Shown here: in pieces, positions 1-44,513 of the stretch
Position numbering within the stretch: the stretch's first letter is position 1
How the letters are laid out: each line of letters opens with the position of its first letter
DNA from: Lachnospiraceae bacterium
GTDB lineage: Bacteria; Bacillota; Clostridia; Lachnospirales; Lachnospiraceae
Direction: 5' to 3'
DNA: 44,513 nt
Assembly: GCA_017553035.1 (NCBI GenBank)
Contig: JAFZNE010000017.1
Span: forward strand, 1-44,513
Translations under genes and position numbers: made by a program
The notes under the pieces: model-generated
What the model was told of the DNA's origin: nothing
The model's input: only the letters and a program-made list of their open reading frames with translations
Databases searched by the model: none

Positions 1-28
1 CCCGGGGATTAATCAGTCGTAATACTTT

Positions 29-82
29 GCAAAAAATCAAGGGCGGGCGCATCAGATGATCCATCATCTGATGCGCCCGCCC
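29..82 (-). terminator. Rho-independent terminator of the aminotransferase gene
   Basis: Two 20-base arms at 41-60 and 63-82 are perfect reverse complements, separated by only two bases. Read on the minus strand, the GC-rich hairpin is followed by a T-rich run (complement of the A run at 31-36). It lies about 35 bases beyond the stop codon of the aminotransferase gene. Confidence 0.9.
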
Positions 83-116
83 GAAAGTGTCCATATCATG
101 TTTTGAAGCGCCGGCA

Positions 117-1316
117 TCACTCAAGCGCTTTAAGGAATGCTTCAAGCCGGTCCATGCCCTTTGTTATGTTTTCCATGCTCGTTGCGTAGCTGAGACGGAT
201 ATGGGTCGGGAAGCCGAAGTCGCTGCACGGAACAACGGCGCAGCTGAAGTCGTTGAGGAGACGGTCTGCAAATGCAAAAACATCATCGATCGTCTTTCCC
301 TTGTATTTCTTACCGAAAGCAGCACTTACATCAACAAATGCGTAAAATGCTCCGGAAGGTTTGATCATGTCAACATACGGCATCGCTTTGATGCGGCTGT
401 ACATATAGTCGTTACGCTTGGAGAACTCGGCACGCATCTTGGCGACGGTATCCTGAGGACCGACAAGTGCTTCAAGTGCCGCTCTCTGAGCGATCGAATT
501 CGGATTGGAAGTCTGATGAGACTGGATGCTGCCCATTGCTTTCGCGATATCGGGTGCGGAACCTGTGTAGCCGATACGCCATCCGGTCATGGAATAGGAT
601 TTGGCCATACCCGAGCAGGTGATCGTCCTGTCATAAATTTCTTTTCCGAGAGATGCGATGCTGACGGGCTTTTCGTCGGTATATACGAGATTCTCGTACA
701 TTTCATCGGATACGCAGTAGATATCTTTTTCGACGATTACCTTGGCCAGTTCTTCAAGTTCCTTTCTGGTATAGAGCATACCTGTAGGATTATTGGGAGT
801 ATTGAGAACGAATGCCTTGGTATTATGATTGCAGGCATCCGCAAGTTCTTTGGCGGTTATTTTGTAATCATTTTCTTTTGAGCAGATAACGAATTTCGGA
901 ACTCCGCCGGCAAGTCTTACCATCTCGGGATAGCTGAGCCAGTAAGGTGCCGGGATTATAACCTCTTCACCGGGATTGATGATCGCAGTGAAAATATTGG
1001 TAAGGGAATGCTTTCCTCCGTTGCTGATGACTATCTGGCGGGGCTCGTACTCGAGACCGTTAAATTCCTTGAATTTCATGCAGACAGCATCTTTTAATTC
1101 GATGATTCCGGAAGCTGCGGTATATTTGGTAAATCCTTCATCGATGGCTTTTTTTGCCGCATCGCAAATATTCTTCGGTGTGGGGAAATCCGGTTCACCC
1201 GCTCCGAAGCTCACGACATCGATTCCCGAAGCCTTCATTTGTTTCGCTTTATCAGTAATTGCGAGTGTTGATGACGGCTTTACGCGTTTAGCTCTTTCAG
1301 AAATACCTAAAGACAT
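117..1316 (-). CDS. Pyridoxal-phosphate aminotransferase, class I (aspartate aminotransferase type)
   Basis: This 399-residue fold-type I aminotransferase probably moves the amino group between aspartate and 2-oxoglutarate in the cytoplasm. Visible family marks are the NNPTG segment near residues 175-179, Asp204 and Tyr207 of the cofactor pocket, and the PLP lysine Lys239 in SGMAKSYSMTGWRIGY. A late Arg in HIRLSYA would bind the substrate carboxylate. The length is typical of the bacterial AspB/AspC Iγ subgroup. The start is supported by AGGAGG seven bases upstream. It is a single-gene transcription unit, with a consensus promoter at 1439-1467 and a strong terminator at 29-82. Family membership is secure. 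Exact substrate choice (aspartate, aromatic or other amino acids) cannot be read from sequence alone. Confidence 0.9.
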   Translation of the reverse strand: MSLGISERAKRVKPSSTLAITDKAKQMKASGIDVVSFGAGEPDFPTPKNICDAAKKAIDEGFTKYTAASGIIELKDAVCMKFKEFNGLEYEPRQIVISNGGKHSLTNIFTAIINPGEEVIIPAPYWLSYPEMVRLAGGVPKFVICSKENDYKITAKELADACNHNTKAFVLNTPNNPTGMLYTRKELEELAKVIVEKDIYCVSDEMYENLVYTDEKPVSIASLGKEIYDRTITCSGMAKSYSMTGWRIGYTGSAPDIAKAMGSIQSHQTSNPNSIAQRAALEALVGPQDTVAKMRAEFSKRNDYMYSRIKAMPYVDMIKPSGAFYAFVDVSAAFGKKYKGKTIDDVFAFADRLLNDFSCAVVPCSDFGFPTHIRLSYATSMENITKGMDRLEAFLKALE

Positions 1317-1438
1317 AGCAACCTCCTAATATATGACAGTACCAAATACCCGGAACATTCGGATCAACGGAACATTTTTATCAGCTTCATGTCCGTCAGG
1401 GGCGAACAAATGCTTCCCGGGAACAATCACATTATCTG

Positions 1439-1467
1439 ATTATAATGATATCGTTTTGTATTGTCAA
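1439..1467 (-). promoter_or_regulatory. Sigma-A promoter of the aminotransferase gene
   Basis: On the minus strand there is a perfect -35 TTGACA (1462-1467), a 17-base spacer and a perfect -10 TATAAT (1439-1444). The expected transcript starts near 1432 and carries a leader of about 115 bases. In that leader, CCCGGGAAGCATT and AATGTTCCGGG could pair with two bulges. No known riboswitch was recognised. Confidence 0.85.
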
Positions 1468-1526
1468 TAAAAAATATAAAAATAATACGGCAGACGTAAA
1501 ATACAGTCTGCCGTACGATTTCTTTC

Positions 1527-3086
1527 TCATTTTGCGTAATCGGTCACTCTTGATTCGCGGATCACATTTACCTTGATCATTCCGGGATATTCCAATTCCG
1601 TCTCGATCTTCTTTGAAATGTCTCTTGCGAGAAGAACCATTTCATCATCAGTGATCTGCTCAGGGACAACCATAACGCGAACCTCTCTACCCGCCTGGAT
1701 AGCAAAGGTTTTATCGACCCCTTTGAAGCTTCCGGAAATATCCTCTAACTGTTTTAACCTGTTCGTATAGGTCTCAAGGGTCTCCCTGCGTGCACCGGGA
1801 CGTGCCGCCGAAATAGCATCGGCAGCCTGAACAATACATGCGATCAAAGTCTGGGGCTCTACATCACCGTGGTGAGCCTCGACAGCATTAATAACGACAT
1901 TCGACTCTTTGTATTTCTTACAAAGATCTACGCCGATCTGAACGTGTGTACCCTCCATTTCCTGATCGACAGATTTACCGATATCGTGGAGCAGACCTGC
2001 GCGCTTCGCGATGCGCACATCGAGTCCGAGCTCACCGGCTAACTGTCCTGCAAGCAACGATACTTCCACAGAATGTTTAAGAACATTCTGACCGTAACTA
2101 GTTCTGAACTTCATCTTACCAAGCAGTCTGACAAGTTCGGGATGTACGTTGTGAACACCGGTCTCGAGGCAGGCAGCCTCACCGGCATCGCGTATGGACT
2201 GTTCGACCTCTTTCTGGGCTTTCTCGACCATCTCTTCGATCCTTGCCGGGTGTATGCGTCCGTCGACAATGAGTCGTTCGAGTGCGATCCTTGCCACCTC
2301 ACGCCTTACGGGATCAAATCCCGAAAGAACAACTGCTTCCGGAGTGTCGTCGATAATAAGATCGACACCGGTCATTGTTTCAAGCGTGCGGATATTGCGG
2401 CCTTCACGTCCGATAATCCTTCCCTTCATCTCATCACTGGGCAGCTGTACAACAGTAATGGCAACTTCTGCCACATGGTCTGCCGCCGTCTTCTGGATAG
2501 CACCGACCACAATCTCTTTAGCCTTTTTCTCGGCTTCTTCTCTGGCCTTGCCTTCCATATTCTTGATGAGAACCGCTGTTTCATGTTTTACTTCATCTTC
2601 AACAGTCTTAATAAGATATTCCTTGGCTTGTTCGGAGGTCAATCCCGAGATCTTCTCAAGCTGCTGAACCTGTTCATCAAGTGCCGTCTGCATTTCGGTC
2701 TTGATCCTGTCAAGTTCAAGCTCCTTGGCTGCGATCTTCTGCTCTTTTTTCTCGAAGGATTCGATCTTGCGATCAAGGGTCTCTTCCTTTTTCAGAACTC
2801 GCTGTTCGTACTGGGAAACCTCGTTCTTACGTTCGCGGGTCTCACGATCCAGCTCCTTCTTTGCACGGATGGACTCTTCCTTGATCTCAACCGAAGCTTC
2901 GCGCTTTTTGGCTTCTGCGGTCTTCTCGGCTTCGTCAATGATCTCTTTAGCTCTGGTATTGGCAGAACCGATAGTCATTTCGTCCTCCTGAAGCTTCTTG
3001 GCTAAAGTATTTTTCGACGAAATGATCCAGCATATGACGCCGCCCACAACAAGCCCGCATGCAGCGCCTATAATCGCTTCAAGCAT
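1527..3086 (-). CDS. rny: Ribonuclease Y
   Basis: RNase Y is a membrane-anchored endoribonuclease that starts mRNA decay in many Gram-positive bacteria. The 519-residue protein has one N-terminal membrane helix (about residues 3-23), a long charged coiled coil (about 30-180), a KH RNA-binding domain with GREGRN at about 227-232, and an HD phosphohydrolase domain with LLHDIGKS (His-Asp at about 367-368). Start choice: a longer in-frame TTG start at 3107 is possible, but GGAGGTG lies nine bases before the ATG at 3084-3086. That start gives the usual RNase Y length of about 520 residues. The gene has its own promoter at 3158-3186 and stands alone between the aminotransferase and the AAA+ gene. 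Confidence 0.96.
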
Positions 3087-3157
3087 GTGTAGGAGCACCT
3101 CCAACAAATATTTAATTGTTATTGCAGTTTTAATGGAAATTAAAACTACAACTAATT

Positions 3158-3186
3158 ATTCTATATAAATAATAAACAGGTGTCAA
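3158..3186 (-). promoter_or_regulatory. Sigma-A promoter of rny
   Basis: On the minus strand TTGACA (3181-3186) and TAGAAT (3158-3163) are separated by 17 bases. The leader that follows holds a small A/T-rich dyad, AGTTTTAAT-N4-ATTAAAACT at 3127-3148. It could form a 9-bp hairpin ahead of the ribosome binding site. Confidence 0.8.
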
Positions 3187-3229
3187 GTCTTAATTTAAAC
3201 ATACATCATTTTTAATAATTTTTTTAGGT

Positions 3230-5290
3230 TCAGAACCCCAGCTTCGCCTTCATGACGAGTTTCTCGCTGAATTCCTTCTCTCCGCTCGCGGCAATAAAAT
3301 CTTCGCGGGTAAGGATGATATTTGTGGTTCCGGAAAGTGAAGCTTTCAGAGCCGCCTTGGACCAGGTCCGCTCATACAGGTTACGCACAAATCTTGCATT
3401 TGCGAACTCTTTTGATCCGAGATATTCGTCGGAAAGGTTATCAAAATAATCTTTCACCTCACTCTCAAGCTCGGGTGCATAATTAAAATGCTTCCTTACC
3501 ATCAGCATGAAGATCTCGAACAGCTGCTGTCTCGAATAATTCGGAAAATGGATCACATACGGCATACGGCTCCTGAGTCCCGGATTGGCCTTCATTAGCG
3601 TATCCATCTCATCGGTATATCCTGCCATAACGACAAGCATATCATCCCTGTGGTTCTCCATTTCGGAAATAAGCGTTGTTACGGCTTCTTTACCGTAATC
3701 ATTGGACTTCTGGTCATATTCGTATAAAGCATAAGCTTCATCAATAAACAGGACGGATCCGTATGAATCACGGCATATCGTAGCTGTTTTGACGGCTGTC
3801 TGTCCTACATACTCTGCGATCAGCTCTCTTGCGCTGTATTCGAAAAATGCACCTTTCCGCAGAATGCCTTCTTCACGCATTATCTGCCCGACGATCCTTG
3901 CCACCGTAGTCTTGCCTGTACCCGGAGCACCCGTAAAGCGCATATGTATGCAGGGACGGTCAAGTTTCTCGTTTTTCATCGCTACCTTAACCTGGGCAAT
4001 GACTTCACGGATACGTGCGGCTATCTCTTCCATGCCTATAAGCTCTTCAAGGGCTTTGTATCCGGTGGCCTGTGATTTCTCGCGATCGATAAGGTACTCC
4101 AGATCCATTGCGGTTATTGTGTTCCGGTCAGGCTCGATCCCTCTGGACATAAGCATCGTATCATGGGCGATCTTCTTCAGGATCACCTCATTTCCGATCT
4201 TTTCGGCCGATTTAAAACCGTAGAAACGTCCGTCCATCTTTTCCTGATGGATCTTTTCAAAAATGATCCCGAATGTTGAAACATCGAGCGTATATCCGCT
4301 TTTATCCGCAATATTCCATATATGTTCAAGCAACACGCTGTCATGGAGCGGAGGTATCTTGACCGGACGTATCAGCAAAACGTCCGACATCAGGTTCAGG
4401 ATCTCGTCATGTGCTCTTTTCTCAAGGAACGGGATCCTGAATACAAATATGTATTTGTCCTGATATGGATCGAGTCTTGAAAGGAAATTCCTCAGCTCAA
4501 GATATTTTCTTCCTTCAAGATAATAGGAAATATCAAGGCCTACAATATTAAATGATCTCGATTCGCTGTCGGCTATCAGATAATCGATTACCGAATCGGG
4601 ACTTGCAAATCCGTTCTCGGTTTCCTTGCCCAGCTTCATTTCGGTATACAGGCGCCTGTTGTCGTATTCTTCTTCCGGATAGACATGCATTTTATGAAGA
4701 TAGTCTCCGAGCGAGCTGATTATCGTCGTAAATCCGCTGCCCGGATCCGAAGAAATCAGATAATTCCGGGAAAGCAGGATGTTCATCGCATCTTTATCTC
4801 TCAGGACAGGGATCGTCTCATTCAGGTCCATGATAAGGTGCTGATAATCGCTTGCACCGTATACATCCTTGAATACGGAACGGATAAGTTTTGATGCTTC
4901 AAGCCTGAGCGCTTCTTCCGAAATATCATATTCGCCGCTTTCATTTTTATTTTCATTATTTGCTTCATCATCTTCATTTTGCGACGGTTCTTCATCCGAG
5001 GTATCCCTGTTTTCCGCAGCCGGATCATATTTTGAAACCAGGAACTCATACACTCCGTTTATATTGCCGAAAGTCTTCTCCCACGCGTCGCAGACAGCAC
5101 TTAAGCAATCGATCGCGTTTTCGGAATCCAGGACGTAACATCCGAAGGTAAACCGGTACATCGTCATTCTTGCGTTCGATCCTTCCGGGAATTTATCGAG
5201 AATTCCGGCGAAAAAAGACCCGAGTTCGGTTATCCTGTCCAATGCAAAATCATAATTTAACGATACTCTTACTATAAATGTTTCAGACAT
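3230..5290 (-). CDS. Tandem AAA+ ATPase (CbbX/SpoVK-like), first module degenerate
   Basis: This 686-residue protein ends in a clear AAA+ module of the CbbX/SpoVK group: Walker A GAPGTGKT (454-461), Walker B VLFIDEAYAL (Asp517-Glu518), and an arginine-finger segment GLRSRMPYVIHF (Arg573). A region at about 125-400 looks like a second AAA+ module. Its P-loop-like SDPGSGFTT (181-189) has lost the catalytic lysine, so it probably does not hydrolyse ATP. Residues 95-120 form an acidic Asn/Glu-rich linker. No signal peptide or membrane helix is visible. GGGGG lies just before the ATG. The gene starts 18 bases after the stop of the nucleoside hydrolase-GH43 gene, so the two are probably co-transcribed. 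Its substrate is unknown; remodelling of a partner protein is an inference from the family. Confidence 0.8.
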   Translation of the reverse strand: MSETFIVRVSLNYDFALDRITELGSFFAGILDKFPEGSNARMTMYRFTFGCYVLDSENAIDCLSAVCDAWEKTFGNINGVYEFLVSKYDPAAENRDTSDEEPSQNEDDEANNENKNESGEYDISEEALRLEASKLIRSVFKDVYGASDYQHLIMDLNETIPVLRDKDAMNILLSRNYLISSDPGSGFTTIISSLGDYLHKMHVYPEEEYDNRRLYTEMKLGKETENGFASPDSVIDYLIADSESRSFNIVGLDISYYLEGRKYLELRNFLSRLDPYQDKYIFVFRIPFLEKRAHDEILNLMSDVLLIRPVKIPPLHDSVLLEHIWNIADKSGYTLDVSTFGIIFEKIHQEKMDGRFYGFKSAEKIGNEVILKKIAHDTMLMSRGIEPDRNTITAMDLEYLIDREKSQATGYKALEELIGMEEIAARIREVIAQVKVAMKNEKLDRPCIHMRFTGAPGTGKTTVARIVGQIMREEGILRKGAFFEYSARELIAEYVGQTAVKTATICRDSYGSVLFIDEAYALYEYDQKSNDYGKEAVTTLISEMENHRDDMLVVMAGYTDEMDTLMKANPGLRSRMPYVIHFPNYSRQQLFEIFMLMVRKHFNYAPELESEVKDYFDNLSDEYLGSKEFANARFVRNLYERTWSKAALKASLSGTTNIILTREDFIAASGEKEFSEKLVMKAKLGF

Positions 5291-5308
5291 ATTTTCCCCC
5301 GATATTGT

Positions 5309-7201
5309 TTAATCATCCGTGATCTTATAGACACCGTCACATTTTGCTATTGTCCCTATGGAGCCGTCATCGTTGTACTTAAATTCGGCCGCGCAGACGC
5401 TCCTGTGGAACAGATTGCCTCCGGGCAGTTCCCCTGTATGGTAGAACAGATAAGAATGGCCTCTGAAATCGGCGATACCGGGATGATTTGTAAATGTTCC
5501 GCCCTCCTCGGTCATCAGCACGCCGCCGTAAACCCAGGGTCCGAGCGGCGAATCCGATGTGGAATATGCCAGATGCTCATTATGCTGGATCCCGTCACCC
5601 TTCTCACCCGAGAATGCGGCATAGACCATATAATACAGGCCGTTCCGTTTGTAGAACCAGGGACCTTCGGCATATGAAGTTCCGGTCATATGGCTGCCTT
5701 TCGAAAATGCTTCTTCGGTCATCGGGATCCTGCCGATCCCAACCTTCTCATCATAAGAGATCATATCTTCGTTCAATAACACATAGCGAAGTTCGGGATT
5801 TCCGAAATACAGATATGCCTGCCCGTCATCGTCGATAAATACGGTCGGATCGATATCATTCCAGTCGCCTTCATCAACAAGCGGATGCCCCAGATCTTTG
5901 TACGGTCCTTCGGTCTTGTCGGAAATGCCTACGGCAATAGCCATTCCGCCGTTTTCCTTATGGACGGGACAATACAGATAGAACTTTCCGTTACGTTCTA
6001 TACACTGCGGTGCCCATGCTCTTCCGTCCGCCCATGATATATCATCGAGTGAGAATATAACCCCGTGATCTGTCCATGTGGCCATATCTTTTGTCGAGAA
6101 ACAATACCAGTTATTCATGGTATAAAAATGATTTTCAAGGCGGTCCTCATCATGTGTCGTATACAGATAAAGAGTGTCACCGAAAACCATCGGTGCGGGA
6201 TCGGCCGTATAAGTCGTTTTTATTATGGGATTGCTGCAAAATCCGGGCTTTTCCGAATCCACATTTTGACGATCATATAAATATTTCTGATCGGCAGATT
6301 CCGTTTTACAATATACGGAACCGTCAGAATATGTTTCCAGCTTCGCGATCAGGTCTTCAAGTATATACCTTGAATCGATGTCGGTATATATCCTGATCTC
6401 GGGATTGCCCTCACAGATCTCGGACGAGGTATCATCCGCAACCCTCGGTGCCTTTACGGTTTTAAAATGTCCGCAGTCAGGGTTCAGCGCAAGCGCGATC
6501 GCAGGTGAATCACCGAGCGACCAGCTCTCTCCCTTGGTCCAGCCGGCATATTTCGACATATTATAAGTAACAAGCTGTGTAAAAAGATGCTCACCGATCC
6601 TCCCGCACGGTCTGATGCGGCGCTCTATCTCGGCAATACCTATTGTCACGGTCGTATAAACCTGCGACGGAACAAGCCACAGATCGGTCCCGCTTGACAG
6701 GATCAGGTTGGCAGCCGCTATGTCATTTCCGGCGTTGAACTCCCTGAAAGGAGCTTTACAAGGCGCTTCCCCGTGAGTTCCTATCCAGATGACCGTCATA
6801 CGTTTCTTAATCTCGGGCTGTTCCGATATCGCTGCCGCCACATTGGTGATCGCCCCCTGGCACAGTACGAACAGCGGCTTGTCATCATCCTTCATGGCTT
6901 CGTTGATTATGAATTCAACGGCCTCGTTTTTCTGATCTTTATTTTCATCCAGTGCTTCCTCCAACCCCATAAGGATAGGTACTCTCATACCCATCTCATT
7001 CAGTATCGTCCTGATCTCCGAATAACTGCGCTCGGAAGAGCCTTTCTCGTTGAAATGCTCCGCGATGATCCCCTTCACTATCAGCTTTGGACTGAGCAGT
7101 GCATGCACGATCGCAAACGGATCGTCAGCCTCACACGCAGCATCGGTATCGATAATGACTCTTAGCTTCTTGTAATCCGGAACATCAAAATGTAAACCCA
7201 T
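5309..7201 (-). CDS. Fusion of nucleoside hydrolase module and GH43 glycoside hydrolase module
   Basis: The 630-residue protein joins two enzymes in one reading frame. Residues about 12-290 match the inosine/uridine-preferring nucleoside hydrolase fold: VIIDTD (Asp18, Asp20) plus EADD (Asp26-Asp27) for calcium, NAGND (Asn156, Asp160), and SLGDS (Asp231) as the late calcium ligand. Residues about 325-625 match a five-bladed GH43 glycosidase: base Asp334 in TADPAPM, pKa-modulating Asp451 in NDIDPTVF, and acid Glu512 in YAEGPW. GH43 enzymes are mainly arabinofuranosidases and xylosidases. No signal peptide is seen, so both activities should be cytoplasmic. GGAGG precedes the ATG. The gene leads an operon with the AAA+ ATPase. 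Which substrate would need both modules is unknown. Confidence 0.85.
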   Translation of the reverse strand: MGLHFDVPDYKKLRVIIDTDAACEADDPFAIVHALLSPKLIVKGIIAEHFNEKGSSERSYSEIRTILNEMGMRVPILMGLEEALDENKDQKNEAVEFIINEAMKDDDKPLFVLCQGAITNVAAAISEQPEIKKRMTVIWIGTHGEAPCKAPFREFNAGNDIAAANLILSSGTDLWLVPSQVYTTVTIGIAEIERRIRPCGRIGEHLFTQLVTYNMSKYAGWTKGESWSLGDSPAIALALNPDCGHFKTVKAPRVADDTSSEICEGNPEIRIYTDIDSRYILEDLIAKLETYSDGSVYCKTESADQKYLYDRQNVDSEKPGFCSNPIIKTTYTADPAPMVFGDTLYLYTTHDEDRLENHFYTMNNWYCFSTKDMATWTDHGVIFSLDDISWADGRAWAPQCIERNGKFYLYCPVHKENGGMAIAVGISDKTEGPYKDLGHPLVDEGDWNDIDPTVFIDDDGQAYLYFGNPELRYVLLNEDMISYDEKVGIGRIPMTEEAFSKGSHMTGTSYAEGPWFYKRNGLYYMVYAAFSGEKGDGIQHNEHLAYSTSDSPLGPWVYGGVLMTEEGGTFTNHPGIADFRGHSYLFYHTGELPGGNLFHRSVCAAEFKYNDDGSIGTIAKCDGVYKITDD

Positions 7202-7233
7202 ACAAAACCTCCATATTTTCTGCTTTTATATTG

Positions 7234-7263
7234 ATTATACAGTATTTCATATATATATGCCAA
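7234..7263 (-). promoter_or_regulatory. Sigma-A promoter of the nucleoside hydrolase-GH43/AAA+ operon
   Basis: Minus strand: -35 TTGGCA (7258-7263), an 18-base spacer rich in alternating T/A, and a perfect -10 TATAAT (7234-7239), about 30 bases before the start codon. Confidence 0.7.
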
Positions 7264-7310
7264 TAAAAAAAGAAAACAATTCATGACTCCGCTTGCACAC
7301 GAAAAAATAA

Positions 7311-7346
7311 ATAAAAAAACTCTTCATGAACCTGTCATGAAGAGTT
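7311..7346 (-). terminator. Terminator of tRNA-Glu
   Basis: Arms AACTCTTCATGA (7318-7329) and TCATGAAGAGTT (7335-7346) are perfect 12-bp inverted repeats with a five-base loop. On the minus strand a T run follows (complement of 7313-7319). It starts five bases beyond the tRNA 3' end. Confidence 0.9.
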
Positions 7347-7351
7347 AAATC

Positions 7352-7423
7352 TGACGAATAAGGGAATCGAACCCTTGTTTCCGCCGTGAGAGGGCGGCGT
7401 CTTAGCCGCTTGACCAATTCGCC
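7352..7423 (-). tRNA. tRNA-Glu (anticodon CUC)
   Basis: The 72-base sequence folds as a full cloverleaf on the minus strand. The acceptor GGCGAAU pairs with AUUCGUC (one G-U). The anticodon stem CCGCC/GGCGG encloses loop CUCUCAC with anticodon CUC. The T-arm is AAGGG-UUCGAUU-CCCUU, and the discriminator is A. CCA is not encoded. The anticodon reads GAG (glutamate); D-loop and overall sequence fit bacterial tRNA-Glu. It is a single-gene unit with its own promoter and terminator. Confidence 0.95.
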
Positions 7424-7452
7424 ATAAAGCATTACGTTTCCGTAACAAAGAT

Positions 7453-7481
7453 ATGTTACACTATTTCGTTCTAAAAATCAA
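7453..7481 (-). promoter_or_regulatory. Probable promoter of tRNA-Glu
   Basis: Minus strand: -35 TTGATT (7476-7481), a 17-base spacer, and -10 TAACAT preceded by TG (7453-7458). Between it and the tRNA, TTACG-GAAA-CGTAA forms a short hairpin with a GAAA tetraloop. Confidence 0.55.
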
Positions 7482-7526
7482 GTATTATTTTGAAAAAAAT
7501 GTTATTATTCGTTACTGTTCACAGTT

Positions 7527-7580
7527 ATACCAGCGAAAAGCTCATGAAAGCCTGCTTTTAGTGAGCTTTCCGTTTGGTAT
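7527..7580 (-). other. Stable stem-loop downstream of polC
   Basis: ATACC at 7527 and GGTAT ending at 7580 close a long, nearly continuous stem that includes AAAGCTCA/TGAGCTTT and an inner AAAG/CTTT. No T run follows on the minus strand, so it is not a typical intrinsic terminator. It lies 26 bases past the polC stop and may protect or process the 3' end of the long operon transcript. Confidence 0.6.
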
Positions 7581-7605
7581 GTGCGTCTGTTTCTAAGGGA
7601 AGCTG

Positions 7606-10600
7606 CTACACTTTCATCCAGTCAAACAGCGAAAGCTGATCGGACTCGGGCAGATCGCCGAATATATGATATTTCTCCATCAGCGCGACAAGCGAATCTC
7701 CGATCTTGCAGCGCTTCTTCAGGTCTGCCTTCGAACTGAACTTGCCGAGGCTTGCGGCATACTCGATCTGCTCGGCTGCTTTTTCGCCGAGTCCCGCAAT
7801 GGATGTCAGCGACGGCATGATCTTCCCGTCTATGATCTGGAAATGCCTTGCTTTTGCCCTGTAAATATCGATCGGCATGAAATCATAGCCTCTTGCATAC
7901 ATTTCCTGAACGATCTTCATATCTTCAAGTTCTTCGATGTCTTTATTGCCTGCGACCTTTGATGAGTCGCCGGAATCACCTGCATCCGCAGTCTCAGTTT
8001 CATCGACCGGCGCTTTTCCCTGATCGTCGCCTCCATGGATCAGCTTTTTGGTTTCCTTCATGTTCTTCAGCAGAACTTCCTTGCCCTGAGCCATCTTCTC
8101 ATAATCAAACGCCTTAGCCCTGATGCTGAAATATGCGGCATAATAAGCAAGCGGATAATTGATCTTGAAATACCCGATCCTGATAGCCATCATGATATAT
8201 GCGCAGGCATGAGCCTTCGGGAACATATACTTGATCTTCTTGCAGGACTCAAGATACCATTCCGGAACATCATGTTCACGCATTACTGCTTCAAACTCAT
8301 CCGTCAGACCCTTACCCTTACGTACCGCTTCCATGATCTTAAATGACTTGCCGGGTTCAATGCCCATCCTTATCAGATAAGTCATGATCTCATCACGTGT
8401 ACATATCGCGGTCGTCAGCGTACAATCACCGTTCTGGATGTAATACTGCGCATTACCGAGCCATACATCGGTTCCGTGCGAAAGGCCCGATATTTTCATC
8501 ATATCCGAGAAGTTCTTCGGTTTTGTATCGCGAAGCATCTGCATTACGAACTTTGTACCAAGCTCGGGAAGTCCCAGGCTGCCAAGGTCTGTTCCGTCGA
8601 TATCTTCGGGCTTGATCCCGAGTTTTTCGGTCGATGAAAACAGTGAAATAACATCTGGGTTATCCATGCGGATCGACTTGGCATCCACTCCGGTCAGATC
8701 TTCTAGCATCCTTATCATTGTCGGATCATCGTGCCCGAGAATATCAAGCTTGAGCAGGTTATGGTCGATCGAATGATAATCAAAATGCGTTGTAACGATC
8801 GGAACATCCTTGTTGGCCGGGTGCTGGACCGGAGTAAAGGTATTGATATCCTCACCTATCGGAAGGACAACGATACCGCCGGGATGCTGACCTGTAGTCC
8901 TCTTGACATCGATACAGCCGGAAGCCATCCTGAAAAGTTCGGGATCATTGACCGTCATCGCATGCTCATCGCAATATTTCCTGGCATATGCTACCGCCGT
9001 TTTATCCGCGACAGTACCAACAGTCCCTGCTTTAAAAGTCTGACCGGCTCCGAAAATAACTTCGGTATAATCATGAGCCTTGGACTGATATTCACCCGAA
9101 AAATTCAGGTCGATATCCGGCTCTTTATCGCCGTTAAACCCGAGGAATGTCTCAAAAGGTATATTCTGCCCCTGTTTGATCAGAGGTTCACCGCATACCG
9201 GACATTTCATATCGGGAAGATCGAATCCCGAGAATTGTCCGAATTCCTTTATCGTATCCGAATCAAAATCTATATAATGGCATTTCTTGCAGTAATAATG
9301 CGCCGGGAGCGGATTAACCTCGGTAATACCGGCCATCGTGGCAACAAACGACGATCCTACGGAACCACGCGAACCTACCAGATAGCCGTCTTCATTGGAT
9401 TTCCACACCAGCTTCTGCGCGATGATATACATTACCGCAAACCCGTTTTTTATGATGGAATTCAGCTCTCTGTCAAGCCTTTCGCGGATCACGGGATGGA
9501 GGTTCTCCCCATACGTCTCGGTAACCTTGCGTTCACATATCTCACGCAGCGTCTTGTCCGAATCCTCGATCACGGGCGGACACTTATCGGGTCTTACAGG
9601 CTTGATCCGGTCGCACATGTCGAATACCTTGTTTGGGTTGGTCACAACGACTTCATATGCCTTTTCATCCCCGAGGTATCTGCATTCTTCTATCATTTCC
9701 GCAGTTGTATGCAAGAATAGTGGAGCCTGTCGGTCGGCATCTTCAAATCCTTTTGAGTACATCAGTACTCTTCTGAATACCTCATCCTCCGGATTGATGA
9801 AATGCACATCACAGGTCGCTATACAAAGCTTTCCGTCAGCTTCGGCAAGTTCGACGATCTTCCTGTTGACGGTCCTTAGATCTTCATCCGAATTGACTTC
9901 CGGAAAATGATCATCTTCGATCATGTATCTGTTATTTCCGATCTGCTGGATCTCATAATAGTCGTAAAATTTTGCTATCCTTGCGATCTCTTCGGCGGGT
10001 TTGTTATGAACCACGGCTCTGAACAATTCTCCTGCTTCACACGCCGAACCTACGATTATCCCTTCCCTGTATTTTGCAAGAAGCGATTTCGGTATTCTCG
10101 GACGTCTCGAATAATAATTCAGATGGGATTCCGATACCAGCCTGTACAGATTGATCCTGCCCAGATCATTTTTAGCCAGCAGGATGATATGATACATCGG
10201 CATTTTCAACAGGTCTTCCCTGCTGTATGTACCATCTTCCTGCTTTGTGCATGTGACCGTATTCCCGTGCGATGTCGTAAAAGTCACGCTGTCAGGCTCG
10301 TCATCCACGATATATCCTTCGCACCCGTAGATGACCTTAAACTCTTCGGCCTGCTTCTTCTTATCTCCCTCGCTCTTTTTGATCAGATCATCAACTGTAT
10401 GCAGCGCATCGGTAAAGCCCTGAACCACGCCGTGATCAGTAAGCGCAATTCCTTTGTGCCCCCATTTTAACGCAGTCTTGATCAGATCTTTGACAGAAGC
10501 CACTCCGTCCATGTCGCTCATCTTCGAATGGCAATGCAGCTCGATGCGCTTAACATCGGCATTGTCCATTCTTTTTACACGAAAATCATCCTCCGGCTTG

Positions 10601-11883
10601 ATACCTTCTATATGCTGGAAAATAACATCCTTCGCATAAGAATCGTATTCAGGCACACCTTTTACGCGTAAGAATGACCCGGGTTTAAAGTTACCCTTGA
10701 TCTGCTCATATTCATCGGCTGCAAGGAATATCTTGCAGCGTATCGAATAAGTAAAATCGGTGATATCAAAACTCAGGATTATCTTGCCGTTGCGGGTTTC
10801 CTTGGTTTCCGGATCGCGAAGCACCATGCCGCGGATCACACATACGCCGATCCCTTCGTAAATATCGGAAATCGGTGAAATATCTCCTTCGGTATTTCTT
10901 GCGTAAATAACGTCCGGATCATCCTTCGGCACCTGCTTGCGGGTAAATTTGGAGCTGTTGTATCTGCCCTTTCCTTTTTCAAATTCTCCGGTTTTACCGT
11001 ATTTATCTGATTTTTGATTGTCGGCTTTTTTGGTATTATCTGCCTTTTTGTCATCGGCTGACTTTTTGTTTTTATCTGAGATAGTACTTTCAGCGGTTTT
11101 AAAAACGTTGATATCTTTGTGGTTCCCGTCAGACTGTGATATCCCGCTCGCAGATGATCCTGTGCTTTCGTTTGTTTTTCCCGTATCATTGCCATGGTTT
11201 CCTGCAGCGATACCATTTTCACCCGAATCATCGTATCCCTGATCATTTTCCGTTTGATCCTTCATTTCAGACGATGCTTCATCTGTTTCATCGGACCTCT
11301 TACCGAATAATTCCTGGGCTTCCTTAATATAGTTTTCCATGTCAGAAAAATATTTATTTGCATATTTCTGCGAATCTTCTTCAACCTTATCATGACGGAA
11401 TTCATAGGCGCAGGTAACCTTTGAGGAAAACATTTCCTCCCACATTTCTTCGATCAATGCGCACATACTTCCGACACGGTTCCTTATGATCGGCGTATCA
11501 CTGACCGCAACGGTGATCACACCGTCAGAAGCGCTTACTTTCGAATTGCGGTAAGTATCACCGAAGACCGGACTTACCGAATAGATCTCCGAATTAAGAT
11601 AATGATGGTATTTTTCCCATAACTCATTAAAGCTGCGGCCTTTTGCAAAGCTGTAGCTTATTTTAAGTCGTATGTTATTGTAACCCGAATCCATGTAACA
11701 CTTCGTCACAGAATTCTCGATCTTCCTTATGTTATCTCTGGGAATATAATCGTCCGCTTCCAGATAAAACTCCACTATGTTCGAATCTGACAGTTTTTTG
11801 TAACTCTGTATACGGACTTTTTCAAAAAGCTTTTTCAGCTTAAGATCAACATGTACCGTGTCAAAAAACTCAAAAAACAGCAC
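7606..11883 (-). CDS. polC: DNA polymerase III PolC-type alpha subunit, without the usual exonuclease insertion
   Basis: The main replicative polymerase, 1425 residues. Seen in order: N-terminal domain (1-195); an extra low-complexity Asp/Lys/Ser/Asn linker (about 195-318); OB domain (about 340-430); first half of PHP (ELHCHSKMSDMDG near 448, LTDHGVVQGF near 481); PHP remainder; SRGSVGSSF (about 838-846); zinc ribbon CKKC...CPVC (about 865-897); catalytic PDIDLNFSG (about 922-930); and C-terminal clamp motif QLSLF. In B. subtilis PolC a DEDD 3'-5' exonuclease of about 170 residues splits the PHP domain. Here about 35 unrelated residues (about 530-565) take its place. A second Asp/Gly/Ser-rich insert lies at about 1279-1322. 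Translation starts at GTG, nine bases after AAGGGG. It is last in the pyrH-polC gene run. Confidence 0.96.
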   Translation of the reverse strand: MLFFEFFDTVHVDLKLKKLFEKVRIQSYKKLSDSNIVEFYLEADDYIPRDNIRKIENSVTKCYMDSGYNNIRLKISYSFAKGRSFNELWEKYHHYLNSEIYSVSPVFGDTYRNSKVSASDGVITVAVSDTPIIRNRVGSMCALIEEMWEEMFSSKVTCAYEFRHDKVEEDSQKYANKYFSDMENYIKEAQELFGKRSDETDEASSEMKDQTENDQGYDDSGENGIAAGNHGNDTGKTNESTGSSASGISQSDGNHKDINVFKTAESTISDKNKKSADDKKADNTKKADNQKSDKYGKTGEFEKGKGRYNSSKFTRKQVPKDDPDVIYARNTEGDISPISDIYEGIGVCVIRGMVLRDPETKETRNGKIILSFDITDFTYSIRCKIFLAADEYEQIKGNFKPGSFLRVKGVPEYDSYAKDVIFQHIEGIKPEDDFRVKRMDNADVKRIELHCHSKMSDMDGVASVKDLIKTALKWGHKGIALTDHGVVQGFTDALHTVDDLIKKSEGDKKKQAEEFKVIYGCEGYIVDDEPDSVTFTTSHGNTVTCTKQEDGTYSREDLLKMPMYHIILLAKNDLGRINLYRLVSESHLNYYSRRPRIPKSLLAKYREGIIVGSACEAGELFRAVVHNKPAEEIARIAKFYDYYEIQQIGNNRYMIEDDHFPEVNSDEDLRTVNRKIVELAEADGKLCIATCDVHFINPEDEVFRRVLMYSKGFEDADRQAPLFLHTTAEMIEECRYLGDEKAYEVVVTNPNKVFDMCDRIKPVRPDKCPPVIEDSDKTLREICERKVTETYGENLHPVIRERLDRELNSIIKNGFAVMYIIAQKLVWKSNEDGYLVGSRGSVGSSFVATMAGITEVNPLPAHYYCKKCHYIDFDSDTIKEFGQFSGFDLPDMKCPVCGEPLIKQGQNIPFETFLGFNGDKEPDIDLNFSGEYQSKAHDYTEVIFGAGQTFKAGTVGTVADKTAVAYARKYCDEHAMTVNDPELFRMASGCIDVKRTTGQHPGGIVVLPIGEDINTFTPVQHPANKDVPIVTTHFDYHSIDHNLLKLDILGHDDPTMIRMLEDLTGVDAKSIRMDNPDVISLFSSTEKLGIKPEDIDGTDLGSLGLPELGTKFVMQMLRDTKPKNFSDMMKISGLSHGTDVWLGNAQYYIQNGDCTLTTAICTRDEIMTYLIRMGIEPGKSFKIMEAVRKGKGLTDEFEAVMREHDVPEWYLESCKKIKYMFPKAHACAYIMMAIRIGYFKINYPLAYYAAYFSIRAKAFDYEKMAQGKEVLLKNMKETKKLIHGGDDQGKAPVDETETADAGDSGDSSKVAGNKDIEELEDMKIVQEMYARGYDFMPIDIYRAKARHFQIIDGKIMPSLTSIAGLGEKAAEQIEYAASLGKFSSKADLKKRCKIGDSLVALMEKYHIFGDLPESDQLSLFDWMKV

Positions 11884-11971
11884 TTACCATAACCCCTTTC
11901 AGTTGTACCCCGAATCACGCCCGATCTGTTTGATCCGGCTAATTCAACTTCTTCATCCGCAGATCTGCCGA

Positions 11972-13051
11972 TCAAATCTTATCTCCGGCCATTTCGTCCA
12001 AAATACATCTAAGTTCGTCGATCAGCCATTCTTCGGGCACCTTCTTTAAGATTTCACCCTTCTTGAAAATAAGACCTTCTCCGTGTCCTCCGGCAATACC
12101 AATATCAGCTTCGCGTGCTTCTCCGGGGCCGTTTACGGCACAGCCCATGACAGCAAGCTTGATGTCCAGGTCATAACCCGCTACCAGCTTCTCAACCTTG
12201 CCCGCAAGCCCTATAAGATCGATCTGTGTTCTTCCGCATGTCGGGCAGGAAACCACCTCTATTCCCGTTTTGTTAAGGCCCAGTGACCGCAGTATCTGTT
12301 TTGCGGAACGAACTTCTTCAACGGGGTCTGCAGTCAGAGAAACACGTATAGTATCCCCTATGCCTTCGTACAGGATGATCCCGATCCCGACGGCCGATTT
12401 AATATTACCGTTAATGACCGATCCGGTTTCGGTAATGCCTACATGAAGCGGATGATCCGTCCTGTCTGCGATCAGCTCGTGTGCCTTGACCGAAGTCATG
12501 ACATCTGATGCTTTTATGCTTATCACAATATCATGAAAATCCATGGATTCAAGTATTTCCACCTGTCCGAGCGCACTTTCCGCAAGCCCCTCAGGTGTTA
12601 CTTTTCCGTATTTTTCAAGATATTTCTTTTCAAGCGATCCCGAATTAACTCCGACCCTTATCGGAACATGATGCGCCTTTGCAGCTTCCACGACCGCCTT
12701 TACGTTCTCTGTGCTCCCGATGTTTCCGGGATTGATGCGGATCTTGTCGGCACCGTTCTCGATAGCTGCAACGGCCAGCTTGTAGTCAAAATGAATATCG
12801 GCAACGATCGGTATGTCTATCTGTTTCTTTATCTCGCGGAATGCATGCGCGGCCTCCATTGTAGGAACAGCACACCTTATGATGTCACATCCTTCAGCTG
12901 TCAGCCTGCGGATCTGATCGACAGTTGAAGCAACATCCTCGGTCTTCGTATTGGTCATTGATTGTATGGCTATCCTGTTACCGCCGCCTATCTTAACCTG
13001 TCCGATGCTTATTTCATGTGACTTACGTCTTTTAATGTTGGCGTTATCCAT
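11972..13051 (-). CDS. ispG: 4-hydroxy-3-methylbut-2-enyl diphosphate synthase
   Basis: IspG (GcpE) is the iron-sulfur enzyme that turns methylerythritol cyclodiphosphate into HMBPP, the sixth step of the MEP isoprenoid pathway. The 359-residue protein has the TIM-barrel start VKIGGGNRIAIQSMTNT and the three cluster cysteines Cys269, Cys272 (SCPTCGRT) and Cys304 (MGCAVNGPGEA), with Glu311 as the fourth ligand typical of the family. Length and motifs are those of the short bacterial form. GAGG precedes the ATG. It follows rseP by 77 bases and precedes polC by 88 bases. With dxr upstream, two MEP-pathway genes share the operon. Confidence 0.97.
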   Translation of the reverse strand: MDNANIKRRKSHEISIGQVKIGGGNRIAIQSMTNTKTEDVASTVDQIRRLTAEGCDIIRCAVPTMEAAHAFREIKKQIDIPIVADIHFDYKLAVAAIENGADKIRINPGNIGSTENVKAVVEAAKAHHVPIRVGVNSGSLEKKYLEKYGKVTPEGLAESALGQVEILESMDFHDIVISIKASDVMTSVKAHELIADRTDHPLHVGITETGSVINGNIKSAVGIGIILYEGIGDTIRVSLTADPVEEVRSAKQILRSLGLNKTGIEVVSCPTCGRTQIDLIGLAGKVEKLVAGYDLDIKLAVMGCAVNGPGEAREADIGIAGGHGEGLIFKKGEILKKVPEEWLIDELRCILDEMAGDKI

Positions 13052-13128
13052 GCAAACCTCGTTTCTTGCTTAAATTTTAATAATTTAATTATTCAGGATC
13101 CAATCCATTTATTATCCATCCCGGATGG

Positions 13129-14439
13129 CTACCTGAAGAAAACATTTCTGATATCATTAAAGAATATGAATACCATAAGGATCATCAGAACTATAATGCC
13201 GATAGCGTGAACCATGCCTTCCTTCTCGGGAGGAACCGGCTTGCCGCGGATCAGCTCAATAATGATAAATATCAGTCTGCCACCGTCGAGTGCCGGTATC
13301 GGAAGCAGGTTCATGACTCCGAGGTTGGCGCTGAGCAGTATCGCCCAGTTCATGAGATTCAGGATTACATAGAGAATTCCGTCGCTCTTCGATTGTTCAA
13401 CCGTATTCTCCAGTTCCGAAACTATCCTCACCGGTCCGCCCAGATCATCAGATTTGAGCTTGCCCCTGAACAGGAGTCCGAGACTCTTGACAGTATTTAC
13501 GATCCAGTAACGTACTTCAATAAGCGAGTACTTGATAACTTTAAGCGGAGAAGTCTTCTCCCTTACGTTTGCATTGTATGTAAAACCGGATGAATAGCTT
13601 TCAACGTATCCCGGTACCACTTCAAGATCGAAAGTCGCTCCGCCTCTTTCAAAAGTGACCTTTAAGGCGCTGCCGTCGAGCGGATTCATTGTAATATATT
13701 CGTTAAACTCTTTTCCGCTCGAGATCGTCTTTCCGTTGATCCCAACGATCACATCATCGGCTTTCACTCCGGCCGCCTCAAAAACGCCGCCGCTCACGAG
13801 TGAGCTTATTTTACAGGGATTTTCATCCGCGTTATAGTAAAACCCGAGCTTGTACGGGTTGGACATTATCGGAGTAAGAGTTGTTGAATATTCCTCACCG
13901 TTTCTCAGATATTTAACTTCAACACTATCCTGCCCCAGCTCGTTAAATGTAAAATACGCTGCCAGATCCCTGCCGATGGAAACATTTTTATTATCAAAGC
14001 TTGTAATAATATCTCCGCGCTCAAGACCTGCGATCTCGGCCGCTCCGCCGGGGGTGACCGATGTAACGTAAGCAGGGTCATATCCGACAATGCTTATGAC
14101 GATGATCGCCACAACAAATGCCAGTATGAAATTGAAGAACGGGCCGGCAAATATCGTCGCGAGCCTTGCCCACGGTCCTTTCGACGTAAATGCTCTTTCG
14201 TCATCGGTTACCTCTCCGTTCTCACCGAGCATTTTGCATGCTCCGCCGAAGAGGATCAGCCTGATGCTGTACTCCGTTTCTCCGATCTTGAATTTACACA
14301 ATTTCGGTCCGAATCCCACCTGAAATTCCGGAACCGCGATCCCATTTGCCTTGGCAACGATCAAATGTCCGAACTCATGGAACACGATGATAATACAGAA
14401 TATCAGTATTCCTATGAGTATGCTGACTACGGTGCTCAT
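13129..14439 (-). CDS. rseP: RseP/RasP site-2 zinc metalloprotease
   Basis: An intramembrane protease that cuts transmembrane anti-sigma factors and leftover signal peptides. The 436-residue protein has the active-site HEFGH (His21, Glu22, His25) in the first membrane helix and the late NLLPIPALDGGRL segment whose Asp completes the zinc site. Between them are two PDZ-like domains: one starting near PAYVTSVTPGGAAEIAG, the second near CKISSLVSGGVFEAAG. Two PDZ domains make it longer than the single-PDZ Bacillus RasP. The C-terminus is hydrophobic and ends with a membrane helix. The start is supported by AAAGGA nine bases upstream. It sits 21 bases after dxr in the conserved dxr-rseP-ispG order. 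Confidence 0.95.
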   Translation of the reverse strand: MSTVVSILIGILIFCIIIVFHEFGHLIVAKANGIAVPEFQVGFGPKLCKFKIGETEYSIRLILFGGACKMLGENGEVTDDERAFTSKGPWARLATIFAGPFFNFILAFVVAIIVISIVGYDPAYVTSVTPGGAAEIAGLERGDIITSFDNKNVSIGRDLAAYFTFNELGQDSVEVKYLRNGEEYSTTLTPIMSNPYKLGFYYNADENPCKISSLVSGGVFEAAGVKADDVIVGINGKTISSGKEFNEYITMNPLDGSALKVTFERGGATFDLEVVPGYVESYSSGFTYNANVREKTSPLKVIKYSLIEVRYWIVNTVKSLGLLFRGKLKSDDLGGPVRIVSELENTVEQSKSDGILYVILNLMNWAILLSANLGVMNLLPIPALDGGRLIFIIIELIRGKPVPPEKEGMVHAIGIIVLMILMVFIFFNDIRNVFFR

Positions 14440-14460
14440 TGTAAAACTATCCTTTCACAG

Positions 14461-15660
14461 TTATTTCTTGTAAATTATTTTTTCTCCGGCCGTTTCATAT
14501 GTCCATCTTTCGGTTTCCAGGATCTCCTCCAGAGACGGCTCCGGAATGTTTGTATGCCTGTCCATACAATATCGGATCATATCATAAATATCGGTAAAAC
14601 CGATCTGTCCGTTAAGGAATCTTGCTACCGCAAATTCGTTGGCCGCGTTAAATACGGTACATATACTTCCGCCCTGCCTGATCGCATCCAGTCCCAGACG
14701 CAGACCGCGGAAAGTATCATAATCGGGCTTATCGAACTCAAGGCCGCTTAGTTCTAAAAGATCCAGCTTCTTTTCATTTTCATCAAGATGTTTCCTGTCC
14801 GGGTAATACAGTGCATACCTGATCGGAAGCCTCATATCGGGCAGTCCGAGCTGTGCTATTATCGATCCGTCATGAAATTGCACCGCAGAATGTATAATGC
14901 TCTTCGGCTGGATCAAAATTCTTATCCGGTCCGGTTCAATTCCGAACAGCCACCTGGCCTCCATAACTTCAAGAGCCTTGTTAACCATCGTTGCCGAATC
15001 GATGGTGATCTTGTTACCCATATTCCAATTTGGATGTTTCAGCGCATCTGCCGCTGTCTTGGTCCTGAGCTCGTCATATGTCATTCCTCTGAACGGCCCA
15101 CCGGATGCGGTAAGCAGGATACAGTCAATATCTGCATTGTACGGATAACTCCCGTCCGGTCCCTTATGTCCCTGAAGGCACTGGAATATCGCAGAATGTT
15201 CGCTGTCGATAGGAAACAGCCTGACATTCTTTTCTGCCAGCAGCGGCATGATCAGATGGCCTGCGGTCACCAGTGTTTCTTTATTGGCGAGTGCAACATC
15301 ACATCCTGAATTGATCGCCGCAATGGTAGGACGTATTCCAATCATTCCGACAAGCGCGGTAACAACCAGATCGTTTTCGGGATCCGATGCCAGTTCGATC
15401 AGGCCTTCCATACCGCTCAGCACATTGACGCCTGTGTCCCCAATCTTTGCCTTGAGTTCTTCGGCTTTATCCTCATCATATACGCAGACTTTCTCGGGTT
15501 TAAAGCATCTGATCTGTTCTTCCAGCAGCCCGATGCTGCTCTTGGCAGCAAGCGATCTTATCCTGAACCCTCCGTATGTCCGGACGGTCTCTAAAGTCTG
15601 CCTTCCGATCGATCCCGTCGACCCCAGGATGCACAGATTGCGTATGCCGGCGTTCTTCAT
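14461..15660 (-). CDS. dxr: 1-deoxy-D-xylulose 5-phosphate reductoisomerase
   Basis: Dxr makes methylerythritol 4-phosphate from deoxyxylulose phosphate with NADPH, the committed step of the MEP pathway. The 399-residue protein opens with the NADPH-binding GSTGSIG (13-19) and carries ALANKETLVTAG, the metal/substrate motif PIDSEHSAIFQCL, and LTASGGPFR. Length fits the family. The Rossmann strand begins at residue 8, so the annotated ATG must be close to the true start even though the nearest Shine-Dalgarno-like sequence is rather far upstream. A 447-base gap with a large palindrome separates it from cdsA, which suggests the operon may be divided or re-initiated here. Confidence 0.97.
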   Translation of the reverse strand: MKNAGIRNLCILGSTGSIGRQTLETVRTYGGFRIRSLAAKSSIGLLEEQIRCFKPEKVCVYDEDKAEELKAKIGDTGVNVLSGMEGLIELASDPENDLVVTALVGMIGIRPTIAAINSGCDVALANKETLVTAGHLIMPLLAEKNVRLFPIDSEHSAIFQCLQGHKGPDGSYPYNADIDCILLTASGGPFRGMTYDELRTKTAADALKHPNWNMGNKITIDSATMVNKALEVMEARWLFGIEPDRIRILIQPKSIIHSAVQFHDGSIIAQLGLPDMRLPIRYALYYPDRKHLDENEKKLDLLELSGLEFDKPDYDTFRGLRLGLDAIRQGGSICTVFNAANEFAVARFLNGQIGFTDIYDMIRYCMDRHTNIPEPSLEEILETERWTYETAGEKIIYKK

Positions 15661-16107
15661 AATGCTCTTGGTTGTCCTTTCTGCGAACTGTAAACTTCAT
15701 CTTTTGATCCGTTTTTCTTTTCCGGGTTTCCATATGGAATATGTTTCGGCAAACGGCTTCCGCGTGAAGAACTTCAAAGACTCTTCTCAAAAGCCCACCC
15801 GTTTGAAAAAATCGCAAAACTCGCTAACGCTCAGACAGTTGCGATTTTTTCAAATGTGCTTTTTCGAACAGTCTAAGAAGTTCTAACAACTTGTTTACAA
15901 ATGAGCAAGCTCATTTGCGATTGTTTGCCCGAAACACATCCATATGGAAACCCTGGATGGGACACATCTACAGTAAAAAATATACTATCGATTTTGGTAG
16001 CTTATATCTATAAAACAAATTCGTAAATCAGACATAAGCATCCCAAACAGTGATTTTGTCATAAATTTCTGTTGTTTCAGCCATGACGGTGGCCATATAA
16101 CTGCCTC
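15661..16107. other. 447-base gap between cdsA and dxr
   Basis: No gene was found. The gap is dominated by the palindrome at 15722-15956. The remaining 150 bases next to cdsA are A/T-rich; a promoter for dxr may lie there (for example TATAAG on the minus strand near 16010), but no convincing -35/-10 pair was found. Confidence 0.6.
15722..15956. repeat. 235-bp imperfect palindrome (possible MITE-like or structured element)
   Basis: The two halves are imperfect reverse complements along their whole length. Outer arms: GGTTTCCATATGGA near 15725 against TCCATATGGAAACC near 15951, continuing through GTTTCGG..CAAAC. Middle arms: GAACTTC..AGACT against AGTCT..GAAGTTC. Inner arms: a perfect 16-bp TTTGAAAAAATCGCAA (15812-15827) and its complement (15839-15854) around an 11-base loop. 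A separate small hairpin, AAATGAGC-AA-GCTCATTT, sits inside the right arm. No target-site duplication was seen at the edges. It may be a dispersed repeat or a large structured RNA; neither can be confirmed from one copy. Confidence 0.75.
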
Positions 16108-16968
16108 TCAAGCCTGAATTAACACCGCCAGATAGTACACAATCGGCGCTATGAAGATCACACTGTCGAACCTGTCGAGCACGCCGCCGTGGCCGGGGAT
16201 CAGCCGTCCGTAATCCTTTATGTTCTTGTCGCGTTTGATCGCGCTGGCCGCGAGATCACCGATCATGGAAACAACGGAAGCAACCGCACTTATGATCGCA
16301 AAATCAAGAACGGGATTGTTGAAGAATTCACTGAGCTGGTCTTTGAAAACGAGCGAATAGATTACTCCGATCAGGACCGCTCCGACAACTCCACCGATAA
16401 ATCCCTCAAGCGATTTCTTGGGACTGAGCACCGGCACGATCTTATGCTTGCCGATCTTTCGACCGACAAGATATGCGGAAGTATCGGCACCCCACGAACC
16501 GATGAATATCAGCCAGACAGTGTATGCGCCGCCGTCTGTTATCCTCAGTCTGAAAATGCATGACAGTGTGAACGCAACATAGAATAATCCGAAGAAGATC
16601 ATGGAAATCTGCTCGGAATTATGCTTGGGGAATCCGAATACGTAAAATGCGAGCAGTATGATCAGGAATCCTATTACCAGCAATGCAAGGTATTTCTCAT
16701 CCTGAAAGCTCTCATTTTTAAAAATATAACCGAGCAGAACAAGTACATACCAGCCGGTCGCAGCAAGGTAACCGGTAAATGCAGCCGGTGCTTTATGAAC
16801 ATTCACGGCTCTGTACAGTTCTATAAGACCGATCAGTGTTACGATCAGGGAAACGCCCCACAGCACATATCCGCCCAAAACAATGGATGCGACGGTTATA
16901 ACCATCAGGATCGCTCCGCTGCGAAATCTGATCCAGAATGATCTGTCATTATTAATGTCACCGGCCAT
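16108..16968 (-). CDS. cdsA: Phosphatidate cytidylyltransferase
   Basis: CdsA makes CDP-diacylglycerol from phosphatidate and CTP, the branch point of phospholipid synthesis. The 286-residue protein is almost entirely membrane helices and ends in the CDP-diglyceride synthetase signature, here KRDKNIKDYGRLIPGHGGVLDRFDS near residues 240-265. It also has the upstream GRKIGKHKIVPVLSPKKSLEGFIGG segment. Its start codon overlaps the uppS stop codon by one base (TAATG), so the two genes are translationally coupled. The order uppS-cdsA is the one usual in Firmicutes. Confidence 0.96.
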   Translation of the reverse strand: MAGDINNDRSFWIRFRSGAILMVITVASIVLGGYVLWGVSLIVTLIGLIELYRAVNVHKAPAAFTGYLAATGWYVLVLLGYIFKNESFQDEKYLALLVIGFLIILLAFYVFGFPKHNSEQISMIFFGLFYVAFTLSCIFRLRITDGGAYTVWLIFIGSWGADTSAYLVGRKIGKHKIVPVLSPKKSLEGFIGGVVGAVLIGVIYSLVFKDQLSEFFNNPVLDFAIISAVASVVSMIGDLAASAIKRDKNIKDYGRLIPGHGGVLDRFDSVIFIAPIVYYLAVLIQA

Positions 16969-17720
16969 TACACACCTCCGAAACGTCTGTTACGCTGACT
17001 GTAATATTCTATGGCTTTCATCAGTTCTTTTTTCGAAAAATCAGGCCATAAAGTATCTGTAAAATAGAACTCGCTGTAGGCCAGCTGCCACAGCAGGAAA
17101 TTTGAAATTCTCTGTTCTCCGCTGGTCCGTATGATCAGATCGGGATCCGGAATTTCCGCTGTATCAAGGTAAGATGAGATCATCTTCTCATTGATCTTTT
17201 CGAGTTCATTGTCAAGGTTATCGGGACTTGAACCTGCATTTTTCGACAGATCAACGGTCATTTTCCTGAATGCCCGCAAAATCTCGTCTCTTCCGCCGTA
17301 ATTGATCGCTACGGTAAAATTTAGTCCTGTAAATGAGGCGCTCTCATTTTCAAGCTCCTCGATACTCGCCCGAAGATCCTCATCCAGACGGGATTTGTCA
17401 CCGATGACCCTGACACGCATGTTATTCTTTCTGCTGCGTGCGAGGCAGTTTTTCATATAATCCCGGAGAAGATTCATCAAATAAGCTACTTCATCATCCG
17501 ACCGTCTCCAGTTCTCAGTTGAGAACGCATAGACTGTAAGATATTTGATCCCGAGATCCCACGCCCACTCACAGCAATCTTCTACTGTACGGGCTCCGGC
17601 CGAATGACCGGCGCTTCTCGGAAGCAGGCGTTTTCTTGCCCATCTGCCGTTTCCGTCGAGAATTATCGCGACATGCTGCGGTACATGAAGTTCTACCGGC
17701 TCTGCTTTCTTTCTTGCCAT
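16968..17720 (-). CDS. uppS: Undecaprenyl diphosphate synthase (cis-prenyltransferase)
   Basis: UppS condenses farnesyl diphosphate with eight isopentenyl diphosphates to give the C55 lipid carrier for cell-wall synthesis. The 250-residue protein has the family P-loop HVAIILDGNGRWA with its catalytic Asp, the YAFSTENWRR segment, and the C-terminal RTSGEQRISNFLLWQLAYSE motif. Start choice: a GTG at 17727-17729 is in frame but lies directly against the AAGGG. The ATG at 17718-17720 has AAGGG about eight bases upstream and is preferred. It precedes cdsA with a one-base overlap, and follows frr after a gap that holds a strong stem-loop. Confidence 0.97.
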   Translation of the reverse strand: MARKKAEPVELHVPQHVAIILDGNGRWARKRLLPRSAGHSAGARTVEDCCEWAWDLGIKYLTVYAFSTENWRRSDDEVAYLMNLLRDYMKNCLARSRKNNMRVRVIGDKSRLDEDLRASIEELENESASFTGLNFTVAINYGGRDEILRAFRKMTVDLSKNAGSSPDNLDNELEKINEKMISSYLDTAEIPDPDLIIRTSGEQRISNFLLWQLAYSEFYFTDTLWPDFSKKELMKAIEYYSQRNRRFGGV

Positions 17721-17794
17721 AATATGCACCCTTATGTAACTTTGCGGAAATATAGTTATTTATCCATTCACTAAAATATATCTTTTCGCGAGAA

Positions 17795-17822
17795 GACGGA
17801 TCGGGGCTTCCCCCGACCCGTC
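17795..17822 (-). other. GC-rich stem-loop between frr and uppS
   Basis: GACGG-A-TCGGGG and CCCCGA-C-CCGTC pair around a CTTC loop, a very stable hairpin in a moderately GC genome. On the minus strand no T run follows (TTCTCGCG), so it may slow or process the transcript rather than end it. It falls between the frr stop and the uppS start. Confidence 0.6.
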
Positions 17823-17858
17823 ATAATCCAATCAATATAATAGATCGTTCGATCACGA

Positions 17859-18413
17859 TCAGACAGTCATGATCTCCTTGGACTTGCTCTCCATCAGCTT
17901 GTCGATCTCAGCTACATTCTTCTCGGTAGTCTTGTCGATCTCGGTCTCAAGCTGCTTCTGGACGTCCTCTGAAATCTCACTTGCTTTCCCCATCTTCTTG
18001 AATGAATCGTTGGCATCACGCCTTATGTTGCGGAGCGCAACCTTGGCTTCTTCAGCCTTCTTCTTGACATCCTTGACAAGTTCCTTACGTCTGTCCTCGG
18101 TAAGCTCGGGAAATACCAGTCTGATGATCTTGCCGTCGTCGGTAGGATTGATACCGATATCCGACATGTTGATCGCCTTGTTGATCTCCTTGATCATCTT
18201 GCTCTCCCAGGGCTGTATCTGGATAATACGTGCTTCGGGTACACTGACATTGGCCACCTGGCTGATGGGGGTCGGTGTTCCGTAATAATCTACTTTGATC
18301 TTGTCAATGAGATGAGGATTGGCACGTCCGGCACGGATCGAAGCATATTCTTCGATCAGAACGTCGAGCGTCTTTTTCATCTTCTCCTCATAAGGCTTAA
18401 TCCTCTCATCCAT
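17859..18413 (-). CDS. frr: Ribosome recycling factor
   Basis: RRF splits post-termination ribosomes together with EF-G. The 184-residue protein is the usual length and shows the three-helix-bundle family pattern: [31 protein letters not shown] at the start, the central [13 protein letters not shown] segment, and the C-terminal [11 protein letters not shown] helix. GGAGGG lies eight bases before the ATG. The gene follows pyrH by 71 bases and precedes uppS, the normal Firmicute order. Confidence 0.98.
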
Positions 18414-18484
18414 AAAAAATACCCTCCGTAAATATGTAAATAATCCCCGAAATTTATTTCGTTAAACTATGCCTGCGTAGGCAA

Positions 18485-19189
18485 TTATGCGGTCACAACC
18501 GTACCTGTATTCTCTCCGCCAGCATTTCTGATGATGGAATTCTCTTCATTGAGCGAGAATACCAGGATCGGCATCTTATTTTCGAAGCACAGTGCCGAAG
18601 CGGTCGTGTCGATAACCTTGAGGTTCTTCTCGACTACTTCCTGCAAAGTGATCGTATCGAACTTAACTGCTGAAGGATCAACCTTAGGATCGGCCGAATA
18701 AACTCCGTCGATCGCCTTGGCCATCATGATGATGTCACAGTCGAGCTCTATCGCTCTCAAAGCTGTTGCGGTATCGGTCGAGAAATAAGGATGTCCGGTA
18801 CCACCGGCAAGAAATACTACCTTACCGTCGTCCAGATCCTGAACTGCCTTATCCTTGGAGAAAACCTCAGACATGTCGCTGAGTTCAAAAGGCGTATATA
18901 TCGAAGTCTTCATTCCTCTGTACCGGAATATGTCCGATACGTAAATGCAGTTCATGACAGTTGCGAGGATTCCGATCTGATCAGCCTTATACCGGTCGAT
19001 CGTTTCGCTCGTGCGCCCGCGCCAGAAATTACCTCCGCCTATAACTACGGCAACCTGGATCCCTTTATCGACGATCGCTTTGACCTGATCTGCTACGGCA
19101 ATGCATGTCTGTTCGTCAAAACCTGTCTTCTTCTCACCTGCAAGGGCTTCTCCCGACAGCTTGAGAAGTACTCGTTTATATGCTTCCAT
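18485..19189 (-). CDS. pyrH: UMP kinase
   Basis: PyrH phosphorylates UMP to UDP, the bacterial hexameric amino-acid-kinase-fold enzyme unrelated to eukaryotic UMP kinases. The 234-residue protein has the phosphate-binding KLSGEAL near the N-terminus, VVIGGGNFWRGR, FLAGGTGHPYFSTDTATALRA and the Asp-rich GVYSADPK segment. Length and motifs are standard. GAGG lies about eight bases before the ATG. It lies 49 bases downstream of the bactofilin gene and 71 bases upstream of frr. Confidence 0.98.
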   Translation of the reverse strand: MEAYKRVLLKLSGEALAGEKKTGFDEQTCIAVADQVKAIVDKGIQVAVVIGGGNFWRGRTSETIDRYKADQIGILATVMNCIYVSDIFRYRGMKTSIYTPFELSDMSEVFSKDKAVQDLDDGKVVFLAGGTGHPYFSTDTATALRAIELDCDIIMMAKAIDGVYSADPKVDPSAVKFDTITLQEVVEKNLKVIDTTASALCFENKMPILVFSLNEENSIIRNAGGENTGTVVTA

Positions 19190-19238
19190 GTATCAACCTC
19201 ATGTCGCTTATTTGATCCGTAATCTCATGGTATCGAGA

Positions 19239-20015
19239 TCATTCGAAAATATCGTCGATATCAACATCCGCATAAGTAAGTGAACAGAAGCCTTCGAGTA
19301 CTGCTCCGTTGTTCATCTGTACGGACTTGGCCTTGATATTGCCTTTGATGATCGCGGTAGAATCTATGATAACGGGTCCCTTGATGTCAAGTTCGCCTTT
19401 GACAGCACCTGCAATAACGCCCGAACCGGCCTTGATATCGCCTACGACAACGGTACCGAGTCCGATCTTAACAGTGCCTTCACTGTCAATGTTGCCGTCA
19501 AGCCTCTTGGCATTGACATAAACATCCGAAGCTACCGAATTGCCGACAACAGAACCCGAAATGGTCAGCTTGCCGATACATTCGATGTCGCCGTTAATCG
19601 TTCCCATGACATTGAGTGAACAGTCGGAAACAATACTTCCGTTGATCGTGGTACCTTTGGTGATGACAGTCACCTGATCGACGTCCGTAACATCGGAAGC
19701 CTCTTCGGTATGTACCGCAACCCCGGGAGTATCCTCCACGATTATCTCTTCTTCAGGCTCATCGATGACGCTCTCGTCATCTGCCGCAGCATTCGGATCG
19801 AGAAGATTCTCGATAAGAGCTTCATCAACCTGATCGCTTCCGTCGGACAGATCGTCAAATAACGAAGCCGCATCGTCCGAACCTTCAGCCTCTGCAGTGC
19901 TCATCTTGTTATCAAGCCCTGACATATCAAAAATCTCATCCAAAACGCTGCCCTTCTCCTCGGCATCATTTCCAACTTCTATGGCATCGTCTGCCACGTC
20001 CTTAAAGAAACCCAT
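19239..20015 (-). CDS. Bactofilin family cytoskeletal protein
   Basis: Bactofilins polymerise without nucleotide into filaments that place cell-envelope enzymes. In this 258-residue protein the N-terminal 120 residues are acidic and look disordered. The C-terminal part (about 125-250) is the beta-helical bactofilin core, with repeats of the type GTTINGSIVSD, GTINGDIECIGKLTISGSVVG, GDIKAGSGVIAGAVKGELDIKG. Start choice: a longer frame to 20093 adds a hydrophobic stretch, but AGGAGG lies seven bases before the ATG at 20013-20015 and the promoter lies inside the longer frame. It leads the pyrH-frr-uppS-cdsA run, which fits an envelope role. Its exact partner is unknown. Confidence 0.88.
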   Translation of the reverse strand: MGFFKDVADDAIEVGNDAEEKGSVLDEIFDMSGLDNKMSTAEAEGSDDAASLFDDLSDGSDQVDEALIENLLDPNAAADDESVIDEPEEEIIVEDTPGVAVHTEEASDVTDVDQVTVITKGTTINGSIVSDCSLNVMGTINGDIECIGKLTISGSVVGNSVASDVYVNAKRLDGNIDSEGTVKIGLGTVVVGDIKAGSGVIAGAVKGELDIKGPVIIDSTAIIKGNIKAKSVQMNNGAVLEGFCSLTYADVDIDDIFE

Positions 20016-20052
20016 TTTGCTCCTCCTATTGTAACAAAATTTCGTTAAGAAG

Positions 20053-20081
20053 ATTATAATATACAAACCGCAGAATGTCAC
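20053..20081 (-). promoter_or_regulatory. Sigma-A promoter of the bactofilin-pyrH operon
   Basis: Minus strand: -35 GTGACA (20076-20081), a 17-base spacer and perfect -10 TATAAT (20053-20058). Transcription would start near 20046, 30 bases before the AGGAGG-led start codon. It abuts the terminator of the preceding gene. Confidence 0.8.
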
Positions 20082-20082
20082 T

Positions 20083-20124
20083 AAAAAAAGCAAAAAATAA
20101 TTCTAAAATTAATTTTTGCTTTTT
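20083..20124 (-). terminator. Terminator of rnhA (possibly of the whole metal-efflux run)
   Basis: A long A/T-rich hairpin in which AAAAAGCAAAAA pairs with TTTTTGCTTTTT. On the minus strand it ends in a run of T (complement of 20083-20089). It lies just past the rnhA stop and just before the bactofilin promoter, so it insulates the two units. Confidence 0.75.
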
Positions 20125-20136
20125 CTGGATTTTCAG

Positions 20137-20589
20137 CTATTTTTCTCTCTTTACGATCTCGGGAATACCAGGTTCTTTCTCAAGTCCCGCCTTCGCAAGT
20201 TTATCGGCCAGCTCATTATATTCAACCTTGGTATGGGCCTCTATCTTCGTAAATGAAATCTTGATCCTGTCAAGCTTGTCTTTCATGTATGCGCTGTACT
20301 TTTTTGTAAGATCGTTTTTGGCTTTCCACGCGCCTGTCACCCAGCATTCGATGCCCGAATAATCATAACATATCTCGAGCTCATCATATCCGTTGATGAT
20401 CGCCCAGCGTACAGCAAGCATCGAGGCGATCATCTCGCCGGCCACATTTCTCTGTTTCACAGCTTCGGGATCGTTGCCGCTTCCGCAATATTCCTCGATC
20501 TCTCCGTCGGGATGAAAGCATACGCATCCAAACGCATACTTTTCCATTTTCGGATTAAAACTTCCGTCAACGTAGCAAACAGCTTTCAT
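20137..20589 (-). CDS. rnhA: Ribonuclease HI
   Basis: A type 1 RNase H that cuts RNA in RNA-DNA hybrids. The 150-residue protein shows the four acidic positions of the fold in order: Asp in YVDGSF (residue 8), Glu in NVAGEMIAS (about 52), Asp in CYDYSGIE (about 71), and the late acidic position in YNELADKLAK (about 125-130). Length is normal for the stand-alone domain. GAGG lies six bases before the ATG. It begins only 20 bases after the efflux ATPase stop, so it is probably read from the same message; a functional link to metals is not evident. Confidence 0.88.
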   Translation of the reverse strand: MKAVCYVDGSFNPKMEKYAFGCVCFHPDGEIEEYCGSGNDPEAVKQRNVAGEMIASMLAVRWAIINGYDELEICYDYSGIECWVTGAWKAKNDLTKKYSAYMKDKLDRIKISFTKIEAHTKVEYNELADKLAKAGLEKEPGIPEIVKREK

Positions 20590-20609
20590 AGCGACCTCAC
20601 AAAACAGCT

Positions 20610-22568
20610 TTATTTGGCTCTCAGAGCCCTCATCGAGTTAAGGATCGCCAGCACCGCAACACCGACATCGGCAAATACCGCAAGCCACATTCCGGCAAAC
20701 CCGAGCGCTCCCAATACAAGTATAACCAATTTTACGCCCAATGCAAATACGATATTTTCTCTTACTATCCTCAGGGTCTTGCGTGATATTCTCAGCAGTG
20801 CCGGAAGCTTTGCCATATCATCGTCCATAATGACGATATCGGCTGCTTCTATCGCCGCATCGGCACCCATGCTGCCCATCGCTATACCGATATCGGAGCG
20901 GACGAGCACGGGAGCATCATTGATCCCGTCTCCTGTAAATACGAGTTTTCCGCTGTCATCGAGCTCGCGCATCAGCTCTTCGACTTTTGATACCTTGTCC
21001 GCAGGCAGAAGCTCGGCAAAATATGAATCTACGCCTGCCATCGAAGCTATCTTTGAGGCTGTATCGTTATTGTCACCGGTAAGCATTACGGTCTTTTTCA
21101 CGCCTGCACTCTTCAGGGCCTCAAGATCATTTTTGATATTATCCTTGATCGTGTCGGAAATAACAATATAACCTTCATATTGTCCGTCATAGGCAACGTG
21201 GCATATCGTACCGGCAGTTTCGGTAATATTCCCGGATCCCGCAACTGCTTTATCAAATCCCGAAACTTCATTCTGATGCATCAGATCGGCACTTCCGGCC
21301 AGTATGGTCTTTCCTTCGTAATCGGCTTTTACGCCTTTTCCGGTAATATTCTCGGCATTTGACGCAAGGCTGATATTCATGCTGTTTCCTTCAAATGCCT
21401 TCATTATCGACAAAGCGATGGGATGATTCGAAAATTGCTCGGCAGCCGCCGCAAGTCCCAGGACTCTTGCTTCATCCGAACCCGCCGGCTGTATCTTTGT
21501 TACCGAGAATTCTCCCTTTGTCAAAGTACCTGTCTTATCAAATGCAATGATCGCCGTATTTGAAACGGCTTCCAGATAATTGCTTCCCTTGATCAGTATT
21601 CCGAGTTTTGATGCGGCTCCGATACCGCCGAAGAATCCAAGCGGAACGGATACTACAAGTGCGCAGGGGCACGAAATTACCAGGAAGGTACATGCTCTTC
21701 TCATCCATTCCATCCAGTCTCCGGTTATCAGAGAAGGGATGAGCATCAGCAGAAGTGCTCCGATCGTAACAACGGGTGTGTAATATTTTGCAAATCTTGT
21801 AATGAATTTTTCAGTCTTGCTCTTCCTTGAGCCTGCATTTTCGACGAGTTCGAGAATGACTGATACGGCCGAATCTTCGTAAGCTTTAAGGGTAACGCAT
21901 TTGAGTGTTCCTTCGCCGTTGATACATCCGCTCAGGACATCATCTCCCACAGCTGCATGCCTGGGTACCGACTCGCCTGTAAGTGCAGAAGTGTTGAGAT
22001 AACTGTCACCCTCGATAACTCTGCTGTCGATCGGGACTTTCTCGCCGGGCTTGATAATGATCGTTGTGCCTACGGCAACATCTTCCGGATCTATTTCCTC
22101 GATATGTCCCTCTTCGTCGACTACATTGGCATATTCCGGAACGATCTCCATCATTGCCGAGATCGATTTTCTGGATTTTCCGACGGCATAGCTCTGGAAC
22201 AGTTCGCCGACCTGATAAAATATCATTACGGCAACGCCCTCGGAATATTCTCCGATCACAAATGCGCCGATTCCCGCAACGATCATCAGGAAATTTTCGT
22301 CGAAAACATGCCCGTTTGCTATATTCTTGCCGGCACGTATAAGGACATCATAGCCTGCGATCAGATAAACGATCAGGAATAACAAAGGCTCGATCCACGC
22401 CAACAGAATAAACTGTTTTTCGGACAATTCCGGCCCATTTATCATACGGGCGAATAACGAGCCTTCGCTTTCATCGCCGCCAAATTCATGAAACAGGACG
22501 ATCAGGATAACAAACAGGACCAATGAGATCAATATCCTGATCAGTACCTTCTTCTGCTTTGAAGTCAT
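20610..22568 (-). CDS. Heavy-metal P-type ATPase (Zn/Cd/Co exporter, CadA/ZntA type)
   Basis: A P1B ATPase that pumps divalent soft metals out of the cytoplasm. The 652-residue protein has the actuator TGES (197-200), membrane metal site CPC (300-302), phosphorylation site Asp344 in DKTGTLTKG, hinge TGDGINDAPVL, and a last membrane pair with the Lys...Asp pattern (KLVILVLGALGFAGMWLAVFADVG) of the Zn/Cd subgroup rather than copper pumps. It lacks the usual N-terminal HMA metal-binding domain; the next gene upstream encodes that domain separately. It is the third gene of arsR-HMA-ATPase and is probably induced by Zn, Cd or Pb through that repressor. Confidence 0.93.
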   Translation of the reverse strand: MTSKQKKVLIRILISLVLFVILIVLFHEFGGDESEGSLFARMINGPELSEKQFILLAWIEPLLFLIVYLIAGYDVLIRAGKNIANGHVFDENFLMIVAGIGAFVIGEYSEGVAVMIFYQVGELFQSYAVGKSRKSISAMMEIVPEYANVVDEEGHIEEIDPEDVAVGTTIIIKPGEKVPIDSRVIEGDSYLNTSALTGESVPRHAAVGDDVLSGCINGEGTLKCVTLKAYEDSAVSVILELVENAGSRKSKTEKFITRFAKYYTPVVTIGALLLMLIPSLITGDWMEWMRRACTFLVISCPCALVVSVPLGFFGGIGAASKLGILIKGSNYLEAVSNTAIIAFDKTGTLTKGEFSVTKIQPAGSDEARVLGLAAAAEQFSNHPIALSIMKAFEGNSMNISLASNAENITGKGVKADYEGKTILAGSADLMHQNEVSGFDKAVAGSGNITETAGTICHVAYDGQYEGYIVISDTIKDNIKNDLEALKSAGVKKTVMLTGDNNDTASKIASMAGVDSYFAELLPADKVSKVEELMRELDDSGKLVFTGDGINDAPVLVRSDIGIAMGSMGADAAIEAADIVIMDDDMAKLPALLRISRKTLRIVRENIVFALGVKLVILVLGALGFAGMWLAVFADVGVAVLAILNSMRALRAK

Positions 22569-22631
22569 CTCTCTACACTTTCCGCGTTAGATCCGCATAA
22601 GCATCTTTTTTATAACATGGTCAAATTATGA

Positions 22632-22850
22632 TCATCTCAGGATCACACAATCAGGTTCAACCTTCTTGCAAACGGATACGACCTCATCCATGATCGAATC
22701 GAACCTGTCATCATCAGCATCTACCATCATTTTCTGGGACATGAAATTGACGCTTGCATCATTCACGCCGTCGATCTTCTTGATCGCTTCCTCCATCTTT
22801 GCTGCGCAGTTCGCGCAATCAAGGTCTTCAAGATTGAATTTCTTTTTCAT
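22632..22850 (-). CDS. Stand-alone heavy-metal-associated (HMA) domain protein
   Basis: A 72-residue ferredoxin-like metal-binding protein. The metal site is LDCANCAAKME near residues 8-18 (Cys-x-x-Cys), followed by IDGVNDASVNFMSQKMMVDAD, the usual HMA pattern. The preceding Asp (DCANC) is typical of Zn/Cd/Pb-handling HMA domains rather than copper ones. GGAGG lies upstream of the ATG. Lying between the repressor and the ATPase, it probably hands metal to the pump, taking the place of the missing N-terminal domain. Confidence 0.88.
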   Translation of the reverse strand: MKKKFNLEDLDCANCAAKMEEAIKKIDGVNDASVNFMSQKMMVDADDDRFDSIMDEVVSVCKKVEPDCVILR

Positions 22851-22939
22851 ATTGTCTTATCCTCCGTAGTTATTAATTATGAAAACGACCTGCATCCGCT
22901 CATTTCGTTGTTAAAATGCTTAAATAGCTTCTGAAATAT

Positions 22940-23242
22940 TTACTCTTCGATATGTTCAAGTCCGAGATTGATTATCGATCTTACATGTTCATCCGCAAGC
23001 GAATACTGTATCTGTTTCCCTTCGCGTTTTCCGGCAATAAGTTTCGCCTGTTTCAGCAGCTTGAGCTGATGTGAAACCGCTGATTGTGTCATGTTAAGCG
23101 TTTCTGCGATATCATTGACACAGAACTCACCTTCAAGAAGCACACAAAGTATCCTGATCCTTGTGGAATCTCCGAAACATTTAAAAAGTTCTGCGAGATC
23201 ATACATTTCATCTTCTATCGGCAGCCTTATCTGAATACCCAT
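22940..23242 (-). CDS. ArsR/SmtB family metal-sensing repressor
   Basis: A 100-residue winged-helix repressor. The recognition region is CVNDIAETLNMTQSAVSHQLKLLKQAKLI. The C-terminal helix carries Asp-x-His-x10-His-x2-Glu (DEHVRSIINLGLEHIEE), the alpha-5 metal site known from SmtB, CzrA and similar Zn sensors. The alpha-3 CVC site of arsenic and CadC sensors is not present as such (one Cys, in GEFCVND). It should leave DNA when Zn or a related metal binds. Start follows GGAGGTG. It is first in the operon and probably represses itself at the operator at 23316-23337. Confidence 0.93.
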   Translation of the reverse strand: MGIQIRLPIEDEMYDLAELFKCFGDSTRIRILCVLLEGEFCVNDIAETLNMTQSAVSHQLKLLKQAKLIAGKREGKQIQYSLADEHVRSIINLGLEHIEE

Positions 23243-23315
23243 TTCACATACACCTCCGAGATTTCGTTTTATAGTGCATTACTTTAATTATCGTTTGTTT
23301 CGATTTAAATATTTT

Positions 23316-23337
23316 CATATGAGCATTTGTTCATGTG
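23316..23337. promoter_or_regulatory. Candidate ArsR/SmtB operator
   Basis: CATATGAGCAT followed by TTGTTCATGTG is an imperfect dyad (8 of 11 positions pair) of the ATGAAC..GTTCAT type bound by CzrA/SmtB-like repressors. It lies about 75 bases upstream of the repressor start codon, in an A/T-rich promoter region. Confidence 0.6.
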
Positions 23338-23432
23338 TTCATAATATATCATCTTAATGTTTTTGTCAACTTCTTTTTTTATATTTTTTCTCCTATCACT
23401 AAAAATTATTACACCATCAACTAATTCCGCAT

Positions 23433-23475
23433 AAAAAAAAGGCTGTTACATCGCATTTTCATTGATGTAACAACC
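23433..23475 (-). terminator. Terminator of the YdjGHI-like operon
   Basis: GGCTGTTACATC (23441-23452) pairs with GATGTAACAACC (23464-23475). On the minus strand a run of T follows (complement of 23433-23440). It lies about 60 bases beyond the stop of the last operon gene. Confidence 0.9.
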
Positions 23476-23533
23476 CTCTTATTTTGTTATAGGATCAGCT
23501 TTCCTGTCTGATCACGCTTTATTGCGTGGTCCT

Positions 23534-24019
23534 TTACTCCGGTCTTTCTCTACCGCAATTCGGGCAGAACCTGGCCAGACTCCCGGTCCAGCCGCACTCA
23601 CATCTCCAGTGCCCCTCAGGAAGCGGCTTTTCTTCCTCAGGGATCCTGATGAATACCGGTTCTAAATCTACATTTCCGTACAGATCGGTTATCTTGGCCT
23701 GCACGGTATCACCAAGCGTATACCACATAAAATGCAGCTTGTACAATGCCTGGTCATCGGCATCGCATACAGCAGCTTTACCGGGATACATGCGGAACTG
23801 TTCATTTATCCTGTACGGTTCGAGCATCGTCGTAAATGATTGCACAGCTCCGGGGTCAAGCATCGATGAACAGCTGAAATATGCCTCCAGCGATGCCTTC
23901 CCTGACAGATCGAGCGTGAACGAACCGTTATTGAAAGAAAGCCTATACTCTCCGTCTTCGGTCTCCCACTCGCCATTCAGCTTATGCCAGTATTTACCGT
24001 CGGGATTTGCTATCTGCAT
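23534..24019 (-). CDS. Uncharacterised protein with C-terminal zinc ribbon
   Basis: I do not recognise the first 130 residues of this 161-residue protein. They are soluble and look beta-rich (DGKYWHKLNGEWETEDGEYRLSFNNGSFTLDLSG). The last 25 residues form a zinc ribbon CECGWTG...FCPNCGRE, similar in style to the ribbons of the SPFH and zinc-ribbon proteins upstream. GAGAGG precedes the ATG by about eight bases. It starts 33 bases after the TPM-domain gene and ends at the operon terminator, so it is the fourth member of that operon. A role with those partners at the membrane is inferred only from position and the shared ribbon. Confidence 0.75.
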   Translation of the reverse strand: MQIANPDGKYWHKLNGEWETEDGEYRLSFNNGSFTLDLSGKASLEAYFSCSSMLDPGAVQSFTTMLEPYRINEQFRMYPGKAAVCDADDQALYKLHFMWYTLGDTVQAKITDLYGNVDLEPVFIRIPEEEKPLPEGHWRCECGWTGSLARFCPNCGRERPE

Positions 24020-24052
24020 AGGTCACGACCTCTCAGATCATCATTTGAAATG

Positions 24053-24814
24053 TCAAACTTTACCATGTGTCGTATGGATCTCTTCTCCGGAAGACGTAAC
24101 AACCGTAGTTATATTTCCCGAAGGATCTGACCTTGTAACACGCTGTCTGTCTATGGTAACATATGTCGGAATATCATATTTCTTATTAAGTACAAAACTG
24201 CCGCGCTTGATATAATCCTTTGCTTCATCCTTACTATAGACACTCTTAAGTTCTGATTTCAGACCGCCGGATCTGATAGCACCTGCAATAGCACCGATAA
24301 TCGCAGCGATCGCTCCCCACAGTCCGAAACGGAAGTCTTTTGCTGAACCTGCAACATCGGCAAATTCCTTAAATGCTCCGTAAAAATCATTTCTTCCGTT
24401 GCCGATGTAAGAAATCACCTTTTCTTCTATCGAATCTATCTTGCCGTCAAATACCTTTTTAGCCTCACCGCTTCTCGCAAAAACATAATCACGGTTTCCT
24501 TCGCCTCCGCTGTCGACGAATAAAAACAGAATGGCATCTTTGCCCTCGATAAGCGAAGCTGCAAACCTGTCAACCCTGTCATCTACCTCGGGAAATTCAG
24601 AAGGGATCTCTTTCACCGTAACTACCAGGACATCCATTTTAAGCTTTTTGCTGGCTTTTTCAAGTGCATCGGTGACGTCCTGCCTCTGATCGGCCGTCAG
24701 TAATTGTGCGCCGTCATTAAGTCTTACCATGTTCGACGTAGCCGCCGATACGCTTACAGAAGAAAAAGCGATCAAAAGCAGCGCCATGATTATTAAAAAT
24801 GCTCTCTTTTTCAT
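24053..24814 (-). CDS. TPM-domain protein, YgcG/YdjH-like, exported and membrane-anchored
   Basis: The 253-residue protein has a clear signal peptide (about 1-25, ending VSVSAA), then a TPM domain (about 33-150: VRLNDGAQLLTADQRQDVTDALEKAS, MDVLVVTVKE, DAILFLFVDSG). A glycine/alanine-rich membrane helix follows (about 163-181), then a short basic C-terminal region. TPM domains occur in thylakoid repair protein TLP18.3 and in bacterial YgcG; the biochemical role in bacteria is unsettled. AAAGGAGG precedes the ATG. It follows the zinc-ribbon membrane gene by 12 bases. Together with that gene and the SPFH gene it mirrors Bacillus ydjG, ydjH and ydjI. Confidence 0.85.
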   Translation of the reverse strand: MKKRAFLIIMALLLIAFSSVSVSAATSNMVRLNDGAQLLTADQRQDVTDALEKASKKLKMDVLVVTVKEIPSEFPEVDDRVDRFAASLIEGKDAILFLFVDSGGEGNRDYVFARSGEAKKVFDGKIDSIEEKVISYIGNGRNDFYGAFKEFADVAGSAKDFRFGLWGAIAAIIGAIAGAIRSGGLKSELKSVYSKDEAKDYIKRGSFVLNKKYDIPTYVTIDRQRVTRSDPSGNITTVVTSSGEEIHTTHGKV

Positions 24815-24826
24815 GCTTTTCCTCCT

Positions 24827-25903
24827 TTACAGTAAATGTATGATATAGCCTACGGCAAATGTCGCAACAGCTACAACGGCAGCGGTGATCCAGGTTATCT
24901 TCTTCTTGAGACTGTTGTCGCAGGGAAGATCGCCAACGAATTTGCCTGTCTGGCCGTTCATGGCAAATATATAATTATTGCCGTTCCAGCTCGTATTTAA
25001 TACCCATACGGGAAGCAGACCGTACTTGGCCGTACCGTTTTTCAGATTGACATTGCTGCTTTCAACCTCAACGGTAGTATAACCCGTAACCGTATCCTTA
25101 AAGCTTCTTACCGTGCTGTTCTTCACACGCTCGTTGACACGTTCGGCATCATCCTCTGCCGAAACATCATATTTGTCAGCCATATAGCCTGCCATATATG
25201 CGGTCTGGAAAGGAACAGCCTGTGACAGATCGAAAGGTTCGAGTGATTCGGTAAGCTTATCATCCATTTTCTTGGATCCGTCAACAGGGATATTTTCAAA
25301 TTCGAGTGATCCGCTTCTGACCGCAACGTAATGCTGGGTCTCAGTTATCCTGTATTCACCCTCGGTAAAGCTCTTAACAGCGGTACAATTATATTTGATG
25401 CTGGCCTCTGCTTTCGAATCGAAGATCCAGTAAGGAACATATACGCCTTTGATCTCATCGATATGATTCTGGTCTGAGAATACCTTAGGCAGAAGTTTTT
25501 TGCCGGAAAGATGCTTTGTAAACGCTTCTTTCGCAGCTTTCTTATCAAGTTTGAACGGGATGATCAGTTCAGGCTTGAGATCTCCGCTCAGATTACCCAT
25601 CATAACGATCGGATTGTCACAATAAGGGCATTTTGAAGCCGCAGTTGTTTCATCCATAACGATCTGTGCGCCGCAGGACTGACAGCTGTACGCCTTCATT
25701 CCTTCGTCAACACCCCAGGTATCAACTGTAGATGTCTGCCAGTCGAGATTTTCCTCCACCTGCGAATCAAGCGCCTCGTCAAGCTGCTGGAATACAGACA
25801 TTTCGAATTCACTTTCGCAGAACGGGCATTTAACCTTTTGCAGTGCACTGTCAAATTCGAGTTTACCGGCACAGCAGGGGCATTTATACTCTAATAATGC
25901 CAT
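24827..25903 (-). CDS. Zinc-ribbon membrane protein, YdjG-like
   Basis: The 358-residue protein begins with two zinc ribbons: CPCC..CPFC (cysteines at about 8, 11, 26, 29) and CQSCG..CPYC (about 74, 77, 92, 95). The middle (about 105-330) is a long uncharacterised beta-rich region containing PYWIFDSKAEASIKYNCTAV. The C-terminus has one membrane helix (about 337-355). Start choice: a frame running to 25942 exists, but AGAGG stands before the ATG at 25901-25903 and the first ribbon starts right after it. Its architecture and neighbours match Bacillus YdjG, a membrane partner of the SPFH protein YdjI. It lies between the SPFH and TPM genes. Confidence 0.82.
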   Translation of the reverse strand: MALLEYKCPCCAGKLEFDSALQKVKCPFCESEFEMSVFQQLDEALDSQVEENLDWQTSTVDTWGVDEGMKAYSCQSCGAQIVMDETTAASKCPYCDNPIVMMGNLSGDLKPELIIPFKLDKKAAKEAFTKHLSGKKLLPKVFSDQNHIDEIKGVYVPYWIFDSKAEASIKYNCTAVKSFTEGEYRITETQHYVAVRSGSLEFENIPVDGSKKMDDKLTESLEPFDLSQAVPFQTAYMAGYMADKYDVSAEDDAERVNERVKNSTVRSFKDTVTGYTTVEVESSNVNLKNGTAKYGLLPVWVLNTSWNGNNYIFAMNGQTGKFVGDLPCDNSLKKKITWITAAVVAVATFAVGYIIHLL

Positions 25904-25949
25904 CTGTTTTTCCTCTCTTTCTACGTCATTTCTTACTCTCAAAAAATGA

Positions 25950-26004
25950 TATATGAAAAGTCATATACTGTAACAAAAGCGGATAGATCAGTATCCGCTT
26001 TTGT
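25950..26004 (-). terminator. Two tandem hairpins between the SPFH gene and the downstream genes
   Basis: The first hairpin read on the minus strand is a perfect 13-bp stem, ACAAAAGCGGATA (25973-25985) with TATCCGCTTTTGT (25992-26004), loop of six. The second is TATATGA/TCATATA (25950-25967), followed on the minus strand by TCATTTTTT. They lie in the 190-base gap after the SPFH stop and probably act as a partial terminator, giving more SPFH message than downstream message. Confidence 0.65.
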
Positions 26005-26093
26005 ATTTATTATCCTATATCTTCCGCTTCTCAATTTCGGCATCGGTATTGATCATGCCTGTTTCTTGAAAATTTACGCGGATATCAGTCCGA

Positions 26094-27371
26094 TCAGGGC
26101 TGAGGCGTTGCACAGTTGCTGCAGAATTTGCCGGTATTCTCGGTTCCGCACTTAGGGCATTTCCAAGCTCCGCCGGGCATGGGCTCTGCACAGTTGCTGC
26201 AGAACTTGCCGGTATTCTCGGTTCCGCACTTAGGGCATTTCCATACGCCTGCGGGCATAGGTCTGGGCTCTGCGCAGTTGCTGCAGAACTTGCCGCCGTT
26301 GTTGACGGTACCGCACTTAGCGCACTTCCACTGATCAGCTGCAGCTGCGGCTGCCTGCTGTTGCTGACCCTGATTGAGGAGACCCTGTGCAACCTGCATT
26401 CCACCCATATTGTTGACCATGTTCATGTTCATAAGACCGATAGCTGCGCCGCCGGGATTGTTGGCTGCATCAACCATAGCCTGGGTAGTAGCGCCTACAT
26501 ACTGAGCGCCTGCCATTGAAGGATCCTTGAAAGATGCATTGTACTGAAGAGTCTTGATCCTCTTCTCATCCTCGGGATCGGCTGTGATCGAGTTGATGCT
26601 GAACGAAGCGAGCTCAAGTCCTCTGGTGTTGGCCCATTTCTCCTTCAGAACATCCTTAAGAGCCTGCTCGAGTTCAAGAGTATGTCCTGCGATCGCGCTG
26701 TAACGGATACCCTGCTCCGAGATCTTCGCAAATGCGGGCTGGAGAGCTGCAAGAAGCTCTGCCTTCAGAGTAGAATCGATCTCCGAACGATCATAAGTAT
26801 TGGATACATTACCGCATACATTGGTATAGAAAAGGATCGGGTTAACGATCTTGTAAGTATAGATCGCATTCATGCGCATTCCGACATCAAGATCCATATT
26901 TGCATTCGCATCCGTAACACGGAAAGGAATAGGAGCCGGAGTACCGATCTTGTTGTCAATGATCTCTTTGGTGTTGAAATAGTAAACACGCTGATCTCTT
27001 GCTACATCTCCGCCGTAAGAAATACGTGCGCCGATCTCCTTGAATGTGTCAATGATGCTCTGTCCGAGTTTACCTGAGAAGATACTGGGTGATGTTGATG
27101 CGTCATAGGTGAACTGACCGGGCTCTGCACAGATCTCAACTACCTTGCCCTGGTCAACGATGATCATACACTGTCCGTCGTTAACAACTACACCGCTGCC
27201 GCTTGTAATAACATTGTCACTGCCCTTGGTATTGGAAGAACCCTTGGAAGTCTTCTTAACTCCCTTTACAACAAGGATATCCTTGTCGATAGAATCACAT
27301 ACGAAGAATTCCTTCCACTGATCGGCAAGAACACTTCCTACCGAACCCAAAGCCGCTTGAATAAGTCCCAT
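26094..27371 (-). CDS. SPFH-domain protein with three C-terminal zinc ribbons, YdjI-like
   Basis: A 425-residue protein of the SPFH/virion-core family. Residues 1-310 carry the SPFH-type region (FFVCDSIDKDILVVKGVKK, VVNDGQCMIIVDQGKVVEICAEPGQFTYD, YYFNTKEI, LRVG-like DLDVGMRMNAIYTYKI). A Gln/Ala-rich linker (about 325-347) leads to three tandem zinc ribbons of the form WKCPKCGTENTGKFCSNC. The family forms oligomers on membranes; Bacillus YdjI is the closest described relative I can name. Start choice: AAAGGAG lies eight bases before the ATG at 27369-27371; a longer frame to 27422 has no such signal. It is the first gene of the operon and is followed by two hairpins that may lower downstream expression. 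Confidence 0.88.
   Translation of the reverse strand: MGLIQAALGSVGSVLADQWKEFFVCDSIDKDILVVKGVKKTSKGSSNTKGSDNVITSGSGVVVNDGQCMIIVDQGKVVEICAEPGQFTYDASTSPSIFSGKLGQSIIDTFKEIGARISYGGDVARDQRVYYFNTKEIIDNKIGTPAPIPFRVTDANANMDLDVGMRMNAIYTYKIVNPILFYTNVCGNVSNTYDRSEIDSTLKAELLAALQPAFAKISEQGIRYSAIAGHTLELEQALKDVLKEKWANTRGLELASFSINSITADPEDEKRIKTLQYNASFKDPSMAGAQYVGATTQAMVDAANNPGGAAIGLMNMNMVNNMGGMQVAQGLLNQGQQQQAAAAAADQWKCAKCGTVNNGGKFCSNCAEPRPMPAGVWKCPKCGTENTGKFCSNCAEPMPGGAWKCPKCGTENTGKFCSNCATPQP
26097..26330. repeat. Three in-frame tandem zinc-ribbon repeats
   Basis: Three units of 69, 78 and 87 bases encode successive ribbons, with the Trp codons at 26163-26165, 26241-26243 and 26328-26330. Positions 26110-26165 and 26188-26243 (56 bases) differ at a single base, so the last two units duplicated recently or are kept alike by gene conversion. 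The third unit has diverged. Confidence 0.9.
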
Positions 27372-27721
27372 TTTGTTTCTCCTTTCAATCGTTTCAAAAT
27401 TGATCCGGGAGTTTTCTCCCATCTGGTATCATATTTTATACCAACTTGCACAAATTTGCAAATATAAAAATAAGTTTATTGGTACAAATATCAGAAAGAG
27501 CTCTTCCCATCACATCACTACTATATAATACAATATAGTTACCGTCTATAACTCTTCCGCAGAAATACGGTATCATAATTCCGTGGTATCATCGAGATAA
27601 ACGGGGATAAACACGCCACATGGTATTTATTGGGAACAAAATGCATTCTTTTAGACTTGCGCAGGTATGCCAGGAATGATATTATATTTTATGAAATTTT
27701 AATCATATTGTTGAGGTGTTA
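27372..27721. promoter_or_regulatory. 350-base divergent promoter region between the SPFH operon and the channel/HTH operon
   Basis: No gene is present. The plus-strand promoter TTGCGC (27657-27662), 17 bases, TATTAT (27680-27685) fits the channel gene. On the minus strand, TTGCAA with TAAAAT 17 bases later (around 27430-27465) is a candidate promoter for the SPFH operon; no clear stress-sigma (SigW-like) promoter was seen. GGTATCAT occurs three times in the same orientation (27425, 27569, 27585), perhaps as regulator sites. Confidence 0.55.
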
Positions 27722-28312
27722 ATGAAGACTTTTATCAGAGCAATTTGCGCCGGTGCTGCGATCAGTCTCGGCGGAACCGTATTTCTGGCATGTTCCGATA
27801 AGATCGTGGGATCTTTTTTATTCTCTGTAGGCCTTATCTCGGTCCTGGTATTCGGATTTGATCTGTATACCGGAAAAGTATGTAACGGTGCCTTCTTAAA
27901 GAAACCCGGGACACTCAGCCTGATCTGGCTCGGTAATTTTACCGGTGCCATCCTGTTCGGTCTTATGGTCTCGACCCATACGGCATTGCTGGAAACAGCG
28001 GGTACATTATGTACGGCCAAACTGGATAAACCTTTTTACATTCTGATCATCGACGGGATCATCTGCGAATTCTGCATCGCGATCGCCGTCACCGGTTACC
28101 GCAAGGCCGAAGGTTTCGGCAGGTATCTGATCGTCGTGCTCGGAGTAATGGTATTCATCCTATGCGGTTCGGAGCACGTTGTTGCTGATATGTTCTATCT
28201 TGCCGCCGCGCAGACAACACAGATCGGTGAAGCCCTGCTGTTTTTGCTCTGGGTAACCGTCGGCAACAGTATCGGTGGCGTATTATGGTGGCTTATAAGT
28301 CCGAAAGAATAA
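27722..28312 (+). CDS. Formate/nitrite transporter (FNT) family membrane protein, compact form
   Basis: A 196-residue protein made of about six membrane helices. The FNT pattern is visible in order: KIVGSFLFSVGLISVLVFGFDLYTGKVC, WLGNFTGAILFG, GIICEFCIAIAVTGY, FILCGSEHVVADMFYL (the conserved His region), and WVTVGNSIGGVLWW. FNT proteins are pentameric channels for formate, nitrite, hydrosulfide or similar small anions. This one is shorter than the usual 250-285 residues, through short loops rather than missing helices. Start: GAGG lies five bases before the ATG at 27722; an earlier in-frame GTG overlaps that site. It is followed 22 bases later by an HTH regulator gene. The transported anion cannot be read from sequence. 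Confidence 0.85.
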   Translation: MKTFIRAICAGAAISLGGTVFLACSDKIVGSFLFSVGLISVLVFGFDLYTGKVCNGAFLKKPGTLSLIWLGNFTGAILFGLMVSTHTALLETAGTLCTAKLDKPFYILIIDGIICEFCIAIAVTGYRKAEGFGRYLIVVLGVMVFILCGSEHVVADMFYLAAAQTTQIGEALLFLLWVTVGNSIGGVLWWLISPKE

Positions 28313-28334
28313 ATATACAGACAGGAGAATAAGA

Positions 28335-28853
28335 ATGGGTAAGAAATCAATACGCGAAAATAAAAATATCTACCAGACTAGCCGTGAAAACATGGAATAT
28401 ACGCGTGAGCGGGCCGGTGAACTGATGGAATATGTTTCGTCGGACAGGATCGAAAAGATCGAGAGCGGAAAATCACTCCCCCATCCCGACGAGATCATCG
28501 CAATGGCGGAGTGCTATAAAAATCCTCTTCTTCGTAATTATTACTGTACTCATGAATGTCCAATAGGTCAGGTTCATGCCGACAAGCTCGAGCTCAAGGA
28601 TCTTTCGCAGATCGTTCTTGAGATCCTGAGTTCTCTCAATGCTTTCGACCATGAGAAAATGAACCTCGTCGATATTACGGTCGACGGTGAGATCACCGAA
28701 GATGAATACGAGCAGTTTGCCAAGATCAAAAGTCAGCTCGATGCGGTTGCCGTTTCAGTAAAAAATCTCGAATTATGGCTTGACCAGACCATCGCAGACG
28801 GCAAGATCGACCGGAAAGCCATCAATACGGCTCTTGAACAGCTGAAAGGCTGA
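28335..28853 (+). CDS. XRE-type helix-turn-helix regulator with helical C-terminal domain
   Basis: A 172-residue protein. The N-terminal 65 residues resemble an XRE-type HTH (YTRERAGELMEYVSSDRIEKIESGKSLPHPDEIIAMAECYKN). A Cys-containing segment NYYCTHECPIGQ follows and then a long acidic helical region to the end. AGGAG lies seven bases before the ATG. It is co-transcribed with the FNT channel gene and may regulate it. The CxxxC pair could sense redox state or metal, but this is only a possibility. It converges with the GH26-like gene, with eight bases between the stop codons. Confidence 0.75.
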   Translation: MGKKSIRENKNIYQTSRENMEYTRERAGELMEYVSSDRIEKIESGKSLPHPDEIIAMAECYKNPLLRNYYCTHECPIGQVHADKLELKDLSQIVLEILSSLNAFDHEKMNLVDITVDGEITEDEYEQFAKIKSQLDAVAVSVKNLELWLDQTIADGKIDRKAINTALEQLKG

Positions 28854-28861
28854 TCCGAAGG

Positions 28862-30298
28862 TTAGCAGACCGGTTCGAAACGGAGTCTGATTTCGGGCAG
28901 GGCCCTGAGTTCATAATAGTAATTCTCGGCCCAGTCGTCTCCCTGTGAAGGGTCGTTTTCACCGCTTGCGGGAGGTGCAAAGATATTCAGGTTTATCTTG
29001 CACGGACCTGCAAGCTGTTTTTTATAAAATGCCGGCATCAGATCCACAAATTTTGTGCCCGCGGCTTTGTGGAACCAGTATCCGTTAATCTCCAGCATAA
29101 GGTTGGCATCTGCGATCTCATCCGGGAAATTCACTTCGGCAAATACCGGGTTCTTTTCCATATCAAGTTCGATCGCAATACCGTCCGAATCCTCGGAACT
29201 TCCCCAGCGCATCGCAAGCTTGCCGGCCTCACAGTCGCCGGTGACTTCGATCGGCGGAGCAAAGAACGGATCATGTATTATCTCTCTGTAAGTATCCATC
29301 AAAGGCCATTCTATACCCACATCCGGATTGTTCGGGTCGGTAAACTCCAATCCCAGTCGTCCGTCATCCCTGAACTGGTATAATGTCACTCCGTTTGCCC
29401 ACTTCTCCGGATCGTTCTTGAGCATCATATAAAAATCTTTCATTATATCAGCCTGTTTGAACGGGCCTGTCACGTCTCCGTCGGCATTTATCTCGGACAT
29501 TACAAAAGGCTTCTTTACACCGTATATTTCACAATATCTCTTATAGCTGAGCTTGGTACACTCATAATTCAGCGTGGTATCTTCAAGCTTGTGCTGATGG
29601 TTGTCCTTTTCCGCAACTTCGAAAGGCCAGCCCCAATTCAGCCCTATATATCTGTCTATTGACCAGATATCCGCAACATCACCGGCTTCATGGAACTCTT
29701 TTTCCATCTCGAGCTCCATTTTATCTTTTGACATTACCGCTCCGGCACAAAGGATCATTTTTACATTGGGAGCATACTCCGACATTATCTTCTTGAATCT
29801 TACAAAAAAGTCCGCAATCTGCTGATAAGTCGCTCTTTTATTAAATGAAAACCAGCTTCCGGTACATTCATGATTCATCCTGAGCATGATACGTCCGAAA
29901 GGTCGAAGATCCTTGGCAATTGCAATGATATGTTCATCCCCGATATTGGGATCACAGGTGAGGGTCAGGATAACTTCCTGTCCGTGACGGCGAATATCCC
30001 GCATACAGGTAAACGGTTCATCATCCGTCCGGCCGTTCAATCCGCCGAGATAAGGGAAATAATTATCATACGGATAATCCCAGGCAAACTTCACATCCCT
30101 GTCGAGATATGCATCCTGGGCACGCTTCGGCCAAGTCTCATCCAGAGGATAATAACAATACATCAGGCTTATCGCGCGATGAGGTCTGTTCAGTTTATTC
30201 AAAATATATTCCTGTGATACATAAGGACCTCTTTCGCTTCCATCGCCGAGATCCACAGAACAACCTGCAGATGATAAATGAATCTTGGAAATCTTCAC
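28862..30298 (-). CDS. GH26-like glycoside hydrolase, cytoplasmic
   Basis: A 478-residue protein whose first 345 residues look like a clan GH-A TIM barrel of the GH26 (beta-mannanase) type. Marks: GRIMLRMNHECTGSWFSFNK with the proposed acid/base Glu144, and the strand-7 nucleophile candidate Glu269 in KPFVMSEINADG. Residues about 345-478 form a second, beta-rich domain ending in RLRFEPVC, unrecognised. No signal peptide is visible, so it would act inside the cell on imported oligosaccharides. The start is GTG, six bases after GAGGAGG. It stands alone, convergent with the HTH gene. Substrate (mannan, mixed-linkage glucan or other) is uncertain. Confidence 0.65.
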   Translation of the reverse strand: MKISKIHLSSAGCSVDLGDGSERGPYVSQEYILNKLNRPHRAISLMYCYYPLDETWPKRAQDAYLDRDVKFAWDYPYDNYFPYLGGLNGRTDDEPFTCMRDIRRHGQEVILTLTCDPNIGDEHIIAIAKDLRPFGRIMLRMNHECTGSWFSFNKRATYQQIADFFVRFKKIMSEYAPNVKMILCAGAVMSKDKMELEMEKEFHEAGDVADIWSIDRYIGLNWGWPFEVAEKDNHQHKLEDTTLNYECTKLSYKRYCEIYGVKKPFVMSEINADGDVTGPFKQADIMKDFYMMLKNDPEKWANGVTLYQFRDDGRLGLEFTDPNNPDVGIEWPLMDTYREIIHDPFFAPPIEVTGDCEAGKLAMRWGSSEDSDGIAIELDMEKNPVFAEVNFPDEIADANLMLEINGYWFHKAAGTKFVDLMPAFYKKQLAGPCKINLNIFAPPASGENDPSQGDDWAENYYYELRALPEIRLRFEPVC

Positions 30299-30399
30299 CG
30301 GAAACCTCCTCTGAAATAGATCGGTAATAAAAAGATATAATTCGTGGTCTATTGTAATTATGCTGAATTATATTTAGTTTTAATAAATATTTATAATGA

Positions 30400-30597
30400 T
30401 CAAATCTGTTTTTTCACAATTGTATATTCATTTCCAACTCTGTAAAAAGGACAGACGAATCTGGGATCCTCACTCATCTTGGCCAGATCGTCTTCATCGA
30501 GACAACTCTGGGAGCAGTAATACTCCTCATACTCGTCATCATATTCATAATACATGCAATCCTCACAACTGTGGGATTTTCCAGAGGAACCTTTCAT
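30400..30597 (-). CDS. Small cysteine-rich protein (DUF6472-like)
   Basis: A 65-residue acidic protein with cysteines arranged as Cys-x2-Cys (CEDCMYYEYDDEYEEYYC), Cys-x3-Cys and a late CPFYR, followed by EYTIVKKQI. The pattern suggests one small zinc-binding fold. I associate it with a short uncharacterised family common in Lachnospiraceae (DUF6472), from memory and unverified. AGAGG precedes the ATG by seven bases. It stands between the GH26-like gene and plsY; no function is known. Confidence 0.7.
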   Translation of the reverse strand: MKGSSGKSHSCEDCMYYEYDDEYEEYYCSQSCLDEDDLAKMSEDPRFVCPFYRVGNEYTIVKKQI

Positions 30598-30812
30598 ATA
30601 AAAACCTCTTGCAAAATCATTCTACTATTGTAGTTTATACGTCCAAAGATACATTTAAAAGCCATAATTTATTATTCTACAACTGTATTATTGTATCTTT
30701 TAGGTCTGATTTTCAAATACTCAGGAGTTGGATTTTCGATTTGAAAATGGAATAGTCTTATTTTGATATATTTTTGAATCTATAAATTCAATTAATGAAA
30801 TTATAGATAAAT
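30598..30812. other. A/T-rich gap with inverted repeats downstream of plsY
   Basis: No gene. Three dyads are visible: CTAC-TATT-GTAG (30622-30633), AAAGATACA/TGTATCTTT (30645-30700), and ATTTTCAAAT/ATTTGAAAAT (about 30709-30746). The last may terminate plsY transcription, though no strong T run follows. Confidence 0.4.
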
Positions 30813-31520
30813 TTATTTGTAATTTAATTTTTCAGGGTCAGTGAGATGATCTCCCGCTCCGTTGGAATCAACCGTTCCTCTGATCCTTTCGAGTTCCTTA
30901 TCCTTTTTCCACAGGTAGCTCAGATGTGCTTCGGTACCATTCTTGATCCTTTTAAGATTCTCAAAATGCTTGTTCCAGATGAACAATGTCGAGATAAGCA
31001 TGATCGCCGCACCGATGACCGCTTCTTCCACAGGTTTTTCCCTGTTTATTTCCATGCAGCAGTATACGATCGGATAAACTATAGAAGCCGAAAGCGGAAC
31101 GAAACATATATAATCAGAAACAAACGCAAGCAGGATCGCAAGCGTCAGCATGATGACGAACAGCATTGCATCATATGCCAGGATCGAACCACCGAGGCAC
31201 GCAAGTCCTTTGCCTCCTTTAAAGCCCATATAGAACGGGAACATATGCCCAAGGATAACCGAAACGGATGAAACCGATCTTACATATGTATATTCCGGTA
31301 AAATCTTGATGGCGAATACTACAACCAGGTAAGCTTTTAAAATATCAAGTAGCATGCATAACGCTCCGATCTTGCCGCCCATGGTTATTACCGCGTTTGA
31401 TCCGCCGGCATTTCCGGAGCCCGATTTTCTGATATCGAAGCCCTTGATCCTGGCGATTATATATGACGGGTTGATCGTACCAATCAAATAGCATACCAGT
31501 GCGCATAGTGCATAGTACAT
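30813..31520 (-). CDS. plsY: Glycerol-3-phosphate acyltransferase PlsY
   Basis: PlsY transfers acyl groups from acyl-phosphate to glycerol 3-phosphate, the first step of phospholipid synthesis in most Gram-positives. The 235-residue membrane protein has the three active-site loops: SGSGNAGGSNA near residue 33, FYMGFKGGKGLACLGG near 97 (phosphate-binding GGKG), and a late KHFENLKRIKNGTEAHL segment. The first loop reads GNAGGSN rather than the common GNPGATN. GGAGG lies before the ATG. The cytoplasmic tail (about 210-235) is longer than usual. Confidence 0.95.
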   Translation of the reverse strand: MYYALCALVCYLIGTINPSYIIARIKGFDIRKSGSGNAGGSNAVITMGGKIGALCMLLDILKAYLVVVFAIKILPEYTYVRSVSSVSVILGHMFPFYMGFKGGKGLACLGGSILAYDAMLFVIMLTLAILLAFVSDYICFVPLSASIVYPIVYCCMEINREKPVEEAVIGAAIMLISTLFIWNKHFENLKRIKNGTEAHLSYLWKKDKELERIRGTVDSNGAGDHLTDPEKLNYK

Positions 31521-31683
31521 ATAAAGTTCCTCCGCAAAGTGCGATATTCTTTACTTTTCCTTATAGCAGCCTTGATCATTAGCAATAGGTAATCAAGCCA
31601 TATTTAACTTTAGCATAACAATAATTATCTTGCAATCATTGATTCAGAATAAAATTAATATTGTTCTGTGTATTGTTTCTTTA

Positions 31684-34011
31684 TTATATCATTCCGATCA
31701 GCCGGACGATCACCGCTGCGATCCATGCAATAAAACACTGCCACAGCACTACGCCCAACGCCCAGCGTCTTCCCATTTCCCGTCTGATCGAAGCGATTGC
31801 GGCAACACACGGTGTATAAAGCAATGAAAATACCAGCAGCGAAGCAGCGGTAAGCGACGTCATCATGCTTTCAACATTATTCTCGAAAAGAATATTCATC
31901 GTTGAAACAACGCTCTCTTTTGCCATGAATCCGCTGATCAGGGCGGTACATATTCTCCAGTCGCCAAGCCCCGCAGGTCTCATCAAGGGTGCAAGTATTC
32001 CGGCAAGCATCGCAAGAATACTGTCTTTTGAATCTTCAACCAGATTAAAATGTATATCAAAACTCTGCAGCAGCCAGATAACGATCGTGGCGATCATGAT
32101 GACCGTAAATGCCCTCTGCAGGAAATCCTTTGCCTTCTCCCACAGAAGCTGTGTAACATTTTTCACTCCCGGCATTCTGTAATTCGGCAGCTCCATTACA
32201 AACGGTACGGCATCACCTTTAAATACGGTTCCCCTGTATAAAAATGCGACTATTATTCCTGTAAGTATCCCCAGCAGATACAACCCGACCATGATCAGTC
32301 CTTTATGCTCGGAAAAGAACGCATTTACAAAAAATGCATAGATAGGAAGTTTGGCGGTACAGCTCATAAACGGCGTAAGAAGTATCGTCATCTTACGGTC
32401 GCGTTCACTTGGAAGCGTCCTTGTAGCCATAACTGCAGGTACCGTACATCCGAATCCTATCAGCATCGGTACGATACTTCTGCCCGAGAGACCTATCCTT
32501 CTCAGCAGCTTATCCATTACAAATGCGACTCTCGCAATATATCCGCTGTCTTCAAGCAATGACAGGAACAAAAACAATGTTACGATGATCGGAAGAAACG
32601 ATAATACACTTCCGACACCGGTGAATATTCCGTCGATGATAAGACCGTGAAGAACATCATTTACACCGGCGTTGACCAGCCCCCTGTCGACAAGTTCGGT
32701 CAGTTTTTCGATCCCCATTTCAAGCAGATACTGCAGTCCGGCACCCACCACATTGAACGTCAGCCAGAAAACCAGAGCCATGATGCCTATGAATGCAGGG
32801 ATCGCGGTATATTTTCCGGTAAGTATCCGGTCGATCTTCTCACTTCTGATCCTCTCTTTGCTATGTTTGGGTTTCTTTACCGTAGCATCACAGACCTTTT
32901 TGATAAACGAATACCGCATATCCGCGATCGCAGCTTTTCGATCCAGCCCGCGCTCACTCTCCATCTGTACAACGATATGCTCGAGCATTTCTTTTTCGTT
33001 GTCATCAAGTTCAAGAGCCGATATGATCATTTCATCGCCTTCGATCGCTTTACTTGCCGCAAAACGCAGAGGCAGTCCTGCTCTTGCGGCATGATCCCCG
33101 ATAAGGATCGCAACACCGTGAAGACAGCGGTGTACGGCTCCTCCGTTATCATTTTCATCACAGAAATCCTGACGAAGCGGTCTTTCCTGATAATGAGCCA
33201 CATGGATCGCATGTGAAATAAGCTCGCCGACACCCTCATTCTTGGCTGCCGCTATGGGAACGACCGGAACGCCAAGCAGGCTCTCCATCCCGTTGATATT
33301 GATGGTTCCGCCGTTTTCCCTGACTTCATCCATCATATTCAACGCAACGACCATCGGCATATTCATCTCGAGCAGCTGCATGGTAAGGTACAGATTTCTT
33401 TCTATATTGGTCGCGTCAAGAATGTTGATGATACCCGTAGGCTTCTCGTTGAGGACGAAATTTCTTGACACGATCTCCTCTGTCGAATAAGGAGACATTG
33501 AGTATATTCCGGGAAGATCGGTGATCATGGTTTCCGGATGATTCCTGATCGGTCCGTCTTTCCGGTCGACAGTTACTCCCGGGAAATTGCCGACATGCTG
33601 ATTCGATCCTGTCAGCTGATTAAAGAGTGTTGTCTTGCCGCTGTTCTGATTGCCCACAAGCGCAAACGTAAGCAATGCGTCATCCGGCAGCGGATCTCCG
33701 CTTCCTTTTGCGTGGAATCTTCCGCCTTCACCAAGTCCCGGGTGCTCGATCTTTTTGTGGGGTATCGAATCTTTTTCTACAGAATCTTCGATCGGACTTA
33801 TCTCTATATTTTCGGTATCCGCAAGCCTGAGAGTAAGCTCATATCCGTGGATCTTGATCTCTACCGGATCGCCCATGGGTGCATATTTTACAATCTTAAC
33901 CTTGAATCCGGGAATAACTCCCATATCAAGCAGATGTTGTCTTAATGCGCCTTCCCCACCAACAGACCTAATCATCGCGCTTTTTCCGATCTCGAGTTCT
34001 CTAAGTTTCAT
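31684..34011 (-). CDS. feoB: Ferrous iron transporter FeoB with fused N-terminal FeoA domain
   Basis: A 775-residue Fe(II) importer. Residues 1-75 are a FeoA (SH3-like) domain (MKLRELEIGKSAMIRSVGG...LRLADTENIEI). A linker leads to the G-protein domain: G1 GNQNSGKT (120-127), G3 DLPG (165-168), G4 NMMD (225-228). The membrane part has two Gate-type regions and the conserved FGCTVPAVMATRTL and PFMSCTAKLPIYAFF segments. FeoA and FeoB are usually separate genes; here they are one chain. AAGAAGG precedes the ATG. A dyad at 34068-34087 upstream may be an iron-regulator site. The gene appears to stand alone. Confidence 0.95.
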   Translation of the reverse strand: MKLRELEIGKSAMIRSVGGEGALRQHLLDMGVIPGFKVKIVKYAPMGDPVEIKIHGYELTLRLADTENIEISPIEDSVEKDSIPHKKIEHPGLGEGGRFHAKGSGDPLPDDALLTFALVGNQNSGKTTLFNQLTGSNQHVGNFPGVTVDRKDGPIRNHPETMITDLPGIYSMSPYSTEEIVSRNFVLNEKPTGIINILDATNIERNLYLTMQLLEMNMPMVVALNMMDEVRENGGTININGMESLLGVPVVPIAAAKNEGVGELISHAIHVAHYQERPLRQDFCDENDNGGAVHRCLHGVAILIGDHAARAGLPLRFAASKAIEGDEMIISALELDDNEKEMLEHIVVQMESERGLDRKAAIADMRYSFIKKVCDATVKKPKHSKERIRSEKIDRILTGKYTAIPAFIGIMALVFWLTFNVVGAGLQYLLEMGIEKLTELVDRGLVNAGVNDVLHGLIIDGIFTGVGSVLSFLPIIVTLFLFLSLLEDSGYIARVAFVMDKLLRRIGLSGRSIVPMLIGFGCTVPAVMATRTLPSERDRKMTILLTPFMSCTAKLPIYAFFVNAFFSEHKGLIMVGLYLLGILTGIIVAFLYRGTVFKGDAVPFVMELPNYRMPGVKNVTQLLWEKAKDFLQRAFTVIMIATIVIWLLQSFDIHFNLVEDSKDSILAMLAGILAPLMRPAGLGDWRICTALISGFMAKESVVSTMNILFENNVESMMTSLTAASLLVFSLLYTPCVAAIASIRREMGRRWALGVVLWQCFIAWIAAVIVRLIGMI

Positions 34012-34067
34012 TTTAAACCTTCTTTTTTATTTTATTGTAATTATTCAGAATCTCTTTTATCCGCAAA

Positions 34068-34087
34068 AAATGATAATCAGATCATTT
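34068..34087. promoter_or_regulatory. Candidate metal-regulator dyad upstream of feoB
   Basis: AAATGAT-N6-ATCATTT is a perfect 7-bp dyad about 55 bases before the feoB start, overlapping TGATAATCA, which resembles half of a Fur box. It is A/T-rich and could occur by chance. Confidence 0.35.
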
Positions 34088-34121
34088 CAGGATTATGAAA
34101 AATTACATTATTTAATATTAT

Positions 34122-34155
34122 AAAAAATCTGCCTCCTGTAATCAAGAGGCAGACT
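34122..34155 (-). terminator. Terminator of the PPi-phosphofructokinase gene
   Basis: TCTGCCTC (34128-34135) pairs with GAGGCAGA (34146-34153) around a ten-base loop. On the minus strand a T run follows (complement of 34122-34127). It lies 12 bases past the stop codon. Confidence 0.9.
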
Positions 34156-34166
34156 GATATATGATT

Positions 34167-35834
34167 TTATAATTTCTCGCCTTTTTCAAGAGCAAGTGTC
34201 ATAGTTGTAAGATCACAAACCTCCGACGGTCCGAAATACTGGATCGATCCGGGATATGTAAATGCGGTCTCAACTGCCCACTCATCTCTGTGTGCTTCAA
34301 AATACTTGAAAGGCGCGCCATCAAGCTCTACAAGTGCCTTTCTGATAACGGGCTTGTCCTCACCGTTTCTTCTCTCGATGTTCATCATCTTGGTGATGGG
34401 CATACCGCCTGCATTCCACTCCTCAGCGGGCTTGGAAAGGTTGGAAACCTTTGAAAGGTATCCGTTATAGCCGTACTGGATGAGCATAAATGCATTGTAG
34501 CCGAGTGAATAGCAGTAATCCGAGTCAAAGTTCGAAGGGAATGCACATCTTCCTTCATATCCGAAGAAATGATGCTGGGTTCCGAATTTGCCCTTATATG
34601 TTCCGGCTGCTTTTCTTGCTTCGAGCTTGTCGCCTACAAGAGCTGCGAACAGTTTGTCCGACTCGATCAGAGAAACCTGTACGTTTCCGTGAGGATCTCT
34701 CTCGAGGAAGAGCTGCTGCTGAACGAATCTGGGAAGGATCTCAAATACGGCGAAAGCTTCTGCCGAAAGTCCTTCCTTGATAAATGCAAACTTGGATTTC
34801 CAATCGGGAAGTGCATTGAATTCATCAGTCTTGCTGCCGGCAAGGAGTTCGTTGATCTCGGCGATCAGCATTGAGAACTCGGGGATGAACTCTACGATAC
34901 CTTCGGGAATGATAGCAACACCGAAGTTATCTCCATTGGCTGCTCTCTTCTCAACTGCATCGGCAATATAATCTGCTATCGATGAAAGAGACATCTTCTT
35001 GGCTGCAACTTCCTCACCGATCAGGCAGATATTGGGCTGGGTCTCAAGTGCACACTCAAGAGCAACATGTGAAGCCGAACGGCCCATAACCTTGATGAAA
35101 TGCCAGTATTTCTTGGCTGAATTGGCATCACGCTCAATATTTCCTATAAGCTCCGAATATGTCTTGGTAGCTGTATCAAATCCGAATGAAGCCTCAATAT
35201 CCTCATTCTTCAGGTCGCCGTCGATGGTCTTGGGGCATCCGATTACCTGAACGCCGGTATTGTGAGCTGCCATGTACTCTGCAAGGACAGCTGCGTTTGT
35301 ATTGGAATCATCACCACCGATGATAACGATAGCGGTAAGTCCGTGTTTCTTTGCTACTTCGGTAACGATCTTGAACTGTTCCTCGGTCTCTAGTTTGGTA
35401 CGGCCCGATCCGATAATATCAAATCCGCCGGTATTTCTGTATGCGTCTATAAATTCATCGGTAAATTCAACGAAATCATCATCGATAAGTCCCGAAGGGC
35501 CACCCTTGAATCCAAGAAGGACATTGTTCTTGTCCGAAGCCTTCAGTGCATCATACAGACCGCTGATAACGTTATGTCCTCCGGGTGCCTGTCCGCCCGA
35601 AAGGATAACTCCGACAACCTGCTTCTTGGGTGTGGAAGTATTGGTTCCTTTTTCAAATGTGATCTCATTATTCCCGTATGTGTTGGGGAAAAGTGCCTTG
35701 ATCTTGTCCTGATCCGCTACGCTCTCGGTAGCTGCTCCTACCTTTACGCTGATCTGTGAGATTCCGCCTCTGAGCATTCCGGGAAGCTTAGGGGTATACC
35801 CGTATCTCGCATTCTGAAGTGGTGATACTTTCAT
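34167..35834 (-). CDS. Pyrophosphate-dependent phosphofructokinase (long form)
   Basis: This enzyme phosphorylates fructose 6-phosphate reversibly with pyrophosphate in place of ATP. The 555-residue protein is of the long PFP type: GGQAPGGHN (80-88), GGDDS (173-177, where Asp replaces the Gly of ATP-dependent enzymes), PKTIDGDL (201-208, whose Lys favours PPi), and MGRSASH (250-256). Start choice: AAAGGAG lies six bases before the ATG at 35832-35834; the longer frame to 35894 overlaps the promoter leader. It has its own promoter (35900-35928) and terminator. Using PPi saves ATP in fermentative metabolism. Confidence 0.95.
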
Positions 35835-35899
35835 CGTATTTCTCCTTTTAACATTTACATTAATGCGGATTTCTTCCGCAATTTCACACAACATTCAGA

Positions 35900-35928
35900 A
35901 TTATATCACAAGAGTCTGAGGCATTCAA
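35900..35928 (-). promoter_or_regulatory. Sigma-A promoter of the PPi-phosphofructokinase gene
   Basis: Minus strand: -35 TTGAAT (35923-35928), a 17-base spacer, perfect -10 TATAAT (35900-35905). In the leader TGCGGA-N5-TCCGCA forms a short hairpin (about 35864-35880) before the ribosome binding site. Confidence 0.8.
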
Positions 35929-35972
35929 CTAAAAATTCCGTGAAATTATACGCCGTTTTTTGTAGAGATTTT

Positions 35973-37985
35973 CTATTTTCCCTCTTCAGTTTTCTTCTCG
36001 GCTTCAAATATCTTGTAAGGGAGTATATCGTAAATCTTGGTCGCTGCAACTGAGGGCTCGTCGTCCATATGTTCCCAGTCCACGATGCAGGCATGAGTCT
36101 TCCTGACCGTATCTTTCTTGGCTTTTCCGTTGACGGGAGCGAATTTATATCCGTGCGTGATCATATATATCTCCCATCTTCTGTGCTCGATCATCTCCAG
36201 GATCTCTTCATCCTTGTCCGTCGAATAATGAGGTCCGTTTTCTCCCTCAAGCAGCCATTGCTTGACTATCTGATGCATCGACTGTGCTGTCGAGGATTCC
36301 CTCTGGTACAGCATCTTATTCCATGCATTGGCGTAGATATCGATCGGAGACTTCTCATCATTTTCGATCTTTTTGATAAACTCATCTATCGGAGCTTCAC
36401 TTGGATTGACGTTTTCACCTTTACCGCTCATATCATAGATCCAGTCAAACACACAGTCATACAGATAATTAAACCTCTTTGCGTTCTCCTGTACGCTCTC
36501 TTTCGTCAGATTCTCGTAAGAGAAGATCGCTTCATCCTGATCGATCGAAATAATGCTGTATTTGCTTCGTTTATTCTCCGCGTCATCCTGCCTGATGATA
36601 TCCATTGAGACATCGCCCCTGGTGCGGACAATGATCGGCACCTTATCCTCACGTCCTGTCTTTTTAAGCACATCCATGATCCCTATAGTCGATACGGATA
36701 TCGAATCGATGTCGGATGTTGAAATGACCATATAAGTGAACGGCATCTTATTGTCGCATTCGATCATTATCTTGTCGAAAATGATATCATTTGCGTCGAT
36801 ATTCCAGAAATGAAGTTCAACCCTTCCGTCCATTCCGAAGAGATAATCCTTACGTTCTTCGGGATCAAGCATGGATTCATCGAAAATGAGCGAATGTCCT
36901 TCCACTATTTCACCCGAATGCTCGGTAAATATCTCTTTCTCAACGAGATCAGTAACATCTACGGAGAATCGTTTCAGGAAAGTTCCGAGTATATCATTCA
37001 TTTTTTTGTCAAATACATCGACTCTGATAGTCGAACCTGCCGAAAGAACAGACATGTTCAATGCCTGGATCAGCATATTCCGGCCGTACTCTCCGAATCC
37101 TATGATGCCAAGGTGCACATCGGTCTCCTCGGCCGTTCTGTTCGCATGGACCGGATACTCCAGAAGGGTCTTGTCAACCGCAAGTTTGATCAGATTGACG
37201 ATATTTACGACATAATGCTTGTTGGGATGTTCACGTTCATATGCCCTGACGATCTCTGCCGATGCTTCATCGTTGGCGCAGATATAAACCGGAACATTGG
37301 AAATATACGCGGCATATTTAAAATCTTTGCTTTTGGTAACTATATTCAGCAGCTTATCATAAGCGGACAGGTTCTTCAGGCCGGCCTCATCGCACAAAAG
37401 GATGCTGTCGAATTTATGAAGCTTCCCTTTTTTCTTAAGAATTGTAAAAATGTCATTCTCGATATCATCATACCACGTATAGATATCAACGCCGGTCTTA
37501 AGGTACTCAACCATTTCTTCATCATCGTTTGAGCCCTTCATAAAAGTCGTCACACGGCACTTCTTCTGAAGATTTTTCAGGAATTTTGAATATCCCGAAC
37601 CGCTGCCGACAACCAGCATTCTGGTCTTGTTTTTGCGCGACAATACACCGCAGATCCTTGCCCATGTTTTCTTGGCGAGGGTCAGCAATATGGCGACCGT
37701 ACAAAAAGGAGCAATTAAAAGCGCTATAAAATACAGAACAGTAACCAGCGTGATCCCGAAATATGCGAAACCGGTGCTCTCCGTAGCCGCCCAAAAATCA
37801 AATGCATCGTTGAAATTGATATCAGGGTCTATCTTATATGCTTTCAGGGCATTTTCGATATTCAGTGCCAGTCTTAACCCGGTATTCTCAATGTTGTTAA
37901 AATAAACAAATCCTTCGATCACACATAACAGGAAGATCAGGACAGAAATACCCCATACCAGATCCTTATATTTTACACGCTTCAT
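35973..37985 (-). CDS. Membrane protein with two Rossmann-like (TrkA-N/RCK-like) domains and RyR-like C-terminus
   Basis: A 670-residue protein of unknown function. It has two membrane regions (about 9-29 and 73-103) with about 45 extracytoplasmic residues between them. No K+-selectivity filter is seen. The cytoplasmic part contains two nucleotide-binding-like starts: TRMLVVGSGSGYSKF (about 121-135) and DVHLGIIGFGEYGRN (about 289-303). The C-terminal segment (about 595-655: EMIEHRRWEIYMITHGYKFAP...KKDTVRKTHACIVDWEHM) resembles the RyR domain known from ryanodine receptors and from some bacterial proteins that also carry TrkA-N domains. AGGGGG stands before the ATG. The layout suggests a ligand- or redox-gated membrane device, but this is inference. 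Confidence 0.7.
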   Translation of the reverse strand: MKRVKYKDLVWGISVLIFLLCVIEGFVYFNNIENTGLRLALNIENALKAYKIDPDINFNDAFDFWAATESTGFAYFGITLVTVLYFIALLIAPFCTVAILLTLAKKTWARICGVLSRKNKTRMLVVGSGSGYSKFLKNLQKKCRVTTFMKGSNDDEEMVEYLKTGVDIYTWYDDIENDIFTILKKKGKLHKFDSILLCDEAGLKNLSAYDKLLNIVTKSKDFKYAAYISNVPVYICANDEASAEIVRAYEREHPNKHYVVNIVNLIKLAVDKTLLEYPVHANRTAEETDVHLGIIGFGEYGRNMLIQALNMSVLSAGSTIRVDVFDKKMNDILGTFLKRFSVDVTDLVEKEIFTEHSGEIVEGHSLIFDESMLDPEERKDYLFGMDGRVELHFWNIDANDIIFDKIMIECDNKMPFTYMVISTSDIDSISVSTIGIMDVLKKTGREDKVPIIVRTRGDVSMDIIRQDDAENKRSKYSIISIDQDEAIFSYENLTKESVQENAKRFNYLYDCVFDWIYDMSGKGENVNPSEAPIDEFIKKIENDEKSPIDIYANAWNKMLYQRESSTAQSMHQIVKQWLLEGENGPHYSTDKDEEILEMIEHRRWEIYMITHGYKFAPVNGKAKKDTVRKTHACIVDWEHMDDEPSVAATKIYDILPYKIFEAEKKTEEGK

Positions 37986-38144
37986 AGCTCCCCCTTACTT
38001 GACTTTACTTGCTTTCCTTTTACTTGCCTTCCCCTTACAGACTGTTACTTTATTCAAGCCTCGTTGTTCAGATCTTTCTCCAGACAGATCTTCTTACTTA
38101 ATGATACAACCACATCAGCCTGTAGTCAATCCGGCTTTTATCTC

Positions 38145-38978
38145 TTATTTCAGCTGTTCAAGCCATTGCACCGACTTTTTCAGCGCTTCAACGGTCTTGG
38201 TCTCAAGAACACATCTGGCATTCTTAAGCTGTGCGAGCCTTAATCGGTCCGCAAGATCTATCTCACCGTCTCCCAGTGCAAGATGATTCTTCGGCGGATT
38301 TTCGGAACCGTCATGGATATGAAAATGCATCAGATGCTCTTTATGGCCCAAAATAAACGGAACATCCTTCTCGCCGGTCGCTTTCGAATGTCCTATATCC
38401 CAGGTCAAACCGAAATACGGGCTCTCAAGCAGATATTCGATAGCTTTCTTCTCATAATCACGGAATCCATCGGTATTCTCAACTAGGATCCTTATATCGC
38501 TGCCAACGATCCACTGCTCACACTTCATCCGAAATGTCTCAAACGATTTCATGTACGTATCAAAATCACGATCATACATCTGCACTTTACGATCGGGCAA
38601 AGTGATAAAAATACCGTGATTCATATGCATGTTTAGAGTGAGCGGCCCGCTGCCGTCGCCATACCTGTCGCGCAGGACAATAAGCTTCTTTGCAACTTCG
38701 ATCGACCTTCTGACCGTTTCCAGATAGGCTTCGGATACCAGGCTGTTGAAGTCGGCAATATTCAGATTCTCATCCAGGTGGATAGTATAATAAATACCAG
38801 CTTCTTCGGCCAAACGCATCAGATGTTCGGTCTGTTCGAGCTTATCCACCTGATACTCCGGAAAGTTCATGTTCAGCTCGATGAACTTTAACCCTAGACT
38901 GCGGCAAAGTTCCACATTTTCCTCAAGCGCAGCATTTTCGATAAGTGTAGGCATTCCAAACTGTATCATATCATTCAT
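38145..38978 (-). CDS. Xylose isomerase-like TIM barrel (sugar phosphate isomerase/epimerase family)
   Basis: A 277-residue protein of the AP-endonuclease-2/xylose-isomerase-like superfamily. Metal-ligand positions of the fold are visible in order: Glu of KFIELNMNFPE, His of YYTIHLDEN, Glu of RILVENTDGF, Asp-His of LTWDIGHSKATGE, His of MHFHIHDGSENPPKNHLALGDGEID, and the late CVLETKTVEAL Glu. Members are sugar epimerases, isomerases or endonuclease IV-like enzymes; the DGS..HLALGDGEID segment favours a sugar enzyme. AGGAG precedes the ATG. It overlaps the end of the adenylyltransferase-like gene by eight bases, so the two are coupled. The substrate is not known. Confidence 0.82.
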   Translation of the reverse strand: MNDMIQFGMPTLIENAALEENVELCRSLGLKFIELNMNFPEYQVDKLEQTEHLMRLAEEAGIYYTIHLDENLNIADFNSLVSEAYLETVRRSIEVAKKLIVLRDRYGDGSGPLTLNMHMNHGIFITLPDRKVQMYDRDFDTYMKSFETFRMKCEQWIVGSDIRILVENTDGFRDYEKKAIEYLLESPYFGLTWDIGHSKATGEKDVPFILGHKEHLMHFHIHDGSENPPKNHLALGDGEIDLADRLRLAQLKNARCVLETKTVEALKKSVQWLEQLK

Positions 38979-39735
38979 GATCGTTCTCCTGATTCTCTAT
39001 ATCCTTCAGCATATACTCCGCATATCGTTCGGCGATCCCATAGTCATAAGACATCTTCCCGGCACCGGCATATTCGCGCATCGCTGCTTTTACCAGATCA
39101 TGATACTCTTCCGGAACATTCTCCAGCGCCCATTCACCGCCCTCTTTTTTGGAAATGACCGATCCTTCTTTCTTAAATGCCAGGACTCTGGCCAGGTTCA
39201 GCGTGATATACATGGTATTATCAAAAATATCTTCCCCGGCATTTGCAATGTCTTCCCGGATCGAGTCCATATAGTCAGCTTGGGGAACGGTCGCGAAAAC
39301 TTCTTCCACCGGCAGACCATACAGGCACTTTCCTCTTTTACCGATTATCGTAAAATGCGCGGCCAGATCCTTGTCCGTTCCCTTCATCTTCCGGACATAG
39401 TCCCGGGGATCGCTTTTATACCATTCCAGATGCATTACAGAAAAATGCAGTTCAAAAGGAGTCGGATAAATAAACGGATCGCAGACGTTTCTTGTTACGA
39501 TGCTCATCTCAATACCCTTGGCCAGACCTTCCTCATTAACCTCCGTGACCATATCCATAAACCTGAGTTTCACATCATCCTGAAGAGGTTTATCCACTAC
39601 TATGATCAGATCCAGATCGCTCTTTTGGGGATTATAACATCCCATAACGGCCGAACCGTGTAAATAGATACCGGTCAGATCATCCTGCAGTATTTCCCGG
39701 GATCTCTCCACAAATTTTTCTAATATTTTTTCCAT
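38971..39735 (-). CDS. Aminoglycoside adenylyltransferase-like nucleotidyltransferase (AadA/ANT(9) type)
   Basis: A 254-residue protein. The nucleotidyltransferase start is GIYLHGSAVMGCYNPQKSDLDLIIVV (Gly-Ser and Asp-x-Asp). The C-terminal all-helical half (about 150-240: YITLNLARVLAFKKEGSVISKKEGGEWALENVPEEYHDLVKAAMREY) has the pattern of ANT(3'')/ANT(9) streptomycin-spectinomycin adenylyltransferases. Such proteins add AMP to the drug, but chromosomal relatives often have no proven resistance role. GAGGG precedes the ATG. It is the first of a pair with the TIM-barrel gene and follows the glycosylase gene by 17 bases. The family call is good; drug resistance is unproven. Confidence 0.78.
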   Translation of the reverse strand: MEKILEKFVERSREILQDDLTGIYLHGSAVMGCYNPQKSDLDLIIVVDKPLQDDVKLRFMDMVTEVNEEGLAKGIEMSIVTRNVCDPFIYPTPFELHFSVMHLEWYKSDPRDYVRKMKGTDKDLAAHFTIIGKRGKCLYGLPVEEVFATVPQADYMDSIREDIANAGEDIFDNTMYITLNLARVLAFKKEGSVISKKEGGEWALENVPEEYHDLVKAAMREYAGAGKMSYDYGIAERYAEYMLKDIENQENDHE

Positions 39736-39752
39736 GTTGCCCTCTTAAAAGC

Positions 39753-40256
39753 TTAAGTAATATGTTCCTGCTTAATGCATTTCCACGCATCTGTCAACCG
39801 GTTCAGATCCCATGAAGCATTTGCGGGACTCGTGGACGGTAGACAAACAGCCGGACGCGAGATCATCGGCTCTGTATATTTTTGATAATACTTATAAGCC
39901 GTCTTCCCGTTAACATAGATTTCCTTAATATCAGCCTTCTTCAGGATGATCTCCGGGTCATTTACAATAACATCCCTGATACTGGCATCCGATGATCCTT
40001 CTATACTGCAGGATCCGATAACATCCCAGACCGCAATATGATTTCTCAAAAGAAATTCTTTCTTGCTCTGAACCGTATCGGGAACTTCCTCGTTAAAAAC
40101 CGCGGCCAGCACCTTCCAGAAGCGGTTCTGGGGATGACCGTAGAAGAAGGCCGCTTTCCTTGATCTTACGGAAGGAAAACTTCCGAGTATCAGTATTTCC
40201 GACTTTTCGTCAAATACAGGCGGGATCGTATGCACTATCTTTTTATCAGCTGCCAT
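39753..40256 (-). CDS. DNA-deoxyinosine (hypoxanthine-DNA) glycosylase, uracil-DNA glycosylase superfamily
   Basis: A 167-residue protein of the UDG superfamily that should remove deaminated bases from DNA. Visible marks: ILILGSFPSVRSRKAAFFYGHPQNRFWKVL (the GxxPxx...YxxPxNxFW start of the hypoxanthine-specific subgroup), AVWDVIGSCSIEGSSDASI, and the late SPANASW segment standing for the DNA-intercalation loop. Start choice: the ATG at 40254-40256 has AAGGGGG about eight bases upstream; frames opening at 40262 and 40283 overlap or precede that site. It leads a probable three-gene unit with the adenylyltransferase-like and TIM-barrel genes. Confidence 0.82.
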   Translation of the reverse strand: MAADKKIVHTIPPVFDEKSEILILGSFPSVRSRKAAFFYGHPQNRFWKVLAAVFNEEVPDTVQSKKEFLLRNHIAVWDVIGSCSIEGSSDASIRDVIVNDPEIILKKADIKEIYVNGKTAYKYYQKYTEPMISRPAVCLPSTSPANASWDLNRLTDAWKCIKQEHIT

Positions 40257-40378
40257 GCTCATTTCCCCCTTTGATCTGCTCAAACATAAGGCATGATTTA
40301 CAAAATTATTCTATCATATTTTAGATCAATATGTCTCTGAAAATCTACTCAAAGTGCAGATCAAAGGGAGTTATGTTA

Positions 40379-42322
40379 TCATTCCTTTTCCTGATAAATA
40401 ATTTCATCGGTATACTTTCGTTCCATATCATGGCGTTTTTTACGATTCTCAACAGAATCAAAGATGATAGAAAAATCATAATCTTCCGGATACAGCTCCT
40501 CTGCTTTCACATGAAGCTTTACACGTTTATGGTTGATCCATATCTTACGGCCCGCTATCTGGACTCTCAGTACTCCCTTATCATTTTCCGGCTCGCAGAC
40601 AATGCCTATCTTCTTGTCGGGATATACCATTACGCTGTCACCTATCTTGAATTGCGGTGTCAGCTTCGAGATATTTACCGGTTTTTTGACCCTTTGGATC
40701 CTCTTGTTTTCACTCTTGGATATATCGCTGTTTTTCCTGAAGCTGTATGTTTTCACAGCTTCCTTACCATATGCGGCTTCTACCGCCACCTTCAGCATGT
40801 TTTCCGGCATCCCGAGACGGTCGGCAATATAGAAGGCACAGCTCTCTCCCGCTTCTCCGATCACCATTTTGTACGTAGGCATCAGAGTTTCCCTGTCAAA
40901 AGTCATTCTGGCATTTATGATACCTTCATGTTTTGCCGCATATTCCTTGATCTCGGGATAATGGGTCGTGACCAGGAAGTTGGCCCCGCTTTTACGCAGT
41001 TCTTCAAGAATGGCTGTTGCTATTCCCATGCCTTCGGCCGGGTCGGTTCCGGAGCCCAGCTCGTCCATTATGACAAGACTTTCCCTGTTCACTTTCCGAA
41101 GTATCTCAAGTACATTTTTGATATGTGCTGAAAATGTAGACAGATTTTCGGAAATATTCTGTCCGTCTCCGATATCGCTCAGGTATCCCGAATTCATGCA
41201 GATATCCGCTTTACTGCATGGGACATGAAGTCCGCACTGGGCCATATAACTTGTTAACATCACCGTCTTTATTGATACAGTCTTGCCTCCCGTGTTCGGT
41301 CCGGTAATAATTATCCCACGTACCGGTTCCTTATTTTCTACACTAAAGCCAAGATTAAAATCGAGCGGAACATTTATATTCCTGTCCATCAGCGGATGTC
41401 TGGCTTCTTTTAAGATTATCCTTCTGTCAAGATTGATCTTCGGTTCCACGCAGTCAAGATCTATGCTCAGTTTGCCTTTCGAAAATATGAAATCCAGTTT
41501 TTCTATCATTCTCATATTTTCTTCCATAACAGGAATGGCATCCGATACAAGCGCGGAAAGGGTGTAGAGGATCCTGTAGACCTCGTTTTCTTCTTCCACA
41601 CGCAGCAGCTGCAGTTCCTCATAGTACTTTGAAAGCACGGCAGGTTCGATAAAAACAGTGTTTCCCGTCGCAGACTTATCTATCACGCTTCCGGGGATCC
41701 TGAAACGATATTCCTTTTTCACGGGAACACATACTCTTCCGTTCCTTAATGTATAGAAAGTATCTGCCATGGAGTCCCTGTTGTTCCTTATGACCTGCTC
41801 CGCCTTCTGTTTTATATTCTCCTCGGCATGGGTGATCCGGATCCTTATATCATGCAGGACGTTAGAAGCATGATCATCCACTTCTTCATATCTGATCTGC
41901 CTGCATATATCCTCCCGCAGATCCTTCAATTCATCCAGATTTTCATCATAATATGCCAACGGATTTTCATACTGCCTGCCTCTTGTCAGGTAATCCTTTA
42001 ATCTCCCCGCTACCACAAGTACCTTTTCCACACGTTCAAGCTGATACGGAGTAAGACACGCTCCTTTTCCTGCTTCCGTCAATATCTTTCTGATCTCGGT
42101 CACATCCTGCAGCGGAGGGTTTCCCAGATTTTCTATCATCTTCCTGCTGTCGGTTGTATCACGAAGATTATTGTTCAGTTCTGCTTCGTCAAGGAATATA
42201 GACATGTTCGCTATATCCTCTTTGGCAGCACCCGTAACCGCAAGCTGCGCCCATATTTCTTTTATCTTGTCAAATTCTATCTGTTGTTCTGTATTCATTT
42301 CTGTATGATCTCCATTATTCAT
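40379..42322 (-). CDS. MutS2-like ATPase lacking the Smr nuclease domain
   Basis: A 647-residue member of the MutS2 branch. Residues about 90-330 are the lever/clamp region (RIPGSVIDKSATGNTVFIEP). The ATPase follows: Walker A GPNTGGKTVS (341-350), STFSAHIKNV, Walker B LVIMDELGSGTDP (416-428), and TTHYPEIKEYA. A KOW-like beta domain (about 560-603) ends the chain. Typical MutS2 is near 780-790 residues and ends in an Smr endonuclease domain; that is absent. MutS2 acts on branched DNA or stalled ribosomes; this protein may keep the ATP-driven clamp but not cut. The start may be at 42322 or at the ATG ending at 42298, which has GGAG 11 bases upstream. It follows the methyltransferase gene by six bases. 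Confidence 0.82.
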   Translation of the reverse strand: MNNGDHTEMNTEQQIEFDKIKEIWAQLAVTGAAKEDIANMSIFLDEAELNNNLRDTTDSRKMIENLGNPPLQDVTEIRKILTEAGKGACLTPYQLERVEKVLVVAGRLKDYLTRGRQYENPLAYYDENLDELKDLREDICRQIRYEEVDDHASNVLHDIRIRITHAEENIKQKAEQVIRNNRDSMADTFYTLRNGRVCVPVKKEYRFRIPGSVIDKSATGNTVFIEPAVLSKYYEELQLLRVEEENEVYRILYTLSALVSDAIPVMEENMRMIEKLDFIFSKGKLSIDLDCVEPKINLDRRIILKEARHPLMDRNINVPLDFNLGFSVENKEPVRGIIITGPNTGGKTVSIKTVMLTSYMAQCGLHVPCSKADICMNSGYLSDIGDGQNISENLSTFSAHIKNVLEILRKVNRESLVIMDELGSGTDPAEGMGIATAILEELRKSGANFLVTTHYPEIKEYAAKHEGIINARMTFDRETLMPTYKMVIGEAGESCAFYIADRLGMPENMLKVAVEAAYGKEAVKTYSFRKNSDISKSENKRIQRVKKPVNISKLTPQFKIGDSVMVYPDKKIGIVCEPENDKGVLRVQIAGRKIWINHKRVKLHVKAEELYPEDYDFSIIFDSVENRKKRHDMERKYTDEIIYQEKE

Positions 42323-42328
42323 GTCATT

Positions 42329-43054
42329 TTAATGTATCCTGCGAATGACAATACCGACAAATGACAGGTATTTTCCCAGTCCTTTGTCAAAATATGCTTT
42401 ATCTTTTATTCCGTATTTATGTCCGGATTCAAACCAGTCATTCCAGGCTTCATCGAAGCAGTCAAGATCAAGATCCATGACTACCTCATAGTCATTGCTG
42501 TTGCCAAATAAGTCCACCCACCACTTTCTTGAGTGGAAGGTATCAAGGTCATCCCTGTTGCCCTCAAACCATTCGAGTAAGGCTTGCGCCTGCTCTTCGT
42601 TAAGTTCTTCCTTAAGTCCGGGCATCGCAACTACCAGCACGCCGTCCTTTTTCAGGAAAGGAAGTATCTTTTCTTCAAAAACCCCCTTTTTGGCCGCAAA
42701 GTAATGGAATGCGTCTATACTCACGATCGCATCAAAATATTCATGTGCATAAGGCAGATCATTGGCATCGGCATGGATGGGAACGATCAGGTCTTCAACT
42801 CCCCATTTCTTAAAGTTTTCGTAATTTTGTGCAGCCGAAATCCACAGATCTGTCGCAAATACATTCACCTTGGCTTCCTTTGCCAGAAACAGGCTGGTGA
42901 TGCCCATTCCGCATCCTAAGTCCATAACGCGGCTTCCTTCCTTTAACGGATATTTCTCAAGCATTTCGTCCAGTAATCTTAAGCTGTTCGGTCCCATTAA
43001 ATATTCTTTTGTAAAAAAGTCTCTGTATTTTTCGCATCTTGTATTTGTATTCAT
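42329..43054 (-). CDS. SAM-dependent methyltransferase (class I)
   Basis: A 241-residue class I methyltransferase. Motif I is VMDLGCGMGITSLFLA (about residues 41-56), the acidic end of strand 2 is VFATDL, motif II/post-II is HADANDLPYAHEYFDAIVSIDAFHYF, and motif III is FLKKDGVLVVAMPG. Start choice: GGAGG lies five bases before the ATG at 43052-43054; a frame to 43105 exists but runs through a terminator-like hairpin. The C-terminal part (WWVDLFGN...WNDWFESGHKY) is not diagnostic of a substrate. It shares a message with the MutS2-like gene (six bases apart). Its long leader appears structured and may control expression. Confidence 0.85.
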   Translation of the reverse strand: MNTNTRCEKYRDFFTKEYLMGPNSLRLLDEMLEKYPLKEGSRVMDLGCGMGITSLFLAKEAKVNVFATDLWISAAQNYENFKKWGVEDLIVPIHADANDLPYAHEYFDAIVSIDAFHYFAAKKGVFEEKILPFLKKDGVLVVAMPGLKEELNEEQAQALLEWFEGNRDDLDTFHSRKWWVDLFGNSNDYEVVMDLDLDCFDEAWNDWFESGHKYGIKDKAYFDKGLGKYLSFVGIVIRRIH

Positions 43055-43075
43055 TTTAACCTCCAAAAATATAAA

Positions 43076-43109
43076 AACCATGACATCCTTACGCAAAGAT
43101 ATCATGGTT
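43076..43109 (-). terminator. Terminator-like hairpin in the methyltransferase leader
   Basis: Two 15-base arms, 43076-43090 and 43095-43109, pair completely if two G-U pairs are allowed; the loop is four bases. Read on the minus strand, TTTTTATATTTTT follows and then GGAGG of the methyltransferase. A terminator placed directly before a ribosome binding site is the usual form of a transcription attenuator. Confidence 0.6.
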
Positions 43110-43179
43110 CGTAACGCACATATTTATACAATAAATCCGCATAGAGAGACAGCCTCCCTATATTACTATATATAAGTAT

Positions 43180-43319
43180 ACGAGGTATGTATCCATGATA
43201 TTAAGCGTACTAAAATAAAGCTAACGACATATCCTGCCATTAACCCGATATTACTGATTCTCGTTGTCCTTAAAAATCAGCAATGGTTATCTTACCACGC
43301 TTAACATAAAATACCTCGT
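43180..43319 (-). other. 140-base nested stem structure in the methyltransferase leader
   Basis: Paired segments nest in order: ACGAGGTA (43180-43187) with TACCTCGT (43312-43319); TTAAGCGT with ACGCTTAA; GCCATT with AATGGT; CTGATT with AATCAG. Internal loops separate them. It could be the sensing part of an unknown leader RNA, or a small inverted-repeat element. No known riboswitch consensus was recognised. Confidence 0.5.
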
Positions 43320-43349
43320 CTTTCTCAAGTTTTCTTAACTACATTTTCA

Positions 43350-43378
43350 CGTATATCATAATAAAACAGTATTGTCAA
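43350..43378 (-). promoter_or_regulatory. Candidate promoter of the methyltransferase/MutS2-like unit
   Basis: Minus strand: perfect -35 TTGACA (43373-43378), 17 bases, -10 TATACG (43350-43355). It overlaps the stop codon of the upstream gene remnant and would give a leader of about 290 bases. Confidence 0.5.
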
Positions 43379-43595
43379 ATCCCCTGCAGCTGATCCGAAT
43401 AACGCTTACGTCCGAGTTCGCCAAAGTTTAATTCCTGTTTCTCAAAATCGTAAATGAGCATTCCCCCACTGTTTTTCTCCATCTCTCTGCGGACAATACC
43501 GGATGCGTCGATAAAACATGTAGGCGCCTTTTGATCATCTTAAGATTATGATCAAGATCGCCGCATACGGCAAATTGATAAGCCGCCAGTCTCAT
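43375..43595 (-). pseudogene. Remnant of a nitrilase-like (carbon-nitrogen hydrolase) gene
   Basis: The minus strand from the ATG at 43593-43595 reads MRLAAYQFAVCGDLDHNLKM, like the first strand of nitrilase-family enzymes (often RLAxxQFxVxGDxxxN). In another frame it continues DQKAPTCFIDASGIVRREME through MLIYDFEKQELNFGELGRKR to a stop at 43375-43377, like the C-terminal strands and tail of the same family. About 200 central residues, including the catalytic Glu-Lys-Cys, are absent. An internal deletion with a frame change near 43536-43545 explains this. AGGTG precedes the ATG. The family call rests on short segments. Confidence 0.5.
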
Positions 43596-43613
43596 ACCTG
43601 CTTCACCTCATTT

Positions 43614-44144
43614 TCATTTCATAAGGTACTCTATTATAGGATCGATGTACTTTATATCAGAAATATCATACGAAGAAGAGATCATCTCTGCCATCTTCTT
43701 TTCATCTTCTGTAGCATTTTTCTTTTTCTTAAGTGCCCCGACAAACATCTTCATAGCCAGTCGTGAAGGCATGTTCATTTTCTCGTAGTCAAACCCTCCC
43801 TGACAGTAAAATGCCCCGATATATTCTCTCTGCTCATCTGTCAGCATATTTTGAAGAAATGATTCAATATCCGGATTTTCATTCGGACTTCCTCCGACAC
43901 AGAACACTGCGAGTCGCTTATCTTTCCACGCGGGTGCCTTTCCAAGAAACCATTTCGACTTGACAAGGTTCCCTGCCATAGCCCATCCGCCGTAGACGAT
44001 TGCTTCATACGGCTTGTAGAATGCGTCATCTTTCTTCTTTGCCTCCTTAAGCTCAAGCAGATCCGCGTTCATCTTTTCTGCTATCCATCCGGCATATTTC
44101 TTCGTAAATCCTGTTTGTGATGTGTAAATGATAAGTGTCTTCAT
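43614..44144 (-). CDS. Flavodoxin-domain protein
   Basis: A 176-residue protein with a flavodoxin-like fold. The FMN phosphate loop is TLIIYTSQTGFTKKYAGWIAEKM at the N-terminus, followed by YEAIVYGGWAMAGNLVKSKWFL and RLAVFCVGGSPNEN, which are the usual second and third FMN-contact strands. The last 60 residues (MPSRLAMKMFVGALKKKKNATEDEKKMAEM) are helical and Lys-rich, as in HemG-like flavodoxin relatives. It may carry electrons or act as a quinone/nitro reductase partner. Its start codon overlaps the stop of the MarR-type gene (ATGA), so the regulator and flavodoxin are coupled; redox- or drug-linked control is plausible. Confidence 0.82.
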   Translation of the reverse strand: MKTLIIYTSQTGFTKKYAGWIAEKMNADLLELKEAKKKDDAFYKPYEAIVYGGWAMAGNLVKSKWFLGKAPAWKDKRLAVFCVGGSPNENPDIESFLQNMLTDEQREYIGAFYCQGGFDYEKMNMPSRLAMKMFVGALKKKKNATEDEKKMAEMISSSYDISDIKYIDPIIEYLMK

Positions 44145-44513
44145 AATTCGCTAAGATTCCTTTCCATTTTCATAATAGTCTGTATCGTTGTCATCAGATC
44201 CTTCTCCCCGATACCGCCAAAGATCCGTTCAATGATGTACCGGCTCTGCTGTCCGTTATTATCATTCTCTTCCAGGAATTTTCCTGCTTCTTCGGTTACA
44301 ATGATGCGCTGCTTTCTTTTGTCATTTTTGTCCGGCATCATCGTAATAAAACCTTTCTTTTCCAGCTTCAGCAGTATCTGTTTAACATTCTGATGCGAGC
44401 TTCCCATTACATCGGACAGTTCATTTATGGTCGGTGCTTCCTTGCATAGGTTTATACAGATGATCGCAAAGAACTGTTTCCACGTTATCTCCTTGAAAAA
44501 AGCATCTGCAGCC
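44141..44513 (-). CDS. MarR-family transcriptional regulator (truncated by the window edge)
   Basis: The reading frame is open through the window end, so the N-terminus is missing; the internal Met at 44405-44407 is not the true start. The visible part starts ADAFFKEITWKQFFAIICINLCKEAPTINELSD and continues with the winged-helix recognition region MGSSHQNVKQILLKLEKKGFITMMPDKNDKRKQRIIVTEEG-like wing, typical of MarR. Its stop overlaps the flavodoxin start by four bases. MarR repressors usually control the adjacent gene and respond to small phenolic or oxidising ligands. Confidence 0.85.
   Translation of the reverse strand, partial: AADAFFKEITWKQFFAIICINLCKEAPTINELSDVMGSSHQNVKQILLKLEKKGFITMMPDKNDKRKQRIIVTEEAGKFLEENDNNGQQSRYIIERIFGGIGEKDLMTTIQTIMKMERNLSEL

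Follow-up and report, generated by a model that had tools for sequence, protein, structure and literature searches.

The polC gene of the window (the whole 44,513-nucleotide stretch analysed here, which is contig C109 of its source assembly) was found to encode a PolC-type DNA polymerase III alpha subunit that lacks the DEDDh exonuclease carried by most of its relatives within the PHP domain. This absence, read correctly from the letters by a first-pass annotation, is real and non-artefactual, and the window PolC belongs to an already published class of exonuclease-less (exo-less) PolC variants. The gene lies at 7606..11883 on the minus strand and encodes 1425 residues in a single open reading frame with a GTG start and no internal stops. 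The intact frame noted at first pass thus holds for the gene as a whole, including positions 10186-10329, where the DNA and its translation (YGCEGYIVDD...KMPMYHI) are stop-free. The Pfam domains detected were: (i) DNA_pol3_a_NI at residues 2-60; (ii) an OB fold at residues 350-414; (iii) PHP at residues 448-640; and (iv) the Pol3 alpha, finger, and HHH_6 domains. The protein scored 1377.9 bits against NCBIfam NF001688 (cut-off 873) and 1263.6 bits against TIGR01405 (cut-off 1043.45), passing both, and its top PDB matches were 3f2b (G. kaustophilus) and 9qpc (E. faecium). No RNase_T or DEDDh domain was listed anywhere in the 1425 residues by the Pfam scan at E <= 1, a listing thinner than nominal as the HMMER filters discard most matches above about 0.1; a DEDD domain displaced to another part of PolC, which the first-pass annotation had named as a refutation, was not found.

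The PHP domain is instead interrupted by a short linker. Its first part (from residue 448; 10318..10542, minus strand) carries the ligands H450, H452, D459, H484, and E522, while the part after the linker (9802..10191, minus strand) carries H565, C615, D692, and H694. Between E522 and H565 lie 42 residues (523-564; 10192..10317, minus strand) at the site of the relatives' DEDDh exonuclease, and within them the left and right flanks of the missing exonuclease can still be recognised. The junction had been placed at 10185-10300, which corresponds to PolC residues 529-566 and is the right location. The same E-H ligand spacing is 212-214 residues in 149 of 163 exonuclease-bearing (exo-bearing) PolCs (range 196-243), so about 171 residues are absent from the window PolC, in agreement with the insert of about 170 residues estimated earlier. 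At the C-terminus, residues 1416-1420 (7624..7638, minus strand) read QLSLF, a clamp-binding pentapeptide of the type described in PMC3919608. On its upstream side polC is adjoined by ispG (GcpE; 11972..13051), followed by an rseP-like M50 peptidase gene with PDZ domains (13129..14439) and dxr, encoding DXP reductoisomerase (14461..15660), all on the minus strand. Elsewhere in the window, a 630-residue open reading frame at 5309-7201 encodes a nucleoside hydrolase domain and, after it, a domain of glycosyl hydrolase family 43, which seemed an unusual fusion.

The exo-less state was found to be shared by the whole genus (24 of 24 genomes). The linker spans 37-42 residues in the 23 genus PolCs measured, window included; in the 24th genome (G003) a profile match crosses the linker, the locus sequence itself lying outside the linker measurements. 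Three of the genus relatives are Lachnospiraceae MAGs (isolates Horse_feces265, RUI154, and RUI209). An assembly or binning artefact might have been suspected from the state of the source assembly (2.52 Mb in 145 contigs, 84% complete); however, it is ruled out by the 23 further genus genomes of the same architecture, with a linker that can be aligned in the 22 of these measured, and retains next to no probability. The possibility raised at first pass of a deletion limited to one assembly is answered by the same count. Beyond the genus, RNase_T was located within the PolC frame in all 13 other family genomes sampled, such that both this sampling and the PolC tree nest the exo-less genus among exo-bearing relatives. 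Two genomes labelled Lachnospiraceae by NCBI also encode exo-less PolCs, namely Cuneatibacter sp. NSJ-177 (L042; linker of 21 residues) and Epulopiscium sp. Nuni2H (L044; linker of 16 residues). Across the class, the exo-less form was confirmed in at least 44 of the 392 other genomes sampled, with linkers of 16-57 residues. The phylum sample comprised 299 genomes, from which 40 PolCs were taken non-randomly among the matches listed, by frame length and match span; in this subset a spanning match or a frame of 1,092-1,301 residues always marked an exo-less PolC (29 of 29; linkers of 12-39 residues), and the 11 PolCs whose frames measured 1,405-1,450 residues were without exception exo-bearing. 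Before counting we dropped L039-L041 (same genomes as L003, L021, and L022), L142 (a duplicate of the window), and L228, L051, and L112 (first PHP half missing).

In a PolC tree of 103 rows, built by a quick method with the linker columns left out, SH-aLRT as the only support, and L090 and a few short rows excluded, the exo-less rows require three changes, all of which are forced by well-supported branches. Larger trees gave nine changes on 221 rows (three forced) and 12 changes on 85 rows (four forced); these trees are unrooted, and the change counts alone therefore do not separate gain from loss.

Exo-less PolCs were catalogued in 2013 by Timinskas et al. (PMC3919608), which bears out the caution of the first-pass annotation that surveys might already hold such forms. 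That survey reports 6% of PolCs without the exonuclease (16% for PolC+DnaE1 systems, its Table 2), places them in Clostridia and Negativicutes where PolC is paired with DnaE1, one extra Thermotogae copy excepted, and describes the PHP metal sites as conserved, raising the question of whether the main replicase in that case is DnaE1. The window PolC likewise has a PHP domain without the exonuclease insertion and a clostridial host with a second polymerase. The DnaE-type match of the source genome (G000:C115) has intact PHP ligands, and judging by this PHP site the second polymerase is probably DnaE1 rather than DnaE3. In its OB, PHP, polymerase core, HhH, and clamp motif, its missing exonuclease, and its DnaE partner, the window PolC shows no essential difference from the exo-less PolCs described in PMC3919608. 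The present analysis adds the genus-wide state in one Lachnospiraceae genus, the excision flanks, the genome-wide RNase_T counts, and the survey of uncultured genomes; in the open-access literature searched, no paper was found on excision flanks or on genomes devoid of any RNase_T in this group. Compared with the canonical PolCs of B. subtilis, G. kaustophilus (3F2B), and E. faecium (9QPC), the domain order is the same, whereas the DEDDh domain of the PHP loop is absent here. The exonuclease was removed from the 3F2B construct for crystallisation (PMC12592400), and this construct thus resembles the natural window PolC. The repeated natural losses, and the PolCs with a dead domain described below, are a warning not to define PolC by its RNase_T insert, as was done in one in-silico antibiotic-spectrum study (PMC11963600).

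The genus linkers were found to retain residues that flank the exonuclease in exo-bearing PolCs, Y(L/I)VDD..D.VT..KG on the left and YS.ED(I/L)..MP. on the right. When scored against position profiles of the left and right insertion flanks built from 72 exo-bearing PolCs, all 23 genus linkers outscored each of 2000 shuffles of themselves, whereas 37% of shuffles reached the score of the Cuneatibacter linker (L042), and that of L044 was too short for both-flank scoring. By the right flank alone (p <= 0.01), 22 of the 23 genus linkers carried the signal, as did 18 of the 66 remaining exo-less linkers long enough to score, L042 among these. The retained flanks fit an old in-frame excision in the genus ancestor, which would have lost the DEDDh exonuclease from its PHP loop in this way. 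Judged by this right-flank signal, excision is clear in the genus, in Cuneatibacter L042, and in part of the membership of families f26, f30, and f36; in most other exo-less PolCs it is not clear, and the domain may be primitively absent. The catalytic D-E-D-H-D set is intact in 160 of 163 exo-bearing PolCs. Three Lachnospiraceae-type PolCs (L045, L066, and L072) carry a full-length DEDDh domain in which these five positions read STESR, REQHY, and EKAEA (5, 3, and 5 of five replaced, respectively), with the PHP ligands intact. These domains are apparently dead, counter to a statement in PMC12926913. L045 and L072 are sisters in the PolC tree and L066 stands separately. An inactivated full-length domain is a possible step preceding excision; none of the three adjoins the genus of the window, and such a step therefore occurs without being shown for this genus.

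With the built-in domain gone, the first-pass annotation had offered three consequences, a separate exonuclease, proofreading by the PHP domain, or copying of lower fidelity; this list can be narrowed in part. We consider proofreading by PHP in place of the lost DEDDh domain the leading explanation and, on the sequence evidence, somewhat probable. It is ranked first because the nine PHP ligands are intact in both PolC and DnaE1 and because M. tuberculosis DnaE1 provides a precedent. The window PolC carries the nine-ligand motif of PHP exonucleases, HHDHEH[C/H]DH (PMC12926913), and its complete set (HHDHEHCDH) was present in 98 of 98 exo-less PolCs (69 plus 29, window included) and in the DnaE1 of all 17 genomes examined, 11 of them from the genus; as far as ligands go, the PHP option of the earlier reading stands in both polymerases. 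M. tuberculosis DnaE1 has an active proofreading exonuclease whose trinuclear zinc centre is coordinated by nine residues of this kind, and its DNA groove is lined by the loop that in PolC receives the exonuclease insertion (PMC5636811). The two proteins are alike in these ligands, and in both E and H are joined by a loop, not a domain, with 33 residues in DnaE1 (E73-H107, PMC5636811) versus 42 in the window PolC; the residual PolC loop is of a similar order of length to that of DnaE1-type PHP domains with active exonucleases. They differ in that the protein studied here is of the PolC family and its PHP exonuclease activity is putative. In the proposed mechanism, the PHP site of the window PolC would be catalytically active, and its trinuclear metal site together with that of DnaE1 would proofread in place of DnaQ.

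The conservation of the ligands speaks to a narrower point. They are equally complete in 163 of 163 exo-bearing PolCs, so their conservation did not arise in response to exonuclease loss and may be structural; it argues for retention of the PHP site but not for a dependence of the loss on that site. The proposition that the exonuclease is lost only where PHP is intact was likewise uninformative, as PHP is intact in all readable PolCs (98 exo-less and 163 exo-bearing). PolC+DnaE3 systems, in which PHP sites are often inactive (PMC12926913), were represented by no identified case in this comparison. In G. kaustophilus PolC, one PHP ligand is mutated and there is no PHP exonuclease activity (PMC5636811), and a non-exhaustive search of the open-access literature found no PHP activity assay for any PolC. 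Sequence has led to the suspicion that PolC proofreads through its PHP domain, an activity masked by the built-in DEDDh domain; natural exo-less PolCs in genomes with no other RNase_T match permit a direct test, which is where their value lies. Recurrent loss of the domain, together with the three PolCs in which it is dead, suggests that DnaQ proofreading can be dispensed with when PHP is intact. A broader reading, that DEDDh proofreading has disappeared entirely from several clostridial lineages, leaving no RNase_T domain in PolC or elsewhere in the genome, with PolC and DnaE1 proofreading only by their PHP zinc sites, is tentative and seems to us a little less probable than its opposite.

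In E. coli, epsilon works in trans with alpha, and a stand-alone DnaQ-like exonuclease might act on the exo-less PolC in the same manner. The first-pass annotation had seen no DnaQ-like gene nearby, and a search of the whole source genome for RNase_T (PF00929) was similarly empty; as this genome is 84% complete, the absence is provisional and a stand-alone exonuclease may be unassembled. RNase_T was also missing from 15 of the 24 genus genomes, the source included, among them G006 (100% complete) and G009 (99%), and from 31 of 44 exo-less class genomes, including the single-contig G232 and G400. The separate exonuclease envisaged earlier thus lacks an RNase_T candidate in these genomes, while the remaining nine of the genus each gave an RNase_T match (partial in G018). 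Of 29 exo-less genomes outside the class, 22 had some RNase_T, with several of the matches falling in frames of 870-980 residues, and seven had none; the same search gave matches in 10 of 14 control genomes. When exo-less and exo-bearing genomes were compared for RNase_T beyond PolC's own, with genomes that are not independent and an exo-bearing count made by hand from the listing, the pooled frequencies were the same (35/73 versus 23/47; p = 1). Within class and family the exo-less genomes had fewer (13/44 versus 18/36; p = 0.07), which counts against action in trans, and outside the class they had more (22/29 versus 5/11; p = 0.13), which counts in its favour. Stand-alone RNase_T copies therefore do not compensate overall, the strata being opposite in direction and neither significant. 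A trans-acting exonuclease is quite unlikely on this balance, even with the observation that four of five stand-alone proteins scanned bear a topoisomerase-type zinc ribbon, a possible DNA guide. In four genus loci (L119, L131, L132, and L136) the stand-alone RNase_T is fused to such a ribbon (PF01396), making it a candidate trans proofreader there.

A Pol I-type exonuclease domain (DNA_pol_A_exo1) was found neither in the source genome nor in five of six further genus genomes, G018 having a sub-threshold match, by a search that gave matches in eight of 14 controls, B. subtilis not among them. It was also missing from three exo-bearing family genomes and from four of five exo-less class genomes. 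The RNase_T-free, single-contig G232 has such a match; single-contig G400 has no match to either profile, so neither domain is present there.

These empty searches for RNase_T and Pol I-type exonucleases in the source genome are what would be expected if proofreading were not replaced at all, with a lower intrinsic fidelity tolerated through reliance on base selection and mismatch repair. MutS_V proteins were found in 18 of 18 genomes searched, which counts in favour of this reading; against it, the strong MutS match seen in the other 17 is missing from the source genome, perhaps through incompleteness. Its best match (E of 7.4e-38) is a 647-residue open reading frame of the window at 40379-42322, compared with E of 3.2e-82 or better in the other 17 genomes; the shortfall may be a gap in the 84% complete assembly. 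Against low fidelity stand the complete PHP site, the age of a state common to 24 genus genomes, and a PolC divergence that is not raised relative to DnaE1. In addition, B. subtilis is made hypermutator by a proofreading-deficient polC allele in PMC11890065, and in the model of that study most of the hypermutator's mutations come from conditions that saturate mismatch repair. We regard an absence of replacement proofreading as fairly unlikely, and PHP proofreading as the preferred reading.

An idea raised and discussed in PMC3919608 is that most replication has passed to DnaE1, a demotion of PolC that would leave the PolC exonuclease unneeded. A DnaE1-type protein with an intact PHP site is indeed present, but PolC retains its clamp motif and adjoins dxr-rseP-ispG, and its divergence does not suggest demotion. 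The PolC/DnaE1 distance ratio had a median of 0.86 in the genus (55 non-independent pairs, range 0.69-1.62) and 0.92 in exo-bearing family members (15 non-independent pairs, range 0.81-1.11), which indicates no average relaxation of PolC relative to DnaE1. A loss of constraint on PolC is thus unsupported by these distances, and demotion is highly improbable.

Additional polymerase copies were also observed in some genomes. In one genus genome, a second, exo-bearing PolC (L134; G012:C82) lies in pieces over several frames beside the exo-less PolC, with contamination possible. Extra, shorter PolC-like polymerases occur besides the main PolC at G010:C225, G004:C9, G027:C57, and G737:C9 (frames of 739-942 residues), and in G027 an RNase_T match falls in a 930-residue frame just upstream of the extra polymerase.
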